Position numbers and translations under genes: made by a program. The notes beneath the pieces were generated by a model. The model had not been told where the DNA came from, made no database searches, and saw only the letters and a list, made by a program, of their open reading frames with translations. From Chryseobacterium bernardetii (GTDB lineage: Bacteria > Bacteroidota > Bacteroidia > Flavobacteriales > Weeksellaceae): 64,000 nucleotides of DNA. How positions within the stretch are numbered: the stretch's first letter is position 1; every line of letters starts with the position of its first letter. Of this stretch, positions 1-64,000 are shown in pieces. The stretch lies in assembly GCF_003815975.1 (NCBI RefSeq), contig NZ_CP033932.1, positions 2,085,001 to 2,149,000 on the forward strand. Reading direction: 5' to 3'.

Positions 1-1
1 T

Positions 2-397
2 GAAGCAGGTTTTATAGATGAAGCCGGAAAGTACTTGATTTTGTCTCAACCTGAAAATAAGGAAATGGAAAAAGCCGTTGCGCTTTACAGAAAAACATTA
101 GGCAATTCCGGAAATGCTATTTTGAAAGATATTGTTTTCAGAGGAAATAAAGCTCAGCTTAATGAATATGCCATGAATGTTTTTACTGAACTTGAAAAAG
201 ACAGCCTTAAGAAAACTAAGTATATTCCTGATTTTAAACCTAAAACCAGAGAAAAAGGAAATTACTCAGAAGGGAAAGACTCAAGAGGATTTCTAAATAA
301 AATATTCATTGTGGTACTGATTGTATTTTTAATATCGCTTCCTATTTTAGGTATTTTCAAATTTTTAGAACTGATAAACGCATTATTTTCTAACTAA
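2..397 (+). CDS. 3' end of an unrecognised C-terminally membrane-anchored protein
   Basis: The reading frame is open from the first bases of the window, so this is the last 131 codons of a longer gene that begins upstream. I do not recognise the family. The visible part is a helical, charged cytosolic-looking segment (about 85 residues), then a basic and glycine-containing linker, then one strongly hydrophobic stretch of about 25 residues (from FLNKIF to the end) that should be a C-terminal membrane anchor. It ends 10 bases before the first promoter box of the RNA array, so it is the nearest upstream neighbour of that array. Whether it belongs to the same system cannot be told from this fragment. 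Confidence 0.6.
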   Translation, partial: EAGFIDEAGKYLILSQPENKEMEKAVALYRKTLGNSGNAILKDIVFRGNKAQLNEYAMNVFTELEKDSLKKTKYIPDFKPKTREKGNYSEGKDSRGFLNKIFIVVLIVFLISLPILGIFKFLELINALFSN

Positions 398-406
398 AAA
401 AAAATA

Positions 407-445
407 AACTGCGTAAAAAGAATGCGTACTTAGCGTATAATTTTG
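407..445 (+). promoter_or_regulatory. Promoter of RNA elements 1-2, with upstream 20-bp box
   Basis: A box AACTGCGTAAAAAGAATGCG (407-426) lies 11 bp upstream of TAATTTTG (438-445), which matches the flavobacterial -7 consensus TAnnTTTG. No TTG -33 element sits at the usual distance; the box occupies that place, which suggests an activator-dependent promoter. Within the box TGCG recurs at a 13-bp interval (410 and 423). Predicted transcription starts about 450, just upstream of the first RNA helix. The same box at the same spacing recurs at 620. Confidence 0.6.
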
Positions 446-457
446 CAGTGTTAATAA

Positions 458-525
458 TACCGGTGTCGTAAGAAAGGCCTACTTCGATTCCAAACTGACA
501 GAGCCTTTCGCCAAATTACCCGGTA
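458..525 (+). ncRNA. Structured RNA element 1 (Y-RNA-like, minimal form)
   Basis: P1 pairs TACCGG (458-463) with CCGGTA (520-525). The internal loop has TGTCGTAA on the 5' strand and GCCAAATTAC on the 3' strand. P2 pairs GAAAGGC (472-478) with GCCTTTC (503-509). P2 is followed by CTACTTC, a sequence shared with elements 3-6. The apical part is only about 24 nt and contains a T-loop-like TTCGATTCC but no full tRNA-like domain. The helices and the TGYCGT loop strand are seen directly; the assignment to Y RNAs is inference. Confidence 0.6.
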
Positions 526-530
526 AAAAT

Positions 531-606
531 AACCAATGCCGTCCGTAAGAGTTTCATCGTCAACTTCCAATTGAAACTAATTACTCTTACAATATATTGC
601 TTGGTT
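531..606 (+). ncRNA. Structured RNA element 2 (Y-RNA-like, no tRNA-like domain)
   Basis: P1 pairs AACCAA (531-536) with TTGGTT (601-606). The loop strands are TGCCGTCC and AATATATTGC. P2 is eight perfect pairs, GTAAGAGT (545-552) with ACTCTTAC (583-590). A further small helix (TTCA 553-556 with TGAA 572-575) closes the apical loop. The ACTTC sequence lies inside the apical loop here rather than directly after P2. P1' runs into TTTTTA, which could end transcription. It begins five bases after element 1 and probably shares its promoter. Confidence 0.6.
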
Positions 607-619
607 TTTATAAAAAATG

Positions 620-658
620 AACTGCGTAAAAAGAATGCGCAGTAATCATATAAATTTG
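620..658 (+). promoter_or_regulatory. Second copy of the box promoter, driving the 73-codon gene and elements 3-6
   Basis: The same 20-bp box AACTGCGTAAAAAGAATGCG (620-639) is followed, again after exactly 11 bp, by TAAATTTG (651-658). Sequence between box and -7 differs from the first copy, so the conservation is confined to the functional parts. This argues for a shared regulator that co-induces both halves of the array. Predicted start is near 665. Confidence 0.6.
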
Positions 659-676
659 TAACATCAACTGATAACC

Positions 677-718
677 ATGAATAACTATAAAACAGATCTT
701 AAAGAAGCAGTGTATTGA
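677..718 (+). CDS. Possible 13-codon leader ORF
   Basis: ATG at 677 opens a 13-codon frame (MNNYKTDLKEAVY) that ends at TGA 716-718, inside the 5' arm of the hairpin that precedes the next gene. It lies between the predicted transcription start and the 73-codon gene. A leader that controls opening of that hairpin is possible, but the only support is position, and an ORF this short can occur by chance. Confidence 0.2.
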   Translation: MNNYKTDLKEAVY

Positions 719-734
719 GGTTAATACTCAATAC
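712..734 (+). promoter_or_regulatory. Hairpin abutting the start codon of the 73-codon gene
   Basis: GTATTGAG (712-719) pairs perfectly with CTCAATAC (727-734) around a 7-nt loop; the ATG follows at 737. An 8-bp stem two bases from a start codon could restrict ribosome access. No function is demonstrated. Confidence 0.4.
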
Positions 735-736
735 TC

Positions 737-958
737 ATGAAAAAAATTAAAAAATTAAAACAAACCTTCGGAACCAATGAATATGAATTGATTGATTTTC
801 CGAAGAAAATTTCCGGAGTACAGGTTTCCAGGCTCCAATATGGAAATGATTTGGGCTGTTCATATTGTTTTCCACATGGCTTAGAAGTATTGAATGCAAA
901 GGAAACTAAATTTCAGCGATGCTGGAAGAAACACAGAAAAACCCAATGGAAAAGCTAA
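737..958 (+). CDS. Small basic CxxC protein embedded in the RNA array
   Basis: This 73-residue protein is not one I can name. It has a lysine-rich N-terminus, a CSYCFPHG stretch with a CxxC pair at residues 41-44, another Cys at 62, and a strongly basic end (KKHRKTQW). A small zinc-binding or RNA-contacting protein is possible but unproven. It is transcribed from the second box promoter. Its TAA stop (956-958) overlaps the first base of the P1 helix of RNA element 3, so gene and downstream RNAs almost certainly share one transcript. The start is the ATG just after a perfect hairpin. The sequence is well-formed coding DNA rather than a shadow frame, and its position inside the array suggests a role tied to those RNAs. 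Confidence 0.65.
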   Translation: MKKIKKLKQTFGTNEYELIDFPKKISGVQVSRLQYGNDLGCSYCFPHGLEVLNAKETKFQRCWKKHRKTQWKS

Positions 959-1087
959 GCAAGTGCCGTAAAACAGAATTACTTCATGGGGTAACAGAGG
1001 TACAGGTGCAAGTCCTGTTCTGCGGAAGCAGGTAGTGTAAAGATAGCACACCGTTAATATGAGTCTGTTTTAGCTGATTGCCTTGCT
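958..1087 (+). ncRNA. Structured RNA element 3 (Y-RNA-like with permuted tRNA-like domain closed by a GGAA tetraloop)
   Basis: P1 pairs AGCAAG (958-963) with CTTGCT (1082-1087). The loop strands are TGCCGT and AGCTGATTGC. P2 pairs AAAACAGA (970-977) with TCTGTTTT (1064-1071). Inside, in permuted order, are an anticodon-stem-like pairing (TAAC 992-995 with GTTA 1053-1056), a T arm (ACAGG 1002-1006, loop TGCAAGT, CCTGT 1014-1018), an acceptor-like hairpin CTGC-GGAA-GCAG (1020-1031), and a D arm (GTGT 1035-1038 with GCAC 1046-1049). The acceptor is sealed by a GNRA-type tetraloop, so no free tRNA 3' end can form; this is tRNA mimicry rather than a tRNA. Confidence 0.65.
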
Positions 1088-1094
1088 CTTTTTT

Positions 1095-1232
1095 TCAAGT
1101 GTCGTTCAGGAATCATACTTCGAACACGTCATCCGGTTGCAGGTTCAACTCCTGTCATTCCTGTTGTAAACGGAATGTAGCTCAAATGGATAGAGCAGAT
1201 GAAATGAAAGGATTCCGTATTGGTAACCTTGA
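1095..1232 (+). ncRNA. Structured RNA element 4 (Y-RNA-like with permuted tRNA-like domain)
   Basis: P1 pairs TCAAG (1095-1099) with CTTGA (1228-1232). The loop strands are TGTCGTTCA and GTATTGGTAAC. P2 pairs GGAATC (1109-1114) with GATTCC (1211-1216). The inner domain is a good permuted tRNA: anticodon-stem-like TCATC (1129-1133) with GATGA (1198-1202), T arm GCAGG (1139-1143) with CCTGT (1151-1155) around TTCAACT, acceptor CATTCC (1156-1161) with GGAATG (1172-1177) closed by a 10-nt loop, and D stem GCTC (1180-1183) with GAGC (1193-1196). P2 sits where an anticodon loop would be. Confidence 0.65.
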
Positions 1233-1236
1233 TGAT

Positions 1237-1332
1237 AAGAGTGCCGTAGAAAAGACTTACTTCGGTTTATTTGGTTCGATTCCAGAAGATCACGAAAATG
1301 ATCTGTAAATGTCTTTTCAAACTTTGCCTCTT
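1237..1332 (+). ncRNA. Structured RNA element 5 (Y-RNA-like, replaced apical domain)
   Basis: P1 pairs AAGAG (1237-1241) with CTCTT (1328-1332). The loop strands are TGCCGTA and AAACTTTGC. P2 is eight perfect pairs, GAAAAGAC (1249-1256) with GTCTTTTC (1311-1318), followed by TTACTTC. In place of a tRNA-like domain it has a T-loop-like GGTTCGATTCC (1273-1283) and a 6-bp hairpin AGATCA (1287-1292) with TGATCT (1299-1304). Eight T residues (1331-1338) follow and overlap P1', giving the layout of an intrinsic terminator. Confidence 0.6.
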
Positions 1333-1343
1333 TTTTTTAAGCA

Positions 1344-1482
1344 AACAAGTGCCGTAAAATAGTGCTACTTCATTCATTACGACGGTGTCACGGGTTCGAA
1401 TCCCGTCTCTTCCACTGCAAAACACAGGAAGAGTAGCTCAGGTGGTTAGAGCACGACATCACTATTTGCCTGTTGCCTTGTT
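1344..1482 (+). ncRNA. Structured RNA element 6 (Y-RNA-like, most tRNA-like permuted domain)
   Basis: P1 pairs AACAAG (1344-1349) with CTTGTT (1477-1482). The loop strands are TGCCGTA and GCCTGTTGC. P2 pairs AAATAGTG (1357-1364) with CACTATTT (1460-1467). The inner domain has a textbook T arm (ACGGG 1390-1394, TTCGAAT, CCCGT 1402-1406), a 7-bp acceptor CTCTTCC (1407-1413) with GGAAGAG (1427-1433) closed by a 13-nt loop, and D stem GCTC (1436-1439) with GAGC (1449-1452). The two halves do not form a normal 5-bp anticodon stem; at most GACA (1455-1458) pairs with TGTC (1386-1389). No anticodon exists. Confidence 0.65.
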
Positions 1483-1493
1483 ATGATAAAATG

Positions 1494-1518
1494 AAGCCGA
1501 TAAACTATTTATCGGCTT
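1494..1518. terminator. Hairpin at the end of the RNA array
   Basis: AAGCCGATAAA (1494-1504) pairs with TTTATCGGCTT (1508-1518), an 11-bp stem with a 3-nt loop. It follows element 6 by 11 bases and overlaps the stop codon of the minus-strand gene, so it may end transcription from both sides. The T tract after it is weak on either strand. Confidence 0.5.
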
Positions 1519-1855
1519 TCTTCATAATCTTTTCCAGCTCCTCTTCAAACATCACTTTCCATTTTGAAAGAGTAGTTCTGCTGATTTTATATTTTTTAGA
1601 CATATAACTGGTAGAATGCCCATGCTTCTTTTGGTACTCAAGAAGTTTAAGCATCGTTTTTTTATCATAAGTCTTCAGTTTTTGATTGTTCCTCTGGCTC
1701 TCTCTTGAAGGCTTGAAAAGCCTGTCATTGAACTTCAGTATATCTTCGCTTGTATCCAGCTTGCCAAGAAGTTCTTTTATTTTAGGATCTTTTAGCTTAT
1801 CCGGATATTCCAGTTTAAGCATGTCCTGGTATATCTTTTTATAATTGGGACGCAT
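1505..1855 (-). CDS. Helix-turn-helix protein, transposase-OrfA-like
   Basis: This 116-residue protein has a charged N-terminal half and a C-terminal helix-turn-helix (about residues 65-105, with YMSKKYKISRTTLSKWK) of the kind found in IS3-type OrfA proteins and Psq-like DNA-binding domains. It lies 11 bases downstream of the other HTH gene on the same strand and is probably co-transcribed with it. No DDE catalytic partner or inverted repeats are visible nearby, so it looks like a domesticated DNA-binding protein rather than part of an intact insertion sequence. Its 3' end meets the hairpin that closes the RNA array. A role in regulating the array is possible from position only. Confidence 0.6.
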   Translation of the reverse strand: MRPNYKKIYQDMLKLEYPDKLKDPKIKELLGKLDTSEDILKFNDRLFKPSRESQRNNQKLKTYDKKTMLKLLEYQKKHGHSTSYMSKKYKISRTTLSKWKVMFEEELEKIMKKADK

Positions 1856-1866
1856 CTTTTGTTAGT

Positions 1867-2292
1867 TTATCCGTTAATATCACTTTTCTGAAGCCATCTG
1901 TGAAGGGTACTTTTAGGAATGGAGTATTCTTTAATTACTTCACTTTGGGTCATATCTCCTGAAAGAATTCTTTTCATAATGAATTCCTTAATTTCCTGGG
2001 TATAAATATTTTTTCTGAAATAAGGGATCTTGTCAGATTTCTGCTGATTTTTATTGGCTGCTGCCGGTGGAGCATATAAAATCAGGTGAGAACTGTAAAG
2101 CCGGAAGAAATCATATTCCAATAATTTACTCCATCTTAAGAGAAGATCCGCGTCTATTGATTTGCTGTTGTACATTCTTTCTATGGCGTCTTCATCTCTG
2201 TCCAGAAATTTACATATCCTCTCCATAGTTATTTCATTTTCATCAACCCTCTCCTTAATAAACTTTCCAATATGGATCTCTTTGTATAACAT
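1867..2292 (-). CDS. Two-domain helix-turn-helix protein
   Basis: A 141-residue protein with two DNA-binding-like parts. The N-terminal 70 residues resemble a Cro/Xre-like four-helix domain (ITMERICKFLDRDEDAIERM). Residues 105-138 form a transposase-like helix-turn-helix (DMTQSEVIKEYSIPKSTLHR). Proteins of this layout are common in Chryseobacterium as regulators of unknown target. It is the first gene of a two-gene minus-strand unit, and a near-perfect 18-bp palindrome lies about 70 bp upstream of its ATG. The start chosen is the ATG (minus strand) at 2290-2292. Confidence 0.6.
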   Translation of the reverse strand: MLYKEIHIGKFIKERVDENEITMERICKFLDRDEDAIERMYNSKSIDADLLLRWSKLLEYDFFRLYSSHLILYAPPAAANKNQQKSDKIPYFRKNIYTQEIKEFIMKRILSGDMTQSEVIKEYSIPKSTLHRWLQKSDING

Positions 2293-2358
2293 TTTATTTA
2301 ATATTATCTATTTATTAAAATTATGCAATAACAAACGTGAAATAAGAAATATATTATT

Positions 2359-2376
2359 TTGTATTACGGAATACAA
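2359..2376. promoter_or_regulatory. Near-perfect palindrome upstream of the HTH gene pair
   Basis: TTGTATTACGGAATACAA is an 18-bp palindrome with one mismatched base pair (positions 8 and 11). It sits about 70 bp before the start of the minus-strand HTH gene, a natural place for an autoregulatory operator. Which protein binds is not shown. Confidence 0.4.
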
Positions 2377-2871
2377 TTTATTATAATTTTGAAATTGAAT
2401 CAGAACGCTATTCAAAAAACTTGAATGCCTATAATGAAACTATTAAAATCTTAGGAAATTGTTTAGGACAGCTTAATCTTAAAAGGGTTGTTTAATGTAC
2501 CTTAAGGGATATGCATTATTTCCAATGGATTTATTGTTCATTCTTCTTTTTCAAACTTCTTTTTCTTCCATTTGTGTAAATAATATATAGCCTATTAAAG
2601 TTGTTTCATGCCATTCTATTTACGTTAAGCCTGTGTGTTGAAGGTTGTAAGTGTTTTGACAACCAGTTTTTTATGTTTAGAATATTTTGTTTAGTACCAA
2701 ATAATCTGCTTAATTGCTTTCAAATTTAAACAAAAATTAAAAGCAAAGGCAGGAGAAAACCTAAAAAAGTTTCTTTATGGGCAAATTTTAATTAAAATTA
2801 ACATATTATATGAACGGATGTGTGAAATAAATTAAATCCAGATAGGTAGTAAAAACTTGAAAAAGAAAAAA

Positions 2872-2902
2872 TTGTATACCAATCACCAAGTCTATAACTT
2901 TG
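2872..2902 (+). promoter_or_regulatory. Promoter of the SulP gene
   Basis: TAACTTTG (2895-2902) fits the flavobacterial -7 consensus, with TTG (2872-2874) 20 bp upstream as a -33 element. The predicted start falls almost on the ATG at 2910, so the message would be nearly leaderless. Confidence 0.6.
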
Positions 2903-2909
2903 CACCTCA

Positions 2910-4448
2910 ATGAAAAATACTATCAGTTTATTCGATTTTTCGAAAAAAATAAATTATAAAAATGAATTACTGGCAGGCTTTACAGTAGCCATGACCATGA
3001 TTCCGGAATCTCTTTCATTCGCCATCCTGGCAGGTCTTTCTCCACTTACAGGATTGTATGCAGCATGTATGATGGGGTTTGTAACAGCTGTTTTAGGAGG
3101 CCGCCCGGGGATGGTTTCAGGAGGAGCCGGTGCCACAATTGTTGTACTTATTGCCCTGATAAAATCTCATGGGATAGAATATCTTTTTGCAACAGTAGCT
3201 CTTGCAGGTGCCCTTCAGATGCTTGTCGGGATATTTAAACTGGGGAAATTTGTCAGGCTCATTCCCCAGCCGGTTATGTATGGCTTTCTGAATGGGTTGG
3301 CCATTATTATTTTTATGGCCCAGGTTGAACAGTTTAAAATTACAGATGCTGGCGGAGCAGTCAGTTGGCTTCAGGGAACACCTTTATACATTATGAGCGG
3401 CTTAACAGTGCTTACTATTGCTGTTGTTTACTTTTTTCCAAGGTTTACGAAAGTTGTCCCTGCATCACTGGCAGCCATTATTGTGGTATTTGCTGTAGTT
3501 CTTGGATTCAATATCCATACAAAAACAGTAGCAGATATTGCCCATATCAGTGGTAATCTTCCAAGTTTTCATATTCCGCAGATTCCTTTCTCTTTCGAAA
3601 CATTGCAGGTTATTTTTCCTTATGCATTAATTATGGCTGGGGTAGGACTTATCGAATCATTGCTAACCTTATCTATGGTGGATGAAATTACCAATTCCAA
3701 AGGAAATGCTAACAGAGAATCTGTAGCGCAGGGATTAGCCAATATTACCAACGGATTTTTTGGCGGAATGGGAGGTTGTGCAATGGTTGCGCAGACCTTG
3801 GTAAACCTTAATGCAGGATCCAGAGCCAGATTATCAGGTATTATTGCTTCTGTTATGATCTTACTGATTATCCTTTTTGGAGCACCGGTTATAGAGAAAA
3901 TCCCAATGGCAGCTTTGGTAGGAGTAATGATGATGGTAGCTGTTACTACCTTTCAGTGGGTTTCTATCAGAATTGTGAATAAAATGCCGAAGTCCGATAT
4001 ATTTGTAGGAATTACTGTTGCTTTAATTACAGTCGTATTGCATAACCTTGCTTTGGCAGTACTCGTGGGAGTGATTATTTCAGCTTTGGTTTTTGCCTGG
4101 GACAATGCGAAGAGAATCCGTGCGAAAAAATATACCGATGAAAATGGTATCAAGCATTATGAGATATATGGTCCCTTGTTTTTCGGTTCAGCCACAGCTT
4201 TTGCAGATAAATTTGATCCCGTGAATGACCCCGGTGAAGTGGTAGTAGACTTTAAAGAAAGCCGTATTGTAGATATGAGTGCGATTGATGCTTTAAATAA
4301 ATTGTCGAAAAGATACAGGCAGCAAGGCAAAACACTGTTTCTCCGACACCTCAGTGAAGACTGTCGTAAAATGTTAAAGAATGCGGAAGCAGTAGTAGAA
4401 GTCAATATTCAGGATGATCCAACATATAAGGTAATGCCGGAAAAGTAG
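2910..4448 (+). CDS. SulP-family inorganic anion transporter with STAS domain
   Basis: This 512-residue membrane protein has the SulP layout. An N-terminal transport domain of many hydrophobic segments carries the conserved region GLYAACMMGFVTAVLGG and GMVSGGAGAT around residues 48-78. A cytoplasmic STAS domain fills about residues 410-500 (VVVDFKESRIVDMSAIDAL). SulP proteins move sulfate, bicarbonate or other anions, usually coupled to Na+ or H+; the substrate cannot be read from sequence. Length is typical for the short bacterial forms. It stands alone, with its own promoter and a terminator downstream. Confidence 0.9.
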   Translation: MKNTISLFDFSKKINYKNELLAGFTVAMTMIPESLSFAILAGLSPLTGLYAACMMGFVTAVLGGRPGMVSGGAGATIVVLIALIKSHGIEYLFATVALAGALQMLVGIFKLGKFVRLIPQPVMYGFLNGLAIIIFMAQVEQFKITDAGGAVSWLQGTPLYIMSGLTVLTIAVVYFFPRFTKVVPASLAAIIVVFAVVLGFNIHTKTVADIAHISGNLPSFHIPQIPFSFETLQVIFPYALIMAGVGLIESLLTLSMVDEITNSKGNANRESVAQGLANITNGFFGGMGGCAMVAQTLVNLNAGSRARLSGIIASVMILLIILFGAPVIEKIPMAALVGVMMMVAVTTFQWVSIRIVNKMPKSDIFVGITVALITVVLHNLALAVLVGVIISALVFAWDNAKRIRAKKYTDENGIKHYEIYGPLFFGSATAFADKFDPVNDPGEVVVDFKESRIVDMSAIDALNKLSKRYRQQGKTLFLRHLSEDCRKMLKNAEAVVEVNIQDDPTYKVMPEK

Positions 4449-4467
4449 ATTAAAATCAATAATGAAT

Positions 4468-4534
4468 GTGAATAGTGAATTTTTGAAATATAGCCGAAAT
4501 TGATAAGCGAAGCGAATGACAATTGACTATTCAC
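4468..4534. repeat. Intergenic inverted repeat
   Basis: GTGAATAGT (4468-4476) is repeated inverted as ACTATTCAC (4526-4534), with a 49-base spacer containing AAGCGAAGCGAATG. The composition resembles the short dispersed intergenic repeats common in Chryseobacterium. It lies between the SulP stop and the terminator. Confidence 0.45.
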
Positions 4535-4566
4535 ACAGAAAAACTAAACTCCACTAACCAGGCAAG

Positions 4567-4596
4567 GACTGTAAGAAAAATCTACAGTCTTTTTTT
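4567..4596 (+). terminator. Intrinsic terminator after the SulP gene
   Basis: GACTGTA (4567-4573) pairs with TACAGTC (4583-4589), followed by seven T residues. It separates the SulP gene from the Ter-type cluster. The rest of the 312-base gap holds the inverted repeat at 4468 and the promoter at 4667. Confidence 0.75.
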
Positions 4597-4666
4597 ATAG
4601 TTCCCCCTCAAATCATAAAATATCTTAAAACAGAGATGCAAAGCAATGCATTTATGATAAAAATTT

Positions 4667-4674
4667 TATCTTTG
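4667..4674 (+). promoter_or_regulatory. Promoter -7 element of the Ter-type cluster
   Basis: TATCTTTG matches TAnnTTTG and lies about 85 bp before the first gene. No clear TTG is at the usual -33 distance. Confidence 0.5.
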
Positions 4675-4760
4675 GGAAGAATAGAGAATTAAACACTTTG
4701 ATGATTAATAATTTTAAGTCTTTTTCAAGAAGCTAAATAAAACTTTTAACTTAAAACATA

Positions 4761-5429
4761 TTGAAAACAGATATCGACATTCGTAACCACTGTCATTTTT
4801 CTTTTGACCTGTGGCTCACATTAATCAAATCTCATCCTGAATTTAAAACAAAAAGAGTTGAGCTGTTCTCCTCGTTTTTTGATGTAGAACAACCTTTTGA
4901 TGAAGTTGCTAAAACTGTAAAATATTACGATGATCTTTGCAATACCATCAATGAAGTTACAGGAGGAAATATAGACACTTTTGAGATCTATTTAATGATT
5001 TTAGGAGCGCTGAATGTGGATGTAAAGCTTTTAAGCAAAGAAAAGCTGAATGAGTTTTATGCAAAAAGTGAAGAATTGTTCTTAGAGTATAAGCCTGTTG
5101 TTATTTTTGAAAATATCCATGAATTTTTTGATGATATCAAAAATCAGGGAAAAACTATTAATATTCTAAGCAATACAGGATTTATCAAAGGAAAAACAAT
5201 GAGAAAATTCCTGATCCATGAAAATCTGGATCAATATATTGATTTTCATATTTATTCTGATGAAATCAACTGTTCAAAACCGAATCCGCTTATTTTCCAG
5301 GAAGTGAAGAATAATCTTAAAGATCAGGATCTTCCCCTGCACCAGATCTTACATATTGGTGATAATCCTGTGGCTGATTATAAAGGAGCTACAGATTTCG
5401 GGTTCAGCGCACATTTACTTAAACACTAA
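4761..5429 (+). CDS. HAD-superfamily hydrolase of the Ter-type cluster
   Basis: This 222-residue protein is a HAD phosphatase-fold enzyme. Motif I is FDLWLTL with the nucleophile Asp at residue 16 and Trp where phosphatases have the second Asp, as in the haloacid-dehalogenase-like branch with a single Asp. Motif II is ILSNTG (near residue 137) and motif IV is GDNPVAD (from residue 200). HAD genes next to phosphoribosyltransferase and TerD genes are a known feature of tellurium-resistance-type stress clusters, where they are thought to modify a nucleotide-like product. It starts at TTG, since no ATG fits before motif I, and lies 8 bases before the next gene. Confidence 0.8.
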   Translation: MKTDIDIRNHCHFSFDLWLTLIKSHPEFKTKRVELFSSFFDVEQPFDEVAKTVKYYDDLCNTINEVTGGNIDTFEIYLMILGALNVDVKLLSKEKLNEFYAKSEELFLEYKPVVIFENIHEFFDDIKNQGKTINILSNTGFIKGKTMRKFLIHENLDQYIDFHIYSDEINCSKPNPLIFQEVKNNLKDQDLPLHQILHIGDNPVADYKGATDFGFSAHLLKH

Positions 5430-5437
5430 CCATAAAC

Positions 5438-6262
5438 ATGAACAAAAGATACAGCTTACACCACATTCATTCAGCGGATGAGTTTACTTTCTCACCTGCA
5501 GAATACAGCTATTTCAAGTATGGCGATAAGTCGTATGCTGAAAAATTTGCAAAAGAATTATTCAACGGATTTATTTCCGAACATGAAGAACTTTTACATA
5601 CAGATAAAGAGATCGTAGTTCTTCCAAGCCCTTATATGGCGATTCCTACAGCTTCCAATTTCCTATGCTTTTACTTTAAAAAACATCTGGATTATTATCT
5701 GTTCCAAAAAGAGAAAAAATCAAGTATTTTATCTAAGATCAATAGAAATCATACCTATATCACAGATTATGGGAACCTTAATTTTGAAGACCGTAAAAAT
5801 CTGATTGCCAATGATACTTATTACATTGATAAAGATTTTTTAAGAGGAAAACTTTGTATTTTTATAGACGATATAAAAATTACAGGCAGTCATGAGTATA
5901 CAGTGAACAGAATTTTAGATGAATATGACGTGGAAGCAGACTTTATGTTTCTGTATTATGCTGAACTGATGAACTTTGATCTGGATCCTAAAATTGAGAA
6001 TTTTTTCAATTATTATGCAGTGAAAAACGTAAAACACATTGCAGAAGTAATGAATAAACCCAGTTTTCAGTTCAATACAAGGATCGTAAAATATATTTTA
6101 GGCTTAGATTCAAGTAATTTTGACTATCTTACGTCTAAAGTAAAAAAAGAACAGATGGATCTCCTGCTGGAGCTTGCCATCAGCAATAATTATCATTTAA
6201 TAAAAGAATATAAAAATAACATCAATACTTTAACACAAACGGAATTATATTATGGCTATTAA
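5438..6262 (+). CDS. Phosphoribosyltransferase-like protein of the Ter-type cluster
   Basis: A 274-residue protein with a type I phosphoribosyltransferase PRPP-binding motif, CIFIDDIKITGSHE at residues 140-153 (Asp144-Asp145, Thr149-Gly150). The rest is too divergent to assign a base substrate. Ter-associated phosphoribosyltransferases are proposed to make an unusual nucleoside together with neighbouring HAD enzymes (known from comparative genomics of Ter systems). Its 3' end overlaps the start of the TerD gene by 11 bases, which indicates translational coupling. Confidence 0.75.
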   Translation: MNKRYSLHHIHSADEFTFSPAEYSYFKYGDKSYAEKFAKELFNGFISEHEELLHTDKEIVVLPSPYMAIPTASNFLCFYFKKHLDYYLFQKEKKSSILSKINRNHTYITDYGNLNFEDRKNLIANDTYYIDKDFLRGKLCIFIDDIKITGSHEYTVNRILDEYDVEADFMFLYYAELMNFDLDPKIENFFNYYAVKNVKHIAEVMNKPSFQFNTRIVKYILGLDSSNFDYLTSKVKKEQMDLLLELAISNNYHLIKEYKNNINTLTQTELYYGY

Positions 6263-6809
6263 CTTACAAAAAGGACAAAGAGAAAATATTAACGCACCTA
6301 AATTCACTGTAGGTTTAGGCTGGGATATCAATAATACTTCTACAGGAACAGCATTCGATTTAGATGCTTCCTTATTTTTACTTGGAGATGACAAAAAGCT
6401 GGTTTCAGATAATCACTTTATTTTCTATAACAACCTTGAATCTCCGGACAAAGCAGTTATTCACACAGGGGATAATCTTACAGGAGAAGGATCGGGTGAT
6501 GATGAGCAGATCAAGATTGATCTTACAAAAATTGATAGTGCTGTAAAAGAAATTACAGTGGTGGTAACCATCCACGAAGCAGACTCAAGAAGACAGAACT
6601 TTGGACAGGTAAGAAATTCTTTCATCAGAATTTTCAATACAGATACGAATGAAGAGATCTTAAAATACGAATTGGATGAAGATTTCTCAATAGAAACGGC
6701 AGTAGAATTCGGAAGGATCTACAACAGAAACGGCGAATGGAAATTTGAGGCAGTAGGAGCAGGACAGCGAGACGGCCTTGAGAAATTTGTATCACTTTAT
6801 CAGAAATAA
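6252..6809 (+). CDS. terD: TerD-family protein, first copy
   Basis: This 185-residue protein matches TerD from end to end: it opens with MAINLQKGQR, then FDLDASLFLL (residues 35-44) and the acidic loop HTGDNLTGEGSGDD (residues 71-84), which supply the calcium-binding aspartates of the family. TerD proteins bind Ca2+ and take part in resistance to tellurite, phage and membrane-associated stress. The start overlaps the previous gene. A second, more divergent copy with the same N-terminus lies at 9020. Confidence 0.9.
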   Translation: MAINLQKGQRENINAPKFTVGLGWDINNTSTGTAFDLDASLFLLGDDKKLVSDNHFIFYNNLESPDKAVIHTGDNLTGEGSGDDEQIKIDLTKIDSAVKEITVVVTIHEADSRRQNFGQVRNSFIRIFNTDTNEEILKYELDEDFSIETAVEFGRIYNRNGEWKFEAVGAGQRDGLEKFVSLYQK

Positions 6810-6811
6810 TT

Positions 6812-7987
6812 ATGGATAATCAGGAAAATCAACCTATAGATCCGCTAGGATCCATTGAACCTCTTAGAACTTTTGAGCCTACACCGATGGTTCCGCCAAC
6901 GCCCGCGCAACCTTTTCAGAATGCAACACCAGCAGTGCTTGTAGACAGAGAGGGAAACGTAAATTTAACTCAGTTACCATCAGAAGACCGTCAGAAGTAT
7001 GAAGCTCTGGCGAATTCCATTGATGAAGCTAACCCGGGATCTATTGTCAATTTTGGAGCAGAACTTCAGAAAACACTTTCGAATCAGAGTGACAGCTTCT
7101 TAGGAAATGTGAGAAGATCAAACTCAGGAGAAGTGGGCGGCCTTATCAATGATCTTTTGGTAGAGTTGAACTATGTAGACGTAGAAGAACTTAACGGAAA
7201 TAAAGTAAAAAGTTTTCTGAGCAAGTTGCCATTCATGAAGAAAGTAATGACCCAGGTAGAAAACTTATTTGCTAAGTATGATAAGATCATTAATAATATT
7301 GAGCAGATCTCCTACAAAGTAAATGCAGGGATCATTACTTCTACTAAAGATAATGCAGTTCTTCAGACAATTTTTGAAAGCAATGTGAACTCTATCAAAC
7401 AGATTGAAGACCTTGTGATTGCCGGAAATATCAGAATGGAAAGAGCAGCTGTTGAATTGGCTCAGATGGAAGCCAATCCTCAGAATTTCCAGGATTACCA
7501 GATTGCGGATAAGAGAGACTTCATTGCAAGATTAGACAGAAGAATGGCTGATCTTAAAGTGGTACGTGTTATTATGATGCAGTCACTTCCACAGATCAGA
7601 CTGGTTCAGAATAACAACGTTTCTATTGCTGAAAAAGCGCAGACAATTCTTACCACTACGCTTCCTGTATGGAAAAACCAGCTTTCGCTTGCCGTTGCCA
7701 TGTACAGACAGCAGCAGAATATTGAGATCCAGCAGAAAGTATCTTCTACTACAGAAGAAATCTTAAGAAAGAATGCAGAACGTCTTGGTCAGAACTCTAT
7801 CAATGTAGCAAGAGCTAATGAGCAAACGATTGTTTCTATAGACACATTGAGAGAAACTACTTCAATGCTGATTAATACGTTGAATGAAGTGAAGCAGATC
7901 CAGAAACAGGGCGCTGATAACAGGAGAAAGCTGGATCAGGATCTTCAGACATTAGAACACGAACTGAAAGCAAATGTAAGAGGTTAA
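6812..7987 (+). CDS. telA: Toxic anion resistance protein, TelA family
   Basis: A 391-residue soluble, helix-rich protein with the TelA (toxic anion resistance) features: a proline-rich, low-complexity N-terminus of about 50 residues, then long amphipathic helices that look coiled-coil, including the family-like segment DYQIADKRDFIARLDRRM and a run ending TLPVWKNQLSLAVAM. TelA proteins accompany TerD in tellurite and stress clusters; their biochemical role is not settled. It begins 2 bases after the TerD stop, so it is in the same operon. Confidence 0.9.
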   Translation: MDNQENQPIDPLGSIEPLRTFEPTPMVPPTPAQPFQNATPAVLVDREGNVNLTQLPSEDRQKYEALANSIDEANPGSIVNFGAELQKTLSNQSDSFLGNVRRSNSGEVGGLINDLLVELNYVDVEELNGNKVKSFLSKLPFMKKVMTQVENLFAKYDKIINNIEQISYKVNAGIITSTKDNAVLQTIFESNVNSIKQIEDLVIAGNIRMERAAVELAQMEANPQNFQDYQIADKRDFIARLDRRMADLKVVRVIMMQSLPQIRLVQNNNVSIAEKAQTILTTTLPVWKNQLSLAVAMYRQQQNIEIQQKVSSTTEEILRKNAERLGQNSINVARANEQTIVSIDTLRETTSMLINTLNEVKQIQKQGADNRRKLDQDLQTLEHELKANVRG

Positions 7988-8003
7988 TTTATAGGGCACC
8001 AAG

Positions 8004-8948
8004 GTGGGGGAAGATGCAGCAACCATATTATCACAGAGCAAAAGAAGGTTAACAAGGCTTAAACTTCTGGCTAATTTTTTTGAACATATTGATATAATAT
8101 CCATTTACATCAAAACAGATATTATCCACAATTTGTTCCAGGAAAATACGGCCCTGGATTATAATAAACTGGAGCTTTTCCACCTGCAGTATACAGACAG
8201 CCTCATAGAACTTCTGACAAAGATCAAAAGGCAGAAGGAAAATGATATGCTGGCGGTCATTAATGAAATTGACATCAATAAAAAATACATTTCAGGTTTT
8301 GAAGAAAGACAGGCAGACAGCTTTCAGACCGACAGGAAAATGTACAGCGGTATATTTTCACAGCATCTGAAAGCCTTGTATAAAGACCTTACAGAAGATG
8401 TTTTCACTGCCAATTGGGATAATGTACTGTATTTCCATAAAAAATATGCGAAGGAATTCTACAGGTTAGCAGATGAATCTCTGCTAAAACCTGAAACGTT
8501 CCCGGCTTATCAGTATAAAGACTATTCAATTGAAAGAAAACTATTGGGAAGGCTGAATATACAGGGATTTAAAGTTCGTTTTGTCTGTGGCTACGCCATC
8601 GGAACCCATGAATATGAACTTTTCAGGATCTTTCAGACTGATGATTATTTTATTTTCAGTGTAGATGATAAAAAGCTTTATCTTTTCGACAAAGAACTGG
8701 ATAAGCTTGATACTTCTGAAAATCAATCCAATCAGCGTATAATTATTGACCAGCTTAAGAATAAAAACGAAGAGCTGGAAAATACGATGAACGAACGGAA
8801 GCGCAATCTGCCTCCTGAGGTGGAAGCGGTCCTGAAGGATTATATCCGAAACCTCGAGAATATAGATATTATGAGCAAAATATTTGCCTTTGATGAAGAA
8901 ACCAATATTCTGAGAGCAATGCTTAATTTAAACCTGAATAATCAATAA
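8004..8948 (+). CDS. Unknown protein of the Ter-type cluster
   Basis: I do not recognise this 314-residue protein. It is hydrophilic, with no signal peptide or membrane segment. The N-terminal 100 residues look helical. Residues 175-235 look beta-rich and aromatic. Residues 240-300 are charged and likely coiled-coil. It starts at a GTG 16 bases after the TelA stop, with no in-frame ATG nearby, and ends 71 bases before the second TerD gene. Its consistent place between telA and terD suggests a partner of the Ter machinery, but no enzymatic motif can be seen. Confidence 0.7.
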   Translation: MGEDAATILSQSKRRLTRLKLLANFFEHIDIISIYIKTDIIHNLFQENTALDYNKLELFHLQYTDSLIELLTKIKRQKENDMLAVINEIDINKKYISGFEERQADSFQTDRKMYSGIFSQHLKALYKDLTEDVFTANWDNVLYFHKKYAKEFYRLADESLLKPETFPAYQYKDYSIERKLLGRLNIQGFKVRFVCGYAIGTHEYELFRIFQTDDYFIFSVDDKKLYLFDKELDKLDTSENQSNQRIIIDQLKNKNEELENTMNERKRNLPPEVEAVLKDYIRNLENIDIMSKIFAFDEETNILRAMLNLNLNNQ

Positions 8949-9019
8949 AACGAAATTTGAAAACAGGCGGATAAATATATAATTTTCGCAAAATGTAAAT
9001 AACAACTAAACATAAAAAG

Positions 9020-9628
9020 ATGGCTATCAACTTACAAAAAGGTCAAAGAATTAACCTTAAAAAAGAAAACGGAGCTGAACTTTCCCAGGCTTGTGTAGGA
9101 ATCAACTGGGGAGCAATTGAAAAAAAAGGATTTTTCGGAACTAAAAAAGAAGCAGTAGACTTAGACGGAAGCTGTATTTTATATGATTCAAACAAAAATG
9201 TAACGGAAGTAATTTATTTCGGAAACCTGAAATCCAGAAACGGTTCCGTAAGACACAGCGGTGACGACCTTACTGGTGACATAAACGGAGATGATGGCTT
9301 GGATAATGAAGTGATTACTGTAGATTTCAGTAAACTTGAGCCTAATGTAGATTACGTGGCAATGGTATTGAACAGCTACAGAGGTCAGGATTTTGGAACC
9401 ATTCCTTTTGCTTCTATCCGTATTTATGAAGGAACTCCAACCAATGTAAAAGAAGTTTTTGCTAAATATGACATTGCTAATGATGCATCTTTCAGAGGAC
9501 ATGTTGCCATGGTAATGGGAGTTTTCTACAGAAGAAACGGGGAATGGAAATTCAATGCCATAGGAGATCCAACAGCAGATAAAAAGTTGGAACAGACGAT
9601 CCAAACTGTACAGATGAATTATTTATAA
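9020..9628 (+). CDS. terD: TerD-family protein, second copy
   Basis: This 202-residue TerD paralogue shares the opening MAINLQKGQR with the copy at 6252. It carries DLDGSCILYD and the acidic loop HSGDDLTGDINGDDG, the calcium-binding motifs. Compared with the first copy it has an insertion near the N-terminus (about residues 14-42, with KKGFFGTKKE), the form usually seen in TerZ/TerE-like members. A weak -7-like TAATTTTC lies about 35 bp upstream, so it may have its own promoter besides read-through. Confidence 0.9.
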   Translation: MAINLQKGQRINLKKENGAELSQACVGINWGAIEKKGFFGTKKEAVDLDGSCILYDSNKNVTEVIYFGNLKSRNGSVRHSGDDLTGDINGDDGLDNEVITVDFSKLEPNVDYVAMVLNSYRGQDFGTIPFASIRIYEGTPTNVKEVFAKYDIANDASFRGHVAMVMGVFYRRNGEWKFNAIGDPTADKKLEQTIQTVQMNYL

Positions 9629-9714
9629 TCATTTATACCTCAAAATGTAAATAAAATAGCAATATTTGTACTTTGTTACATCTATTGCTTTTATCATATA
9701 ATAACATAACTCAA

Positions 9715-10758
9715 GTGGAACATCAAAGTATTTTAGATCTGCACCCTGGCTTGGTGTGGGGATTTGCGGTAACAGTCGTTATCATGTTACTCCTGGATTT
9801 AGGAGTTTTCAACAAAAAAAGCCACGAAGTTTCTTCCAAAGAAGCTACCATCTGGTCTATCGTATGGATCTCACTGTCTATGATCTTTTCAGGAGTCGTG
9901 TATTGGGTCTTCAATACAGACGGCACCCCCGAAAGTCATGCCCTGGCAGTAGAAAAGTTTACGCAGTATCAGGCAGCTTACTGGATAGAAAAAGCCCTTT
10001 CTGTGGATAATTTATTTGTATTTATCCTGGTTTTTGGATTTTTTAAAGTTCCGAAATTTCTTCACCATAAAGTCCTTTTCTGGGGGATTATCGGGGCATT
10101 GATTTTCAGAGCGATATTTATCTTTGCAGGGGTAGGATTAATCAACCTTACCTATCTTCCTGAAATGAATATTTTCGGAACCCCGGTAAAAATTAATGTG
10201 GTAATGACCTTATTCGGATTATTCCTTGTGTATGCCGGAATCAAATCCTGGGGAGATGGTGATGATGACGACGATGAAGATTACAGCAATACAGCTGGTG
10301 CAAGACTGATCAAGAGCTTCTGGAAAGTGTCTGATAACTATGATGGAGATAAGTTCTTCACCGTTCAGAAAGGTATTAAAATGGCAACCCCATTATTAGT
10401 AGTGGTTGGAGTTATTGAATTTACGGACGTACTTTTCGCAGTAGATTCCATTCCTGCAATCTTTGCCATTTCAAATGATCCGTTTATTCTGTACACATCC
10501 AATATCTTTGCGATTTTAGGTCTTAGATCATTATATTTCCTATTGGCCAACTTTATCCACATGTTCAGTAAACTTCCTTATGGATTGGCGATTATCCTGT
10601 CCTTTATTGGAGTGAAAATGCTTATCGCACCGTGGATTCACATTCCTTCCCCAATTTCATTAGGAATTGTAGGTGGAGTATTGGTTATTTCCGTTCTTTT
10701 ATCCGTTATCTTCCCTGAAAAAGAAGAAGAAAAGAAAGAAGAATTAGAAGAAAAATAA
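9715..10758 (+). CDS. terC: TerC-family integral membrane protein
   Basis: A 347-residue membrane protein of the TerC family with about eight or nine hydrophobic segments. Family signatures are visible as WSIVWISLSMIFSGVVYW, EKALSVDNLFVFILVFGFF and VIEFTDVLFAVDSIPAIFA, with the acidic residues thought to bind metal. A strongly acidic loop (GDGDDDDDED) lies between segments. TerC proteins are linked to metal (Mn2+) export and to tellurite resistance. The frame is open back to a TTG at 9673, but that would lie next to the promoter-like TACTTTG; GTG at 9715, giving MEHQSILD, is the better start. Confidence 0.88.
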   Translation: MEHQSILDLHPGLVWGFAVTVVIMLLLDLGVFNKKSHEVSSKEATIWSIVWISLSMIFSGVVYWVFNTDGTPESHALAVEKFTQYQAAYWIEKALSVDNLFVFILVFGFFKVPKFLHHKVLFWGIIGALIFRAIFIFAGVGLINLTYLPEMNIFGTPVKINVVMTLFGLFLVYAGIKSWGDGDDDDDEDYSNTAGARLIKSFWKVSDNYDGDKFFTVQKGIKMATPLLVVVGVIEFTDVLFAVDSIPAIFAISNDPFILYTSNIFAILGLRSLYFLLANFIHMFSKLPYGLAIILSFIGVKMLIAPWIHIPSPISLGIVGGVLVISVLLSVIFPEKEEEKKEELEEK

Positions 10759-10778
10759 CATACAAAAAAATATATGAG

Positions 10779-10812
10779 AAAACCTCCGGAATTAAATCCG
10801 GAGGTTTTTTTA
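10779..10812 (+). terminator. Terminator of the Ter-type cluster
   Basis: AAACCTCCGGA pairs with TCCGGAGGTTT around a short AT-rich loop, followed by a T run. It lies about 20 bases after the TerC stop. Confidence 0.85.
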
Positions 10813-10987
10813 TGCGAAAGAAAAAATTTAAGACTTCTTAAAGTTGTTCTCAAAACAATAATTAAGGATTCTTTCTACGGTATTAAATTTTTCAGAGATA
10901 AGATCTTTGCGCCTTAAATACACAGTATTTATAAAAACTTGTGTCTTTGCGCTTTTCTACTCGCTAAAATTTTTTAAAATATAATAG

Positions 10988-11026
10988 ACAGACTTGTCTG
11001 TATGTTGTATTTTTTTCATACATTTG
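10988..11026 (+). promoter_or_regulatory. Promoter and TetR-type operator
   Basis: ACAGACTTGTCTGT (10988-11001) is a perfect 14-bp palindrome of the form seen at TetR-family operators. It lies 17 bp upstream of TACATTTG (11019-11026), a consensus -7 element, so it covers the -33 region. Binding by the adjacent TetR protein would block transcription of its own gene and the next. Confidence 0.7.
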
Positions 11027-11037
11027 TCTCATAAAAG

Positions 11038-11571
11038 ATGAATATGAAGTCACCAAGAGGAAGAATTGTAGAAACAACGTTTGATCTGTTTGCAAAGCAG
11101 GGATATAATTCCACAGGAATCAACCAGATTATTGCTGATGCCGGAGTAGCCAAAGCAAGCTTTTATCTTCATTTTAAATCCAAAGAAGATTTATGTGTGG
11201 AGTTTCTTAATGTAAGACATGAATATTGGTTCAATGAGCTTCATACTTTTACAGCACAGGCAGAAGATCTTCGCTCAAAGATCATCAGTGCTTTTGATTT
11301 TCTGATCTATATGAATGATAAAGAAAATTTCAGAGGCTGCAGTTTTCTGAATATTCTATCAGAAATCCCGATGGATAATGTTAAAATACTGAATGTAATT
11401 CAGGCTCATAAAGCTGATTTGAGAAATTACTTCCTGGCATTATTGAAAGATGATGTTCTTTCCGATCATATTTATATGCTTTTTGAAAGCAGTATAATAG
11501 AAAGTCAGCTTTTCAAGTCCAATAAGTTAATTGAGAAATCAAAAAAAATAGTTATCAATTTAATACAGTAA
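11038..11571 (+). CDS. TetR/AcrR-family transcriptional regulator
   Basis: A 177-residue regulator with an N-terminal TetR helix-turn-helix (ETTFDLFAKQGYNSTGINQI and VAKASFYLHFKSKEDL, about residues 12-55) and a divergent all-helical C-terminal ligand domain. Cys residues at 59 and in the RGCSF segment are notable but not diagnostic. A perfect palindrome overlaps its promoter, so autorepression is likely. It is followed after 3 bases by the NTF2-like gene, which is the probable regulated function. An in-frame ATG two codons later is an alternative start. Confidence 0.88.
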   Translation: MNMKSPRGRIVETTFDLFAKQGYNSTGINQIIADAGVAKASFYLHFKSKEDLCVEFLNVRHEYWFNELHTFTAQAEDLRSKIISAFDFLIYMNDKENFRGCSFLNILSEIPMDNVKILNVIQAHKADLRNYFLALLKDDVLSDHIYMLFESSIIESQLFKSNKLIEKSKKIVINLIQ

Positions 11572-11574
11572 GTT

Positions 11575-11988
11575 ATGGAAAAGAAACATCCGCTTCCGCC
11601 TTTCACACTTGAAACGGCACTGGAAAAAATTCAAATGGCAGAAGATGCCTGGAACAGTCAGGATCCTGAAAAAGTTTCCAAGGCTTATACCATCAACAGT
11701 GAGTGGAGAAACAGAGATACCTTCGTGAATGGGAGGGAAGAGATTGTCTTATTCCTTCAAAAGAAATGGGAAAAAGAATTCAATTATAAGCTTAAAAAAG
11801 AATATTGGGCGCACACAGATAACCGTATTGCTGTTCGCTTTGAATATGAATATCAGACCAAAGACGGCAATTGGTTCAGAGCTTATGGAAACGAAAACTG
11901 GGAGTTTGATGAAAACGGGTTAATGGCTAAAAGATATGCAAGTATCAATGATCTTGCTATAAATGAAGAGGAACGGAAGTTTAAATAA
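11575..11988 (+). CDS. DUF1348/NTF2-like (SnoaL-fold) protein
   Basis: This 137-residue protein belongs to the nuclear-transport-factor-2-like fold, DUF1348 branch: [16 protein letters not shown] near residue 24, [16 protein letters not shown], and a C-terminal [18 protein letters not shown], which are family landmarks. The fold makes a conical pocket and can host enzymes or binders; the substrate is unknown. It follows the TetR gene after 3 bases in the same operon, which suggests its expression is induced by the ligand sensed by that repressor. Confidence 0.85.
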
Positions 11989-12016
11989 ATGTAAATAAGA
12001 CAACAAAGATTTTCCC

Positions 12017-12053
12017 TTGCCACGAATACATGTATTATTAGTATTCGTGGCAA
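12017..12053. terminator. Bidirectional hairpin between convergent genes
   Basis: TTGCCACGAATAC (12017-12029) pairs perfectly with GTATTCGTGGCAA (12041-12053). It lies between the NTF2-like gene and the convergent catalase-like gene. The T tract is modest. The sequence resembles a dispersed intergenic repeat of Chryseobacterium. Confidence 0.6.
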
Positions 12054-12156
12054 TTTAATTAGTAGGTTGTACAATTAAAAAGCTTTATAACTACTACAAT
12101 TTCAGATATTTTATAAAAGAAGAAATTTCTGAATTTAGAGAGTTGTTGACTAAAAA

Positions 12157-13170
12157 TTACAGCTCACTCTTCTTTCCATGTAAAAGAGCATTAATTTTCC
12201 TTCTTGTCTGCACGGATACCTTGTAAGCTTCATCACGCAATTTTTGTATTTTCCCTACAGGCTGAAAAAAGATCTTACTTTCAAAAGGGTTAAATGAGAG
12301 CAGCTCACTGGTACAGTCCCGCTCATTTAACAAAGAACCTTTATTTATTGTAACCTCACCAATTTTAATATATGGCGAATTTTTCCATTCTACATTTAAT
12401 GTGTTGATGGGCTGGTATTTCAGATCGTAACAAAGCTGAACCAGGACATCAGCCGTAAAATCATTTTTCTGGAGATAATTTTTTAAAGCTTTTTTAACGT
12501 TCTGTTTCTTATCCATATTTCTATTAACGGATTTTGGGCTCAGTTTTATTTTTATCATATAGTCTCCAAGGCGGTAAGCTCCTACAGAATAATAATCAAA
12601 AGAAAGGATAAAATCATTTCTTTTACTGAATAGTTTTAAAGTGTTTCTGATAAAAGAACCTGTAAAAAGAAATGGAATAACTTTTACCATTTGCGTAATG
12701 AGTGAAAATAAACTGCTCCATTTTTTGATGTAAAATAAGTTGATAGCTGTAAACAGTTTTAAAAACGTAGAAACAGAATTAACCGGGAATAGCGGAAAGT
12801 TCACTAACGGGTAATTGGAAAGCAGGTTATTATTTTCATCCCTGATCTGTACCGCAAAACCATAAGCAGGAATATCCCTTTTAGAATTGGTTATTTTTAA
12901 CTGGGCATTGGAAAATCTTATAAAAAGATCAAACCTCTCCTTATCAAAAAAAGGTTTAAGAAATTCAGGAATATTGGGATCTATCCAAAACACTCCCTTA
13001 GCTACAGCATAAGTCTTTGCATGAGCATTTCTGGTAGCATAATTAACGTCACTTATAGAAGAAGATTGCTCAACAAAATCTGCAATCGATTTTTTATTGA
13101 TTTCCAGAAGTTTTTTCTCCTCTTCATTAAGTTCATCAAACTTCTTGTTATATAATATCGGATTTGGCAT
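12157..13170 (-). CDS. Catalase-fold haem protein (SrpA-like)
   Basis: A 337-residue protein of the small catalase-related group. The distal-histidine region reads NAHAKTYAVAKGVFWI (from about residue 47, His at 50), followed by LFIRFSNAQ and YGFAVQIRD, and near the C-terminus FFQPVGKIQKLRDEAYKVS, where the tyrosine is in the place of the proximal haem ligand. Members of this group are shorter than true catalases and many have peroxidase-type or unknown activity. No signal peptide is visible. It is a monocistronic gene converging on the TetR operon. Confidence 0.75.
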   Translation of the reverse strand: MPNPILYNKKFDELNEEEKKLLEINKKSIADFVEQSSSISDVNYATRNAHAKTYAVAKGVFWIDPNIPEFLKPFFDKERFDLFIRFSNAQLKITNSKRDIPAYGFAVQIRDENNNLLSNYPLVNFPLFPVNSVSTFLKLFTAINLFYIKKWSSLFSLITQMVKVIPFLFTGSFIRNTLKLFSKRNDFILSFDYYSVGAYRLGDYMIKIKLSPKSVNRNMDKKQNVKKALKNYLQKNDFTADVLVQLCYDLKYQPINTLNVEWKNSPYIKIGEVTINKGSLLNERDCTSELLSFNPFESKIFFQPVGKIQKLRDEAYKVSVQTRRKINALLHGKKSEL

Positions 13171-13442
13171 TTAGTTTTTAAATCCAATTATAACGCCAAC
13201 TTTCGAAATCTGTGTTAAGGAATTATTACAATTATTTGAATTTTAAGGGAGAAGGAAGCCGGAAGTATGATAGCAAAGGTGAAAGAGTATATTATTTTAG
13301 TATTTTTTTTATATAACTAATTGGTTATTAATGTGTAATTGTTGTGTTGGAAAATGAATGAAACAGAAAAATACTTAGTGGCTGGATACTCAGTTTTGAA
13401 CTTCCATCCCCGGATTTCCATCTTCCAAGCCTAAAAAAGCCT

Positions 13443-13450
13443 TATCTTTG
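13443..13450 (+). promoter_or_regulatory. Promoter -7 element of the FKBP gene
   Basis: TATCTTTG matches the flavobacterial consensus and lies 15 bp before the ATG. The preceding 250 bases after the catalase-like gene contain nothing else I can support. Confidence 0.6.
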
Positions 13451-13464
13451 TAAAAAAATATAAT

Positions 13465-13899
13465 ATGGGAGTAGCAGATTTGTTATTTAAACGTAAAAAA
13501 GAATTAGCCGAAAAGAACCTTAAGGACGGTAAAGAATATATGGAAGAGTATGGTAAGAGAGAAAGCGTTGTTCAGTTACCAAGCGGCTTACAGTATGAAA
13601 TTATTAAGGAAGGAGATGGTGCAACACCAGGGCCTAAATCTACCGTGAAATGCCATTATCACGGAACTACTATTTCCGGTAAGGTTTTCGACAGTTCTGT
13701 AAAAAGAGGAACTCCTGCGTCTTTTCCTTTGAACAGAGTGATCTCCGGATGGACAGAAGCCCTTCAGCTAATGCCTGTTGGAAGTAAATGGAGACTGATC
13801 ATTCCACCGCATTTGGCTTATGGAGATCAGGAGATCAGTAAAGAAATCGGACCAAACAGTACTCTTGTTTTCGAAGTGGAATTACTGGATATCAAATAA
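13465..13899 (+). CDS. FKBP-type peptidyl-prolyl cis-trans isomerase
   Basis: A 144-residue prolyl isomerase. After a charged 35-residue helical start comes a complete FKBP domain: GLQYEIIKEGDG, VKCHYHGTTISGKVFDSSV, ISGWTEALQLMPVGSKWRL, IPPHLAYGD, and FEVELLDIK at the end. The active-site aromatic and Asp (FDSS) residues are present. It has no signal peptide, so it should act in the cytoplasm in protein folding. It has its own promoter and terminator. Confidence 0.92.
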   Translation: MGVADLLFKRKKELAEKNLKDGKEYMEEYGKRESVVQLPSGLQYEIIKEGDGATPGPKSTVKCHYHGTTISGKVFDSSVKRGTPASFPLNRVISGWTEALQLMPVGSKWRLIIPPHLAYGDQEISKEIGPNSTLVFEVELLDIK

Positions 13900-13920
13900 C
13901 CCGGCTTAAAAATAGATTAA

Positions 13921-13952
13921 AAATTTACCTGATTTCAGGTAAATTTTTTTAT
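13921..13952 (+). terminator. Terminator of the FKBP gene
   Basis: AAATTTACCTG (13921-13931) pairs with CAGGTAAATTT (13936-13946), followed by T residues. Confidence 0.85.
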
Positions 13953-14040
13953 TTGTACTATATTCGTATAGATGAATTATTTTGAAACTGATTGATAATT
14001 TCGGACAATGATTCATCCATTGCACAAAAAATTAATTTGA

Positions 14041-14991
14041 ATGAAAAAGATTTTTTACCTGTTAATTGTTGTAGGACTGTTGACTTCTTGCGTTTCCAGA
14101 AAGAACCAGGTTATTCAGCAAAACATCCTTACATTGAAGGATAGCTATTGTAAAGCGCCCTTCAAATATAACTATAGCAATAAAGTTCCATCTTACAATT
14201 CAGATTCTATTTTAGCAGCCAATAAAGATCTCAAAGAAATGTTCTCTGACCAGAGTATTCTCATTTTAAACGCATTGGATAATCTGGATGAGGTTCATGA
14301 GATTATGGAGCTTAAAAAAGATCAATCCCTGGCTTCTCAGGTTAAAGTTTTACAGTTAAAAACTAAGATCAACAGTAAAATTACTATTGCGCTCACTGAA
14401 CTTGATGCCGTAGCCGCAGAATTCGATTGCGAAGGAGAAAGAGTGGCCCAGATTGGAAACTATGTGGATAACCTTAATGCTTCCAGAAATAATAAATTGA
14501 TTCTCTATTCTATTGTTACAGGGGCGGCAGCTTCCATTGCCGGGGGAATTGTTAGTGATCAGGGCTGGAGCAATGCCATTGATATAGGTGGTGGGGTTCT
14601 GGGAGCTGGCTTCGGTTTGGCAACCCTTAATCCAAAAGGGAAAAAGGTAGAATTTATTCACCAGAGAAACCTTCTTAGGGATATCTGGAAAGGAAAACTG
14701 GAATCACCAAACTTTCCGCCGTTTATCTGGTATATGTATACTGAAAAGAAGTTTTCCAATAGGGAAGAGCGGTCCATTATCGGAAATATGAAAGAAAGAT
14801 GGCTGCACTATCAGTTTGATGATGATAGAACAGCAGCGGATCAATCCGTTATTTTCAGTGATGGCGGATATTACAGGGCAGATGATCTTCATAACCGTGC
14901 CGCTATGCTGAATCAGATGCAATCTGCAACAAGAACAATCAATCAGAACATTAATTATTTATTGCTGGATCTGGATAAATTAGTCCTTTAA
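14041..14991 (+). CDS. Lipoprotein of unknown function
   Basis: A 316-residue protein with a lipoprotein signal peptide: MKKIFYLLIVVGLLTSC gives a lipobox with Cys at residue 17. I do not recognise the mature part. Two further features stand out: a Cys pair (SYCKAP near 37 and FDCEGE near 137) that could form a disulfide, and a glycine/alanine-rich hydrophobic stretch (residues 157-200) resembling a membrane-inserting or glycine-zipper segment. It is followed after 12 bases by the palindrome upstream of the Rrf2 gene, so it is probably transcribed alone. Confidence 0.75.
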   Translation: MKKIFYLLIVVGLLTSCVSRKNQVIQQNILTLKDSYCKAPFKYNYSNKVPSYNSDSILAANKDLKEMFSDQSILILNALDNLDEVHEIMELKKDQSLASQVKVLQLKTKINSKITIALTELDAVAAEFDCEGERVAQIGNYVDNLNASRNNKLILYSIVTGAAASIAGGIVSDQGWSNAIDIGGGVLGAGFGLATLNPKGKKVEFIHQRNLLRDIWKGKLESPNFPPFIWYMYTEKKFSNREERSIIGNMKERWLHYQFDDDRTAADQSVIFSDGGYYRADDLHNRAAMLNQMQSATRTINQNINYLLLDLDKLVL

Positions 14992-15002
14992 GAAAAATTA
15001 AC

Positions 15003-15021
15003 TGTAATAAATTTTGTTACA
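15003..15021. promoter_or_regulatory. Operator palindrome upstream of the Rrf2 gene
   Basis: TGTAATAAATTTTGTTACA is a 19-bp imperfect palindrome. An almost identical one lies before the oxidoreductase gene at 15486. It is 13 bp upstream of the -7 element, so a bound repressor would block the promoter. Confidence 0.65.
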
Positions 15022-15034
15022 ATTAAAATTTGTG

Positions 15035-15042
15035 TATCTTTG
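15035..15042 (+). promoter_or_regulatory. Promoter -7 element of the Rrf2 gene
   Basis: TATCTTTG fits the consensus. It lies 13 bp before the ATG at 15056, which also shows that the longer open frame from 15014 is not the true start. Confidence 0.65.
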
Positions 15043-15055
15043 CAGAGTAATTACA

Positions 15056-15466
15056 ATGAATAACACAAGATTTGCCACGGCAATACATATCATGACCTTA
15101 TTAGCGAAAAGTCCTCAGGAGTGGCTCACTTCTGATTGGATTGCGGGTAGTATTAATGTAAATCCTGTCATTGTAAGAAAAGAGATCAGTGTCTTAAGAG
15201 AAGCAGGTTTAATTATCAGCCGACAAGGGAAAGAGGGAGGAAGCCAGCTTGCAAAAGAGGCAGGTAATATCACCATTTCTGAAATTTACAGATCCGTAAA
15301 AAATACAGAAGTTTTAGGAAAGAAAAACCAGAATCCTAATCCTGCCTGTAGTGTAGGAAAAGAAATTAACAGTCATTTAAATACGTTATTTGAAGAGACA
15401 GATCAGTTGGTAAGTAACTTTTTAGGAGATAAATCTTTGCAGGAATTCGCAGATCAGTTCGAATAA
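15056..15466 (+). CDS. Rrf2-family transcriptional regulator
   Basis: A 136-residue Rrf2-type regulator: winged-helix N-terminus MNNTRFATAIHIMTLLA, recognition region NVNPVIVRKEISVLREAGL, wing SRQGKEGGSQLAK. Only one Cys (ACSVGKEI, near residue 100) is present, so it does not carry the three-Cys Fe-S ligand set of IscR or NsrR and probably senses something else, perhaps redox through this single thiol. Matching 19-bp palindromes lie before this gene and before the downstream oxidoreductase, so it likely represses both. ATG at 15056 is chosen because a promoter lies directly upstream. Confidence 0.9.
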   Translation: MNNTRFATAIHIMTLLAKSPQEWLTSDWIAGSINVNPVIVRKEISVLREAGLIISRQGKEGGSQLAKEAGNITISEIYRSVKNTEVLGKKNQNPNPACSVGKEINSHLNTLFEETDQLVSNFLGDKSLQEFADQFE

Positions 15467-15485
15467 AAATTTTTTTACCATTAAA

Positions 15486-15504
15486 TGTAATAAAATTTAT
15501 TACA
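15486..15504. promoter_or_regulatory. Operator palindrome upstream of the oxidoreductase gene
   Basis: TGTAATAAAATTTATTACA is a 19-bp palindrome with only the central positions asymmetric. It matches the site at 15003 at 17 of 19 positions and lies 25 bp before the ATG of the target gene. Confidence 0.7.
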
Positions 15505-15528
15505 ATTTAATTTTTAAAATAAAATATT

Positions 15529-16182
15529 ATGAAAAAAGTAGCAGTAATTGGTGCAACCGGATTTGTAGGAGCACATATCGTAACAGAATTAGCAGACAGA
15601 GGATATGCAGTAGAAGCTTTAGTAAGAGATGCATCAAAGGTAAAAACACAGCAAAATGTAACGGCAAAAAGCGTTGATGTAAACAATGTAGAAGAATTAG
15701 CTGAAGCTTTAAAGGGGAATGATGCGGTAATCAGTGCTTTTAATGCAGGATGGACCAATCCAAATCTTTACAATGACTTCTTGAAGGGTTCTGAAAATAT
15801 TGAAAAAGCAGTAGAAGAATCAGGAATAAAAAGACTGATCGTAGTAGGAGGAGCGGGAAGCCTCTATACGCCAGACAATGTTCAGATCGTTGATACACCG
15901 GATTTCCCGGATGCTTACAAACCAGGAGCAACTGCAGCAAGAGATTACCTGAACAAAATCAAAGAAAATAATACACTTGACTGGACTTTCTTCAGCCCTG
16001 CCATAGAAATGAATCAGGCAAATGTGGGAACAAGAACAGGTAAATACAGAACCTCACTGGAAACGCCTGTATTTGATGAAAACGGAAGAAGCCAGCTTTC
16101 GGTAGAAGATGTAGCTGTAGTTCTGGTGGATGAACTGGAGCAGAATAATCACATCCGTGAACGTTTCACAGCAGCTTACTAA
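15529..16182 (+). CDS. NAD(P)H-binding oxidoreductase (NmrA/SDR-a type)
   Basis: A 217-residue Rossmann-fold protein with the dinucleotide motif GATGFVGAHI at residues 8-17. The body matches NAD(P)H-binding NmrA-like or flavin-reductase-like proteins (VGGAGSLYTP, TFFSPAIEM). There is no classical YxxxK catalytic pair that I can place, as expected for the atypical SDR group. The gene has an Rrf2-type palindrome in its leader and is followed after 16 bases by the MBL-fold gene, so the three form one regulated group, probably for a redox or electrophile response. Confidence 0.85.
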   Translation: MKKVAVIGATGFVGAHIVTELADRGYAVEALVRDASKVKTQQNVTAKSVDVNNVEELAEALKGNDAVISAFNAGWTNPNLYNDFLKGSENIEKAVEESGIKRLIVVGGAGSLYTPDNVQIVDTPDFPDAYKPGATAARDYLNKIKENNTLDWTFFSPAIEMNQANVGTRTGKYRTSLETPVFDENGRSQLSVEDVAVVLVDELEQNNHIRERFTAAY

Positions 16183-16198
16183 TTAAAAAAGAACAAAA

Positions 16199-17371
16199 AT
16201 GTTAAAAAGAAAGTTATTATCATTAATAGCTGTTTTAAGTTTCATCAGCCTATTTGCAGGAAGCCTGAAAGTTAAAGTCTATAATCCCGGAACCAAGGCT
16301 ATTTTTCCAATTACTTCTACCATTATTTATGGTGATAAAGATGCTATGCTTATTGATGCTCAGTTTCAAAAGCAATATGCAGAACAGTTGGTAAAAGAAA
16401 TCAAAGCCACCGGAAAACATCTGAAGACAGTTTTTATTTCTCACAGCGATCCGGATTTCTATTTTGGACTAGATGTAATTAAAAAAGCCTTTCCGAACGT
16501 AAAAATCATTTCTACAGCACAAACTGCCTACCTTATTTCCGCTTCAAAGGATGATAAACTGGCAGTCTGGAAACCACAGCTGAAAACAGATGCTCCATCA
16601 GAAATCCTTGTTCCGGAAGCGGTAACTTCTGTTCCTGATCTTGAAGGAAATAAAATTGAGATCAGACATAATCCTGAAGATCCTGCTCACAGCTTTCTCT
16701 GGATTCCGTCTATCAAAACCATTGCAGGAGGAATTTCAGTTTCTGTGGATTCACATCTTTGGATGGCAGATACTCAGAATGTAAAGGCTATTGATCAGTG
16801 GATTGGGCAAATTGATGCTATGAAGTCATTAAAGCCTGAGCAGGTAGTGCCCTCTCATTTTGCTAAACAATCTTTGTCTCCGTTATCTCTGGATTTTGTA
16901 AAAGGATACCTTGAAAACTACAGAAAAGCCGTAACTGAAAATAAAACTTCATCTGCGATTGTAGGTTATATGGTAAAACAGTATCCTGATCTTCCGGGAA
17001 AAGATGAATTGGAAATGGGAGTAAAAGTTTTCCTTGGTGAAATGGAATGGGATTTAAAATCACCATATCCAGCTATCGGACAGAAGGTAGAAGTTGATTT
17101 TGGAACAGTAAAATTCCTTTTGGATTTTAAAGACAATAAAACAATGACCTTCACCGGAACAACAGGAAGCTCAAAAGACAGTACTGATACAGTAGAATAT
17201 ACAGCTGTGGAGGTGGCAAAGAATGTTTTTATGGTTTACTGGCATGAACCTCATTTAGGTTTCAATGTAACGCATATTCAGGATTACAATAAAAATATAG
17301 TATATTCCAACATTGCAGGGCCAGACGGAACCTTCACCCACCCGAAAGGAACGCTTAAGATCTTAAAATAA
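16199..17371 (+). CDS. Secreted MBL-fold hydrolase fused to a MoaF-like domain
   Basis: A 390-residue exported protein: a signal peptide of about 20 residues, then a metallo-beta-lactamase fold domain (to about residue 275), then a C-terminal beta-rich domain (about 285-390; VFMVYWHEPHLGFNVTHIQD) that resembles MoaF-like lipocalin proteins. The metal-binding motif is altered: the usual HxHxDH is here HSDPDFYFG, so only part of the normal zinc ligands is present, although HSFLWIPSIKTI and PSHFAK could supply others. Catalysis is therefore uncertain. It is the last gene of the Rrf2-controlled group, with a strong terminator directly after it. Confidence 0.75.
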   Translation: MLKRKLLSLIAVLSFISLFAGSLKVKVYNPGTKAIFPITSTIIYGDKDAMLIDAQFQKQYAEQLVKEIKATGKHLKTVFISHSDPDFYFGLDVIKKAFPNVKIISTAQTAYLISASKDDKLAVWKPQLKTDAPSEILVPEAVTSVPDLEGNKIEIRHNPEDPAHSFLWIPSIKTIAGGISVSVDSHLWMADTQNVKAIDQWIGQIDAMKSLKPEQVVPSHFAKQSLSPLSLDFVKGYLENYRKAVTENKTSSAIVGYMVKQYPDLPGKDELEMGVKVFLGEMEWDLKSPYPAIGQKVEVDFGTVKFLLDFKDNKTMTFTGTTGSSKDSTDTVEYTAVEVAKNVFMVYWHEPHLGFNVTHIQDYNKNIVYSNIAGPDGTFTHPKGTLKILK

Positions 17372-17372
17372 A

Positions 17373-17402
17373 AAAACAGCTGCCATTGGCAGCTGTTTTT
17401 TG
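17373..17402 (+). terminator. Terminator after the MBL-fold gene
   Basis: AAAACAGCTGCC (17373-17384) pairs with GGCAGCTGTTTT (17388-17399), a 12-bp stem with a 3-nt loop, followed by T residues. Confidence 0.88.
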
Positions 17403-17632
17403 TTGTACTTTATGGGTTAATCATAAAAATTATCCTCAACGCTTCATCGAATCAGCAAGCTGATTCCATTCTTTGCTCCCTTAATCTTTGAAATAAGAAA
17501 CATAAAACTTTGCGTTGAAATAATTTCCGCAGATCTCACAGATTTCGCAGATGTATGCATTAAAAAAATCTGTTTAATCTGCATTATCAGCGAGAGCATA
17601 AAATAATTATCAGATCTATCCTTTAAAGAAAA
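17403..17632. other. Intergenic repeat-like segment
   Basis: The sequence around 17500-17600 (CGCAGATCTCACAGATTT and similar) resembles the dispersed non-coding repeats of Bacteroidota intergenic regions. A 66-codon open frame crosses it on the minus strand but has no protein-like character. No gene is called here. Confidence 0.4.
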
Positions 17633-17660
17633 AAGCTGCCTCATTGGAGACAGCTTCTTT
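17633..17660 (-). terminator. Terminator of the M23 peptidase gene
   Basis: AAGCTG-CTC pairs with GAG-CAGCTT with one internal mismatch (17633-17642 with 17647-17656). On the minus strand it is followed by a T run, immediately after the peptidase stop. Confidence 0.7.
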
Positions 17661-18695
17661 TTATAAATTCATAAACAACCTCGGATTCACCGGAGTATTG
17701 TTCTTATGCACTTCATAATGAAGATGAGGCCCTGTAGATCTGCCGGAGTTCCCGGATTTAGCAATCACCTGGCCTACTTTTACTTTATCATTCACCTTAG
17801 AAACAAGTTGTGATAAGTGCCCATAGAGGGTTGCCAGTCCGTTTCCATGAGAAACAATTACGCAATTTCCGTAACCACCTTTCTGTCCGGAGAAAATAAC
17901 AGTCCCTGCAGCAGCAGCTCTTACATCTGAACCGAATGCAACGGCAATATCCAGTCCTTTATGGAACTGCATCTGATCTGCTTCAGCGGGTGGATTGTTT
18001 TTTTCCATAGGAGCAGCCTTAGAAGTAGTAGTTCCTGCAACAGCCTTTGCTGCAGACGTTGGAGCAGCCGGTGCAGAAGCTACAGGAGTAGCCTTGGGGG
18101 TTACCATCACTTTAACTTCTCTTTTATTTCCATAGCTGTCTGTCAGTTCAATGACTTTCTCTACAGGTTCGGCTTTTACCTCGGGCTTCGGGGCAGCAGC
18201 AACAACTGGTTTAGCTTCTGTAGCGGAACTTGATTTTACCGAAGCAAAAACAGTTTTAAATGGGATAGGATTTTTTCTGATCCCAAAATTAGATGAAATA
18301 TATCCGTCTGTAGGCATTCCTAATGGAACCTGCATCAGTTTTTTCTGTAAGTCCATCAAATACTGGCTGTATCGGTTGGCTTGTTTGGAAAGATAAATAG
18401 AATTGGAGATACTGTCCTGATCAAGCATCATCAGCTTTTCATTTGAAATATCTTTAGATTTCAGGAAAGAGTTCAGTTGGGACACTGTCTGATCTACAAG
18501 GGTAAGATCAGTTTTCATTTTCAGATAATCTACACTGTCTTTTTCAGTGTTTATTTTTACAAGGTTCACTTCATACAATTTATCATCTCTTTCAGAAAAG
18601 AGCTTTGCAATAAAAACACCTTGTGCAAAAACTACTAATAAAAGTCCTCCGAGGAGAATGTTTACGTTCTTCTTGCTGTTTAGAAATTTTTTCAT
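17661..18695 (-). CDS. M23-family peptidase with a long insert in the catalytic domain
   Basis: A 344-residue membrane-anchored zinc peptidase acting on peptidoglycan cross-bridges. It has one N-terminal membrane segment (residues 11-32), a coiled-coil periplasmic region, then a LytM domain: YISSNFGIRKNPI, FHKGLDIA (zinc ligands His and Asp), and GPHLHYEV (catalytic HxH). Between the first strand and the HxxxD motif there is an insert of about 94 residues rich in Ala, Pro, Lys and Thr, unlike the compact loop in most M23 enzymes. All catalytic residues are present. The start MKKFLNSK is preferred over an ATG 14 codons upstream because it gives a normal anchor. Confidence 0.85.
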   Translation of the reverse strand: MKKFLNSKKNVNILLGGLLLVVFAQGVFIAKLFSERDDKLYEVNLVKINTEKDSVDYLKMKTDLTLVDQTVSQLNSFLKSKDISNEKLMMLDQDSISNSIYLSKQANRYSQYLMDLQKKLMQVPLGMPTDGYISSNFGIRKNPIPFKTVFASVKSSSATEAKPVVAAAPKPEVKAEPVEKVIELTDSYGNKREVKVMVTPKATPVASAPAAPTSAAKAVAGTTTSKAAPMEKNNPPAEADQMQFHKGLDIAVAFGSDVRAAAAGTVIFSGQKGGYGNCVIVSHGNGLATLYGHLSQLVSKVNDKVKVGQVIAKSGNSGRSTGPHLHYEVHKNNTPVNPRLFMNL

Positions 18696-18895
18696 ATTTC
18701 CTCTCTTAGAATATTTAAAACGGTTTTTCAGCTGCAAATTTAATTAAAAATAAGTTTTGTGAGTTATTATTAATTAAAATTCAGTTTTTTCTGTATCTAA
18801 CGCTGAATTGTATATTTAATTGTGCTTAAGCATTATTTTTTTCAGAAACTGGTTTTTTATCATGCCTTAAAGTATCCTGTTAAATCTTTGTTTAA

Positions 18896-18903
18896 TATAT
18901 TTG
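18896..18903 (+). promoter_or_regulatory. Promoter -7 element of the GpsA-like gene
   Basis: TATATTTG fits the consensus and lies 17 bp before the ATG at 18921, supporting that start over the longer frame. Confidence 0.6.
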
Positions 18904-18920
18904 CAGTTCACATTCCAATT

Positions 18921-19961
18921 ATGGCTAAAAAGAAAATTATTTCAGAATCTTCGAATCCCAAAAAGACTAAAAAGGATGTTTCTGTAGGAGTAGTAGGAAG
19001 TGGAAGTTTTGCCACTGCTATTGTAAAAATGCTTGTTGAAAACTGTAAAGTTGTACACTGGTGCGTAAGAAGTGAATTTGTAAAAGGAGCCATTGAGCTT
19101 CGCGGGCATAATCCTACTTACCTTACTGCCGCTCATTTTAACCTGAAGAGTTTAAAATTAACCACAGATATTAATGAATTGGTTTCAGCCTGCGATGTTA
19201 TTGTTTTGGCAACACCTTCCATTTATTTGTCGGATACTTTGGATAAGATGACGTGTGATTATTCAGATAAAATCTTTGTTTCTGCAATTAAAGGAATTAT
19301 TCCAAAAGTAAATGATGTAGTAGCGCATTATCTGCGTGATGAATTTAAAATCGGTTTTAGGAACCAGGCTGTTATTGCAGGGCCTTGTCATGCTGAAGAA
19401 GTAGCGATGGAAAGGCTTTCTTATCTTACTATTGCAACTGTAGAAGATGAAACAGCAGAAAAGCTGGAAGGAATTTTCAGTTCAGATTTCATTAAAGTAC
19501 AGACCAGCAAAGATATTCTGGGAAATGAATACAGTGCTATTCTTAAAAATATTTTTGCCATAGGAGCCGGAATTGCCAGTGGATTAGGGTATGGAGATAA
19601 CTTTACCGCTGTTTTTGTTTCCAATGCGATCCGTGAAATGGAAGTTTTTCTGGAAGCAATTTATGAAGCTCCAAGAGATGTAAACGAAAGTGCTTATCTG
19701 GGAGACCTTTTGGTAACAGCCTACTCTCTGTTCTCAAGAAACAGGAATCTTGGAAATCTTATCGGAAAAGGATACACTGTGAAATCAGCAATCCAATCAA
19801 TGAACATGGTAGCAGAAGGATATTATGCTGCACAGTCTATCTATAAAACATCAAAACAGAAAAATCTTAAATTACCGATTATTGATACAGTGTATGCTAT
19901 TCTTTATGAAGGTAAAAATGCTGAAAAGCAGTTTAAAAAATTAACTGCAAAACTGAACTAA
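18921..19961 (+). CDS. gpsA: NAD(P)H-dependent glycerol-3-phosphate dehydrogenase
   Basis: This 346-residue enzyme reduces dihydroxyacetone phosphate to sn-glycerol-3-phosphate for phospholipid synthesis. The dinucleotide-binding motif GVVGSGSFATAIVKML lies after a lysine-rich 30-residue N-terminal extension. The catalytic region includes SAIKGI, the motif AGPCHAEEVA, and NEYSAILKNIFAIGAG containing the catalytic Lys. The length fits the family. The frame is open 33 codons further upstream, but a -7 promoter element lies there, so the ATG at 18921 is chosen. Confidence 0.88.
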   Translation: MAKKKIISESSNPKKTKKDVSVGVVGSGSFATAIVKMLVENCKVVHWCVRSEFVKGAIELRGHNPTYLTAAHFNLKSLKLTTDINELVSACDVIVLATPSIYLSDTLDKMTCDYSDKIFVSAIKGIIPKVNDVVAHYLRDEFKIGFRNQAVIAGPCHAEEVAMERLSYLTIATVEDETAEKLEGIFSSDFIKVQTSKDILGNEYSAILKNIFAIGAGIASGLGYGDNFTAVFVSNAIREMEVFLEAIYEAPRDVNESAYLGDLLVTAYSLFSRNRNLGNLIGKGYTVKSAIQSMNMVAEGYYAAQSIYKTSKQKNLKLPIIDTVYAILYEGKNAEKQFKKLTAKLN

Positions 19962-19982
19962 AGAGATTATTATAAAATACAT

Positions 19983-20020
19983 AAGCTCTGTTGTACACTT
20001 GTATGGCAGAGCTTTTTGTT
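19983..20020 (+). terminator. Terminator after the GpsA-like gene
   Basis: AAGCTCTG (19983-19990) pairs with CAGAGCTT (20007-20014) and is followed by TTTG and further T residues. Confidence 0.7.
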
Positions 20021-20282
20021 TTTAATGCAGCGTTCACAGAGCTTTTTTTGCTGAAGGAAAAACGGTATGAAATATATCTTAGCGACTCTCAGGGTTTATA
20101 AAATTTAGATTTGTAATCTGATGGTTTTAATAAATGAAATGAACAAAATAAATTGATACTTTCCATCATATCAACTTGCGTAATTCATAAGTGTTTTTAG
20201 AACAAAAATTAACGTGTTAAAATCGTTAAACGCGTTTCTCTTTTTAAAACTTTTCCCGAAATTTGAACAAAAATTTAGAATT

Positions 20283-21788
20283 ATGCCACAATCGCTTACA
20301 AGCAGAACACCGAAACCTAAATATGACGTTGTACTGATAGGGGGCGGAATCATGAGCGCTACTTTAGCAACGCTGCTTCATGAATTTGATCCGAAACTTG
20401 AAATTGCCATCTTCGAAAGACTAGGAAGATTTGCCAAGGAAAGTACAGCAGCTTGGAACAACGCCGGAACAGGACACTCCGCATTTTGTGAGCTAAATTA
20501 TACACCTGAACAGCCTGATGGTAGTATTGATATCAAGAAAGCAGAAAGTATTGCAGAACAGTTTGAAATTTCAAAACAGTTCTGGGCTTATTTATTAGCG
20601 AAAGGATATATTCAGGAGCCAAAGGATTTCATCAATTCCTGCCCGCATATGAGCCTTGTATTTGGTGAAAAAGATGCTGAATATCTTAAGAAACGTTATG
20701 ATAAAATGTCAGAATCAGTACTTTTCTCAGGAATGGAATTTTCTACAGATCATGATAAACTGAGAGAATGGATTCCACTGGTAATGAGTAAAAGAAACAA
20801 GTCTGAAGTAATGGCGGCTACCAAAATGGATATGGGAACAGATGTGAACTTCGGAACATTGACAAGAAAGATGGGCAGACACCTTCTGGAAGATTCAAAA
20901 GTTGAAGTATTCCTGTATCATGAAGTGAAAGATATCAGCCCCAGAGAAGATGGTAAGTGGGAAATGAAAGTGAAAGACAGAATCCATAGTCATAAACAGG
21001 AAGTAAATGCAGATTTTGTATTCATTGGCGCCGGAGGATATGCGCTTCCGTTACTGGACAGCTCAGATATCAAAGAAAGTGAAGGATATGGAGGCTTCCC
21101 GGTTTCAGGACAATGGCTGGTAACCCATAATCAGGAATTGGTAGAGAAACACCAGGCTAAAGTATATACACAGGCAACGGTAGATGCTCCTCCAATGTCT
21201 GTTCCACACCTTGATCTTAGAATTATTGATGGACAAAAGGCTCTTCTTTTCGGTCCTTTCGCAGGGTTTTCAACAAAATTCCTGAAAGAGGGAAGCTATC
21301 TTGATCTACCGGAAAGTGTGAATACTAAAAACTTAAGATCTTTATTTGGTGCGTGGTGGCATAATCTTCCGCTTACTAAATATCTTATTCAGCAGGTAGC
21401 GATGACCAAGTCTCAAAGAATGCAGCATTTGAGGGAATTTATCAAAGATGCTAAAGAAGAAGACTGGGAATTGAAAGTAGCCGGGCAAAGAGTTCAGATT
21501 ATTAAAAAGGATGATAAATTAGGAGGTAAACTGGAGTTCGGAACTGAAGTAGTGGTAAATAAGAACGGTACCATTGCTTCCTTATTGGGAGCTTCACCAG
21601 GTGCATCTACAGCTGTACAGGCAATGCTTACTGTTCTTGAAAAATGTTTTCCTGAGAAACTTAACGGAGAATGGAAAGAAAAACTGCTGGAAATGGTTCC
21701 GTCATACGGGCAAAAGCTGGCAGGAAATCCTGAACTTACTGAAAAGGTAAGAGCATATACCAAGGAAAAGCTGGAATTAGAATACTAA
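20283..21788 (+). CDS. mqo: Malate:quinone oxidoreductase
   Basis: A 501-residue FAD enzyme that oxidises malate to oxaloacetate and passes electrons to the quinone pool. Visible signatures are the FAD motif DVVLIGGGIMSATLATLL near the N-terminus, STAAWNNAGTGHSAFCELNY, and FIGAGGYALPLLDSS. The C-terminal segment FGTEVVV to GASPGASTAV is also typical. It is a peripheral membrane enzyme of the citric acid cycle. The ATG at 20283 is chosen over an upstream TTG at 20214 because family members start close to the FAD motif. Confidence 0.92.
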   Translation: MPQSLTSRTPKPKYDVVLIGGGIMSATLATLLHEFDPKLEIAIFERLGRFAKESTAAWNNAGTGHSAFCELNYTPEQPDGSIDIKKAESIAEQFEISKQFWAYLLAKGYIQEPKDFINSCPHMSLVFGEKDAEYLKKRYDKMSESVLFSGMEFSTDHDKLREWIPLVMSKRNKSEVMAATKMDMGTDVNFGTLTRKMGRHLLEDSKVEVFLYHEVKDISPREDGKWEMKVKDRIHSHKQEVNADFVFIGAGGYALPLLDSSDIKESEGYGGFPVSGQWLVTHNQELVEKHQAKVYTQATVDAPPMSVPHLDLRIIDGQKALLFGPFAGFSTKFLKEGSYLDLPESVNTKNLRSLFGAWWHNLPLTKYLIQQVAMTKSQRMQHLREFIKDAKEEDWELKVAGQRVQIIKKDDKLGGKLEFGTEVVVNKNGTIASLLGASPGASTAVQAMLTVLEKCFPEKLNGEWKEKLLEMVPSYGQKLAGNPELTEKVRAYTKEKLELEY

Positions 21789-21794
21789 ATATTA

Positions 21795-21842
21795 ATAATG
21801 AGCAATGAATAAGCTGTATCAACAATATTTATTCATTGCTCA
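21795..21842. repeat. Intergenic inverted repeat after mqo
   Basis: GAGCAATGAATAA is repeated inverted as TTATTCATTGCTC around an 18-base spacer. The motif AATGAGCAATGA recurs in modified form near 26885-26905, so it looks like a dispersed repeat that may also act as a terminator for mqo. Confidence 0.5.
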
Positions 21843-21863
21843 TCCTTATTACTTAATAGAAAG

Positions 21864-22265
21864 GTGGAAGAAATAGTTATAAAGCCGGTTATTGCAAAAG
21901 AACTCCTGGAGTCTCTTCAGACAAAAGCAGAAGAGGAAAAACAGGTGATTGTACACTGTTGCTTTCTCGCATCACCATTTTTAGGAAACCTGATCAGGAT
22001 CTGGCATTCAACTTATCTTTTTGACAACCAGTCTGAACATAGGAGCAAGCTGATTCATGCAGAGAACATCTCCATCTCTCCTTATTGGACGCCTGTTCCC
22101 TTTATGCAGGATTTTTGGTTTACCTTGATCTTTTCAGGGTTACCTAAAGACTGTAAAAGTTTTGATCTTAAAGAAGTTATTCCTGAGGAAGGAGGTTTTT
22201 TTGTAGAATCTATTAAGAGGAATTCTTCAGATGTTTACCGGGTAAAAATTTCTGAATCTTATTAA
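21864..22265 (+). CDS. Unknown protein coupled to an ANT(6)-like gene
   Basis: A 133-residue soluble protein I do not recognise. The N-terminal half has a possible beta-strand core with a Cys pair (IVHCCFLASP). The C-terminal half is acidic, ending VYRVKISESY. It starts at GTG (21864), the only start that fits the end of the inverted repeat, and its stop is one base before the ATG of the nucleotidyltransferase gene, so the two are translationally linked. The function may relate to that enzyme but nothing in the sequence shows it. Confidence 0.7.
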   Translation: MEEIVIKPVIAKELLESLQTKAEEEKQVIVHCCFLASPFLGNLIRIWHSTYLFDNQSEHRSKLIHAENISISPYWTPVPFMQDFWFTLIFSGLPKDCKSFDLKEVIPEEGGFFVESIKRNSSDVYRVKISESY

Positions 22266-22266
22266 G

Positions 22267-23133
22267 ATGAAGGGTAGGGATGAAAAGCTGGAACAGATTA
22301 TTCATTGGGCAGAAAACAATACGGATATCCGTACTGTTCTTTTAACCAGCTCGTTAGTTAATCCTTATGCTCCTGTGGATACCTTCAGTGATCTTGATGT
22401 AGAACTGGTTTTTCTGAGCAGGAAAGCTTACGAAGATCATAACGAATGGATCAGGCTTTTCGGGGAACCGATTTCCATGGTAGAAGAAGATGATACTGCT
22501 TTTGATGGAAAACATGCCATGAAAATGGTTTTGTACAAAGATCACATAAAGGTTGATTTTAAACTTTACCAGGTTTCGGATTTTTGTGAAGAAATAAAAG
22601 AGGAAACCCTTCCGGAAGACTGGGATATTGGGTACAGGGTGTTAATTGATAAAGATGGCCTTACAAAAAATTTAAAAGCCCCAACTTATCAATCCATTAT
22701 GATTCATCAGCCAACAGAAAAGAGGTTCAGACAATTACTAAATGATTTCTGGTGGGATACAACATACGTAGCAAAATGTCTTAAACGGGGCGATATTTTT
22801 TATGCTAAATTCATGTCTGAAAATATATTGAGAACCGATTATCTTGTTCCTTTAATCGAATGGTATATTGCCAGTTCTCACGACTGGAATAATATAACGA
22901 CCAACAAACATGGAAGGCTTTTCAAAAAATATCTTACTGAAGAACTATGGGGCAGAGCGGAAGCTACTTTCTCGGGAGTTGATATTGAGGAAAACTGGAC
23001 AGCATTATTTGCCTTTACTGATCTTGTTCACGAACTGGGGACTGCTGTATCAGAAAAGCTTAATTTTGAATATCCTTTTCAGCACGAAACAGATATCCGG
23101 AACTATCTGGCAGAAGTAAAAGCATTGCCTTAA
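22267..23133 (+). CDS. Aminoglycoside 6-adenylyltransferase family protein
   Basis: A 288-residue nucleotidyltransferase of the ANT(6)/AadK type. The N-terminal domain shows the nucleotidyltransferase signature LLTSSLVNP with the metal-binding pair DLDVELVF (residues 44-51). In true ANT(6) enzymes the first motif is GSR; here Ser-Ser replaces Gly-Ser, so drug modification is not assured. The C-terminal helical domain (RQLLNDFWWDTTYVAKCLKR) is family-typical. Chromosomal members in flavobacteria often have unknown natural substrates. Its last codons overlap the convergent GMC gene by 4 bases. Confidence 0.8.
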   Translation: MKGRDEKLEQIIHWAENNTDIRTVLLTSSLVNPYAPVDTFSDLDVELVFLSRKAYEDHNEWIRLFGEPISMVEEDDTAFDGKHAMKMVLYKDHIKVDFKLYQVSDFCEEIKEETLPEDWDIGYRVLIDKDGLTKNLKAPTYQSIMIHQPTEKRFRQLLNDFWWDTTYVAKCLKRGDIFYAKFMSENILRTDYLVPLIEWYIASSHDWNNITTNKHGRLFKKYLTEELWGRAEATFSGVDIEENWTALFAFTDLVHELGTAVSEKLNFEYPFQHETDIRNYLAEVKALP

Positions 23134-24710
23134 GCAAATTCATTCTGACGGATCAGGTTTTCAATACAATACTCTGCAATGGCTGTAATTGTTACAAAAG
23201 GATTTACTCCAATAGTACCGGGAATTAAAGATCCATCCAAAACATATAAATTTTCATGCTCCTTTAGCTTTCCAAATTCATTGGTGGCTTCTCCCAGTAC
23301 ACATCCGCCGAGTGGATGATAACAAATATCTGCTCCAAAACCGTTATTGAACAGGAAGTGGCTTCTGGTTCCCCCATTTGCATTGTTCATTTTCCGGATA
23401 AAATATTTGGCATTTTCCCTCATTTTGATTGTATTGCTTTCATCCCAGTTCAAATTAATCTTTCGGGTAATTTTATCATAAGTTACTTCACCTTTTTTAT
23501 CCACTCTGTTGATAAGGAGATATAAAGCTGTGGCAACGTCCATTCCCATTGGTAAAGGAGCGATTTCTGTGAAAAAAGGATGCTCTTTATCATCCCAGTT
23601 ATCAATTCCGCCTACAGGAATTGTTGACTGTTTTGAACCTGTTCCGCCAGACAGTGGTTTTACCCAGTTTCTTCCGGTCATAAAATTGCCATTATTCCCC
23701 CAATTTTTACCAATTGTTTCATGAACAGGAAGGTCATTCACAGCATTAGAATGCAGTAACAGTTGTAATGTTCCCATAGTTCCTGCGGAAAGGATTAGTT
23801 TTTTACAGTTAAAAACCTTATCTGCAACAGCATTTCCCGAAGTATCAATATGCTGAACATTGAGTGTATAGCTTTTATCGTCATTAAGTTTGATATGTTC
23901 CACACGGTGAAGATCAAGTATTTCAAGATTTCCGGTTCCCATAGCTTTTTTCAGATAGGTTTTATCCAGACTGTTTTTTCCGTGGTTATTGCCATAGATC
24001 ACTTCAGTATTGAGAGCAGAACGGGGTACTTCATTTAAATATTCCTTCTCCATGTATTTAAAATCATATACATTGGGAACACGCATGGTTTTAAAACCTG
24101 CTTTATGGGCTTCTTTTTCACCTACTCTTGTGAATTTATAATAAGGACAGCTTTTTAGAAACTGTTCATCAATAACATTAACTTTGAGTTCTTCCCGAAC
24201 CAGAGGAAAGTAATGATTATAGAATTTATCAGCATCAAGATTAGGAAATACTTCTTTGAAATAGCTTTCTTTAGGCGTTACCGCCATTCCGCCATTAACC
24301 AATGAGCCTCCGCCAACACCTCTTCCTAGCCAAATATTAATGTTATCAAAATCCATCCTATCTAATGTTCCAGTGAAAGGTGTTAACGAAAAAATATTCA
24401 TAAAAGGAGCTATTGTTTTCTTTCTTAGCCACGCAGAACTTTGGCCGGGCTTTAAGAGATTGGAAAATGGAATACCGGCTTTTTCCCAATTAAGACCCAT
24501 TTCCAGCAGGACAACTTTTTTACTGGACTCACATAGACGTAAAGCGGAAACTGCACCTCCGTATCCGCTTCCAATGATAATGATTGGAGCATCTATAGTT
24601 TTTTCTATCTTGTTGGTTCTTCGTTCAGCCGCCTGAAAAAGATTAGATTGTAGAAAATAGAAGCCTGAGATAGCAAGCATTCCTGTTTTGATAAATTTCT
24701 TTCTGTCCAT
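23130..24710 (-). CDS. GMC-family oxidoreductase, cholesterol-oxidase-like
   Basis: A 526-residue flavoprotein. After an export-type N-terminus (MDRKKFIKTG and a hydrophobic stretch) comes the FAD motif IIIIGSGYGGAVSALRL, then GRGVGGGSLVNGGM, and near the C-terminus CYHPLGGCVLG and GVNPFVTITAIAEYC, which hold the catalytic His and Asn of the GMC/cholesterol-oxidase branch. The substrate is probably a sterol-like or other alcohol but cannot be read from sequence. It is transcribed alone and converges on the nucleotidyltransferase gene. Confidence 0.85.
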   Translation of the reverse strand: MDRKKFIKTGMLAISGFYFLQSNLFQAAERRTNKIEKTIDAPIIIIGSGYGGAVSALRLCESSKKVVLLEMGLNWEKAGIPFSNLLKPGQSSAWLRKKTIAPFMNIFSLTPFTGTLDRMDFDNINIWLGRGVGGGSLVNGGMAVTPKESYFKEVFPNLDADKFYNHYFPLVREELKVNVIDEQFLKSCPYYKFTRVGEKEAHKAGFKTMRVPNVYDFKYMEKEYLNEVPRSALNTEVIYGNNHGKNSLDKTYLKKAMGTGNLEILDLHRVEHIKLNDDKSYTLNVQHIDTSGNAVADKVFNCKKLILSAGTMGTLQLLLHSNAVNDLPVHETIGKNWGNNGNFMTGRNWVKPLSGGTGSKQSTIPVGGIDNWDDKEHPFFTEIAPLPMGMDVATALYLLINRVDKKGEVTYDKITRKINLNWDESNTIKMRENAKYFIRKMNNANGGTRSHFLFNNGFGADICYHPLGGCVLGEATNEFGKLKEHENLYVLDGSLIPGTIGVNPFVTITAIAEYCIENLIRQNEFA

Positions 24711-24842
24711 GGTCTTGCGCGCTCAAAAAGTATGCTAGATTATTGATAACTTTTTTTATTTAAAACAGATTATACTTTTTTATTGGAATTTTAACTTTTC
24801 ATACGTCGGAAAATTCATAGTTTTACTTATAATTTAAAGTTC

Positions 24843-25460
24843 ATGAAAAAATATATATTACTATTTTTATTACTTCCTTTATTAACCTTTTCTCAGAAAA
24901 TGGTTTCAAGAGAAGTAATGGAAATCAAAAAATTTCAGAAAAATCTTGATGCAGAATATCTGGATCCTAAGCAGACTCCTTTACGGGGAGATAATTTTAA
25001 AAATTTTAAAGGGCATCCGTTTTTCCCTTTTGATCTAAAATACCGGGTAACAGCAAAATTTGTTAAGACTAAAGATGCACAACCTTTTGAACTTCCAACA
25101 TCTTCTGGTAAAACAAAGTCTTATAAAGAATATGGTAAAGCAACATTTGAACTGGATGGAAAGGCTTATACCTTAACTTTATATCAAAGCCTGGATCTTA
25201 TTAAACAGGATAAATACAAAGACTATCTTTTTTTGCCATTCCGTGATGCTACCAATGAAAAGGAAACCTATGGCGGTGGGAAATATATGGATCTGAAAAT
25301 TCCGAAAGGAAATACGATTGTTCTGGATTTTAATCAGTCTTATCACCCGTTTTGTGCTTATAATGCCTACGATTATAACTGCCCGATTGTTCCTGAAGAA
25401 AATAAACTTCCTGTGGAAATTCGCGCAGGAGTAATGTATGAAGATATTTATCATCACTAA
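24843..25460 (+). CDS. DUF1684 family secreted protein
   Basis: A 205-residue exported protein: signal peptide MKKYILLFLLLPLLTFSQ, then a DUF1684 domain recognised by the block YGGGKYMDLKIPKG, LDFNQSYHPFCAYN and CPIVPEENKLPVEI. The two conserved Cys (in FCAYN and NCPIV) are present. The function of the family is unknown. The next gene, a GNAT acetyltransferase, begins 2 bases after its stop, so they form a small operon. Confidence 0.85.
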   Translation: MKKYILLFLLLPLLTFSQKMVSREVMEIKKFQKNLDAEYLDPKQTPLRGDNFKNFKGHPFFPFDLKYRVTAKFVKTKDAQPFELPTSSGKTKSYKEYGKATFELDGKAYTLTLYQSLDLIKQDKYKDYLFLPFRDATNEKETYGGGKYMDLKIPKGNTIVLDFNQSYHPFCAYNAYDYNCPIVPEENKLPVEIRAGVMYEDIYHH

Positions 25461-25462
25461 TT

Positions 25463-25939
25463 ATGATAAGCTTAGAATTTTTTAAACCGGAAGAACATCT
25501 TTCAGGAGTTAGCTATAGTTTAGATGAAAGCCAGCTGCGTTTCACAGCATCAGCCACTCAGGCCTTACAAAGTATTGAAGAAAGAGACGATAATAAGGCG
25601 TTTCCCATTACGATCCTGGAGAATAATGTTCCGGCTGGATTTTTTGTTTTGGATTTCGGAAACGATAAATTAGAACTTACCGATAATGAGAATTCCGTTC
25701 TGTTAAGGTCTTTATCCGTAAATCCTCATATGCAGGGAAGAGGAATCGGAAAAATAGCCATGATGCTGATAGATGATTTTATTAGAAAAAACTTTAAACA
25801 ATGTGATGAAATTGTTTTGGCTGTGAACCAGAAAAATGATTCTGCTTATCACATTTATCTGAAAGCAGGTTATATTTTTGATGGTAAAACCAGAATCGGA
25901 AGGAGCGGGCCTCAATACCTGATGTATAAAAAACTTTAA
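25463..25939 (+). CDS. GNAT-family N-acetyltransferase
   Basis: A 158-residue acetyltransferase with the acetyl-CoA site at SLSVNPHMQGRGIGKIAM (residues 77-94, R/QxxGxG/A motif QGRGIG) and the following helix and strand EIVLAVNQKNDSAYHIYLKA. The substrate is unknown. It begins 2 bases after the DUF1684 gene. Confidence 0.85.
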   Translation: MISLEFFKPEEHLSGVSYSLDESQLRFTASATQALQSIEERDDNKAFPITILENNVPAGFFVLDFGNDKLELTDNENSVLLRSLSVNPHMQGRGIGKIAMMLIDDFIRKNFKQCDEIVLAVNQKNDSAYHIYLKAGYIFDGKTRIGRSGPQYLMYKKL

Positions 25940-25982
25940 TAAAATTTTAAAATATATTTTTTTTCATGCTGATTTGTTTCCA

Positions 25983-25990
25983 TAACTTTG
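25983..25990 (+). promoter_or_regulatory. Promoter -7 element of the SDR gene
   Basis: TAACTTTG fits the consensus, 20 bp before the ATG at 26011. Confidence 0.55.
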
Positions 25991-26010
25991 AGTAACATCA
26001 ATTTACAAAT

Positions 26011-26820
26011 ATGGAAATATCACTTCATAATCAGGTAGCAGTGGTTACAGGAGCCTCCAGCGGCATAGGATCCGGTATTGCAAAATCATTGGCAGCCGCA
26101 GGAGCAATTGTAATTGTTAACCATTCTTCACCAAGATCACAGGATGAAGCAAAATCAGTATTAAAAGAAATTACAGATGCTGGTGGGAAAGGAATAACCT
26201 ATCAATGTGATGTCTCACAGGAAGAACAGGTAATCCGGATGTTTCAGGAAGTAGTTGCAGAATTCGGAACTGTAGATATCCTGGTGAATAATGCGGGAAT
26301 TCAGAAGGATGCTAAGTTTACTGAAATGACATTAGACCAATGGAATGCTGTGATTGGTGTTAACCTCACCGGTCAGTTTCTTTGTGCAAGAGAAGCCATT
26401 AAAGAATTTCTTCGCCGGGGAATAGATCCATCCCGTTCCATAGCTTGTGGAAAAATTATTCATATCAGTTCTGTACATGAGATTATTCCCTGGGCAGGAC
26501 ATGCCAATTATGCAGCCAGTAAAGGAGCTATCAGAATGCTGATGCAGACATTAGCCCAGGAATATGGTGCAGATAAGATTCGTGTTAATTCTATTTGTCC
26601 TGGTGCCATCCAGACACCGATTAATCAAAATGCCTGGAGTACCCCGGATGCGCTTAGCTCACTTCTAACCCTCATTCCTTATAACAGGATCGGCCAGCCA
26701 CAGGATATAGGAAATCTAGTAGTATTTCTGGCAAGTGATCTTGCAGATTACATTACCGGAACCAGTATTTTTGTTGATGGCGGGATGACAACGTTTGAAA
26801 GCTTCTCTACGGGCGGATAG
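26011..26820 (+). CDS. SDR-family oxidoreductase, glucose-1-dehydrogenase-like
   Basis: A 269-residue classical short-chain dehydrogenase: cofactor motif TGASSGIGSGIA (residues 13-24), NNAGIQ, catalytic Ser in HISSVHEII, and YAASK with the catalytic Tyr and Lys. It resembles glucose 1-dehydrogenases and would oxidise a sugar or polyol with NAD(P)+. The next gene is a GH63-like glucosidase about 100 bases downstream, so the pair may release and oxidise glucose from an oligosaccharide or storage glucan; this link is inference from order only. Confidence 0.87.
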   Translation: MEISLHNQVAVVTGASSGIGSGIAKSLAAAGAIVIVNHSSPRSQDEAKSVLKEITDAGGKGITYQCDVSQEEQVIRMFQEVVAEFGTVDILVNNAGIQKDAKFTEMTLDQWNAVIGVNLTGQFLCAREAIKEFLRRGIDPSRSIACGKIIHISSVHEIIPWAGHANYAASKGAIRMLMQTLAQEYGADKIRVNSICPGAIQTPINQNAWSTPDALSSLLTLIPYNRIGQPQDIGNLVVFLASDLADYITGTSIFVDGGMTTFESFSTGG

Positions 26821-26921
26821 AAGATTTCAGTTTACAGTTTGGAGACTGTTGCTGCCAATGTACGTATCTGTTTTACAATATATTACTCATTATTTATTGC
26901 TCATTCTCATAATTAACGCTT

Positions 26922-29549
26922 ATGTCAGAAAAACAGAGAGTTTCAGATGTTTCATGGAAAAAATGGGGACCTTATGTAAGCAACCGCGAATGGGGTCTTG
27001 TTCGCGAAGATTACAGTGAAAATGGGGACGCCTGGAATTATACCAGCCATGACACGGCAGAAGCCAAAGCTTACCGATGGGGCGAGGAAGGCATCTGTGG
27101 AGTATGCGATGACCTTCAAAAGCTGGTATTCTCAATTGGTTTCTGGAACAAAAAAGATAAAATGGTGAAGGAACGATTCTTTGGTCTTACCAATGGACAG
27201 GGAAATCATGGGGAGGATGTGAAGGAATATTTTTATTATCTGGATTCCACCCCCACGCATTCTTATATGAAAATGCTGTATAAATACCCTCAAAATGCCT
27301 TCCCTTATGATGATCTGTTAAAAACCAACGCAGAAAGAAATAAAAACGAACCGGAGTATGAATTAATTGATATCGGAATATTTGATGATAATGAGTACTT
27401 TGATATCTTTATTGAATATGCAAAAGAAAATCAGAATGATATTCTTATAAAAGTAACGGTTGTGAATAAAGCTGATAAAGATGCAGCTCTTATCATTCTA
27501 CCAACCATATGGTTCAGAAATACGTGGAACTGGGGCTATGATGATTATAGACCTCAATTATCTGCCGAAGAAGCCAATCATATCAAGATAGATCATCAGG
27601 ATCTTGAAGTAAGGAATATCTATGCAAAACAATCTTCAAGAACTTTATTCTGTGATAACGAAACCAATAGTCAGCGGCTTTACCAGTCATCCAACGGATC
27701 AAGGTATTGCAAAGATGGTATTAATGATTTTGTACTGGCCGGCAATTCTCAGGCAGTTAATCCTAAAAATACAGGGACAAAAGCTTCATTTTATATTGAT
27801 GATTATTTTAAAGCTAAAGAATCCAAAATATATGAATTCCGGCTTTCAGATAAAGAATTAAAAGATCCGTTCAGTAATTTTGAATCTATTTTTGAAACAC
27901 GTAATAAAGAAGCTGATGAATTTTATGCTGAAATTCAGAAAGGAATTCATTCGGAAGATGAAAAACTGGTACAGAGACAAGCATTTGCCGGTATGCTCTG
28001 GAACAAGATGTTTTACCACTACAATGTTGAAAAATGGCTGAAAGGTGACCCGGCAGAAATACCCCCGCCTAAATCCCGTGATAAAATCAGGAATTACGAC
28101 TGGAAGCATCTCAATAATGAACATATCATCTCCATGCCTGATAAATGGGAGTATCCATGGTATGCCACCTGGGACCTTGCCTTTCATACGATCAGTTTTT
28201 CTTTGATTGATCCGGATTTTGCCAAACATCAGCTTAAACTTTTTCTTTTTGAATGGTATATGCATCCTAACGGACAGATTCCGGCCTATGAATGGAACTT
28301 TAGCGATGTAAATCCTCCGGTGCATGCATGGGCTGTTTTCAGAGTGTTTAAGATTGATGAATATCTAAAAGGAAAACCGGATCTGGAATTCCTCGAAAGT
28401 GCTTTTCAAAAACTGCTGATGAATTTTACCTGGTGGGTCAATAAAAAAGACAGCAACGGCAATAACATTTTTGAAGGCGGCTTTTTAGGACTTGATAATA
28501 TAGGCGTTTTCGACAGGAATTCCGTCTTGCCAAATGGAGAGCAATTGGAACAGTCAGACGGAACAAGCTGGATGGCCATGTTTGCCCTGAATATGATGCG
28601 TATTGCCCTGGAGCTTTCATTGTATAATAACGTATATGAAGAAATGGCAATGAAGTTCTTTGAACATTTTCTGGCCATTGCCAATTCATTGGATAATATG
28701 GGAGAAGAAAACTTCAGCCTTTGGGATGAGGAAGATGAATTTTTCTACGATGCTATTGCTTCCAGTGACGGAACCCATATGTATTTACGGTTAAGAACTA
28801 TCGTTGGATTAATCCCCATGTTTGCTGTTGAGGTAATTGATGATGAAATGATCGAAAATCTGCCTAATTTTAAAAAAAGGATGAAATGGGTACTGGATAA
28901 TAAACCGGAATTGGCAGCACTGGTTTCAAGATGGGAAGTAAAAGGGCAGGATTCTAAGCATCTTTTGTCTTTGCTTCGGGGACATCGGTTAAAAAGACTA
29001 CTCGCAAGAATGTTGAATCCCGAGGAATTTCTGAGTGAGTACGGAGTAAGAGCTCTTTCCAAAGAATATGAAAAGAATCCCTATACCCTGAATCTTAATA
29101 AAACTGATTATTGTGTAAAATATACTCCTGCAGAAAGTGACAGCAGTTTATTTGGAGGAAATAGTAACTGGCGGGGACCGATTTGGTTTCCCATCAATTT
29201 TCTGATTATTGACAGCCTCCAGCGGTTTTTCTTCTACTACAGCCCTGATTTTTTAGTGGAATATCCTACCGGAAGCGGAAGCTATTCGAATTTAGATCAG
29301 ATAGCAGATGCTTTAAATAAACGGTTGGCCAAGATATTTTTAAAGGATGAAGAAGGAAAAAGACCTGTACATGGACAGTATGAAAAATTTCAAACTGATC
29401 CTGATTTTAAGGATTATATTTTATTCTATGAATATTTTCATGGTGATAACGGACGTGGAGTAGGAGCTTCTCATCAGACAGGCTGGACAGGGCTTATTGC
29501 AAAGATCCTGCAGCCAAGGTTTTCCAAAAAAGAGATTGCTGAAATCTGA
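26922..29549 (+). CDS. GH63-type glucosidase
   Basis: An 875-residue enzyme of the (alpha/alpha)6-barrel glucosidase group (GH63/MGH1-like). Recognisable parts are the N-terminal segment ERFFGLTNGQGNHGEDVKEY and the catalytic barrel with WEYPWYATWDLAFHTISF, PNGQIPAYEWNFSD and, late in the protein, GNSNWRGPIWFPINFLIIDS. There is no signal peptide, so it works in the cytoplasm, probably on alpha-glucosides such as glucosylglycerate-type or trehalose-like solutes or oligosaccharides. ATG at 26922 follows a repeat-like spacer. The upstream SDR gene may be functionally linked. Confidence 0.88.
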   Translation: MSEKQRVSDVSWKKWGPYVSNREWGLVREDYSENGDAWNYTSHDTAEAKAYRWGEEGICGVCDDLQKLVFSIGFWNKKDKMVKERFFGLTNGQGNHGEDVKEYFYYLDSTPTHSYMKMLYKYPQNAFPYDDLLKTNAERNKNEPEYELIDIGIFDDNEYFDIFIEYAKENQNDILIKVTVVNKADKDAALIILPTIWFRNTWNWGYDDYRPQLSAEEANHIKIDHQDLEVRNIYAKQSSRTLFCDNETNSQRLYQSSNGSRYCKDGINDFVLAGNSQAVNPKNTGTKASFYIDDYFKAKESKIYEFRLSDKELKDPFSNFESIFETRNKEADEFYAEIQKGIHSEDEKLVQRQAFAGMLWNKMFYHYNVEKWLKGDPAEIPPPKSRDKIRNYDWKHLNNEHIISMPDKWEYPWYATWDLAFHTISFSLIDPDFAKHQLKLFLFEWYMHPNGQIPAYEWNFSDVNPPVHAWAVFRVFKIDEYLKGKPDLEFLESAFQKLLMNFTWWVNKKDSNGNNIFEGGFLGLDNIGVFDRNSVLPNGEQLEQSDGTSWMAMFALNMMRIALELSLYNNVYEEMAMKFFEHFLAIANSLDNMGEENFSLWDEEDEFFYDAIASSDGTHMYLRLRTIVGLIPMFAVEVIDDEMIENLPNFKKRMKWVLDNKPELAALVSRWEVKGQDSKHLLSLLRGHRLKRLLARMLNPEEFLSEYGVRALSKEYEKNPYTLNLNKTDYCVKYTPAESDSSLFGGNSNWRGPIWFPINFLIIDSLQRFFFYYSPDFLVEYPTGSGSYSNLDQIADALNKRLAKIFLKDEEGKRPVHGQYEKFQTDPDFKDYILFYEYFHGDNGRGVGASHQTGWTGLIAKILQPRFSKKEIAEI

Positions 29550-29611
29550 AACGGAAATGCCGGAAGATACGGAAAGAGTAAAGCCTGAAGAAAATAAATA
29601 GAATACTGTAT

Positions 29612-30298
29612 TTATTCAAATATCTGTTGTATCACTTCCAACGATGCAGGAGTTTTAAAATCTGTAATATGATAATGATAATATATCAACAGACTGTCCA
29701 GAAAATCTTTTCTTAAAGAAGAATGTATTTTTATACTGTAAAGGTTTTCGGCATTGAGAATATTTTTCCAGATCATGGAGATTTCTTCACTGAACAGCTG
29801 ATGGGCGGGAACAGTGGAAAATGTTCCTGTTTCCGGATCTAAAAAGCTACCTTCACCTATTAAAGGAGCAACGCCCTGTACTTTTAGTATAGCAAACAGA
29901 AACAACAAGTGACATTGGTAGTTTTGTTGTTCCAGTTCAGCTATAAACCTTTCAATACTTAGGAAAATCTTTGGATTTTTATTTTCCAGTTTCAGGACCT
30001 GATTCAGGAAATCTGAAATAAAGAATATGACAGTACCAGCCTTGATATCAGTATAAGCGTCACTGCTTTTTACCAGCTCAAATTTTGAGATAGTGGGGAT
30101 TCCGTTGCCTCTTACAGGGCTAATGGAGAAATTAAGTTTATTCAGGGGTTGCAGGAAGGCTTTCTTTTTATTTTTTCTGGAATAAATTCCTTTCAGAAAA
30201 TAAGACTGAAAACCATCCTCTTCGGTAAAACAGTGCAATACAGCATCATTTTCCCCATATTTGATAAATGAAAGTAAAAAACCGTTTTGTGTATTCAT
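29612..30298 (-). CDS. recO: DNA repair protein RecO
   Basis: A 228-residue RecO homologue: the OB-fold N-terminus contains LLSFIKYGENDAVLHCFTEE and YFLKGIYSRKNKKKAFLQPL, and the helical C-terminal part follows. As in other Bacteroidota the zinc-finger Cys set seen in some RecO proteins is absent. RecO loads RecA on SSB-coated gapped DNA. It overlaps the porZ stop by one base and is the last gene of the minus-strand operon that begins with the nucleotidase genes. Confidence 0.92.
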   Translation of the reverse strand: MNTQNGFLLSFIKYGENDAVLHCFTEEDGFQSYFLKGIYSRKNKKKAFLQPLNKLNFSISPVRGNGIPTISKFELVKSSDAYTDIKAGTVIFFISDFLNQVLKLENKNPKIFLSIERFIAELEQQNYQCHLLFLFAILKVQGVAPLIGEGSFLDPETGTFSTVPAHQLFSEEISMIWKNILNAENLYSIKIHSSLRKDFLDSLLIYYHYHITDFKTPASLEVIQQIFE

Positions 30299-32556
30299 TA
30301 ATTGACTACGCCTATTTTGGCCGTCGCTTTATCAGAACCGTCTTCATTGGTCATCAGTACAAAGTAAATTCCCGATGCCACTCTGGCTCCTCGCTGGTTG
30401 TTAAGATCCCATTCATAAATTCCTCCTCTTGCTACTGCAGAGTGTACAACATTTCCTGCAGCATCAACAATTCTTATATTGGTTTTTTCTGCTAATCCTT
30501 TAATTGTTACTTTTCCTTTGAAATTGGAATAAACTACAGGATTAGGGTAGACCATTACTTCTCCAAAATTGGAGGTTACATCTGTAATATCTCCCTGATA
30601 AGTTACAATTCCGTTGTAGGTTACAAAATATACTTTTCCGGTTTTCTTATCTACTTTTATGTCAGTAACCGTATTGGTAGGAAGAGGAGAGTTTTCCATG
30701 GTAAAGTGTTTGATGGTTCTTTGACCATCTGCGGAAAGATAGTAAACACCTCCTCCATCTACAGAAACCCATTTATAATTTCCTCCGTCTGTTTCTATCT
30801 GAAGAATACTGGAATCTCTGAAGAGTTCTTCACCTATCCCGTTTTGTTCTATAATGATAGGATTAACTTTAGGCTCAGGTGCTTTTATTGTAGCAGCAGC
30901 ATTAGATAAAACTCTTATCCCTTTGTCTGTACTGATCCACACGTCACCGGATTTATCAGCTGCTACGGATAATGTTCCAGAAGCTGTGGAAGGAAACCCG
31001 TTTTTTTCATCCAATATATAATCGGTATCATCAGAAAAATTGAGTGGATCTTTATAATCACATACCCAGAAAGCATTTGATCTTGATAAAGGTATCCAGA
31101 GCATATTTTCATAAATGATCGGCTTTTGTACGGATGCACTTTTAAAATTAGATATTTTTAGATTGAAATCATCTTTAGCCTTATCATATATAGCTACTGC
31201 TGGGCCTCCGTCATTATAAGAAAATACAGCGAAAATATTGTTTTGTGCATCAGTGGTAAGGCCTACTGCACGTCTTTGTCCAGATGTAGCTTGTACCGGA
31301 TAGTATTTTACAAAATCAAAGTCTTTATTTGAAGCATTATATTTTAGTTTATAGATTCCCTGAGTACCTGATAATGTATAATTTGTAAAGAGAACTTCAC
31401 TATTATCAAGAGGACTAAGGATAGCATCTAATACATTGAGAGATCCAGTAAAAGTTTTAAAATAAGAAGGATAAATCCATTCTGTACCGTTAAAATAGTA
31501 AAATGTAGGTTTTTTAGGGTTATTTACTGCTCCATTGTATCTTCCGTTTCTTGCTCCGGTAGAAATCAATAACTGATTATTATCGTATAAGTTTATTTTA
31601 TAAGCAAAATTAAATTCTGGTCCGGAAGGTTTATAAGTATGATTGCTTTCATCCTTTATTCCTGATAATACGGTTCCTCCAAATAATTTCCCACCAGCCA
31701 TAGTAGCAGTATTACACTGCTCTCCAAAATCCGTTGCATTCGAGCTGGTTCCGTTAAGTCCAAATGTATATACCCTGCTGTCTGTAACTATCACATTGCT
31801 TTCTGTTACAACAACATCCTGAATATTTCCAAGATTGATAGGTAACTGAATAGGTGCTCCATTATTATAAATGAATGCTGCAGTCGCAGAAGAAAAAGCT
31901 AATTCCGATTCGGAATCAATATGTTTGAAGGCTCCGGGAACCTCAGTAACCCATGTAGAATAAGCTGGGAAAGTGTTATTTATTTCATGGCTTCTTAACC
32001 CTGAATTGGTAACAGAATATACCTTATTTCCGAATATCGTTGCTTCATTACTAGCTTCAAATGTTCCTCCATTTAGGAAAAATGCAGAATCAATGAATTC
32101 TTTCTTCTTTATATTAAAAATAGATACTCCATAACCTACAGAAATTGTAGCTCTGTCTCCTGTGATAGAGATATGATTGATTTTTTTATTTCCGTTATAG
32201 CCGGTAGCAATAGGAATGTCAACAATATATCTAATTTCGTTGGGGGTAACCACATCTATGGCCCCGTTTTCATAACCAATAACTCCTGTTTTGCTTTTAG
32301 GATCATAATCGAAAGCGGTTATGCCTATATTATGAAGGCCATTGGCTTTAGACAGCTTCGTAATTTCTCCTGTTGCTATTGTATAGTAGAATATTCCGTT
32401 TTCTGTAGCAGCTATTATTTTCCCATTGTCTTCTTTCATAGCTAAGACATTATTATAGGAAAAGAGATCTGCCCATTTTTTTGATGAAATGACCTGAGCT
32501 TTTGTAAACTGCAGTGAGGCTAAAATACCAAGAGAAATTAGAGAGAGTTTTTTCAT
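30298..32556 (-). CDS. porZ: Type IX secretion protein PorZ
   Basis: A 752-residue exported protein. Signal peptide MKKLSLISLGILASLQFTKA is followed by two beta-propeller-like regions with repeated blade patterns (for example VLAMKEDNGKIIAATENGIF and SGDVWISTDKGIRVLSN) and a C-terminal type IX sorting domain (VYPNPVVYSN to GIYFVLMTNE). This is the layout of PorZ, which is part of the T9SS attachment complex and delivers anionic lipopolysaccharide to the sortase PorU. It is encoded directly before recO, an order seen in flavobacteria. Confidence 0.85.
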   Translation of the reverse strand: MKKLSLISLGILASLQFTKAQVISSKKWADLFSYNNVLAMKEDNGKIIAATENGIFYYTIATGEITKLSKANGLHNIGITAFDYDPKSKTGVIGYENGAIDVVTPNEIRYIVDIPIATGYNGNKKINHISITGDRATISVGYGVSIFNIKKKEFIDSAFFLNGGTFEASNEATIFGNKVYSVTNSGLRSHEINNTFPAYSTWVTEVPGAFKHIDSESELAFSSATAAFIYNNGAPIQLPINLGNIQDVVVTESNVIVTDSRVYTFGLNGTSSNATDFGEQCNTATMAGGKLFGGTVLSGIKDESNHTYKPSGPEFNFAYKINLYDNNQLLISTGARNGRYNGAVNNPKKPTFYYFNGTEWIYPSYFKTFTGSLNVLDAILSPLDNSEVLFTNYTLSGTQGIYKLKYNASNKDFDFVKYYPVQATSGQRRAVGLTTDAQNNIFAVFSYNDGGPAVAIYDKAKDDFNLKISNFKSASVQKPIIYENMLWIPLSRSNAFWVCDYKDPLNFSDDTDYILDEKNGFPSTASGTLSVAADKSGDVWISTDKGIRVLSNAAATIKAPEPKVNPIIIEQNGIGEELFRDSSILQIETDGGNYKWVSVDGGGVYYLSADGQRTIKHFTMENSPLPTNTVTDIKVDKKTGKVYFVTYNGIVTYQGDITDVTSNFGEVMVYPNPVVYSNFKGKVTIKGLAEKTNIRIVDAAGNVVHSAVARGGIYEWDLNNQRGARVASGIYFVLMTNEDGSDKATAKIGVVN

Positions 32557-32557
32557 G

Positions 32558-33508
32558 TTATGCTATTATGCTGCTGTCTATTGCCTGGTTGTTCCAGGAA
32601 ATATGCTGTACGTTTTTGTTTGAATCAAAATAAAAATCTATTCTACCTAAAAGAAGTCCTGCCCAACCCACCTGGTTAACAAGAACACTTTTGCCCTGTC
32701 TGTTGGTGAATGTCTGAGGTTCAGGTAAGAAGGTATGAGTATGGCCACCAAGGATAATATCTATATTTTCTGTTTTGGCAGCTAAAATTTTGTCACTTAC
32801 CTTATTCGGTTCATCCTTATAATCGTATCCTATGTGTGAAAGGCAAATGACAAGGTCACATTTCTGTTCTTTTTTTAAAAAGTCTGAATAATGTTGTGCT
32901 ACATCAATAGGATCAGAATACACAGTTTCTGCATATTGCTTCTTGCCTACAAGACCATCCAGCTGAATTCCTACGCCAAAGATCCCAACTTTAATTCCAT
33001 TCTTGTTGAATATCTTATAAGGAGAGGTTTTTCCATCCAGGATCGTATTTTTAAAATCATAATTGGAACAGATAAAAGGAAATCGGGCATTCGGAAGAAC
33101 CTTCAAGAATCCTTCAAGCCCATTATCAAAATCATGATTGCCCATGGTAGAAGCATCATACTTCATCATAGACATTAATTTGAATTCCAATTCACCACCA
33201 AAAAAATTAAAATAAGGAGTGCCCTGAAAAATATCTCCGGAATCAAGCAGAAGAACATTGCTTTCCTGATTTCTGATTTGCTGAATTAAGCCGGCCCTTC
33301 TTGCAAACCCTCCCTGATTGGGATTCTTTGTATAACTTGCATCGAAAGGCTCTATTCTGCTATGCTGGTCGTTAGTATGAAGGATGGTTAGTTTATTTGC
33401 GGATTTTAGGTTAAGAATTTTTAATTCTTCCGCCATCATCATATTGGGAGCTAAAGCCATTGCTAAAGATCCGCCACCAATTGCCTTTAAAAAACTTTTT
33501 CTATCCAT
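32558..33508 (-). CDS. Metallophosphatase half of a split 5'-nucleotidase
   Basis: A 316-residue exported calcineurin-like phosphoesterase. After the export N-terminus (MDRKSFLKAIGGGSLAMALA) come the metal motifs: LHTNDQHSR, LLDSGDIFQGTPYF, MGNHDFDNG, and GGHTHTF. It corresponds to the catalytic domain of UshA-type 5'-nucleotidases, whose C-terminal substrate-binding domain is absent here and is instead encoded by the adjoining gene, with stop and start overlapping by one base. The two products probably assemble in the periplasm to hydrolyse nucleotides. Confidence 0.88.
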   Translation of the reverse strand: MDRKSFLKAIGGGSLAMALAPNMMMAEELKILNLKSANKLTILHTNDQHSRIEPFDASYTKNPNQGGFARRAGLIQQIRNQESNVLLLDSGDIFQGTPYFNFFGGELEFKLMSMMKYDASTMGNHDFDNGLEGFLKVLPNARFPFICSNYDFKNTILDGKTSPYKIFNKNGIKVGIFGVGIQLDGLVGKKQYAETVYSDPIDVAQHYSDFLKKEQKCDLVICLSHIGYDYKDEPNKVSDKILAAKTENIDIILGGHTHTFLPEPQTFTNRQGKSVLVNQVGWAGLLLGRIDFYFDSNKNVQHISWNNQAIDSSIIA

Positions 33509-34266
33509 TACTTTTTACCGATAAAATTTAAACGAACATCTGTAGGAGAAATAATTTCAGGATTTCTTTTGAAATAATCAATATATAAGTCTCTAAGTTT
33601 AACTCCCGTAGAAATAGCTTCCCCTTTTGAAAAGAATTTCATATTATCACCACCCAATGCCAGATAATCTGAGGTTGCAATATAGTAGTCTTTGTTGGGA
33701 TCTACTTCTTTTCCGTTCACTAATGATTTATTTAACTGTCCGTTTTTTGTCTCAATATATAAATGAGAAACTGGATTGTTAACCTGGGTTTTGCCATAAT
33801 ATTCAAAAAGTCCCGGTAAATCTGCTCCTTTCATTTTTACAATGATAAGTTCATTTTCAAAAGGCATTACCTCAAAAAGGTTTTTCAGTGTAATGTCACC
33901 TTTTCCAATGGTAGTACGGATTCCGCCAATATTGATTAAAGCAGCATCCACATTTTGTTTAAGATGTGCCTTTGTCCATTCATCACCGCCTTCAAGAGTA
34001 TAATCTGCTAAAAGATTTCCAAGATTGCTGTTATCTCCCTGCTTGGTAAGGTCTGTATTGGTGTGTGAGATTTTTTGATTCATCTCTGCATCCAGTTTCT
34101 GCTTATAAGGTTCAATAATTTTTACAAACTCCTCGTCATTCTTTAGCTCATTATTAATAGAAATGTTTTTCTGGGGCTTTACATTTACAAGCTGCGGCGC
34201 AGAAGCCGTTTTGCATGCTGTAAGAGATGCCAGAGCAATTCCTAGTAACAAGAATTTATTTTTCAT
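33508..34266 (-). CDS. 5'-nucleotidase C-terminal-domain lipoprotein
   Basis: A 252-residue lipoprotein (lipobox LASLTAC, Cys at 18) that consists almost wholly of a 5'-nucleotidase C-terminal domain: NLGNLLADYTLEGGDEW, ALINIGGIRTTIGKGDITL, LFEVMPFENELIIVKM and YIATSDYLALGGDNM. These residues hold the adenine-stacking and substrate-binding loops of UshA. It precedes the metallophosphatase gene in the operon, so the domain order of the usual single protein is reversed at the gene level. It is the first gene of the operon with porZ and recO. Confidence 0.88.
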   Translation of the reverse strand: MKNKFLLLGIALASLTACKTASAPQLVNVKPQKNISINNELKNDEEFVKIIEPYKQKLDAEMNQKISHTNTDLTKQGDNSNLGNLLADYTLEGGDEWTKAHLKQNVDAALINIGGIRTTIGKGDITLKNLFEVMPFENELIIVKMKGADLPGLFEYYGKTQVNNPVSHLYIETKNGQLNKSLVNGKEVDPNKDYYIATSDYLALGGDNMKFFSKGEAISTGVKLRDLYIDYFKRNPEIISPTDVRLNFIGKK

Positions 34267-34434
34267 ATGTTGTAAATTATTTTTTATAAAGGTTATTATG
34301 AAATGCTGATTATTTCAGTGTTTTTGTAAACAATTCCGGTCATAGCGATTTCATAAAATCTTTTAGTATATGCAAATATAACTATATGTATAATAAAACA
34401 TTATTATTTATTATAAATTCTTATTGTAAATGAT

Positions 34435-34442
34435 TAAATTTG
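34435..34442 (+). promoter_or_regulatory. Promoter -7 element of dapA
   Basis: TAAATTTG fits the consensus and lies 19 bp before the dapA ATG. Confidence 0.5.
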
Positions 34443-34461
34443 GCAAAAATAATTCGAACAG

Positions 34462-35334
34462 ATGAGCATTTTAAAAGGAGTAGGTGTTGCGTTGGTGACA
34501 CCCTTTAATGAAGATTTATCCGTTGATTTCGACAGTTTAACAAAACTTGTTGAATATAATATTGAAAACGGAACCAATTATTTGGTAGTATTGGGAACTA
34601 CAGCTGAGGCTGCAACGCTTTCTGATGAAGAGAAGAAACAGGTAATTGAGCATATCATTAAGGTGAATAATAAACGTCTTCCTTTGGTTTTAGGAATTGG
34701 CGGTAACAATACTCTTGAAGTCAAGAAACAGATTGAAGAAGCAGATTTATCTGCATTTGAAGCGGTACTTTCCGTATCTCCATATTACAATAAGCCTAAC
34801 CAGGAAGGTCTTTACCAACACTATAAAGCTTTAGCTTCAACAGGGAAAAATATTATCATATACAATGTTCCTTCCAGAACAGGACAGAATATAGAAGCAG
34901 ATACCACTATCCGTCTTGCAAAAGAATTCCCGAACTTATTCCTGATTAAAGAAGCTGCACCTAACATCCTGCAGTATTTTGATATCCTTAGAAAGAAACC
35001 GGAAGGATTTTCTTTAGTTTCAGGAGATGATGAATTCACACTTCCTGTTACTTTAGCTGGTGGTGATGGCGTAATTTCTGTAATTGCACAAGGATATCCG
35101 AAAGAATTCTCTACAATGGTACAATTGGCTTTTGAAGGTAAAGTGAAAGAAGCTTACGAGATCCACAACAAATTGGTTGATATTACCCGTCTTATTTTTG
35201 CAGAAGGTAACCCTTGTGGTATTAAGGTAGTATTAGCTGAAAAAGGAATTATTAAGAATTATCTTAGACTTCCTTTAGTTCAGGCATCAGAAGGGCTTTA
35301 TACTAAAATTAAAGCTGAAATGGCCAAGATTTAA
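34462..35334 (+). CDS. dapA: 4-hydroxy-tetrahydrodipicolinate synthase
   Basis: A 290-residue aldolase that condenses pyruvate with aspartate semialdehyde in lysine and diaminopimelate synthesis. Key parts are GTTAEAATLSDEEK, SPYYNKPNQEGLYQHY (Tyr of the catalytic triad), IYNVPSRTG and the Schiff-base lysine in FLIKEAAPN. Length and order fit the family from end to end. The gene stands alone between the nucleotidase operon (divergent) and a GNAT gene. Confidence 0.95.
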   Translation: MSILKGVGVALVTPFNEDLSVDFDSLTKLVEYNIENGTNYLVVLGTTAEAATLSDEEKKQVIEHIIKVNNKRLPLVLGIGGNNTLEVKKQIEEADLSAFEAVLSVSPYYNKPNQEGLYQHYKALASTGKNIIIYNVPSRTGQNIEADTTIRLAKEFPNLFLIKEAAPNILQYFDILRKKPEGFSLVSGDDEFTLPVTLAGGDGVISVIAQGYPKEFSTMVQLAFEGKVKEAYEIHNKLVDITRLIFAEGNPCGIKVVLAEKGIIKNYLRLPLVQASEGLYTKIKAEMAKI

Positions 35335-35411
35335 TAGCTGTTATACATTGCGTAATATAATAAAGTGAAAAGTTCAGGCTTTTCACTTTTTTTAATCATA
35401 ATCCATAAAAT

Positions 35412-35915
35412 ATGAAATTAATACAGGCAACCGGGAAAGATATCCCTCTTATTCAGGATCTGGCAAGAAGATCATGGGCAAATGCTTATGCGGAAATACT
35501 TTCAGAAGAACAAATGGAGTATATGCTCTCTGAAATGTACTCACAGAAGGAAATTGAAAGCCAACTCCATAATCCTAATTATCATTATTATCTGATAGAA
35601 GACGAAAGCACTAATTCTTACGAAGGATTTATCGGGTATGAACACAATTATGAAGATGAAACAACAAAACTTCACCGCATCTATCTGGTTTCGGAAAGCA
35701 AAGGAAAAGGATTTGGAAAAGCGGCCCTTCAGTTTTTAAATGAGAAAGCTTTTGAGAACGGAAATAAAAGAATCATTCTTAATGTGAACAAATATAATGC
35801 TGCCAGAAAATTCTATGAATCCCAAGGCTACAAGGTGTATGATGAAGGGGTTTTTGATATAGGTAACGGATTTGTGATGGATGATTATTTGATGGAATTT
35901 CTAATTCACGGATAA
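35412..35915 (+). CDS. GNAT-family N-acetyltransferase
   Basis: A 167-residue acetyltransferase. The acetyl-CoA motif is in LHRIYLVSESKGKGFGKAAL (KGKGFG), followed by RIILNVNKYNAARKFYESQG, the strand and helix typical of the fold. The N-terminal RSWANAYAEILSEEQMEYML is a common start in stress-type acetyltransferases of this group. The substrate is unknown. It follows dapA after 77 bases, perhaps with read-through. Confidence 0.85.
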   Translation: MKLIQATGKDIPLIQDLARRSWANAYAEILSEEQMEYMLSEMYSQKEIESQLHNPNYHYYLIEDESTNSYEGFIGYEHNYEDETTKLHRIYLVSESKGKGFGKAALQFLNEKAFENGNKRIILNVNKYNAARKFYESQGYKVYDEGVFDIGNGFVMDDYLMEFLIHG

Positions 35916-36085
35916 TTGACTTAAAATTTTGTAACTTTATCCCGTAATTCTATAACAGGTGAGTTCTTTTTTTAAATCATCTTTGTTACAGAACCAAATC
36001 ACTTATAACAATACATTCATATGCTTGGTTTTGAGCTGACATAGCTTTTTATCAGTATATTTTTTTCATCCTTAGTGTTTAAATT

Positions 36086-36112
36086 CCTGTATTTTCGGAT
36101 ACAGGAGTTTTT
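36086..36112 (+). terminator. Terminator between the GNAT gene and the AraC gene
   Basis: CCTGTAT (36086-36092) pairs with ATACAGG (36099-36105), followed by AGTTTTTG. Confidence 0.6.
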
Positions 36113-36208
36113 GCGTATATATGGAAAGTAAAAAAAATATTTTCTATTTCACATTTACTTGAAATAAATTATTATATTTACTAAAAAAATAGGCTTACTT
36201 ATACCAGG

Positions 36209-36790
36209 ATGAAAATGTACGTTAAATTTGATTTCAATGCTCTTTGTAAAAAAGTATTGGACGAAAAACTGAAGGAGCACGGGCTTAAATACCGGTTGCT
36301 GAACTTCGGGGAGGTAGAGTTCTATGAACCCTTTACTCAGGAGCAACATAATCTTTTCAAGAAGAATCTTGGTGATTATGGTATTGAGATCATAGAAAGC
36401 CAGAAAACGGCTTTGGTACAGAAAATAAAAGATGCCATTGTGGAACTTGTCTTTTCTGAAGAGATTATTCCCGTAAAAGCTTCCATTTATATTTCTGAAA
36501 AACTGAATCATAGCTATGGATATCTTTCCAATCTGTTTTCAGAAGTTGCTTATACTTCCATAGAGAATTTTATCATTCTTCAGAAAATAGAGCACGCAAA
36601 AGCTTTAATCATTAGAAATAAACAAAGTCTTACAGAAATTGCCCATAAACTGAATTATTCCAGCGTGGCGCATTTAAGTACTCAATTTAAAAATACGACA
36701 GGAATTACACCTTCACAGTTTCAAAAGATCATAGGACAAAGAAGAAAAGCCCAAAGCATGGTAATAAACCCTAAAGTGCAGTATGAATAA
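36209..36790 (+). CDS. AraC-family transcriptional regulator
   Basis: A 193-residue protein with a short N-terminal domain and a C-terminal AraC-type double helix-turn-helix (about residues 85-180): KASIYISEKLNHSYGYLSNL, IEHAKALIIRNKQSLTEIAH and SVAHLSTQFKNTTGITPSQF. The N-terminal 75 residues do not look like a sugar-binding cupin and have no clear match. The gene overlaps the following receiver-like gene by 8 bases, so the two proteins are made together and may work together. Near-consensus TATATTTA lies 28 bp upstream. Confidence 0.88.
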   Translation: MKMYVKFDFNALCKKVLDEKLKEHGLKYRLLNFGEVEFYEPFTQEQHNLFKKNLGDYGIEIIESQKTALVQKIKDAIVELVFSEEIIPVKASIYISEKLNHSYGYLSNLFSEVAYTSIENFIILQKIEHAKALIIRNKQSLTEIAHKLNYSSVAHLSTQFKNTTGITPSQFQKIIGQRRKAQSMVINPKVQYE

Positions 36791-37229
36791 AGAATTTCTG
36801 AACGTAATTGTAGCAGATAGCGATGAAAACACCTTAATTTTTTTTAAAAATATATTCAAAGAACTGAAAATCTCTATAAAAGTTCAATGTTTCAACAATG
36901 GGGAAAATCTGATGGAGTATCTTAACAACTATGATGCTGTAGTACCTGAAATCGTTTTTATTAATTATACTATTCCCGGGAAAGATGCAATCGGTTGTAT
37001 TGATGAGATTAAGAATAATTCAAAGTTCAGCAATATGGTTACGGCTATTTATACGGAAGAAATCTCTGAGAATGAAATTGAAGAGACCTTTGTAAAAGGA
37101 AACAATATCTTTATGAGAAAACCTTCCGATTTCGGAACTTTAAAGAAGGTGCTTACAGAGATTATTACGATAAATTGGCAGTATTATACTTCAGGATTGA
37201 ATAAAGATAATTTTATTCTAAAGATATGA
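36783..37229 (+). CDS. Degenerate response-regulator receiver domain protein
   Basis: A 148-residue single-domain receiver homologue. The acidic pocket is present in part (IVADSDENT) and the Lys of the switch is kept (FMRKPSD), but the phosphoacceptor Asp in the position of beta-strand 3 is Asn: VFINYTIPGKDAI. It therefore cannot be phosphorylated in the usual way and is likely a pseudo-receiver that acts by protein contact. It overlaps the AraC gene, which makes a regulator-cofactor pair plausible. Confidence 0.8.
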   Translation: MNKEFLNVIVADSDENTLIFFKNIFKELKISIKVQCFNNGENLMEYLNNYDAVVPEIVFINYTIPGKDAIGCIDEIKNNSKFSNMVTAIYTEEISENEIEETFVKGNNIFMRKPSDFGTLKKVLTEIITINWQYYTSGLNKDNFILKI

Positions 37230-37790
37230 TAAACAGGTTGTTTTTGTTTTCCATTTTATAAGAATGGAATATTATTCAGTGTATAATATTCACATTAAAG
37301 TGAAAATTTTATAACTAATACTTAAAATAATATAAAAAAGAAGACCGTTAATATTCGGACATTTGTAAATGTAAAATCAGTGACACAAATTAGATTATAT
37401 ACATGAAGATACAGATGAATGAAAAGTAATTGTTTCTACATTAAAATATATAAATCACGATGTAAACAAAATGAGTTATATTCATTTCCAATTTTAAAGC
37501 ATAGAAGATCTTTAAACAAAACGGTACAATCATGAAAACTCGAAATAGTTGGAGATATTTTTATTCGTTTCATTCCCTCATCTCCACTAGACACAGTTAG
37601 TTTTTATAATAAGCAAGTTGGAAAAATAATTCATTTTGTTTTTTATAATTTATTTTAATAGTGATGACTTATCTTCAAATAATATATAGATATTTTCACA
37701 CCACATCACAAAATATTAAGTATAAGCTATTAAAATAAATTTTTTAAGCAGATCAAAAGTAATTTCTTCTAAATAACAGTTTTATAAGGG
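37230..37790 (+). other. Long AT-rich gap, perhaps a long 3' UTR or an RNA gene
   Basis: No convincing gene covers these 561 bases. They end in a strong plus-strand terminator although the nearest plus-strand stop is about 560 bases upstream. I find no TAnnTTTG element inside. A 22-codon ORF lies at 37532. An unannotated transcript is possible. Confidence 0.35.
37532..37600 (+). CDS. Possible 22-codon ORF
   Basis: ATG at 37532 opens a 22-codon frame rich in aromatic, Ser and Arg residues, ending at TAG 37598. GGAGAT and ATCTCC within it can pair. No promoter or homologue is visible; the call rests only on an intact start and stop upstream of an otherwise unexplained terminator. Confidence 0.15.
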   Translation: MKTRNSWRYFYSFHSLISTRHS

Positions 37791-37792
37791 GG

Positions 37793-37822
37793 CCGCAGGA
37801 AAATTTTTCTGCGGTTTTTTTT
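37793..37822 (+). terminator. Strong terminator before recG (plus-strand)
   Basis: CCGCAG (37793-37798) pairs with CTGCGG (37809-37814), extended by an A/T-paired interior, followed by eight T residues. The T tract follows only on the plus strand, so it ends a transcript coming from the left and not recG. Confidence 0.8.
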
Positions 37823-39908
37823 ATGAAATTTTGCTCCACTTATTTTTTCCTTTATAGTATTTAATGTAGTAATTTTTGATAATCATATTATCCTGCCTTG
37901 CCAGCATTGGATCTGCTTCAAGGATTTTGTCAACAGTATTTTTAGTGGTCTTGATGATAGCAGAATCATTTACAAGATCCAGTCTTTTGAAATCTACCAC
38001 ACCGCTTTGCTGGGTTCCTAAAATATCGCCGGGGCCGCGAAGCTGCATATCAACTTCGGAAATCTTAAAGCCATCATTAGTCTCAGTCATAGTTTTAATT
38101 CGGGTTCTGCTTTCCTTTGACAATTTGTCGGAGGTCATCAGAATACAGTAACTCTGTTCAGCCCCTCTTCCTACACGTCCTCTGAGCTGATGAAGCTGTG
38201 AAAGACCAAACCTCTCAGAACTTTCAATAACCATTACCGAAGCATTCGGGACATTTACTCCTACTTCAATAACAGTAGTTGCCACCATAATTTCAGCCTT
38301 TCCTGAAGCAAAATAAGCCATGGCAGCATCCTTTTCGTCCGGTTTCATCTTTCCATGGAGCATGGTAACATTATAATCTGAGAAGAAATCCATAACATGT
38401 TCCAGACCTTCCATCAGATTTTTATAATCTAATGTTTCAGACTCTTCAATGAGAGGGTAGACAAAATAAACCTGTCTTCCTTTCTTGATCTCATCTTTAC
38501 AGAAGTTATATACATACAACCTGTCTTTTTCCCTTCTGTGAGCTGTAATGATCGGTTTTCGTCCCACCGGCATTTCATCAATAACAGAAACATCCAGATC
38601 AGAATAGAAGCTCATCGCCAAGGTTCTTGGAATAGGAGTTGCCGTCATCACCAGAATATGAGGCGGAATCTTGTTTTTAGCCCAAAGTTTAGCCCGTTGT
38701 GCCACACCAAACCGATGCTGTTCATCAATAATAGCCAAACCAAGATTCTTGAATTTAACCTTATCTTCCAGAACGGCATGGGTTCCCACGAGAATAGAAA
38801 GGGTACCACTTTCCAGCTCTTCGTGAATAATCTTTCTTTCCTTTGCTTTGGTGGAACCTGTTAACAACCGGACATTAATTCCTGTTTTATCCAATAATTC
38901 TTTTATCCCATTATAATGTTGCTGGGCAAGAATTTCAGTAGGCGCCATCATACAGCTTTGAAACCCATTATCCATGGCAATAAGCATCGTTAATAAAGCC
39001 ACCATAGTTTTTCCGGAGCCTACATCACCCTGTAAAAGTCTGTTCATCTGAACAGGCCTTTTCATATCCATCCGGATTTCCTTTAAAACCCTTTTTTGAG
39101 CACCTGTAAGTTCAAACGGAAGATGATTTTCATAGAAATTATTGAAATGGTCACCTATAATTGGAAACGGATTACCATAAGACAGTGTTTTATGATGCAG
39201 CTTTTTTAAGCCATATCCTAACTGGAAAAAGAAAGATTCTTCAAACTTCAGTCTGAAATCTGCCTTATCAAAATGTTCCTGGTCCTTAGGGAAATGTACA
39301 TTCAGGAAAGCATGCTGCCGTGACATAAATTTGAAGGTTTTCATCAGATATTCCGGGAAATTTTCCTCAATAAGATTAGGAATTTCTCTGCAAATATTTC
39401 TTAAAGCATTTTGAAAGAATCTCTGGTTAAGGCCTCTTTTGGTCAGTTTTTCAGAACTTGGATAAATAGGTTTTAAGCGGGTTTCACTTTCTTTCTTTTC
39501 TTCTGCTTCAATTTCAGGATGTGGCATCGAGAACTGCCGGTTAAAGACATTAATTTTCCCGAAAATATAAACTTCACGGTTAATGGGAAGCTGTTCTTTA
39601 AGCCATTTTGAATACTGAAACCAAACCAGATCCATACTCCCCGTATCATCATTGAATTTAGCTGTTAATCTCTTGGTTTTCCCGGTCTGAATTTCCTGAA
39701 CTTGGGTAATTTTTCCTTTAAACTGGATCTCCTGGCTGGTTTCCTCGTGAAGCTGAGATATTTTATAGATTTTACTTTTATCCAGATAACGGATAGGATA
39801 GAAGTTCAGCATGTCTTCTACAGTAGACAGCCCCAACACATTTTTAATGAGTTTGGCTCTTTCCGGACCTATTCCTTTTACATATTCTATGGAAGTTTCT
39901 AAAGTCAT
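37821..39908 (-). CDS. recG: ATP-dependent DNA helicase RecG
   Basis: A 695-residue helicase that remodels stalled forks and recombination intermediates. The N-terminal wedge/OB domain (YVKGIGPERAKLIKNV near the start) is followed by the helicase motor: Walker A LLQGDVGSGKTMVA, IIDEQHRFGVAQR (DEQH box), TATPIPRTLAMSFYSDLDVS, and the late motif QLRGRVGRGAEQSYC. The open frame extends 26 codons upstream, but MTLETSIEYVKGIG gives the normal N-terminus, so the start is placed at 39908. Confidence 0.95.
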   Translation of the reverse strand: MTLETSIEYVKGIGPERAKLIKNVLGLSTVEDMLNFYPIRYLDKSKIYKISQLHEETSQEIQFKGKITQVQEIQTGKTKRLTAKFNDDTGSMDLVWFQYSKWLKEQLPINREVYIFGKINVFNRQFSMPHPEIEAEEKKESETRLKPIYPSSEKLTKRGLNQRFFQNALRNICREIPNLIEENFPEYLMKTFKFMSRQHAFLNVHFPKDQEHFDKADFRLKFEESFFFQLGYGLKKLHHKTLSYGNPFPIIGDHFNNFYENHLPFELTGAQKRVLKEIRMDMKRPVQMNRLLQGDVGSGKTMVALLTMLIAMDNGFQSCMMAPTEILAQQHYNGIKELLDKTGINVRLLTGSTKAKERKIIHEELESGTLSILVGTHAVLEDKVKFKNLGLAIIDEQHRFGVAQRAKLWAKNKIPPHILVMTATPIPRTLAMSFYSDLDVSVIDEMPVGRKPIITAHRREKDRLYVYNFCKDEIKKGRQVYFVYPLIEESETLDYKNLMEGLEHVMDFFSDYNVTMLHGKMKPDEKDAAMAYFASGKAEIMVATTVIEVGVNVPNASVMVIESSERFGLSQLHQLRGRVGRGAEQSYCILMTSDKLSKESRTRIKTMTETNDGFKISEVDMQLRGPGDILGTQQSGVVDFKRLDLVNDSAIIKTTKNTVDKILEADPMLARQDNMIIKNYYIKYYKGKNKWSKIS

Positions 39909-39969
39909 TTTTTGTCTGAGATTCGGAAATCGAATAGTATGAAAAAACAAAGGTCCGAATTTCGGTAAA

Positions 39970-40003
39970 ATAAAAAAGACTTCCAAAAAAAATTGAAAGT
40001 CTT
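39970..40003 (-). terminator. Terminator of the thioredoxin gene
   Basis: AAGACTT (39976-39982) pairs with AAGTCTT (39997-40003); on the minus strand a T run follows at 39975-39970. Confidence 0.6.
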
Positions 40004-40044
40004 AACTTATAGCGACCATTAAAGTTTAAAAATTTAATGGTTGA

Positions 40045-40578
40045 TTATTCTTTGATTTTAGATTTGAACTTTTTCTGGTAATCTTCCCACTGTTCTCTGG
40101 TGCGGATTTTTTTAAACAGATCTTTTGAGATCAGTTCCAGATAAGGTTCCAGTTCTTTGGCAGATAATTCTCCCTGAAGAATTGTAATAGGATCACCGTG
40201 TTCATCCAAAAATACAGTGCTCGGAACGGCGCCTACATTCATATATTGAGTAAATTCATGTAAAGAATTTCGTCCTTTTTTGTGTTCTGTATTAGGATTG
40301 GAGAATGTTCTCCCAAAAATTTCAAGGCTCTTTTTTTCTTCTGCGTTAAATTTTACAGGATAAAAGTTCTCATTTAGTATCTGCGAAAGTATGGGGTGCC
40401 CGTAAGTTTTTTTATCCATAATTTTACAGGGGCCACACCAGTCTGCATAAAAATCAATAAGAATCTTTTTAGGATTTTCTTTCTGTGCTTTTAAAGCCTC
40501 TTCAATAGTCATCCATTTTGTCTGTGCAAAACTGAGATTTAATAATAATAAGAGAACTATGCTTACAATTTTTTTCAT
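40045..40578 (-). CDS. Exported thioredoxin-family protein
   Basis: A 177-residue protein: signal peptide MKKIVSIVLLLLLNLSFAQ, then a thioredoxin fold with the active site DFYADWCGPCKIMDK (CGPC) and the cis-Pro region NVGAVPSTVFLDEHG. It is expected to act in the periplasm as a disulfide reductase or exchange protein. It lies 41 bases downstream of the first POT transporter on the same strand and may be co-transcribed with it. Confidence 0.88.
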   Translation of the reverse strand: MKKIVSIVLLLLLNLSFAQTKWMTIEEALKAQKENPKKILIDFYADWCGPCKIMDKKTYGHPILSQILNENFYPVKFNAEEKKSLEIFGRTFSNPNTEHKKGRNSLHEFTQYMNVGAVPSTVFLDEHGDPITILQGELSAKELEPYLELISKDLFKKIRTREQWEDYQKKFKSKIKE

Positions 40579-40619
40579 AATTTGATATTTATATAAAAAT
40601 AAGCATAATTACTTATTTT

Positions 40620-42131
40620 TTATTTTACATCCTGCATTAATTTTTTCACAAACGGTGATATCAAAATTAATACCACTCCGGCAATTACCGCATACAATCC
40701 CAATTGTTTATATCCATCAGTATAAGTGATAAGTTCATCATAATTGGTAGAGCCTTCTTTTGCGGTAGCCAGACTGGCCCCAATGATTCCTGCAACGTAC
40801 TGTCCGTATGCTGAAGCAAGGAACCACATTCCCATCATCATTCCCTGAAGATTTTTGGTGGAAAGCTTTGTCATGATAGATAATCCGATAGGAGAGAGGC
40901 ATAATTCCCCCAGTGTAATAATTAATAATGCCAGTGTAAAGAAGTTCAGTGAAGTAATTCCTTGTAAATCTGCAAATAATCTTGTTGCAAATAAAACATA
41001 ATATCCAGCTCCTAAGAAAATAAATCCTAATCCGAATTTAATAATTGTGTTCGGTTCAATTTTTCTCTTATTCAGCCAAATCCAAAGAAGACCCACTAAT
41101 GGGGCAAGGAAAATGATAAAGAAGGCACCTCCTGAATTATTCACCCCATTCGGATCCAATCCGAAAAGATCTTTATTAAGGTTTTTTGCGGCGAAAATAC
41201 TTAATGAACCTCCACTTTGCTCATAAATTCCCCAGAAAATAATAGAGAAGATGATGAATACTAATGCTGCCCAAAGTTTTTTACGTTCAGCAGCTGTTAC
41301 TTTAGACATTTCATAGAATAGATAGATCAGCGTTAATGGTCCGATCGTCCACATAAAATAATCTGTATATTCTGTTTTGGCAACCATTGTCATAATGACT
41401 GGAATGAATACTAAAGAAAGAACATAAACACCATATTCTTTCCATTTTGGAATGGGAGCACTTTTAGTTTCAGCTAATGGATGCCCCGGCTGTAAACCTA
41501 TAGTCCCCAATCTTCTTTGAGTAAATACAAAGTTGATTAAGCTTACAACCATTACTACTGAAGCTAACCCGAAGGCAATATGCCATCTCATTTCTTCAGC
41601 AATCATATTTCCTAAGAATTCTCCTTTTCCAATAGCAATACATAGATAACCACCTAATAATGCACCAAGGTTGATTCCAGCATAGAACAAAGAAAATCCT
41701 GCATCTGCTCTTGAATCATTAGGCTTATAAAGCTGGCCAACCATGGATGAAATATTAGGCTTGAAGAAGCCTGTTCCCACTACGGTAAAAGCAATTCCAA
41801 GAAAAAAGAACTTGTGTGGATCAGTGGCTAGAATTAAACTTCCCAGGATCATCAGAAGTCCGCCCCAAAACAGCGATTTTCTGAATCCTAAAATTTTATC
41901 GGCAAAAAGTCCGCCTACAAAGGTAAAGGCGTATACGAATGCCTGCGTAGCACCATACTGAAGATTGGCTTCCTTTTCATGGAAGTTAAGCTGTGAGATC
42001 ATAAAGAAGACCAGCATTCCACGCATTCCGTAGAAACAGAAACGTTCCCACATTTCAGAGAAAAACAGACTCCAGATTTGTCTGGGGTATTTTCCTTTGA
42101 AATTTTGTATTTCATCTAAAGTTAAGCTCAT
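40620..42131 (-). CDS. POT-family peptide transporter, copy 1
   Basis: A 503-residue membrane protein of the proton-dependent oligopeptide transporter family. The signatures are FFSEMWERFCFYGMRGMLVF (the ExxERFxYYG-like motif near the N-terminus), AGFSLFYAGINLGALLGGYL, and late EL-C motif TLGELCLSPIGLSIMTKLS. About 12 to 14 hydrophobic segments are visible. It imports di- and tripeptides with protons. This is the last of three POT genes within 6 kb, separated from the others by the DUF1016 gene. Confidence 0.92.
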   Translation of the reverse strand: MSLTLDEIQNFKGKYPRQIWSLFFSEMWERFCFYGMRGMLVFFMISQLNFHEKEANLQYGATQAFVYAFTFVGGLFADKILGFRKSLFWGGLLMILGSLILATDPHKFFFLGIAFTVVGTGFFKPNISSMVGQLYKPNDSRADAGFSLFYAGINLGALLGGYLCIAIGKGEFLGNMIAEEMRWHIAFGLASVVMVVSLINFVFTQRRLGTIGLQPGHPLAETKSAPIPKWKEYGVYVLSLVFIPVIMTMVAKTEYTDYFMWTIGPLTLIYLFYEMSKVTAAERKKLWAALVFIIFSIIFWGIYEQSGGSLSIFAAKNLNKDLFGLDPNGVNNSGGAFFIIFLAPLVGLLWIWLNKRKIEPNTIIKFGLGFIFLGAGYYVLFATRLFADLQGITSLNFFTLALLIITLGELCLSPIGLSIMTKLSTKNLQGMMMGMWFLASAYGQYVAGIIGASLATAKEGSTNYDELITYTDGYKQLGLYAVIAGVVLILISPFVKKLMQDVK

Positions 42132-42152
42132 AATGATATATGATTGTTTTAA

Positions 42153-43142
42153 TTAAGGGTTTTTATTATCCTGATCCAGTTCAAAGCGGATTCTGTCCTG
42201 ATCAATAATTTGTTTTAATTCTTCTTCTTTTGGGAGATACAGCAGGTATTTGCTGGCAAATAAATTGTTTTTATCATTAAGTACCGAGTACTTTACAATG
42301 GTCTCATCTTTTTCAGAGCATAGCAAAATACCGATGGTGGGATTGTCTCCTTCACCACGTTTCAGATCATCATACATTCTTACATACATATCAATCTGCC
42401 CGATATCCTGATGAGAAAGCTCACCGGTTTTTAAATCAATGATGACAAAGCATTTAAGAATATAATTATAAAATACCAGGTCTATGTAAAAGTCTGAAGT
42501 ATCGGTAGAAATGTGTTGTTGTCTGGCTACAAAAGCGAATCCTTTTCCAAATTCCAGTAAAAATTTCTGGATATGATCAATGATTGCGGTTTCAATTTCT
42601 TTTTCGGAAAACTGTTCATCAGCTTTTAGCCCAAGGAATTCAAAAATGTAAGGATCTTTTAAAACACTGTGGATGCTTTCAGGGGAAGTTTTTTTATGTT
42701 TTAAAACTCTTTCGTAAGCTAGGGAATTGATTTGTCTTTTTAGATCTCTCGAACTCCAATTATTTTGAATAGTTTCATCTATATAATAATTGATTTTCTG
42801 AGTATTATCTATTTTGAATAAGAGCCTGTAATGGGTCCAGCTCAATTGTTGACGCACTGCGTCAATAATTGGAAAGGTCATGTAAAACTTACGCATATTG
42901 GAAAGATTGGTGTAATCAAACCCTTTTCCAAACTCCAGAGTAAGTTTCTGCGAAAGGTTCTTTAAAGTATATTTTCCATATTCAGCACGTTCTTTTCCCT
43001 GTTGCTCATCCTCAACAATAAGTTTTCCAATCTGCCAGTAAGTAAGCAGGAGTGTAGAATTCGCTATTCGAAAAACCTTTTCGCGCGACTGTCTAATGAT
43101 CTCCTTTACGGATTGGAATAAAGAATCTTCGGAAATTTCCAT
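42153..43142 (-). CDS. DUF1016/YhcG-type PD-(D/E)xK nuclease
   Basis: A 329-residue protein with the YhcG layout. The N-terminal DUF1016 region (residues 10-150) includes TYWQIGKLIVEDEQQGKERA, LSWTHYRLLFKIDN and YYIDETIQNNWSSRDLKRQI. The C-terminal half is a PD-(D/E)xK nuclease-like domain with FYIDLVFYNYILKCFVIIDLK (Asp and D-x-K residues) and GQIDMYVRMYDD. Such genes are often found near restriction-modification and other defence genes, but here the neighbours are peptide transporters. It has its own position between two terminators, so it may be a mobile single gene. Confidence 0.87.
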   Translation of the reverse strand: MEISEDSLFQSVKEIIRQSREKVFRIANSTLLLTYWQIGKLIVEDEQQGKERAEYGKYTLKNLSQKLTLEFGKGFDYTNLSNMRKFYMTFPIIDAVRQQLSWTHYRLLFKIDNTQKINYYIDETIQNNWSSRDLKRQINSLAYERVLKHKKTSPESIHSVLKDPYIFEFLGLKADEQFSEKEIETAIIDHIQKFLLEFGKGFAFVARQQHISTDTSDFYIDLVFYNYILKCFVIIDLKTGELSHQDIGQIDMYVRMYDDLKRGEGDNPTIGILLCSEKDETIVKYSVLNDKNNLFASKYLLYLPKEEELKQIIDQDRIRFELDQDNKNP

Positions 43143-43153
43143 CGTACGAAAAT

Positions 43154-43187
43154 AAAAAAAACCTCTGACTTAGCAGAGGTTTTTATT
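43154..43187 (-). terminator. Terminator of the second POT gene
   Basis: AAAACCTCTG pairs with CAGAGGTTTT around a short loop; on the minus strand the stem is followed by a T run. It separates the POT gene at 43206 from the DUF1016 gene. Confidence 0.8.
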
Positions 43188-43205
43188 CATATTTTGTTAA
43201 TGCAA

Positions 43206-44960
43206 TTAGTTTACACCGTGCATCATTTTCTTTAATACTGGTGAAAGTAAACCTAAGATTACAGAAGCAATACCACAAAGTACAACAAATACCATGAAGA
43301 ATTCAAACAGGTTATGAATCTCAAATCCTACAAAAGTAGGGTTGTGTAATGGTAACTGAGCTTTTTCAAATGCTGCAGCCTGTTCAGCAGTTAAAGTTAC
43401 TTTTTTATCTAAAACATCCTGTAAGTTTACCCCAATTTCCTGAGCTTTCTTGAACTTATCACCTGTAGCCGGGATAAGAGCTCCTAATGAACCAGCCAAA
43501 GCATATCCTGCTGCGTTGGAAATAAAGAATACCCCATATAATAAAGAAGCAAATCTTTTTGGGGCCAGTTTACCAACCAGAGATAATCCGATTGGAGAAA
43601 GACAAAGCTCACCACAAGTCTGGATAAAGTATAGAAGCATTAACCATTTGATTGCTAATAAACCTGAGTTTCCTAGATCTTTTACATTGTGTGCAATAAT
43701 GAAATAAGAAAGTGCAATTACAGCAAGACCAATAGCTTGTTTAAGCGGAGATACGGGCTCTTTTCCGTTAGCTCTTAATTTATCCCACATTAAGCTGAAA
43801 GGGAAAGCTAATAGAACAACGAAAATTCCGTTAAAGATCTGAACCATTGAAGGTGGCATATTCCATCCAAAAATATTTCTGTCTGTCTGGTTGTCTGCGA
43901 TAAATGTTAGCGAAGATCCTGCTTGTTCAAAAGCAGCCCAGAAGAAAATAATGAAGAATGAAACAATATAGATTACCCAGATTCTCTGTCTTTCCACTTT
44001 ATTTTCAGCAGAAGTCATGATAAGGAATGCAAGAGAAATACCTGCAGCATAGATGAAAGGATAAATAATTCCTTTAATCATTTGCCCCATTTCCATCGAG
44101 TTAAAGCCAAGCTCACCTACCAATAGGTATCTGAATGCAAAGAAAAGAATAGCAAAAATTCCTACAGTAATTCCTAAAGATGCTCCTGAGAATTTCGCCG
44201 TCTGAGATTCACCTTCTTCAAAATCTGCAGTACTGTTATTTTTTGGTAATCCTCCGATAGGTCTTCCTTCCGGAGTTACAACATATTTATTTTTAAGGAT
44301 AAAGAATGTTACAGTTCCAATTAACATAGCAATTGAAGCTGCCAGGAATCCCCATTTGAAAGCAAAGATATCTCTTACTCCCGTTGTAGCATCTTTTACG
44401 TCTCCTACATAAGGGCAAATAAACTGTCCTAAGAATGCTCCAATGTTGATCCCCATATAGAAAATGGTGAATGCAGAATCCAGTTTAGATTTTTCCTGTT
44501 TTGGATAAAGACTTCCTACCATTGAGGAAATGTTCGGTTTGAAGAATCCGTTACCAAAAATGATAACAAATAAAGCCAGCCACATAATAAGCTTAGCACT
44601 TCCAAGATCCGCAGAGAATGTTGATGCACTGATGAATAATAAAAACTGGCCAATGGCCATTAATGATCCCCCTACGATAATGGCAAATCTGTTTCCGATG
44701 TATTTATCAGCAATAAAACCTCCTAAAAGTGGAGTTAAGTAACATAAAGCTAAAAATCCACCATAGATAATTGCTGCATCAGCTTCTTTTATCAATAAGG
44801 AATTTACCATAAAGAGCGTCAAAAGAGCTCTCATTCCGTAAAAGTTGAAACGCTCCCACATTTCCGTTCCGAATAGAACCCATAATCCTTTTGGATGTCT
44901 GGAATTCTTATTCTCTACCAATTCATCCGGTTTCGGACTTATTGCTTCAATATTATCCAT
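43206..44960 (-). CDS. POT-family peptide transporter, copy 2
   Basis: A 584-residue proton-coupled peptide transporter: LFGTEMWERFNFYGMRALLTLF, FTIFYMGINIGAFLGQF, and TCGELCLSPIGLSLVGKLAP are family landmarks. It is longer than copy 1 because of an extended cytoplasmic loop and a C-terminal loop (from LGALIPATGDKFKK, about 50 residues) before the last membrane segment. The frame is open 32 codons upstream, but MDNIEAISPKPDE gives the normal hydrophilic N-terminus, so the start is set at 44960. Confidence 0.92.
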   Translation of the reverse strand: MDNIEAISPKPDELVENKNSRHPKGLWVLFGTEMWERFNFYGMRALLTLFMVNSLLIKEADAAIIYGGFLALCYLTPLLGGFIADKYIGNRFAIIVGGSLMAIGQFLLFISASTFSADLGSAKLIMWLALFVIIFGNGFFKPNISSMVGSLYPKQEKSKLDSAFTIFYMGINIGAFLGQFICPYVGDVKDATTGVRDIFAFKWGFLAASIAMLIGTVTFFILKNKYVVTPEGRPIGGLPKNNSTADFEEGESQTAKFSGASLGITVGIFAILFFAFRYLLVGELGFNSMEMGQMIKGIIYPFIYAAGISLAFLIMTSAENKVERQRIWVIYIVSFFIIFFWAAFEQAGSSLTFIADNQTDRNIFGWNMPPSMVQIFNGIFVVLLAFPFSLMWDKLRANGKEPVSPLKQAIGLAVIALSYFIIAHNVKDLGNSGLLAIKWLMLLYFIQTCGELCLSPIGLSLVGKLAPKRFASLLYGVFFISNAAGYALAGSLGALIPATGDKFKKAQEIGVNLQDVLDKKVTLTAEQAAAFEKAQLPLHNPTFVGFEIHNLFEFFMVFVVLCGIASVILGLLSPVLKKMMHGVN

Positions 44961-45041
44961 TCTATTGTTAATTTTTGTTAAGACTGACAAATATAGTTTA
45001 TTTTGGGTTTTTGGCAAGGTTTTAATTTTATTTTTAAATAA

Positions 45042-45074
45042 AAAAGCTGCGGACACAGTCCGCAGCTTTCTATT
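45042..45074 (-). terminator. Terminator of the third POT gene
   Basis: AAAGCTGCGGAC pairs with GTCCGCAGCTTT; on the minus strand a T run follows. It lies 18 bases past the stop of the gene at 45092. Confidence 0.85.
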
Positions 45075-45091
45075 CTTTATAAGATCAAGGA

Positions 45092-46747
45092 TTAATGTCC
45101 TTTTTCCTTCATAATTTTATTTAATCTTTTTAACATTGAAAGACCTAAAAGTGTAGCAAATATTAACAAAGCGAAATTCACAAGGAAATAATTCGTTTTG
45201 TTTTCATAGTTGTACCATGTACTTGCCAGGATTCCGGAAAGCTTGTTTCCTACAGAGTTGGCAAGGAAGAATCCTCCCATCATTAAAGCTGTAATCCTTG
45301 CAGGAGAAAGCTTGGAAACGAATGAAAGTCCCATTGGCGAAAGACATAGCTCTCCAATGGTAATTACTCCATAACTCGCTACCAGCCATAAAGGGGAAAC
45401 TTTTACAGAACCATTATCTCCAGCGATTACGGCTAAAACCATTACCAAACAGGATAATCCTGAAATAAATAATCCTAAAACGATTTTAGTTGGCGTTAGA
45501 GGCTCTTTTCCTCTTCTCCTTAACAATGCCCAGAATCCTACCACAACCGGAGTTAATGCAATTACCCAGAACGGATTGATGGATTGGAATAATTCAGTAT
45601 TGTATAAATATACTTTATTTTCAGGTTTTTTTTCTAAAGCACTGCGCTGTTCCGGAGAGATGTTTTTAAAGTAAACATCTTTCCCCATTTCTTTTTTAGT
45701 GTCTCCGTTATCATCTTTTTGAGAACGGAACTGGTTGTCATAAACAGGAACTTCCTTATCTTCATAGCTCTTCCCGTCAACCATATAGATTCCTTCCAGA
45801 GGTTTTTCCAAAGAGGCAGGAACACTTCTGTCTGTATAATAATTAGCCCATCTCGTTAAAGCGGTACCATTCTGTTTGAAAACAGCCCAGAAGAACATAC
45901 TGATAAGGAATACGGAAAGTAATGCCCCGATGGATGCTTTCTCATCAGGCTTAGCTTTAAAGTAAAGGGAAGCATAGAAATAAATAACAGGAACACAGGC
46001 GAAAATAAACGCATCTGTACTGTCACTTCCAAAAATATTATCAGGAATAAACCAACCGATAGCTCCGGCAGCAATAGCAGGAACGAATACTTTAATTAAA
46101 ATCTCAGAAAGTTTCGTATCTCCTTCCTGTACGGGTTTCATCTGTGCGGCATGAATATAGTGTTTTCTTCCGATGGTAAAAATAATCATACCAATCAGCA
46201 TTCCCACTCCGGCAGTAATGAAAGCTTCACCCCAACCGAATTTATTACGCATAAATGCCGCAATAATGTTACAGATAAATGCTCCGATATTGATTCCCAT
46301 GTAGAAAATATTGTATCCGGAATCTTTGTTGGCTTTATAAGGCTCTTCAGAATAAAGATTTCCTAAAAGAGTAGAAATAGTGGGTTTAAAGAAACCGTTT
46401 CCGATGATAATTAATGCCAAAGAAGCATAAAATAAAGGTAATTCCTTAAAAACTCCCATTCCAATATATCCTGCAGCCATTAAAATACCGCCAAGATAAA
46501 TAGATTTGATATATCCTAAAACCCTATCAGCCAAGAATCCCCCAATAAAAGGAGTAAGATAAGTTAATGCGATATAAGTTCCGAAAATGTCATCAGCAGT
46601 TTTGTCCGGCAATCCAAGACCTCCTTTCATACCAGCAGGTTCAATAACATACAGAACAAAGATTCCAAGAATCAGGTAGTACCCGAAACGCTCCCACATT
46701 TCTGTAAAGAAAAGGTAAGGCAGCCCTTTAGGATGTTTTGTCTTCAT
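45092..46747 (-). CDS. POT-family peptide transporter, copy 3
   Basis: A 551-residue peptide transporter: YLFFTEMWERFGYYLILGIFV, GYNIFYMGINIGAFICNII and TIGELCLSPMGLSFVSKLSP match the family. Between two central membrane segments it has an unusual hydrophilic loop of about 90 residues (from YYTDRSVPAS to PENKVYLYN), which is not present in copy 1. The start is set at MKTKHPKG, 8 codons inside the open frame, because the copies start with this HPKG segment close to the first membrane helix. Confidence 0.9.
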   Translation of the reverse strand: MKTKHPKGLPYLFFTEMWERFGYYLILGIFVLYVIEPAGMKGGLGLPDKTADDIFGTYIALTYLTPFIGGFLADRVLGYIKSIYLGGILMAAGYIGMGVFKELPLFYASLALIIIGNGFFKPTISTLLGNLYSEEPYKANKDSGYNIFYMGINIGAFICNIIAAFMRNKFGWGEAFITAGVGMLIGMIIFTIGRKHYIHAAQMKPVQEGDTKLSEILIKVFVPAIAAGAIGWFIPDNIFGSDSTDAFIFACVPVIYFYASLYFKAKPDEKASIGALLSVFLISMFFWAVFKQNGTALTRWANYYTDRSVPASLEKPLEGIYMVDGKSYEDKEVPVYDNQFRSQKDDNGDTKKEMGKDVYFKNISPEQRSALEKKPENKVYLYNTELFQSINPFWVIALTPVVVGFWALLRRRGKEPLTPTKIVLGLFISGLSCLVMVLAVIAGDNGSVKVSPLWLVASYGVITIGELCLSPMGLSFVSKLSPARITALMMGGFFLANSVGNKLSGILASTWYNYENKTNYFLVNFALLIFATLLGLSMLKRLNKIMKEKGH

Positions 46748-46907
46748 ATATTCAAATTTCAATTTCCCCAAAAATAAGTTTTTAATTTCAATTGATAAAA
46801 TAAATAATATACCCCGAAATGATTAATGAAATAAATGTAAAAATTTTGATAGAAGGATTAGTTTTTTAATATTGAACTCAATAAGCTATAAAATATCCGT
46901 AAATAAA

Positions 46908-46935
46908 AATCCCTTCCAGTTATTTGGAAGGGATT
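46908..46935 (-). terminator. Terminator of the S9 peptidase gene
   Basis: AATCCCTTCCA (46908-46918) pairs with TGGAAGGGATT (46925-46935); a T run follows on the minus strand. Confidence 0.85.
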
Positions 46936-46956
46936 ATATTTTAGTTTGTCATCAAA

Positions 46957-49086
46957 CTATAAATTCTCTAAAATGAAATCCGTCATTTTCTGGTATAGCT
47001 GTGGCCTTGTCTGGCCACCATAGATGCCGTGGTTTTTATCCGGATAAGCCATGAAGTCAAACTGTTTTTTATTCTGGATCAAAGCTTCCGACAGTTCCAT
47101 AGAATTCTGGAAATGTACATTGTCATCAGCCGTTCCGTGGATTAACAGGAATTTTCCTTTCAATAATTTTGCATATTCTGTAGGAGAATTTTTATCGTAT
47201 CCATCAGGGTTTTCCTGAGGAGTTCTCATGAATCTTTCCGTGTATACAGAATCATAATATCTCCAGTTGGTTACCGGTGCTACGGCAATACCCATTTTAA
47301 AGACATCGGCTCCTTTCGTCATTGCTAAGCTGGTCATATAACCCCCAAAGCTCCACCCGAACATTCCAATTCTGCTCTTATCAATATAAGATTGGTTTCC
47401 GAACCATTTTGCAGCTGTAATCTGGTCTTCAGTCTCATATTTACCAAGGTTCATATAAGTAACTTTTTTATATTTTGCACCTTTATATCCTGTTCCACGG
47501 CCGTCTACACAGGCAACAATATACCCTTTTTGTACAAGGTGATTGAACCACATAGTGTTTCCATTGTCCCATGAGTTGGCAACCTGCTGAGATCCCGGGC
47601 CTGAATACTGGAACATGAATAATGGGTATTTTTTAGTAGGATCAAAGTTTTTAGGCTTCATTACCCATGCATTCATCTGATCGCCTGCAGCATTCGGAAT
47701 GGTGATGAATTCTTTTTCAACAAAATTATCTGCTTTTAATTTCTGAAGCTGATCATTATTGTTCTGAAGTTCTTTAACTATTTTACCACTTCCGTCTTTT
47801 AATACATAGGTGTGAGGTCTTGCAGCTGTAGAAGAGGTTTCTATAAAATAGTTATAGTTTTTGCTGAAGTTGGCAGAATTATTTCCTTCTGCATTAGAGA
47901 TCAGCTGAGACTTTCCGTTTTCAATATTTACTTTGGAAACCACTTTATTGATGCTTCCTTTTTCTGTAGTCTGGATATAGATTTCTTTAGATTTAGGATT
48001 GAAGCCATAATAATCTGTTACTTCCCAATTTCCTTTGGTAACCTGTTTTTTAAGTTTTCCATCCTTATCATACCAATATAAATGACGGTTTCCGTCTCTT
48101 TCAGAAGCCCAAAGGAAAGAGTCATCATCAAGGAATTCAATGGTAGGGCTGTCAGTTTCAATCCACTTATCATCAGTTTCCGTAAATAACTTCTGTACTG
48201 CTCCTGTTTTAGTATTTACTTTTAAAACATCCGAAGCATTCTGAACTCTCTCTGAAGTGATCAGAACCATTTCATCCGCTTTGGCAGTAGGGAAAACATT
48301 CTGAATATAATAATTTTTGAAAGAAGCTAAATTTAATGGAGTTACTTTATTGGTATCAAGACGATATAACTGTGCAGAAACTACAGAGTTTTTCTCTCCT
48401 GCCTTAGGATATTTGTAACGCATTTCTGCAGGATAAAGATTTTTTCCATAAATAGGAATATAAATTTCCGGAACCTGGCTTTCGTCAGATTTTACAAATA
48501 CAAGAGCATCAGAATTCTTTGTCCATTCATACTGTCTTGCGTGTCCGAACTCTTCTTCATAAACCCAGTCTGCCAAACCGTTAAGAATTGCATTTTTCTT
48601 ACCGTCAGTAGTAACCTGAGTAATTTTTCCGGATGATAAATCCTGGTAATATAAATTATTGTCTGCAATAAAAGCTACTTTTGTGGCATCAGGTGAAAAA
48701 GCAGGCTCCTGTACAGGCTTTCCGTCATTTAAACTGATTACTTTTCCTGTTTTTAAATCTTTAACGTCAAACTTTCCAAGGAAAGAATGTCTGTAGATAG
48801 GCTGCTTTTCTTTCAGTAAAAGAATTTTAGACTCGTCATCAGAAAATACATAACTTTCAAAACTTCCATCTACAATATTTCCTTCTTTTTGAGAAGTTTT
48901 ATAAGAATATTTTGCAATTCCTGTAGGCTCAATAACAAGGTAATTTTCACCGTTTTTCATGGAAGTGATTCCCGCAATGCCTTTACCACGGTAGTATCCT
49001 GAATATATTTTATCTAATGTGATTTCCTGTGCAGAAACATTGTGAAATGCCGCTGCTATAGTAAGAGTTAAGAGTAGTTTTTTCAT
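46957..49086 (-). CDS. S9-family peptidase (dipeptidyl peptidase IV type)
   Basis: A 709-residue exported serine peptidase. Signal peptide MKKLLLTLTIAAAFHNVSAQ is followed by an N-terminal beta-propeller (ADWVYEEEFGHARQYEW contains the Glu pair that anchors the substrate N-terminus in DPP IV) and a C-terminal alpha/beta-hydrolase with GMFGWSFGGYM (catalytic Ser), GTADDNVHFQ (Asp) and KNHGIYGG (His). It should cleave X-Pro dipeptides in the periplasm, supplying the peptides imported by the three neighbouring POT transporters. The start is placed at the signal peptide, 7 codons inside an open frame. Confidence 0.92.
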   Translation of the reverse strand: MKKLLLTLTIAAAFHNVSAQEITLDKIYSGYYRGKGIAGITSMKNGENYLVIEPTGIAKYSYKTSQKEGNIVDGSFESYVFSDDESKILLLKEKQPIYRHSFLGKFDVKDLKTGKVISLNDGKPVQEPAFSPDATKVAFIADNNLYYQDLSSGKITQVTTDGKKNAILNGLADWVYEEEFGHARQYEWTKNSDALVFVKSDESQVPEIYIPIYGKNLYPAEMRYKYPKAGEKNSVVSAQLYRLDTNKVTPLNLASFKNYYIQNVFPTAKADEMVLITSERVQNASDVLKVNTKTGAVQKLFTETDDKWIETDSPTIEFLDDDSFLWASERDGNRHLYWYDKDGKLKKQVTKGNWEVTDYYGFNPKSKEIYIQTTEKGSINKVVSKVNIENGKSQLISNAEGNNSANFSKNYNYFIETSSTAARPHTYVLKDGSGKIVKELQNNNDQLQKLKADNFVEKEFITIPNAAGDQMNAWVMKPKNFDPTKKYPLFMFQYSGPGSQQVANSWDNGNTMWFNHLVQKGYIVACVDGRGTGYKGAKYKKVTYMNLGKYETEDQITAAKWFGNQSYIDKSRIGMFGWSFGGYMTSLAMTKGADVFKMGIAVAPVTNWRYYDSVYTERFMRTPQENPDGYDKNSPTEYAKLLKGKFLLIHGTADDNVHFQNSMELSEALIQNKKQFDFMAYPDKNHGIYGGQTRPQLYQKMTDFILENL

Positions 49087-49234
49087 TTCTAATTTTAATG
49101 ATTCCAAATTTAATGATTCTTACTTACATAACCATGAAACAAAACTAAAGGTACGGTTGTGATTTTTTATAAAAAAGACAATTTGGCAAAAAAATTGAAT
49201 ATATATAACTACCAATCAAATCAAAAGAATAATT

Positions 49235-49708
49235 ATGGAAACGAATGCATACAACCAGAAACTGAACCGCTATGTATTAAACGACCGAATTGTTTATACA
49301 GGTTTTTCCAGTTTTGATGACGCCCAGCAATGCGCCAGCAAAAAAGGCGGAATATTAGTGGAAGTAGGATTTAAAGACGGAAACGATAATCCTGAAATTA
49401 CAGATGAAGCCGGCTTGATAGAGAAAAAACTTCATTACTATGTGTATGCAGGCGATGAGTATAAATTTATCCATTCATCTGATCCCGGATTCAGAAAATA
49501 CGCAGATGAACTTCAGAAGATTAAAGCAAAACAGTTACAATCTCCGCCAGATGAAAGATATTTAGCTAATTTTGAAATTGAAAATGCAGAAGACCCGATT
49601 ATTGTGATTAAAAATGATCATTTTCAGTCGGTAACATCAAGAGAACGTTCAAAGTATTTGAAACATGCCAGAGTTTATGAACTAGGGGTATCCCTGCCAA
49701 AATCTTAA
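49235..49708 (+). CDS. Unknown soluble protein
   Basis: A 157-residue protein I do not recognise. It has no signal peptide or membrane segment. Residues 1-60 look like alpha/beta with YTGFSSFDDAQQCASKKGG, and the rest is charged. The ATG is clear, and the next small gene begins 11 bases after its stop, so the two are likely co-transcribed. No catalytic motif can be seen. Confidence 0.7.
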   Translation: METNAYNQKLNRYVLNDRIVYTGFSSFDDAQQCASKKGGILVEVGFKDGNDNPEITDEAGLIEKKLHYYVYAGDEYKFIHSSDPGFRKYADELQKIKAKQLQSPPDERYLANFEIENAEDPIIVIKNDHFQSVTSRERSKYLKHARVYELGVSLPKS

Positions 49709-49719
49709 AAATTTTTATC

Positions 49720-49908
49720 ATGAGCAAGACCAAATATTCAGATAAAGCTCAGGACAAAGTAGGAAAAGTAATGCACGAATTTAAGGAAGGAAAACTGAAA
49801 TCTTCTTCCGGAAAAAAAGTGACAAGCAGAAAACAGGCAGTAGCCATCGGGATTTCTGAAGCAAGAGAAAAGGGCCTGAAAGTGCCTTCCCAAAAGAAAA
49901 GTAAATAA
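49720..49908 (+). CDS. Small basic DUF6496-like protein
   Basis: A 62-residue lysine-rich protein. The stretch GKVMHEFKEGKLKSSSGKKV followed by SRKQAVAIGISEAREKGLKV is the pattern of the small DUF6496-type proteins, which resemble a histone-like or DNA-associated fragment and are widespread with unknown function. It is encoded just after the unknown protein gene and followed by a terminator. Confidence 0.75.
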   Translation: MSKTKYSDKAQDKVGKVMHEFKEGKLKSSSGKKVTSRKQAVAIGISEAREKGLKVPSQKKSK

Positions 49909-49920
49909 TTTTAAATAAAA

Positions 49921-49950
49921 AATGCCCGGAAATTTTCCGGGCATTTTTTA
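49921..49950. terminator. Terminator between convergent genes
   Basis: AATGCCCGGAAA pairs with TTTCCGGGCATT and is followed by T residues on the plus strand and by T residues on the minus strand as well, so it can serve both converging genes. Confidence 0.85.
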
Positions 49951-49981
49951 TGATAACGAAAATAACGGGTTAATTATTTTC

Positions 49982-51637
49982 TTACTTATAAAGCACTTTG
50001 TAATATTCATCCACCATTCTGTCACTATTGAAATGATCTTTTACATCGTTCATCGCATTGTGCTGGATTTTTCTCCATTGGTCCGGGTGATCGTAATACA
50101 AAGGAAGAATTTCGTTTTCAAGGATTTCATATAACTTATTCAAATCATAATTGTCCTGTTCGTAGATGCTCATATTGAGGTAATCTGCTTTTGGAACTAC
50201 GAAAGAATTTTCTCCGTGTTTGGCAAATTCAGGAATCCATCCATCATCTGTAGATAAGTTAACAGAACCATTCATAGCAGCTGTCATTCCTGAAGTTCCG
50301 GATGCCTCTCTTGGAACCCTTGGATTGTTTAGCCAAAGATCAGAGCCCTGTTTTAACGATTTACTTAAAGAAAGCTCATAGCCGGTAAGAACCGCCATAT
50401 TTTTATGGTTCCTGCTTTCTTCCACCAGAGTATTGAAAGTAGAAATTGCTGAATAGTCCATTGGATAAGGTTTCCCCGCCCAGATGATCTGTACCGGATA
50501 TTTAGGATTGTTGAGAAGCCTGTAGAATCGGTCTTTATCATGTAAAAGCAGTTCTGCGCGTTTGTAACCCGCAAATCTTCTGGCCCATACGATAGTGAAA
50601 ACATTAGGGTTGAATAAATTTCCGGTTTGGTCTGCCACAATACTGAATAGTTTTTTCTTTAAATGCTTTTTACGGTAATCGAAAACGGTATCATCATTTT
50701 CATCTTTCGCATTATAAAGCGTCTTGTCTGCCCAATATTTGAATTCCTGTGCATTGGTAATAGAAGTAATTTCACATATTCCGGGATATTTATTCCACAT
50801 TGCACGGGAAACCACTCCATGAAGCTGAGAAACTCCATTGGCAATTCTTGCCATTTTAAGGGCGCAAAGAGAATGGTTGAAACGGTCATCATCCGTTCCT
50901 TCAATAGTTTTTACTTCTTCCATGCTATAGCCGGAGAAATAAGACATGTCGTAACATAATCTGAAGCTGTGCTTTTCATTTCCTGCTTCTTCCGGAGTAT
51001 GAGTAGTGAAAACCAGTTTTTCTTTAACCTTATTAAGGTCGCCGTTGTATTTTCTTAATAAATAAAATGCTGCCGGAAGTCCGTGAGCTTCATTTAAATG
51101 GTAAACATCCCTTTCGGTATTTATTTCATCCAGTAACTTGGCCCCTCCTTTTCCCAGTAAGATGTATTGGGCAAGTTTAGTAGATTCATTAGCATCATAA
51201 AGTTTGTGGCAGATGGTTTTTGAAACATGATCGTTTTCAGGAACGTCTGTAGACAGAAAAAACATCGGGGCTGTGTTGAAAATTTCGGGATCAAGATACC
51301 ATACCTTTACCCAAACAGGAGCACTGTGAATTTCAATTTGAAATTTTATTCCTGTATCCTCAAGAAAGCTGTACATCTTTCGGGTCCATACCGGTTGTAA
51401 AGTCTGGTCATGGTTTCTGGCCTGGTCATAATATCCGAATTTCCAAAGAATGCCAATTCCGATGAGATCCTGCTTCAGATTATAAGCACTTCTCATATGA
51501 GATCCTGCTAAGAATCCAAGGCCTCCTGAGTATATTTTCAGGACCTGCTCAAGGGCAAATTCCATTGAGAAATAGGCGGTTCTTTTTGAATATTGGGGAT
51601 TGATGTTGTAGGGTATTTTAAAATTCCTAAAATCCAT
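49982..51637 (-). CDS. Alpha-glucan phosphorylase homologue (GT35) lacking the PLP lysine
   Basis: A 551-residue protein of the short glycogen/alpha-glucan phosphorylase type. The N-terminus has AYFSMEFALEQVLKIYSGGLG, then VYHLNEAHGLPAAFYLL, VFTTHTPEEAGN and WARRFAGYKRAELLL, all phosphorylase landmarks. At the cofactor site, where phosphorylases read EASGTSGMK with the lysine that binds pyridoxal phosphate, this protein has EASGTSGMTAAMNG, a Thr. Classical phosphorolysis is therefore doubtful; a sugar-binding, transferase or regulatory role is possible. The open frame extends 79 codons upstream, but MDFRNFKIPYN is the normal start. Confidence 0.8.
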   Translation of the reverse strand: MDFRNFKIPYNINPQYSKRTAYFSMEFALEQVLKIYSGGLGFLAGSHMRSAYNLKQDLIGIGILWKFGYYDQARNHDQTLQPVWTRKMYSFLEDTGIKFQIEIHSAPVWVKVWYLDPEIFNTAPMFFLSTDVPENDHVSKTICHKLYDANESTKLAQYILLGKGGAKLLDEINTERDVYHLNEAHGLPAAFYLLRKYNGDLNKVKEKLVFTTHTPEEAGNEKHSFRLCYDMSYFSGYSMEEVKTIEGTDDDRFNHSLCALKMARIANGVSQLHGVVSRAMWNKYPGICEITSITNAQEFKYWADKTLYNAKDENDDTVFDYRKKHLKKKLFSIVADQTGNLFNPNVFTIVWARRFAGYKRAELLLHDKDRFYRLLNNPKYPVQIIWAGKPYPMDYSAISTFNTLVEESRNHKNMAVLTGYELSLSKSLKQGSDLWLNNPRVPREASGTSGMTAAMNGSVNLSTDDGWIPEFAKHGENSFVVPKADYLNMSIYEQDNYDLNKLYEILENEILPLYYDHPDQWRKIQHNAMNDVKDHFNSDRMVDEYYKVLYK

Positions 51638-51839
51638 AGAATGCGGGTTTGTGTTTGAAAAGGCAAAGGTATTAATAATGAAAATAAACTCTATGTTAAT
51701 TAATGAATAAATTAATTTTAAAAGTAAGTATTGAATAGTTTTTTTTCTTATCTTTAAGAATGTAAATTTGTGATTATCAAAAACTTTAACGGTGAAAGCC
51801 AGTAATTGCATGTGTTTAATTAAATAAAAAAAATCACAC

Positions 51840-52637
51840 ATGAAAAAAACGTTTTCTGATGAAGATCTGATCAAGAATCTGAGTTTATATTACCTGAACA
51901 GGCATTTGAAAAAAAAGCCTATAGAAAAGTATCACCGTACCATAGACGAGTCTCCGCTTCATGATCGTGAAAAATACCGAAAAAAATCTGAGATTCTTCT
52001 GCTCAATTCTTTTATGCATCATTTTCCTGATGTGAAATTTGAAAATCTTACCTGCGAAAGTCCGGACTTCATCGCAAAACTGAACGACAAAAAGATCGGA
52101 ATAGAACTTACCGAAGTGATCAACCATCTGGAAATGAAGAAGGTGGAAAGTACTTTGAACAAAATGTTCCGTCAGGCAGAAATATTATTAGAGCAGGAAG
52201 ACACTACGAAGTATCGTGGTGTTTATTTTTTAGAGTTTCACCCGAATATAAGGTTTGATAATTTAGAAGAACAGGAAGAGAATATTATTAACATCTACAA
52301 AAGTATTAAAAAGAATAAAGGAATAGGATGTGTGAAAAGGGTAAGGAAATCTTTTCACCGTAGAAATGTTTTCATTACTCACGAGTATAGTATGAATCTT
52401 TTTGATGAATTATGCTCAGAGAAAATCCTGGATCTTATTGAGAAAAAGAACGAAAAATTTCCTTACTATGATACTTCGGTAGATGAATGCTGGCTGGTGA
52501 TTGTTTCTGATATGAATTCCATTGCATCAAGATATACTTTCATACAGGATAAAGACCATCTGAAAGAAGTAAAAAGTCCTTTTCATAAAATTTTTCATCT
52601 GGAAAATCTCTGTGGTAATATTACAAGTATAAAATAA
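51840..52637 (+). CDS. Unknown protein with nuclease-like motif
   Basis: A 265-residue soluble protein that I cannot assign to a named family. It contains ESPDFIAKLNDKKIGIELTE (residues 74-93), which resembles the PD...(D/E)x core of PD-(D/E)xK nucleases (PDF, then the Glu of GIELTE), though the final Lys is replaced by Thr. The rest is helix-rich and basic. Its promoter region overlaps the unused upstream extension of the phosphorylase frame, and the two genes are divergent. No defence or toxin partner is next to it. Confidence 0.6.
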   Translation: MKKTFSDEDLIKNLSLYYLNRHLKKKPIEKYHRTIDESPLHDREKYRKKSEILLLNSFMHHFPDVKFENLTCESPDFIAKLNDKKIGIELTEVINHLEMKKVESTLNKMFRQAEILLEQEDTTKYRGVYFLEFHPNIRFDNLEEQEENIINIYKSIKKNKGIGCVKRVRKSFHRRNVFITHEYSMNLFDELCSEKILDLIEKKNEKFPYYDTSVDECWLVIVSDMNSIASRYTFIQDKDHLKEVKSPFHKIFHLENLCGNITSIK

Positions 52638-52708
52638 TAATTAATAGTGTTAATTTATTATTTAAATATGGTATTTGTTTTAAATTTAGTAAAAAATACC
52701 ACTTTCCG

Positions 52709-52738
52709 TTGTTTTTGATTAAATATTAGGTATATTTG
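52709..52738 (+). promoter_or_regulatory. Promoter of the T9SS type-B gene
   Basis: TTG (52709-52711) and TATATTTG (52731-52738) are separated by 19 bp, a good match to the flavobacterial -33/-7 consensus. The predicted leader is about 50 bases. Confidence 0.7.
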
Positions 52739-52796
52739 ATATGTGTTGGGTATCGATCTGACACAAAACGACTTAACCATAAAAACAAATATATCT

Positions 52797-54896
52797 ATGA
52801 GAAAAATTTTACTATTTACCTTTTTATACATTTCCCATTTCTTATACTCTCAGCAAGATTGTGCAACAGCGTTGGCTGTTTGTGGAAATTCTAATCTTAC
52901 TTACAGCCCTTCGGGGTATGGTAATATCAAAGAAATGGTAAATTCCGGAACCTGTATAGATACATCCGGAGAACATAATTCCATCTGGTATAAAATTACG
53001 ATTGCCACAGCAGGTACTCTTACATTTAATCTGGTTCCCAACAATCCGGATGCGGATTACGACTGGGCTATTTTCGGGCCTAACGTAAATTGCGGAAGTC
53101 TGGGATCTGCAATACGCTGTAATGCAGCAACAGTTATTGGAGTGGGTGCGGCTACCGGATTAAACATGACAAGCACCATTACAAATGCAGCCGGTGGGTC
53201 AACTACTCCTTATTGCCGGTATTTGGATGTTTTGCCAGGAGAAACGTACTATTTATTCATTGATAACTGGGTAAGCAGTACCAGTAGCACCACAGCTCCT
53301 TTTTCTTTAACATGGGGAGGAACTGCTACTTTGGCGTCTCCATTTACAGATCCTGCTATTCAGCCTTATCCTTTTATGCCACCAGGAATCCCGGCTGCTA
53401 ATCCTGCAGACCCGCGAGAAGTTATTATCTGTGGGAACCCTGTTATATTTGATTTTACTACATTATCAGCAGGTATTGTTAATGGAAATCCCGGTTTTAG
53501 TGTAAGTTATCATACCAGTGCCAATGATGCATTAACAGTGAATAATCCTATTACAACCCCCTTACTGGTAAATACTACAACGGTCTACTATTATAGTATA
53601 AGTTATACAGATCCCGCCAATCCATCCAGTCCGCTTAATAAATGTAAACAGACTGGAACATTTAAATTTAAGGATGGCTCTATTACTCTAAAAAACGCGA
53701 CATTAATAGAGTGTAACAACAATAATGCAGGAACTGCTCTTTTTGATCTGACAACAGCTGACGTTACAGCAGCAGCCGGCGTTTCAAAAAAATATTATAA
53801 CAGTATGTTTGATCTTAATGCCGGAATTAATGAGATCACCAATCCGAATGCATTTATTTCAGCTGAAGGAGACGTGTATGTAAAAGTAACTTCCGAGTAT
53901 GGGTGCAGTGCTGTTACCAAAATCACATTAAAATTCCATCCTGTGGTGGCTGTGCAAGAGGCTAAGCTTACAGAATGTTTCATAGAATCAAATCCAAGTA
54001 CCGGATCCTTTAATCTTGCAAACGCTCCGGTAGCTACTCCGGACAATACTAAGAAATATTATCCATCCGAATCAGATGCTATTCATCAGACTAATGAAAT
54101 ACTGAATCCAATGAACTATATTGCTCCTAATGGAGTAGTATATATCAGAGTTACCAATAACAGAGGCTGCTACGCAGTGGCTAAGGTTAATTTAGTAGTA
54201 ACTCCGCCAAAATATTCTGGGATACTTAAGGATAAAACAATATGTATGGAAAGTAAAACCACTTTGGATGCGGGACCAGGATTCAAAAGCTACCAGTGGA
54301 GTACCGGCGAGACCACTCAAACTGTTACAGCAGGTGTTGGAGTATATTGGGTGAAACTTAAGACCGGAGATTGCTATACTACGCAAACGGTAAAAGTAAT
54401 GCCATCTGAACTGCCTGTTATTTCTGATATTGAGGTAGGAAATAATAAAATAACAGTTTCTGTAATAGGAGGTACGCCGCCTTATACATACTCGTTGGAT
54501 AATATTACCTGGCAGGATTCTAATGTTTTTACTAATCTTCCAAGAGGAGAATATAAGATCTATGTAAAAGATAATTATAACTGTACTCCTATAAAAGTTG
54601 AAATTGTTGTCCCTAACCTGATTAATGTTATTACCCCAAATGCTGATGGAGTAAATGATGTGATTGATTATTCTGCATTGTCCGGTAAACAGAATTTAGT
54701 GATTAATATTTTTGACAGATATGGAACCAAGATTCATCAGGCTGATAAACTTAACGGTTATAAGTGGGATGGAACGCTGAACGGAAGAAGAGTTCCTACA
54801 GGGACCTATTGGTATTCTGTACTGTGGAATGAAAATAATACAAGAAATACACCGGTTAAATTTACCGGTTGGGTATTAGTTAAAAATCGTGAATAG
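52797..54896 (+). CDS. Type IX secretion type-B sorted surface protein
   Basis: A 699-residue exported protein. A signal peptide (MRKILLFTFLYISHFLYSQ) is followed by a Cys-containing adhesin-like N-terminal region, several immunoglobulin-like or PKD-like repeats (two similar segments near ECNNNNAGTALFDLTTADV and ECFIESNPSTGSFNLANAP), a SprB-like repeat (GGTPPYTYSLDNITW) and a type-B C-terminal sorting domain: ITPNADGVNDV to GTYWYSVLW. It is expected to be exported by the T9SS and attached to or released from the surface, probably as an adhesin or gliding-related protein. Confidence 0.9.
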   Translation: MRKILLFTFLYISHFLYSQQDCATALAVCGNSNLTYSPSGYGNIKEMVNSGTCIDTSGEHNSIWYKITIATAGTLTFNLVPNNPDADYDWAIFGPNVNCGSLGSAIRCNAATVIGVGAATGLNMTSTITNAAGGSTTPYCRYLDVLPGETYYLFIDNWVSSTSSTTAPFSLTWGGTATLASPFTDPAIQPYPFMPPGIPAANPADPREVIICGNPVIFDFTTLSAGIVNGNPGFSVSYHTSANDALTVNNPITTPLLVNTTTVYYYSISYTDPANPSSPLNKCKQTGTFKFKDGSITLKNATLIECNNNNAGTALFDLTTADVTAAAGVSKKYYNSMFDLNAGINEITNPNAFISAEGDVYVKVTSEYGCSAVTKITLKFHPVVAVQEAKLTECFIESNPSTGSFNLANAPVATPDNTKKYYPSESDAIHQTNEILNPMNYIAPNGVVYIRVTNNRGCYAVAKVNLVVTPPKYSGILKDKTICMESKTTLDAGPGFKSYQWSTGETTQTVTAGVGVYWVKLKTGDCYTTQTVKVMPSELPVISDIEVGNNKITVSVIGGTPPYTYSLDNITWQDSNVFTNLPRGEYKIYVKDNYNCTPIKVEIVVPNLINVITPNADGVNDVIDYSALSGKQNLVINIFDRYGTKIHQADKLNGYKWDGTLNGRRVPTGTYWYSVLWNENNTRNTPVKFTGWVLVKNRE

Positions 54897-54924
54897 TTAT
54901 ATCCTGTAAATAAAATACATAGAT

Positions 54925-54955
54925 AAAACCACTTCGGAGGAAGTGGTTTTTCTGT
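54925..54955 (+). terminator. Terminator of the T9SS type-B gene
   Basis: AAAACCACTTC (54925-54935) pairs with GAAGTGGTTTT (54940-54950), followed by TTCTG. Confidence 0.85.
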
Positions 54956-54991
54956 TTGAATTTTTTATATTTAACTATCAAAATAGTAAAA

Positions 54992-55582
54992 ATGAAAGAC
55001 CTGTTTGTAAAACGCTTTGAATATTATAAATCCCTTGGAGATAAATCATTAGAACAATTATCTGATGAGCAGATTTTCTGGCAGTATAATGAAGAAAGCA
55101 ATTCCATTGCGGTAATCATACACCATATTGCTGGAAATATGCTGTCAAGATGGACTAATTTCCTTACTGACGATGGTGAGAAATTCTGGCGGAACCGGGA
55201 TGAAGAATTTGTGAATACTTTTAAAACCAAAGATGAGGTTCTCGAATTCTGGGAGAAAGGGTGGAAATGTTTTTTTAATGCTTTAGATCAGATTAATGAA
55301 GGGAATCTTTATTCTACAATTTATATCAGAGGAGAAGCTCATTCTGTTATTGATGCCGTTTTCAGGCAGCTTGCCCATTATCCATATCATATAGGTCAGA
55401 TTGTTTATATCGCTAAAATGATGAAAAATGAAGATTGGAAGACGCTTTCTATTGCCAGAAATAAATCGCAGGAGTTTAATAGTGAAATGAAAAGCAAATT
55501 TTCTGCAGAAGAATTATCCGGAAATTCATCACCTGTCTGTTTTCAAAACAGCCCGGAAGTAAGGGATGAATATAAACAATAG
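54992..55582 (+). CDS. DUF1572 (DinB-superfamily) protein
   Basis: A 196-residue four-helix-bundle protein of the DinB superfamily, DUF1572 branch. The putative metal-binding histidines are in VIIHHIAGNMLSRW and in RQLAHYPYHIGQIVY, the usual positions of the family. Bacterial members may be thiol-dependent transferases; no substrate is known. The start MKDLFVKRFE is preferred to an ATG 12 codons upstream. Confidence 0.85.
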   Translation: MKDLFVKRFEYYKSLGDKSLEQLSDEQIFWQYNEESNSIAVIIHHIAGNMLSRWTNFLTDDGEKFWRNRDEEFVNTFKTKDEVLEFWEKGWKCFFNALDQINEGNLYSTIYIRGEAHSVIDAVFRQLAHYPYHIGQIVYIAKMMKNEDWKTLSIARNKSQEFNSEMKSKFSAEELSGNSSPVCFQNSPEVRDEYKQ

Positions 55583-55615
55583 ACTGAATCAATCTTGAAT
55601 TATTATTAAAATTAC

Positions 55616-55623
55616 TATCTTTG
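55616..55623 (+). promoter_or_regulatory. Promoter -7 element of mtaB
   Basis: TATCTTTG fits the consensus and lies 25 bp before the mtaB ATG. Confidence 0.6.
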
Positions 55624-55648
55624 CATCCATAAAATTCAGAAGTAACAC

Positions 55649-56995
55649 ATGTCTGCTTTTCAAAGAACTGCCGCGTATCATACACTTGGCTGCAAATTAA
55701 ATTTTGCAGAAACATCTACTATTGCCCGTCAATTAACAGATGCAGGTTATGAAAAGGTGGGTTTTGATGAAAAGGCTAATGTGTACGTAATCAACACTTG
55801 TTCAGTAACTGAAAATGCAGACCGTGAGTGTAAGCTTCACGTAAAAAGAGCAATGAAAGCCAATCCTGACGGACTGGTAGTTATTGTTGGATGCTATGCC
55901 CAGCTGAAGCCTGAAGAAATTTCACAAATTGAAGGAGTAGACCTTGTTTTAGGAGCTAAAGAGAAATTTAATATTCTGAGCTATCTGGATGATTTGGAAA
56001 AATCAGAAAACGAGGGAATTGTTCATTCATGTGAGATTGAAGAAACCGATTTCTTTATCGGAAGTTATTCTATTGGTGACAGAACAAGAGCATTCCTGAA
56101 AGTTCAGGATGGATGTGATTACAAATGTACGTACTGTACGATTCCATTGGCAAGAGGAATCTCTCGTTCAGATACTATCGAAAATGTTCTTAAGAATGCT
56201 TCAGAAATTGCTGCAAAAGACATTAAAGAAATCGTTCTTACCGGAGTAAATATCGGTGATTACGGTAAAGGTGAATTTGGAAATAAAAGACATGAACATA
56301 CTTTCCTTGATCTTATTTCGGAACTTGATAAAGTGGAAGGGATTGAAAGAATCCGTATTTCTTCCATTGAACCTAACCTTTTAAAGGATGAGAGTATAGA
56401 ACTGGTTTCTAAAAGCAGAAGCTTTGTTCCGCATTTCCACATTCCGTTACAATCTGGAAGCGATGATTTGTTGAAAAAAATGAAACGTCGTTATCTTACT
56501 AAATTGTACAATGACAGGGTGAATAAAATCCGTGAGGTAATGCCTGACGCTGCTATTGGTGTGGATGTTATTGTCGGATTCCCTGGAGAAACAGAAGAAA
56601 AGTTCCTGGAAACCTATAATTTCCTTAATGAACTTCCTATTACTTATCTTCATGTATTTACTTATTCTGAAAGAGAAAATACAGAAGCTGCTGAAATGGA
56701 AGGCGTAGTTCCTATAGCAGAAAGAAAAAAACGTAATAAAATGCTGAGAATTCTTTCTGAAAAGAAAAAAATGGCATTTTATCAGACTCAACTCGGAAAA
56801 ACGCTTCCTGTACTTTGGGAGCATGAAAATAAAGACGGGAAAATGTTTGGCTTCACAGAAAACTATGTGAGAGTACAGAAAGACTATGATCCTGCCTCCG
56901 TAAATCAAATCGAATTTCTAAATTTAGAAAAAATCCTGTCAGATGGCACGGTTTCTGTGCAATCTTCCTACCAAAGTTTTTTAGCAAAAGCATAG
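55649..56995 (+). CDS. mtaB: tRNA t6A37 methylthiotransferase MtaB
   Basis: A 448-residue radical-SAM methylthiotransferase that converts t6A at position 37 of tRNA to ms2t6A. The N-terminal UPF0004 domain has Cys in TLGCKLN, NTCSVT and GCYAQ (second Fe-S cluster). The radical-SAM CxxxCxxC is in VQDGCDYKCTYCTIPLARG, followed by GVNIGDYG, IPLQSGSDDLLKKMKRRY and DVIVGFPGETEE. A C-terminal TRAM-like region follows. The whole layout is typical of MtaB. Confidence 0.93.
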   Translation: MSAFQRTAAYHTLGCKLNFAETSTIARQLTDAGYEKVGFDEKANVYVINTCSVTENADRECKLHVKRAMKANPDGLVVIVGCYAQLKPEEISQIEGVDLVLGAKEKFNILSYLDDLEKSENEGIVHSCEIEETDFFIGSYSIGDRTRAFLKVQDGCDYKCTYCTIPLARGISRSDTIENVLKNASEIAAKDIKEIVLTGVNIGDYGKGEFGNKRHEHTFLDLISELDKVEGIERIRISSIEPNLLKDESIELVSKSRSFVPHFHIPLQSGSDDLLKKMKRRYLTKLYNDRVNKIREVMPDAAIGVDVIVGFPGETEEKFLETYNFLNELPITYLHVFTYSERENTEAAEMEGVVPIAERKKRNKMLRILSEKKKMAFYQTQLGKTLPVLWEHENKDGKMFGFTENYVRVQKDYDPASVNQIEFLNLEKILSDGTVSVQSSYQSFLAKA

Positions 56996-57048
56996 GCTCT
57001 TTGCAAAATTTCTACTAAATTTATTTTTAAACTTTAAATACTACATTC

Positions 57049-58566
57049 ATGAGAGATAAGTTTTTATCTTGGGGAATTGTATTAGTAGCTGCTACCTGGA
57101 TTGTAGCACTGCTGATAAAAGCGCATTACTGGATACCAACGTTGTTATCCGCTATTTATGCATTGGGTGTTTACAATGCTTATCAGTCGAAACATGCTAT
57201 TCTGAGGAACTTCCCGGTACTGGGTTACTTCAGATACTTTTTCGAAAGTATTTCACCCGAAATGCAGCAATATTTCATCGAAAGGGAGACCGATGGGAAA
57301 CCGTTTCCGAGAAATCAGCGTTCAGCAGTATACAGAAGAGCTAAAAATTTAAGTGATACTGTAGCTTTTGGAACACAGTTGGAAGTAAATCACAGAAAAT
57401 ATGAAGGTATCAAGCATTCAATCTATGCAAAATCCCCGTCAGAAGAACTTCCGAGAGTTTGGGTAGGAGGAGAACAGTGTACACAGCCTTATCACGCTTC
57501 CTTGTTTAATATTTCAGCAATGAGTTTTGGAGCATTAAGTGACAGAGCCCAGATCTCCCTGAACAGAGGTGCTAAAAAAGGGAATTTCTTCCATAATACA
57601 GGAGAAGGCGGTATTTCACCTTATCACCTTGAAGGAGGAGATTTATGCTGGCAGATCGGTACAGGATACTTTGGGTGCCGTGATGAAGAAGGAAAATTTA
57701 ATCCTGAACTTTTTACAAAATATTCAACGCTTCCTAATGTGAAAATGATTGAGATCAAATTATCACAGGGAGCAAAACCAGGACATGGGGGAGTACTTCC
57801 GGGAGTTAAAAATACGCCTGAAATTGCAGCCATCCGTCACGTTACTCCTGGAATGACCGTTATTTCACCACCGTCACATACTGCATTCTCTGATGCAGCC
57901 GGATTGTTGAGGTTTGTACAGGAATTAAGAGAACTTTCAGGGGGGAAACCAGTCGGATTTAAACTTTGTATCGGAGATACTAAAGAATTTGAGGACATCT
58001 GCGTGCAAATGAATGTGTTGAAAACCTATCCTGACTTTATAACGATTGATGGAGCAGAAGGAGGTACTGGGGCTGCACCACCGGAATTTTCAGATGGAGT
58101 AGGGATGCCTTTAGAGCCAGCTTTAATCTTTGTGAACAGGACCCTTAATAATTATAACGTGAGAAATAAACTGAGAGTTATTGCCAGCGGTAAAGTTCTT
58201 ACAAGTTTGGATATCTTAAGAGCTATAGCAATGGGTGCTGATATGTGTAACAATGCAAGAGGATTTATGTTCTCGCTGGGATGTATCCAGGCTCTAAGAT
58301 GTAATTCAAACAACTGTCCTACGGGAGTTGCAACGCAGGATAAAATGTTAATCAAAGGATTGGATGTTACTGATAAAAGTGAAAGAGTATATCATTTCCA
58401 TAAAAATACCCTTCATACCTGCAATGAACTGATTGCAGCAGCAGGAAGAAGTTCTTATGAAGAAGTAGATGCTACTATGTTCATGAGAGGAGATGAATTT
58501 GACCACCTTGCAGATCTTTACTTCCCTGATATTTTAGGAAATGTAAAACAGAAAGCCAGATCGTAA
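57049..58566 (+). CDS. FMN-binding glutamate-synthase-family oxidoreductase
   Basis: A 505-residue protein with two N-terminal membrane segments (residues 5-45) and a large glutamate-synthase alpha-subunit-like FMN barrel: SAMSFGALSDRAQISLNRGA, NTGEGGISPYH, IEIKLSQGAKPGHGGVLPG, DGAEGGTGAAPPEF and CNSNNCPTGVATQD. It lacks the glutamine amidotransferase domain, as in the stand-alone group of this family, whose in vivo reaction is not defined. It has its own downstream terminator and is unlinked to a small subunit. Confidence 0.9.
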   Translation: MRDKFLSWGIVLVAATWIVALLIKAHYWIPTLLSAIYALGVYNAYQSKHAILRNFPVLGYFRYFFESISPEMQQYFIERETDGKPFPRNQRSAVYRRAKNLSDTVAFGTQLEVNHRKYEGIKHSIYAKSPSEELPRVWVGGEQCTQPYHASLFNISAMSFGALSDRAQISLNRGAKKGNFFHNTGEGGISPYHLEGGDLCWQIGTGYFGCRDEEGKFNPELFTKYSTLPNVKMIEIKLSQGAKPGHGGVLPGVKNTPEIAAIRHVTPGMTVISPPSHTAFSDAAGLLRFVQELRELSGGKPVGFKLCIGDTKEFEDICVQMNVLKTYPDFITIDGAEGGTGAAPPEFSDGVGMPLEPALIFVNRTLNNYNVRNKLRVIASGKVLTSLDILRAIAMGADMCNNARGFMFSLGCIQALRCNSNNCPTGVATQDKMLIKGLDVTDKSERVYHFHKNTLHTCNELIAAAGRSSYEEVDATMFMRGDEFDHLADLYFPDILGNVKQKARS

Positions 58567-58610
58567 TAATTGAGATGAATAAGCCATTTTAAGGCAACTT
58601 TAATGAATAA

Positions 58611-58648
58611 AAAATCAGATTAGAATTGCCTCTAATCTGATTTTTTTA
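58611..58648 (+). terminator. Terminator after the glutamate-synthase-like gene
   Basis: AAAATCAGATTAGA (58611-58624) pairs with TCTAATCTGATTTT (58631-58644), a 14-bp stem followed by T residues. Confidence 0.9.
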
Positions 58649-58778
58649 TCTAAGATTGGATAGTTTTGAGAACTATATTATTTTTCATCATCAAGCCTTG
58701 TTCTGCTTCTAAAGTATAGTAAGTTTACGAGATTGCAAATAACAAAACGTCTGTTATGTTATAGATGGTTTGTTTTTA

Positions 58779-59522
58779 TTATTCCTCATTCTTAAGCCTG
58801 TCTCTGCTTCCGTATATCTGGAAATTGAAAACAAATGACTTGTTTCTGTAAGAATAGCTTCCATAAGGATAGTGAGCATTTCTTGCAAAAGCAGCTCTTG
58901 ATGGAACGATAATCACCCCCTGAAGATTATAGGGTGCCTCATTTGGAAGATTAAAAGCTCCGAACTTTTTTAATGCTTCTTTTAAACCAGCTATTTCATA
59001 ATAACTTCTTGATTTTGCTGCATCGGTAGCTCCTGCGTCCAACGTAGCTTGTTTTACATAATAAAACATCGGATCAGCTAACGGAATAGTACCGTCATCT
59101 ATGGTATTGAAAAATTGGGTTTTAGCAGAAAATACAATATTCCCATTATTGTCAATGGCCCGGTAAGAATAGGCTCTTCCCATTATTCTGATAACGCTAT
59201 TATCTTTAATTTCCTGTGCTTCCCCTGGAGCAGGTTGTGCACCGTCTCTCATAATATAGATTGTTCCGGAAGGAAGGGTTTTATAATCTAACTGTGATAA
59301 TTTTTTTTCTTTATCATCAGAAGTATCCGTATCGCTGAAAGCTTTTATATTTCCCTGAGCATCCAGATAATTCTCATCCATGAATTTCTTAATAGCCTGG
59401 TCGTCATAGCTATTTTGAACATTGATGTCTCCCGGCTCCTGATACGAAGGCACTTCATCATCTTTTTTACATGCGGAAAAACACAAAGATCCGGCAAGGA
59501 TATATAAAAATATTTTTTTCAT
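58779..59522 (-). CDS. Lipoprotein resembling an FKBP-like fold
   Basis: A 247-residue lipoprotein: MKKIFLYILAGSLCFSACKK places the lipobox Cys at residue 18. The mature part has an acidic linker followed by a domain whose end, VIIVPSRAAFARNAHYPYGSYS and SFVFNFQIYG, has the order of the last strands of an FKBP domain (IPS near AYG, then a V-F-x-F strand). Key FKBP active-site residues are not all visible, so isomerase activity is uncertain. It lies alone, divergent from the S4 gene. Confidence 0.65.
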   Translation of the reverse strand: MKKIFLYILAGSLCFSACKKDDEVPSYQEPGDINVQNSYDDQAIKKFMDENYLDAQGNIKAFSDTDTSDDKEKKLSQLDYKTLPSGTIYIMRDGAQPAPGEAQEIKDNSVIRIMGRAYSYRAIDNNGNIVFSAKTQFFNTIDDGTIPLADPMFYYVKQATLDAGATDAAKSRSYYEIAGLKEALKKFGAFNLPNEAPYNLQGVIIVPSRAAFARNAHYPYGSYSYRNKSFVFNFQIYGSRDRLKNEE

Positions 59523-59577
59523 TTCAAAAAACTTTAATTACTTTACAAATAATATAACGGCAAAAGTATAAAAAAAT

Positions 59578-60015
59578 ATGAGAATAGATAAATTTTTATG
59601 GAGCATTCGTTTTTATAAGACGAGAAGTATTGCAGCTGAGGAGATTAAAAAGAATAGAGTTTCTATAGGAACGTCCGCCATAAAGTCATCTAAAGAGGTA
59701 AAAGAAGGAGATATTATTAAAATCAGGAAGAATCAGATTGATTATAAAATAAAAGTCTTGCAGATTCCTAAAAGCAGAATTGGAGCTAAATTAGTCCCGC
59801 TCCATATACAGGATGTAACAGATAAGGAGCAATATGAACTTCTGAAACTTCGGAAAATGACTCAGGATTATTATAGAAATAAAGGTGAAGGGAGGCCTAC
59901 GAAGAAAGACAGAAGAGATATGGATGATTATGTAGGTAATGACATTGATGCTGATTTTACGGATTGGGATGATTTCTTCGGAGAAACAGGTGATGAAACC
60001 GAAGATGAAGACTAA
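59578..60015 (+). CDS. S4-domain RNA-binding protein (Hsp15-like)
   Basis: A 145-residue protein with an N-terminal S4 domain (MRIDKFLWSIRFYKTRSIAA, then ISKNRV-like IKKNRVSIG and VKEGDIIKI) as in Hsp15, which binds stalled 50S subunits with nascent chains. The C-terminal part has a basic GEGRPTKKDRRDMDD segment and ends in a strongly acidic tail of about 25 residues, longer than in enterobacterial Hsp15. The gene is followed by a shared terminator with aroK. Confidence 0.88.
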   Translation: MRIDKFLWSIRFYKTRSIAAEEIKKNRVSIGTSAIKSSKEVKEGDIIKIRKNQIDYKIKVLQIPKSRIGAKLVPLHIQDVTDKEQYELLKLRKMTQDYYRNKGEGRPTKKDRRDMDDYVGNDIDADFTDWDDFFGETGDETEDED

Positions 60016-60047
60016 TAGAAAAGCTCTAGAGATAGAGCTTTTCTATT
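60014..60047. terminator. Bidirectional terminator overlapping the ends of convergent genes
   Basis: AATAGAAAAGCTCTA (60014-60028) pairs perfectly with TAGAGCTTTTCTATT (60033-60047), a 15-bp stem. It overlaps the stop codon of the S4 gene at one side and the last codons of aroK at the other. Confidence 0.85.
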
Positions 60048-60541
60048 ATTTCTTTAACAATATCTTCAGGTTCTCTGCCATCAGTCCCTACAGAGAATTG
60101 AGCCTTACTGTAAAACTGATTTCTTTCGAATAAATGTTTGGCAATAAATTCTGGAAGGTCTTCATCAGAAATATTGGCAATTAACGGCCTTTTTTCCTTT
60201 TGTTTAGAAAGTCTCTCAACCAATGTCCCTACGGATGTTCTTAAAAAAATACTCCTGGAGTTATGGTTGATGATTTCCATATTGTTATAATAAACAGGAG
60301 TTCCACCTCCCAGGCTTAATATTACATTTTCTTCCGAAGCCAATATTTCTTCAAGAGCCTCTCTTTCCAGCTTTCTAAAGTAAATTTCACCCTTTTTCTC
60401 AAAAATCTCAGGAATGGTTAATTTATTTCTTCTTGAAATCTCTTTGTCAAGATCAATGAGTTTGAAATCTATTTTATCGCTTAATATTTTGGAAATGTGA
60501 GATTTGCCACTTCCCATGTAACCAATTAGTGAAATTATCAT
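60026..60541 (-). CDS. aroK: Shikimate kinase
   Basis: A 171-residue kinase that phosphorylates shikimate in chorismate synthesis. Walker A is GYMGSGKSHISKIL near residues 7-20, followed by DLDKEISRR (shikimate-binding Asp), RKLEREAL, LSLGGGTPVY and the lid REKRP-like KQKEKRPLIA with catalytic Arg. The length fits. The final codons form part of the shared terminator with the S4 gene. Confidence 0.93.
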   Translation of the reverse strand: MIISLIGYMGSGKSHISKILSDKIDFKLIDLDKEISRRNKLTIPEIFEKKGEIYFRKLEREALEEILASEENVILSLGGGTPVYYNNMEIINHNSRSIFLRTSVGTLVERLSKQKEKRPLIANISDEDLPEFIAKHLFERNQFYSKAQFSVGTDGREPEDIVKEIIEKLYL

Positions 60542-60573
60542 GAATTTTTTTTAAACAAATTTGCGAAAAAGTT

Positions 60574-60602
60574 TTGAGATAAAGAAAAAAGTCATATCTT
60601 TG
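60574..60602 (+). promoter_or_regulatory. Promoter of the tRNA operon
   Basis: TTG (60574-60576) and TATCTTTG (60595-60602) are 18 bp apart, close to the flavobacterial consensus, 55 bp before the first tRNA. Confidence 0.7.
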
Positions 60603-60656
60603 CACCACTTAAAACAAAGGACATTACTTAAATGAAAATTTGTTGATAAAGTGGCC

Positions 60657-60729
60657 GACTCGGTAGCTCAGCTGGTAGAGCAATACACTTTTAATGTATG
60701 GGTCCTGGGTTCGAATCCCAGCCGGGTCA
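60657..60729 (+). tRNA. tRNA-Lys(TTT), copy 1
   Basis: A 73-nt tRNA: acceptor GACTCGG with CCGGGTC, D arm GCTC/GAGC, anticodon stem ATACA/TGTAT with loop CTTTTAA (anticodon TTT), T arm CTGGG/CCCAG around TTCGAAT, discriminator A. CCA is not encoded. Confidence 0.97.
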
Positions 60730-60761
60730 CTAGCGATAATATTACATTTTGTGATTTTATT

Positions 60762-60844
60762 GCCTGCGTGGTGAAATTGGTAGACACGCCATCTTGAGGG
60801 GGTGGTTTCCTAAGGATGTGCTGGTTCGAGTCCAGTCGCAGGCA
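60762..60844 (+). tRNA. tRNA-Leu(GAG)
   Basis: An 83-nt class II tRNA: acceptor GCCTGCG with CGCAGGC, anticodon stem CCATC/GGTGG with loop TTGAGGG (anticodon GAG), a long variable arm, T arm CTGG/CCAG around TTCGAGT, discriminator A. No CCA is encoded. Confidence 0.95.
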
Positions 60845-60890
60845 CTGCAAAGAAAAATTTATAATTAAGGATATACTCTTAATTGTGGCC

Positions 60891-60963
60891 GACTCGGTAG
60901 CTCAGCTGGTAGAGCAATACACTTTTAATGTATGGGTCCTGGGTTCGAATCCCAGCCGGGTCA
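60891..60963 (+). tRNA. tRNA-Lys(TTT), copy 2
   Basis: Identical in sequence to copy 1 over all 73 bases, with six upstream bases (GTGGCC) also the same, so it arose by recent duplication or is kept identical by gene conversion. A terminator follows at 61019. Confidence 0.97.
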
Positions 60964-61018
60964 CAAGTTTACTGAAAAGTAAATTTTTTTCATATTAATA
61001 TTTTGTGATTTGGTGTTT

Positions 61019-61050
61019 CAAAGGCTTCCTTCCGGAGGCCTTTGATTTTT
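61019..61050 (+). terminator. Terminator of the tRNA operon
   Basis: CAAAGGC (61019-61025) pairs with GCCTTTG (61038-61044), extended inward by TCC/GGA around a 4-nt loop, followed by ATTTTTG. Confidence 0.85.
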
Positions 61051-61075
61051 GTATGAAACCAGATTATTTTATTCC

Positions 61076-61083
61076 ATAAAAAT
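61076..61083. repeat. Target-site duplication, left copy
   Basis: ATAAAAAT directly before the IS left end; an identical octamer follows the right end at 62470-62477. Eight bases is the duplication length of ISL3-family elements. Confidence 0.9.
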
Positions 61084-61106
61084 GGATCAAGCGCAAAAGT
61101 TGGGGG

Positions 61107-62084
61107 CTAGGCAAAAAGTTTAGCTAATCTGAAGATAAAAAAGGTTCTGTCTTTTACTCCTCTGAGCTGCATTCTGAAGTTTTTTATTTTCGCATTGAAA
61201 GATTCAGCAGCAGCATTGGTGCTTCTTTGATCAAAGTAGTTGAGAATATTTCTATAATGATTCATTATTGTTTTTCTTAAGGTAGAAAAAGATTTAAACT
61301 CTGCTTCTTCCACATTTCTAAACCAATGGGCCAGTTTAGTCATGGCTACAGATTTCGAAATATTCTGGTTATAAATTTTTCTAAGTCCATCAGTCAATTC
61401 ATATGCCTGTTCCAGATCAGGATACTGGGTAAAAAGGATCGAAGCTCTTTGTTTCTGGGACAGAGTCCATTTCTCACGGCTTTTATATAGTAAATACCTG
61501 CTTCTTACCAAGAGCTGTTTCCGGGTATCTCCATTTGCAAAAACTTCTGTTTCAGCTGAGTGACTGTTAAAAGGATTGTTTTCCATTTCAATGGCTTCCC
61601 AGCGATGCCTGATCCTGATCTCCTGAAGGGCCTCTATGGACAGCTTCTGAACATGAAAACGATCAATAACCTGTACTGCATCAGGAAAGCAGCGTTGGGC
61701 AATACGCTTCATGGAACCCGCCATATCCAATGTAATTTCGTTTACCTTCATCCGAAGTTTTCTGCTGATCTTCAAAAGATGTGTGATGACAAAATCACTC
61801 TGGGTACCTTTTATCATAGCAACAATACTTCCTTTTCTCCCTTTTGCTTTTTTGGAGGTAAGAACGGTATAAAGTTCTCCATCAGATAATGCTACTTCGT
61901 CTAAAGATAAGGAGGCTGAGACATTTTCAGGGTAAATGATCCAGTCCTCTGCGTGCGGTTTTTGTTCCCAGCTATGATATTCGCTGAGATTATTCTTGTA
62001 TTGCCTCTGGAAGGTCTTGCCTTTGATCCCGAAAAATTCTGCTATAACTTTTAGGGGAAGAGCTTTAGTGTCTGCTAATTTTTT
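61107..62084 (-). CDS. ISL3-type transposase, catalytic part (frame 2)
   Basis: This frame is open from 62084 (just after an in-frame TAA) to the stop at 61107, about 325 codons, but the first ATG is only at 61817; the conserved residues begin upstream of it. Catalytic DDE residues are visible as SLDEVALSDG (upstream of the ATG), VIDRFHVQK and AAAESFNAKIK. It therefore must be made as a fusion with the N-terminal frame by a shift at the A8 run at 62079-62086. The fused product would be 436 residues, the usual length of ISL3 transposases. Confidence 0.85.
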   Translation of the reverse strand, partial: KKLADTKALPLKVIAEFFGIKGKTFQRQYKNNLSEYHSWEQKPHAEDWIIYPENVSASLSLDEVALSDGELYTVLTSKKAKGRKGSIVAMIKGTQSDFVITHLLKISRKLRMKVNEITLDMAGSMKRIAQRCFPDAVQVIDRFHVQKLSIEALQEIRIRHRWEAIEMENNPFNSHSAETEVFANGDTRKQLLVRSRYLLYKSREKWTLSQKQRASILFTQYPDLEQAYELTDGLRKIYNQNISKSVAMTKLAHWFRNVEEAEFKSFSTLRKTIMNHYRNILNYFDQRSTNAAAESFNAKIKNFRMQLRGVKDRTFFIFRLAKLFA

Positions 62085-62418
62085 TTAAGAAGACTGCCAA
62101 ATCCTTTGTCATCCGTGTGCCTTTCGCTACAAGCTGCCAGTCTCTCTGAAGGATCTCACCGGAGGATTTATCTGTCCATCTCCTTCTTTTAACATGGAGC
62201 TTTACGATTTTACCCCGTAATGGATAATCATCTACAATGATTTCAGGTAAAAAGCCCTTGGATTCAAGTCTCCTTTCTTTAAATTCATGGGGAATACTGT
62301 TTCTTTCTTCAAAATAAATATGAAGTTCTGCATCATGAGTTTCTGCTTTGAGGATATCAAAGTGCTCTACTAAAAATTCCGGAAGTAATAATTTAAGAAG
62401 GTCGTGATCGCTTAACAT
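62065..62418 (-). CDS. ISL3-type transposase, N-terminal part (frame 1)
   Basis: A 117-residue product with the N-terminal region of ISAon1-type transposases: a helical start (LKLLLPEFLVEHFDILKAE), a GIKG-like basic zinc-less binding segment (IVKLHVKRRRWTDKSSGEIL) and DWQLVAKGTRMTKDLAVF. It ends 22 bases after a run of eight A residues (minus strand) where a +1 ribosomal shift, or slippage by RNA polymerase, would join it to the catalytic frame. Confidence 0.85.
   Translation of the reverse strand: MLSDHDLLKLLLPEFLVEHFDILKAETHDAELHIYFEERNSIPHEFKERRLESKGFLPEIIVDDYPLRGKIVKLHVKRRRWTDKSSGEILQRDWQLVAKGTRMTKDLAVFLKKISRH
62079..62086 (-). promoter_or_regulatory. A8 frameshift or slippage site in the transposase
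   Basis: On the minus strand the sequence TTCTTAAAAAAAATTAGC holds eight A residues. Frame 1 reads through to its stop; a +1 change (or loss of one A in the transcript) joins it to frame 2. A -1 shift would run into TAG at once, so +1 or slippage is required. Confidence 0.65.
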
Positions 62419-62469
62419 GATGCAAAGATAAAACTACTTAACATTCCCCCCAACTTTTGAGACTGAGCC

Positions 62470-62477
62470 ATAAAAAT
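62470..62477. repeat. Target-site duplication, right copy
   Basis: ATAAAAAT directly after the IS right end, identical to the left copy at 61076-61083. Confidence 0.9.
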
Positions 62478-62521
62478 CCCCAACTAAAGAGTCAGGGATG
62501 TATTATTTAAATTCTGAAAGA

Positions 62522-63370
62522 TTAATCCAGATGCATATTGTCAATTAATCTTACTCCGTCTACAACAACTACAATGAAAGCTCTGTAGTTTCTATCCTTG
62601 TAAAAGAAATCAGTCTCTTTTAAAGTATCCTCATCTGCAATCAGGAAGTACTCAAGCCTCATTCCCTGTTGCTGATCGAAAATGTCGATTACCCTTTCTT
62701 TGATTTCAGGAACAGAAACTGTTCTGAACCAGTCATTTACTTTTCTTAAGGTTTCGTAGATAATCTTGGAAGCCTCTTTTCGGTCTTCATGAAGTCTTTG
62801 GTTTCTTGAGCTCAGGGCCAGTCCGTTATCTGCTCTGTAAATAGGAACTCCTTTTATTTTAACGGGAAGATGTTTTTTATCAACCATTTTCCTGATGATC
62901 GCCAACTGCTGGAAATCTTTTTCTCCAAAATAGGCATTGTCGGGTTTTACCTGTCTGAATAGTTCCTCTACAACAGTCCCTACACCATCAAAGTGTCCCG
63001 GCCTGGATTTTCCTTCCATTTCATTTTCCAGACCATCAAAATCATAATGCTGGCTTTCTGTTTTTTCAGGATAAATATCACTGACTTCAGGAACGTAAAC
63101 AGCGTCTACCAATCCGGATTTTTCCAAAATCAGAATATCTCTATTAACATCTCTTGGGTATTTTTCCAGATCCTCAGGATTGTTAAATTGAGTTGGATTT
63201 ACAAAAATTGAAGAAATAACAAGGTCATTCTCCTTTTTTGCTTCTTCATACAGGGAAAGATGTCCCTTGTGCAGAGCTCCCATCGTAGGAGCAAAGCCAA
63301 TTCTTTTTCCCATTTCCTTCTGTCTTTCAATGAAATCCTGAAGGGTCTTCCTGTTTTTTATAACTTCCAT
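62522..63370 (-). CDS. panC: Pantothenate synthetase
   Basis: A 282-residue ligase that joins pantoate and beta-alanine with ATP in coenzyme A synthesis. Landmarks are FAPTMGALHKGHLSLYEEA (HxGH), IFVNPTQFNNPEDLEKYPRD, RPGHFDGVGTVVEELF, YFGEKDFQQLAIIRKMV, and LALSSRNQRL (KMSKS-type signature replaced by LSSRN). It is divergent from the glycogen synthase gene at the window edge. The IS element is inserted about 50 bases past its stop and so does not disrupt it. Confidence 0.95.
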   Translation of the reverse strand: MEVIKNRKTLQDFIERQKEMGKRIGFAPTMGALHKGHLSLYEEAKKENDLVISSIFVNPTQFNNPEDLEKYPRDVNRDILILEKSGLVDAVYVPEVSDIYPEKTESQHYDFDGLENEMEGKSRPGHFDGVGTVVEELFRQVKPDNAYFGEKDFQQLAIIRKMVDKKHLPVKIKGVPIYRADNGLALSSRNQRLHEDRKEASKIIYETLRKVNDWFRTVSVPEIKERVIDIFDQQQGMRLEYFLIADEDTLKETDFFYKDRNYRAFIVVVVDGVRLIDNMHLD

Positions 63371-63494
63371 AGTTTATTTTAATACTTATTCAAAAATACT
63401 AAAAATATCATATAATAAAATGTGTTTTTGCCAATTTGCCAAAGGGAATTTTCGTAAAAAAATGTTAATTAAAATAATGTTGGATGTTTTTTTG

Positions 63495-63502
63495 TAATTT
63501 TG
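63495..63502 (+). promoter_or_regulatory. Promoter -7 element of the glycogen synthase gene
   Basis: TAATTTTG fits the consensus, 39 bp before the ATG at 63542. The region between panC and this gene contains nothing else I can support. Confidence 0.55.
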
Positions 63503-63541
63503 CACATTAAAGCATTTTTACAAAAATTAGATAGAAAGTTT

Positions 63542-64000
63542 ATGCCGAATCAAAAAATACTGTACATTACTACAGAGATGTTTCCATACCAGGAAGATAC
63601 AAATATGGCCGCTGTGGTAAACAAAATGGCGCTTAAGATGCACAATGAAGGCAATGATGTAAGAGTTTTTATGCCAAGATTTGGACAAATAAGTGAGAGG
63701 AAATTCCAGCTTCATGAGGTGATCCGTCTTTCAGGGATGAATATTATTATCAATGACCTGGATCAGCCACTTATCATTAAAGTAGCGTCTCTTCCGGGGG
63801 AAAGACTGCAGGTTTACTTTATAGACAATGAAGAATACTTCAAAAGAAAACAATATTATTTCGATGACGAAGGAAATCCTTTCGAAGATAATGACGAAAG
63901 AGCTATTTTCTTTGCAAGAGGAGTAATTGAAACCATCAAGAAACTGAACTGGGTACCGGACGTTATCCACTTGAATGGATGGATGTCTTCATTCGTTCCA
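63542..64000 (+). CDS. glgA: Glycogen/starch synthase, 5' part
   Basis: The gene starts at ATG 63542 and is open to the window end, giving the first 153 residues. The sequence MPNQKILYITTEMFPYQED, NMAAVVNKMALKMHNEGNDV, FMPRFGQISERKFQLHEVIRL and VPDVIHLNGWMSSFVP is the N-terminal Rossmann domain of a GT5 glycogen synthase in the form found in Bacteroidota; ADP-glucose-binding KxGG is replaced by the NMAAVV segment. It would elongate alpha-1,4-glucan. The phosphorylase homologue at 49982 is the only other glycogen-related gene in the window. Confidence 0.88.
   Translation, partial: MPNQKILYITTEMFPYQEDTNMAAVVNKMALKMHNEGNDVRVFMPRFGQISERKFQLHEVIRLSGMNIIINDLDQPLIIKVASLPGERLQVYFIDNEEYFKRKQYYFDDEGNPFEDNDERAIFFARGVIETIKKLNWVPDVIHLNGWMSSFVP

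Follow-up and report, generated by a model that had tools for sequence, protein, structure and literature searches.

Organisation of the locus

The window, i.e. the whole 64 kb stretch of DNA that was analysed, represents positions 2085001-2149000 (G000:C1:2085001-2149000) of a 5.3 Mb single-contig genome. It begins with the 3' part of a DUF6584/TPR-like gene (2..397, plus strand), which is followed by six Y-RNA-like units on the plus strand, here named E1 to E6. A palindromic site of the form TRCGYA-N7-TRCGYA (410..428), a presumed operator, and the -7-like element TAATTTTG (438..445, plus strand), which fits the Bacteroidota -7 element TAnnTTTG, precede E1 (458..525) and E2 (531..606), the latter carrying TTGGTTTTTAT at its 3' end. 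A second palindromic site (623..641) and a second -7-like element, TAAATTTG (651..658, plus strand), lie ahead of a gene for a small basic protein of 73 aa (737..958, plus strand) and of units E3 (958..1087), E4 (1095..1232), E5 (1237..1332) and E6 (1344..1482). An 11-bp terminator-like hairpin (1494..1518, listed on the minus strand) separates E6 from a convergent gene.

The small open reading frame (737-958) differs among its relatives as expected of a coding gene (0.17, 0.13 and 0.35 differences at the three codon positions, respectively), and 20 proteins of 60-99 aa and 68-90% identity were found for it. The gene occurs in 20 of 81 loci (the best 80 of 235 plus our own) and is located inside the array in 19 of these. 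By eye, the end of this protein, WKKHRKTQWKS, resembles the tail WKKKKKYRKA of an RtcB protein (L119:5421-6848).

The sequence-only reading of this DNA had predicted a TROVE gene upstream of the window, and such a gene was indeed found approximately 1 kb upstream, on the same strand as the array (G000:C1:2082483-2084000). In the extended locus (L003) it encodes a 505-aa protein (L003:6483-8000) and is followed by a 225-aa gene without a Pfam match, the DUF6584/TPR-like gene and the array (L003:9458-10482), while DUF6493/DUF7824/DUF7825 and SWIM genes lie upstream of it. The protein matches PF05731 with E = 1.7e-31 (110.3 bits, cut-off 23) and vWA_Ro60 only weakly (E = 0.011, 16.1 bits, below the cut-off of 27.7); its relatives in the PDB are 9l5y and 9kop (E = 2.8e-29), and its best matches among named genomes (best 80 of 235 loci) belong to Chryseobacterium.

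The six units share a common core

A descriptor was applied to both strands of the 64 kb window, comprising a helix P1 of at least 5 bp, the motif TGYCGT, a helix P2 of at least 6 bp and a 3' loop strand of 8-12 nt. The scan returned six units with scores of 8-13, together with one weak minus-strand match (score 5), and no further match scoring at least 8 in the window. The units lie at the positions proposed from the sequence alone and have P1, a TGYCGT/TTRC loop and P2 in common. As proposed, the motif ACTTC comes after P2 in five of the six units, E2 having TTCATCG at this point. Three units were said to carry permuted tRNA-like domains and these were recovered in E3 (cluster 10), E4 and E6 (both cluster 9), whereas E5 (cluster 7) displays a T arm and an acceptor-like hairpin without a D arm. 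Above P2, E1 and E2 (both cluster 3, the short hairpin class) are plain hairpins that are not tRNA-like.

Model R1 was built from 36 RNAs of other genomes, none of them from the own genome. In the 89 kb searched, it matched every unit but E4 (E = 4.8e-8 to 4.5e-4), and no match at E up to 1 was obtained outside these five. Neither ARAGORN nor Rfam called a tRNA cloverleaf gene at 451-1518. Models of tmRNA, permuted tmRNA and other Rfam families were likewise considered for the array; these gave weak matches, none of which reached gathering within the array. Folding energies (z = -2.7, -3.8, -1.2, -0.2, -2.2 and -1.2 for E1 to E6, respectively) are weak for E3, E4 and E6 when taken alone, and the minimum-energy fold of E6 lacks P2. 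Folding energy is thus a mixed witness and undecisive as proof, and the case rests on comparison with related loci.

Unit classes in related loci

The best 80 of 235 loci were fetched and, with the own locus, constitute a set of 81 in which close relatives are favoured, since only the best 80 were kept. In 79 of the 81 loci, units were observed downstream of TROVE and no more than 6.5 kb from the start of that gene, the two loci without units (L055 and L065) being cut off by contig ends. The minus strand of the 80 fetched loci yielded one match. The 79 arrays of this set hold between one and nine units and most often five, which is the number in 23 loci. Four and six units occur in 15 loci each, seven in 11, three and eight in 4 each, nine in 3, and one and two in 2 each. 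As the relatives show the same core, the finding does not depend on a single array.

In total, 425 units scored at least 8, of which three were dropped owing to very long inserts and four single outliers were left out, leaving 418. R2 also matches tRNA pairs, both in L114 and at 60820-60917 of the window, and for this reason weak partial R2 matches were not counted as units. Five large classes were distinguished in the 81-locus set, besides further, smaller ones: short hairpins (111 units in 59 loci, including E1 and E2), permuted tRNA-like units (90 in 66 loci, including E4 and E6), a T arm plus acceptor hairpin class that is not uniform (69 in 55 loci, including E5), a second permuted class (55 in 50 loci, including E3) and a tRNA-like class of unpermuted order (51 in 51 loci), which is absent from the own array. 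Two or more classes coexist in 77 of the 79 loci with units, and a permuted class is present in 77 of 79. The motif after P2 reads CTTCG or CATCG in 373 and ACTTC in 250 of the 418 units of this set. When read by eye, 11 of 15 loci from the wider class hold a unit of unpermuted order; furthermore, at L134:9423-9534 a Y core seems to enclose the body of a tRNA (D, anticodon and T arms), standing where an acceptor stem would be.

Covariation of the helices and structure of the internal loop

The sequence-only reading had claimed helix covariation within one array. Following the removal of near-duplicates, alignments comprised 36 of 51 units for class 12 (unpermuted), 50 of 90 for class 9 (permuted) and 32 of 55 for class 10 (second permuted); 60 of the 111 short hairpin units and 30 of the 69 T arm plus acceptor hairpin units (38 after duplicate removal, 8 left out) were also aligned. 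In class 12, both partners change in 24 of the 34 pairs, and 96.4% of cells are paired, against 43-58% in slid controls. The corresponding values are 21 of 31 pairs and 93.5% against 39-49% in class 9, where a single D-stem pair among the 31 is misplaced in the alignment and never forms, and 17 of 29 pairs and 92.9% against 36-52% in class 10. The covariation score was reached by none of 500 shuffles in each of these classes, and the number of pairs changed on both sides in class 10 was reached by one of 500, so that the claim of covarying helices extends to three unit classes. Pairing of P1 and P2 is partly due to selection, because these helices served to find the units; in contrast, the T, acceptor, D and inner stems were not used for this purpose. 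Both permuted classes (9 and 10) show covariation of the T and acceptor stems. The D stem is variable in class 10, where 80.6% of its cells are paired, but is nearly invariant in class 9 and consequently says little there.

The internal loop was observed with TGYCGT and TTRC strands, but it is shorter than first described, because P1 is followed by a bulged U and then by two covarying pairs, G:C and Y:R. Across the 418 units the Y:R position is 188 times C-G, 193 times T-A, 24 times T-G, once C-A and 12 times another combination; 405 units therefore have a standard pair at this position, C-G and T-A being of similar frequency. These loop frequencies arise partly by construction, since the descriptor fixed TG[CT]CG[TA] and gave a small bonus for TTGC, whereas the dependence of R on Y does not. 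The base after CG is T in all 418 units although the descriptor allowed A.

In the unpermuted class, TCGTNN after P2 and NNACGA before CCCC constitute a candidate pseudoknot. At least four Watson-Crick pairs are possible in 19 of 36 sequences, compared to 15.0 when permuted, and the mean score was reached in 2 of 2000 permutations; a test of the longest run was reached in 19 of 5000 (36 sequences) and 147 of 5000 (11 distant sequences). The pseudoknot is suggestive only, and kinship is uncorrected in these tests.

Co-occurrence of the RNA with TROVE

If the units are Y RNAs, they would be expected to accompany TROVE, as the sequence-only reading had anticipated. Among 173 genomes of the genus, TROVE was detected in 123 and an R1 match (E up to 1e-4) in 122: both were present in 119, TROVE only in 4, the RNA only in 3 and neither in 47 (Fisher p 7e-34, kinship being ignored in the statistic). 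These genus counts, obtained with strict filters and few candidates scored, are not independent, because the training loci of R1 came from this genus and from Flavobacterium. Two of the three genomes with RNA but without TROVE are incomplete (73 and 87%). Among 345 genomes of the class, TROVE occurs in 16 and an R1 match in 13, every one of which is TROVE-positive (both 13, TROVE only 3, RNA only 0, neither 329). The covariance search finds other members in genus and class, and the co-occurrence holds with few exceptions.

Nearness of the RNA to TROVE was checked in fetched loci rather than genome by genome in the 173. When the own locus is left out, 14 of 15 TROVE loci of the class match R1 and R2 at E up to 0.1, including the three missed by the strict genome search; in the exception, the R1 match lies approximately 26 kb away from TROVE.

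A palindromic site shared by TROVE, the array and rtcB

The pattern TRCGYA-N7-TRCGYA has four matches in the 5.3 Mb genome, compared to one for a control pattern. The four sites are located before TROVE, before E1, before the small open reading frame and, at 2836842, before an rtcB gene (PF01139, 121 bits), on the other side of which are a PF08888 gene and a gene for a WYL/WCX regulator. In the 81-locus set (best 80 of 235 plus own), the strict palindrome lies between 250 bp upstream and 60 bp inside TROVE in 78 loci and occurs with one mismatch in the remaining three, while a 310-bp stretch inside the TROVE gene contains it in none of the 81. It is also found within 200 bp before a unit in 61 of the 79 arrays of this set. 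With a looser pattern, 83 sources yielded 455 strand matches, compared to 15 after single-base shuffling, each site being counted on both strands and the own sites twice.

Sites were furthermore compared across 16 genomes, eight of which belong to the same genus and carry TROVE (own included). The site precedes the second rtcB in seven of these eight, being missing in G141 (coordinates read by eye), and was not found there in the two TROVE-less genus genomes compared (G018 and G034). All TROVE-positive genomes of the eight but the own (seven) have one to three further sites outside TROVE, array and rtcB, and genomes without a TROVE match also carry the palindrome (two sites in G034, one in G018 and six in G174), which indicates that the regulator probably has other targets. 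An orthologue (52% identical) of the WYL protein is encoded upstream of TROVE, on the opposite strand, in 15 of the 80 fetched loci (themselves the best 80 of 235). The titles of all 15 name Flavobacterium or Flavobacteriaceae, and in 14 of them the WYL gene lies within approximately 2 kb of TROVE. The location of the WYL gene by rtcB here and by TROVE in Flavobacterium supports, without showing, that this protein reads the palindrome; judged by its neighbourhood, it would be the likeliest controller. The Y RNA set and an RNA-repair enzyme seem to be under one genetic switch.

tRNA genes in the vicinity

Ten tRNA genes in a row are present approximately 14-16 kb upstream of TROVE (L114:4087-5996, i.e. 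G000:C1:2066087-2067996), and are followed by genes for RNase-H-like, cREC, Rnl2-type ligase, MBL-fold, exonuclease and PIF1-like helicase proteins. A tRNA-Leu (tag) of this row measures just 74 nt and lacks a long variable arm. Three or more tRNAs were detected in 16 of the 50 relatives' loci scanned (50 of the 80 fetched, themselves the best 80 of 235), and in other Bacteroidia tRNA genes lie between or directly beside Y units (L121:4479-4779, L128:7404-7855 and L130:5013-5220). Rfam families at gathering were sought in 11 of the 15 class loci.

Comparison with known systems

The array is encoded near a Ro60/TROVE gene and its units have a terminal helix with a conserved GNCG-type internal loop (TGYCGT/TTRC, with covarying helices), two features of bacterial Y RNAs. 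A further one is said to go back to Chen et al. 2014, namely that each bacterial Y RNA set reportedly includes at least one tRNA-like RNA; E3, E4 and E6 are such RNAs here. The proposed YrlA-like layout is upheld as far as the permuted T arm, acceptor and D arm above P2 are concerned, but all units remain below the RF02553 gathering score of 69 bits (41.5 bits for E4 and 35.9 bits for E6), which no unit reached in any of the 173 genus genomes; Y RNAs are thus probably under-annotated in this genus. The units share with YrlA (RF02553) the Ro60 locus, the lower helix with its GNCG-type loop and, in E3, E4 and E6, the permuted arms. They differ in that the Rfam consensus loop is ggCgaAUG while the units have GYCGT, with T instead of A after CG; in addition, several classes coexist per array, including units without a D arm, and relatives of this array add the unpermuted tRNA-like class.

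Ro60 adjoining RNA repair is already known (PMC7790460, PMC8394870). In the Salmonella rsr-yrlBA-rtcBA operon (PMC7790460), Ro60, more than one Y RNA and RtcB are jointly controlled, as the shared site suggests for the present genome; however, that system is one operon with RtcR, whereas here the loci are separate, with a palindromic site and a WYL gene near rtcB. The lower stem of vertebrate Y RNAs (PMC4726728) is a helix with a single bulged nucleotide as the Ro60 site, a role predicted here for the equivalent part; the bulge is C there and U here, and the upper parts are unrelated. Extra tRNA arrays have been described beside genes for RNase H and exonuclease (PMC10910872), and in the trn operon of Anabaena a tRNA array is controlled together with rtcB under TrcR (PMC10272220). 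Both resemble the tRNA genes found here, but the available parts of these sources mention neither Ro60 nor Y RNAs for their arrays.

Interpretation

We consider it highly probable that the six elements are Y RNAs of the TROVE protein with a constant, Ro60-held base and variable effector ends, probably under a joint, damage-induced switch. The shared architecture, the covariation, the link to TROVE and the shared site were observed by computation; from these we infer transcription, Ro60 binding, distinct partners, the inducing signal and the regulator. On sequence grounds, the units are very probably bound by Ro60.

A different view, which appears unlikely though worth weighing, is that the arrays act mainly as decoys for tRNA-cutting toxins, mimics and spare tRNAs absorbing or replacing damaged tRNA with Ro60 as a storage protein. 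The tRNA arrays, the Rnl2-type RNA ligase, the cyclic-phosphate-processing domain protein and RtcB, all in the same region or sharing the site, would suit this view, and Hughes et al. 2020 (PMC7790460) raise competitive nuclease inhibition as a possibility for YrlA. Against it, an anticodon arm is lacking from the permuted mimics, E1 and E2 do not imitate tRNA, and an anticodon nuclease did not use YrlA as a substrate in the same source. It is less probable still that the units are independent sRNAs or leader elements, syntenic with TROVE and not bound by Ro60: while Ro60 binding is deduced from sequence, and the palindromic sites and the protein gene among the units imply that the region partly serves as promoter and leader as well, the RNA accompanies TROVE across families of the class and its core resembles the basal end of YrlA. 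Lastly, an artefact of decayed tandem tRNA genes, in which the 3' half of one lies beside the 5' half of another, is very improbable for the permuted domains, despite a YrlA model that below its cut-off matches all 173 genomes (TROVE-less ones included), the R2 matches to tRNA pairs and the real tRNA arrays in or near several of these loci, since P1, loop and P2 enclose the domains and covary, the same core encloses the non-tRNA-like hairpins of E1 and E2, and no tRNA is called in the array. Such decay is nevertheless a possible evolutionary origin of the permuted class.

If the units are Y RNAs of the TROVE protein, the part held by Ro60 would consist of P1, the bulged U, the G:C and Y:R pairs that follow it and the conserved CGT/TT loop, and the domain beyond P2, be it a plain hairpin, a T arm plus acceptor hairpin or a permuted tRNA mimic, would be the effector end. 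Rsr holds the basal stem of the Y RNA while the tRNA-like end reaches PNPase (PMC8394870, PMC4726728); by the same logic, the constant base may be the Ro60 handle and the varied ends adaptors or gates. As the effector end differs between units, a single ring protein would be loaded with different RNAs, blocking or opening its surface and bringing different partners such as a PNPase-like exoribonuclease or tRNA-binding enzymes. That one Ro protein might use several RNA gates is plausible and in keeping with the mixed unit classes that the loci retain. The retention of several kinds together across the genus speaks for distinct functions rather than dosage. Ro60, the array and the RtcB ligase would be switched on together upon RNA damage, most likely tRNA damage, with the WYL protein encoded near rtcB as the putative controller; joint switching is probable because the three share a rare palindromic site, and the step from damage to palindrome is suggested by position.

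A broader proposal is advanced tentatively, namely that Ro60 loci of Bacteroidia combine a distinct Y RNA repertoire, including the unpermuted and possibly pseudoknotted class, with extra tRNAs and RNA ligases in a WYL-controlled tRNA-damage response, each Y RNA adapting one Ro60 ring to a different partner. The Y RNA direction of Ro60 has been studied mainly in Deinococcus radiodurans (PMC7790460), and none of the titles and abstract openings listed from the PMC open subset concerns Y RNA arrays of Bacteroidota. Arrays of up to nine units, recurring classes, an unpermuted class and a palindrome shared with rtcB go beyond the known picture. In such a natural set the base stays constant while the upper domains of up to nine RNAs can be exchanged, so that it can be asked which partner each domain recruits. 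The shared site ties Ro60 RNPs to RNA ligation in the absence of an operon like that of Salmonella, suggesting an inducible system.

Further features of the locus

Three additional features were noted around the array. A Flavo-1 RNA (RF01705, 63 bits) lies on the minus strand directly after TROVE (L003:8090-8172) and also occurs in L034. A glyoxalase-like gene on the minus strand (L003:5596-6161) is split over two overlapping frames in this genome. Finally, two small HTH genes are located on the minus strand directly after the array (window 1505-2292), each of which is present in 43 of the 81 loci (best 80 of 235 plus own).
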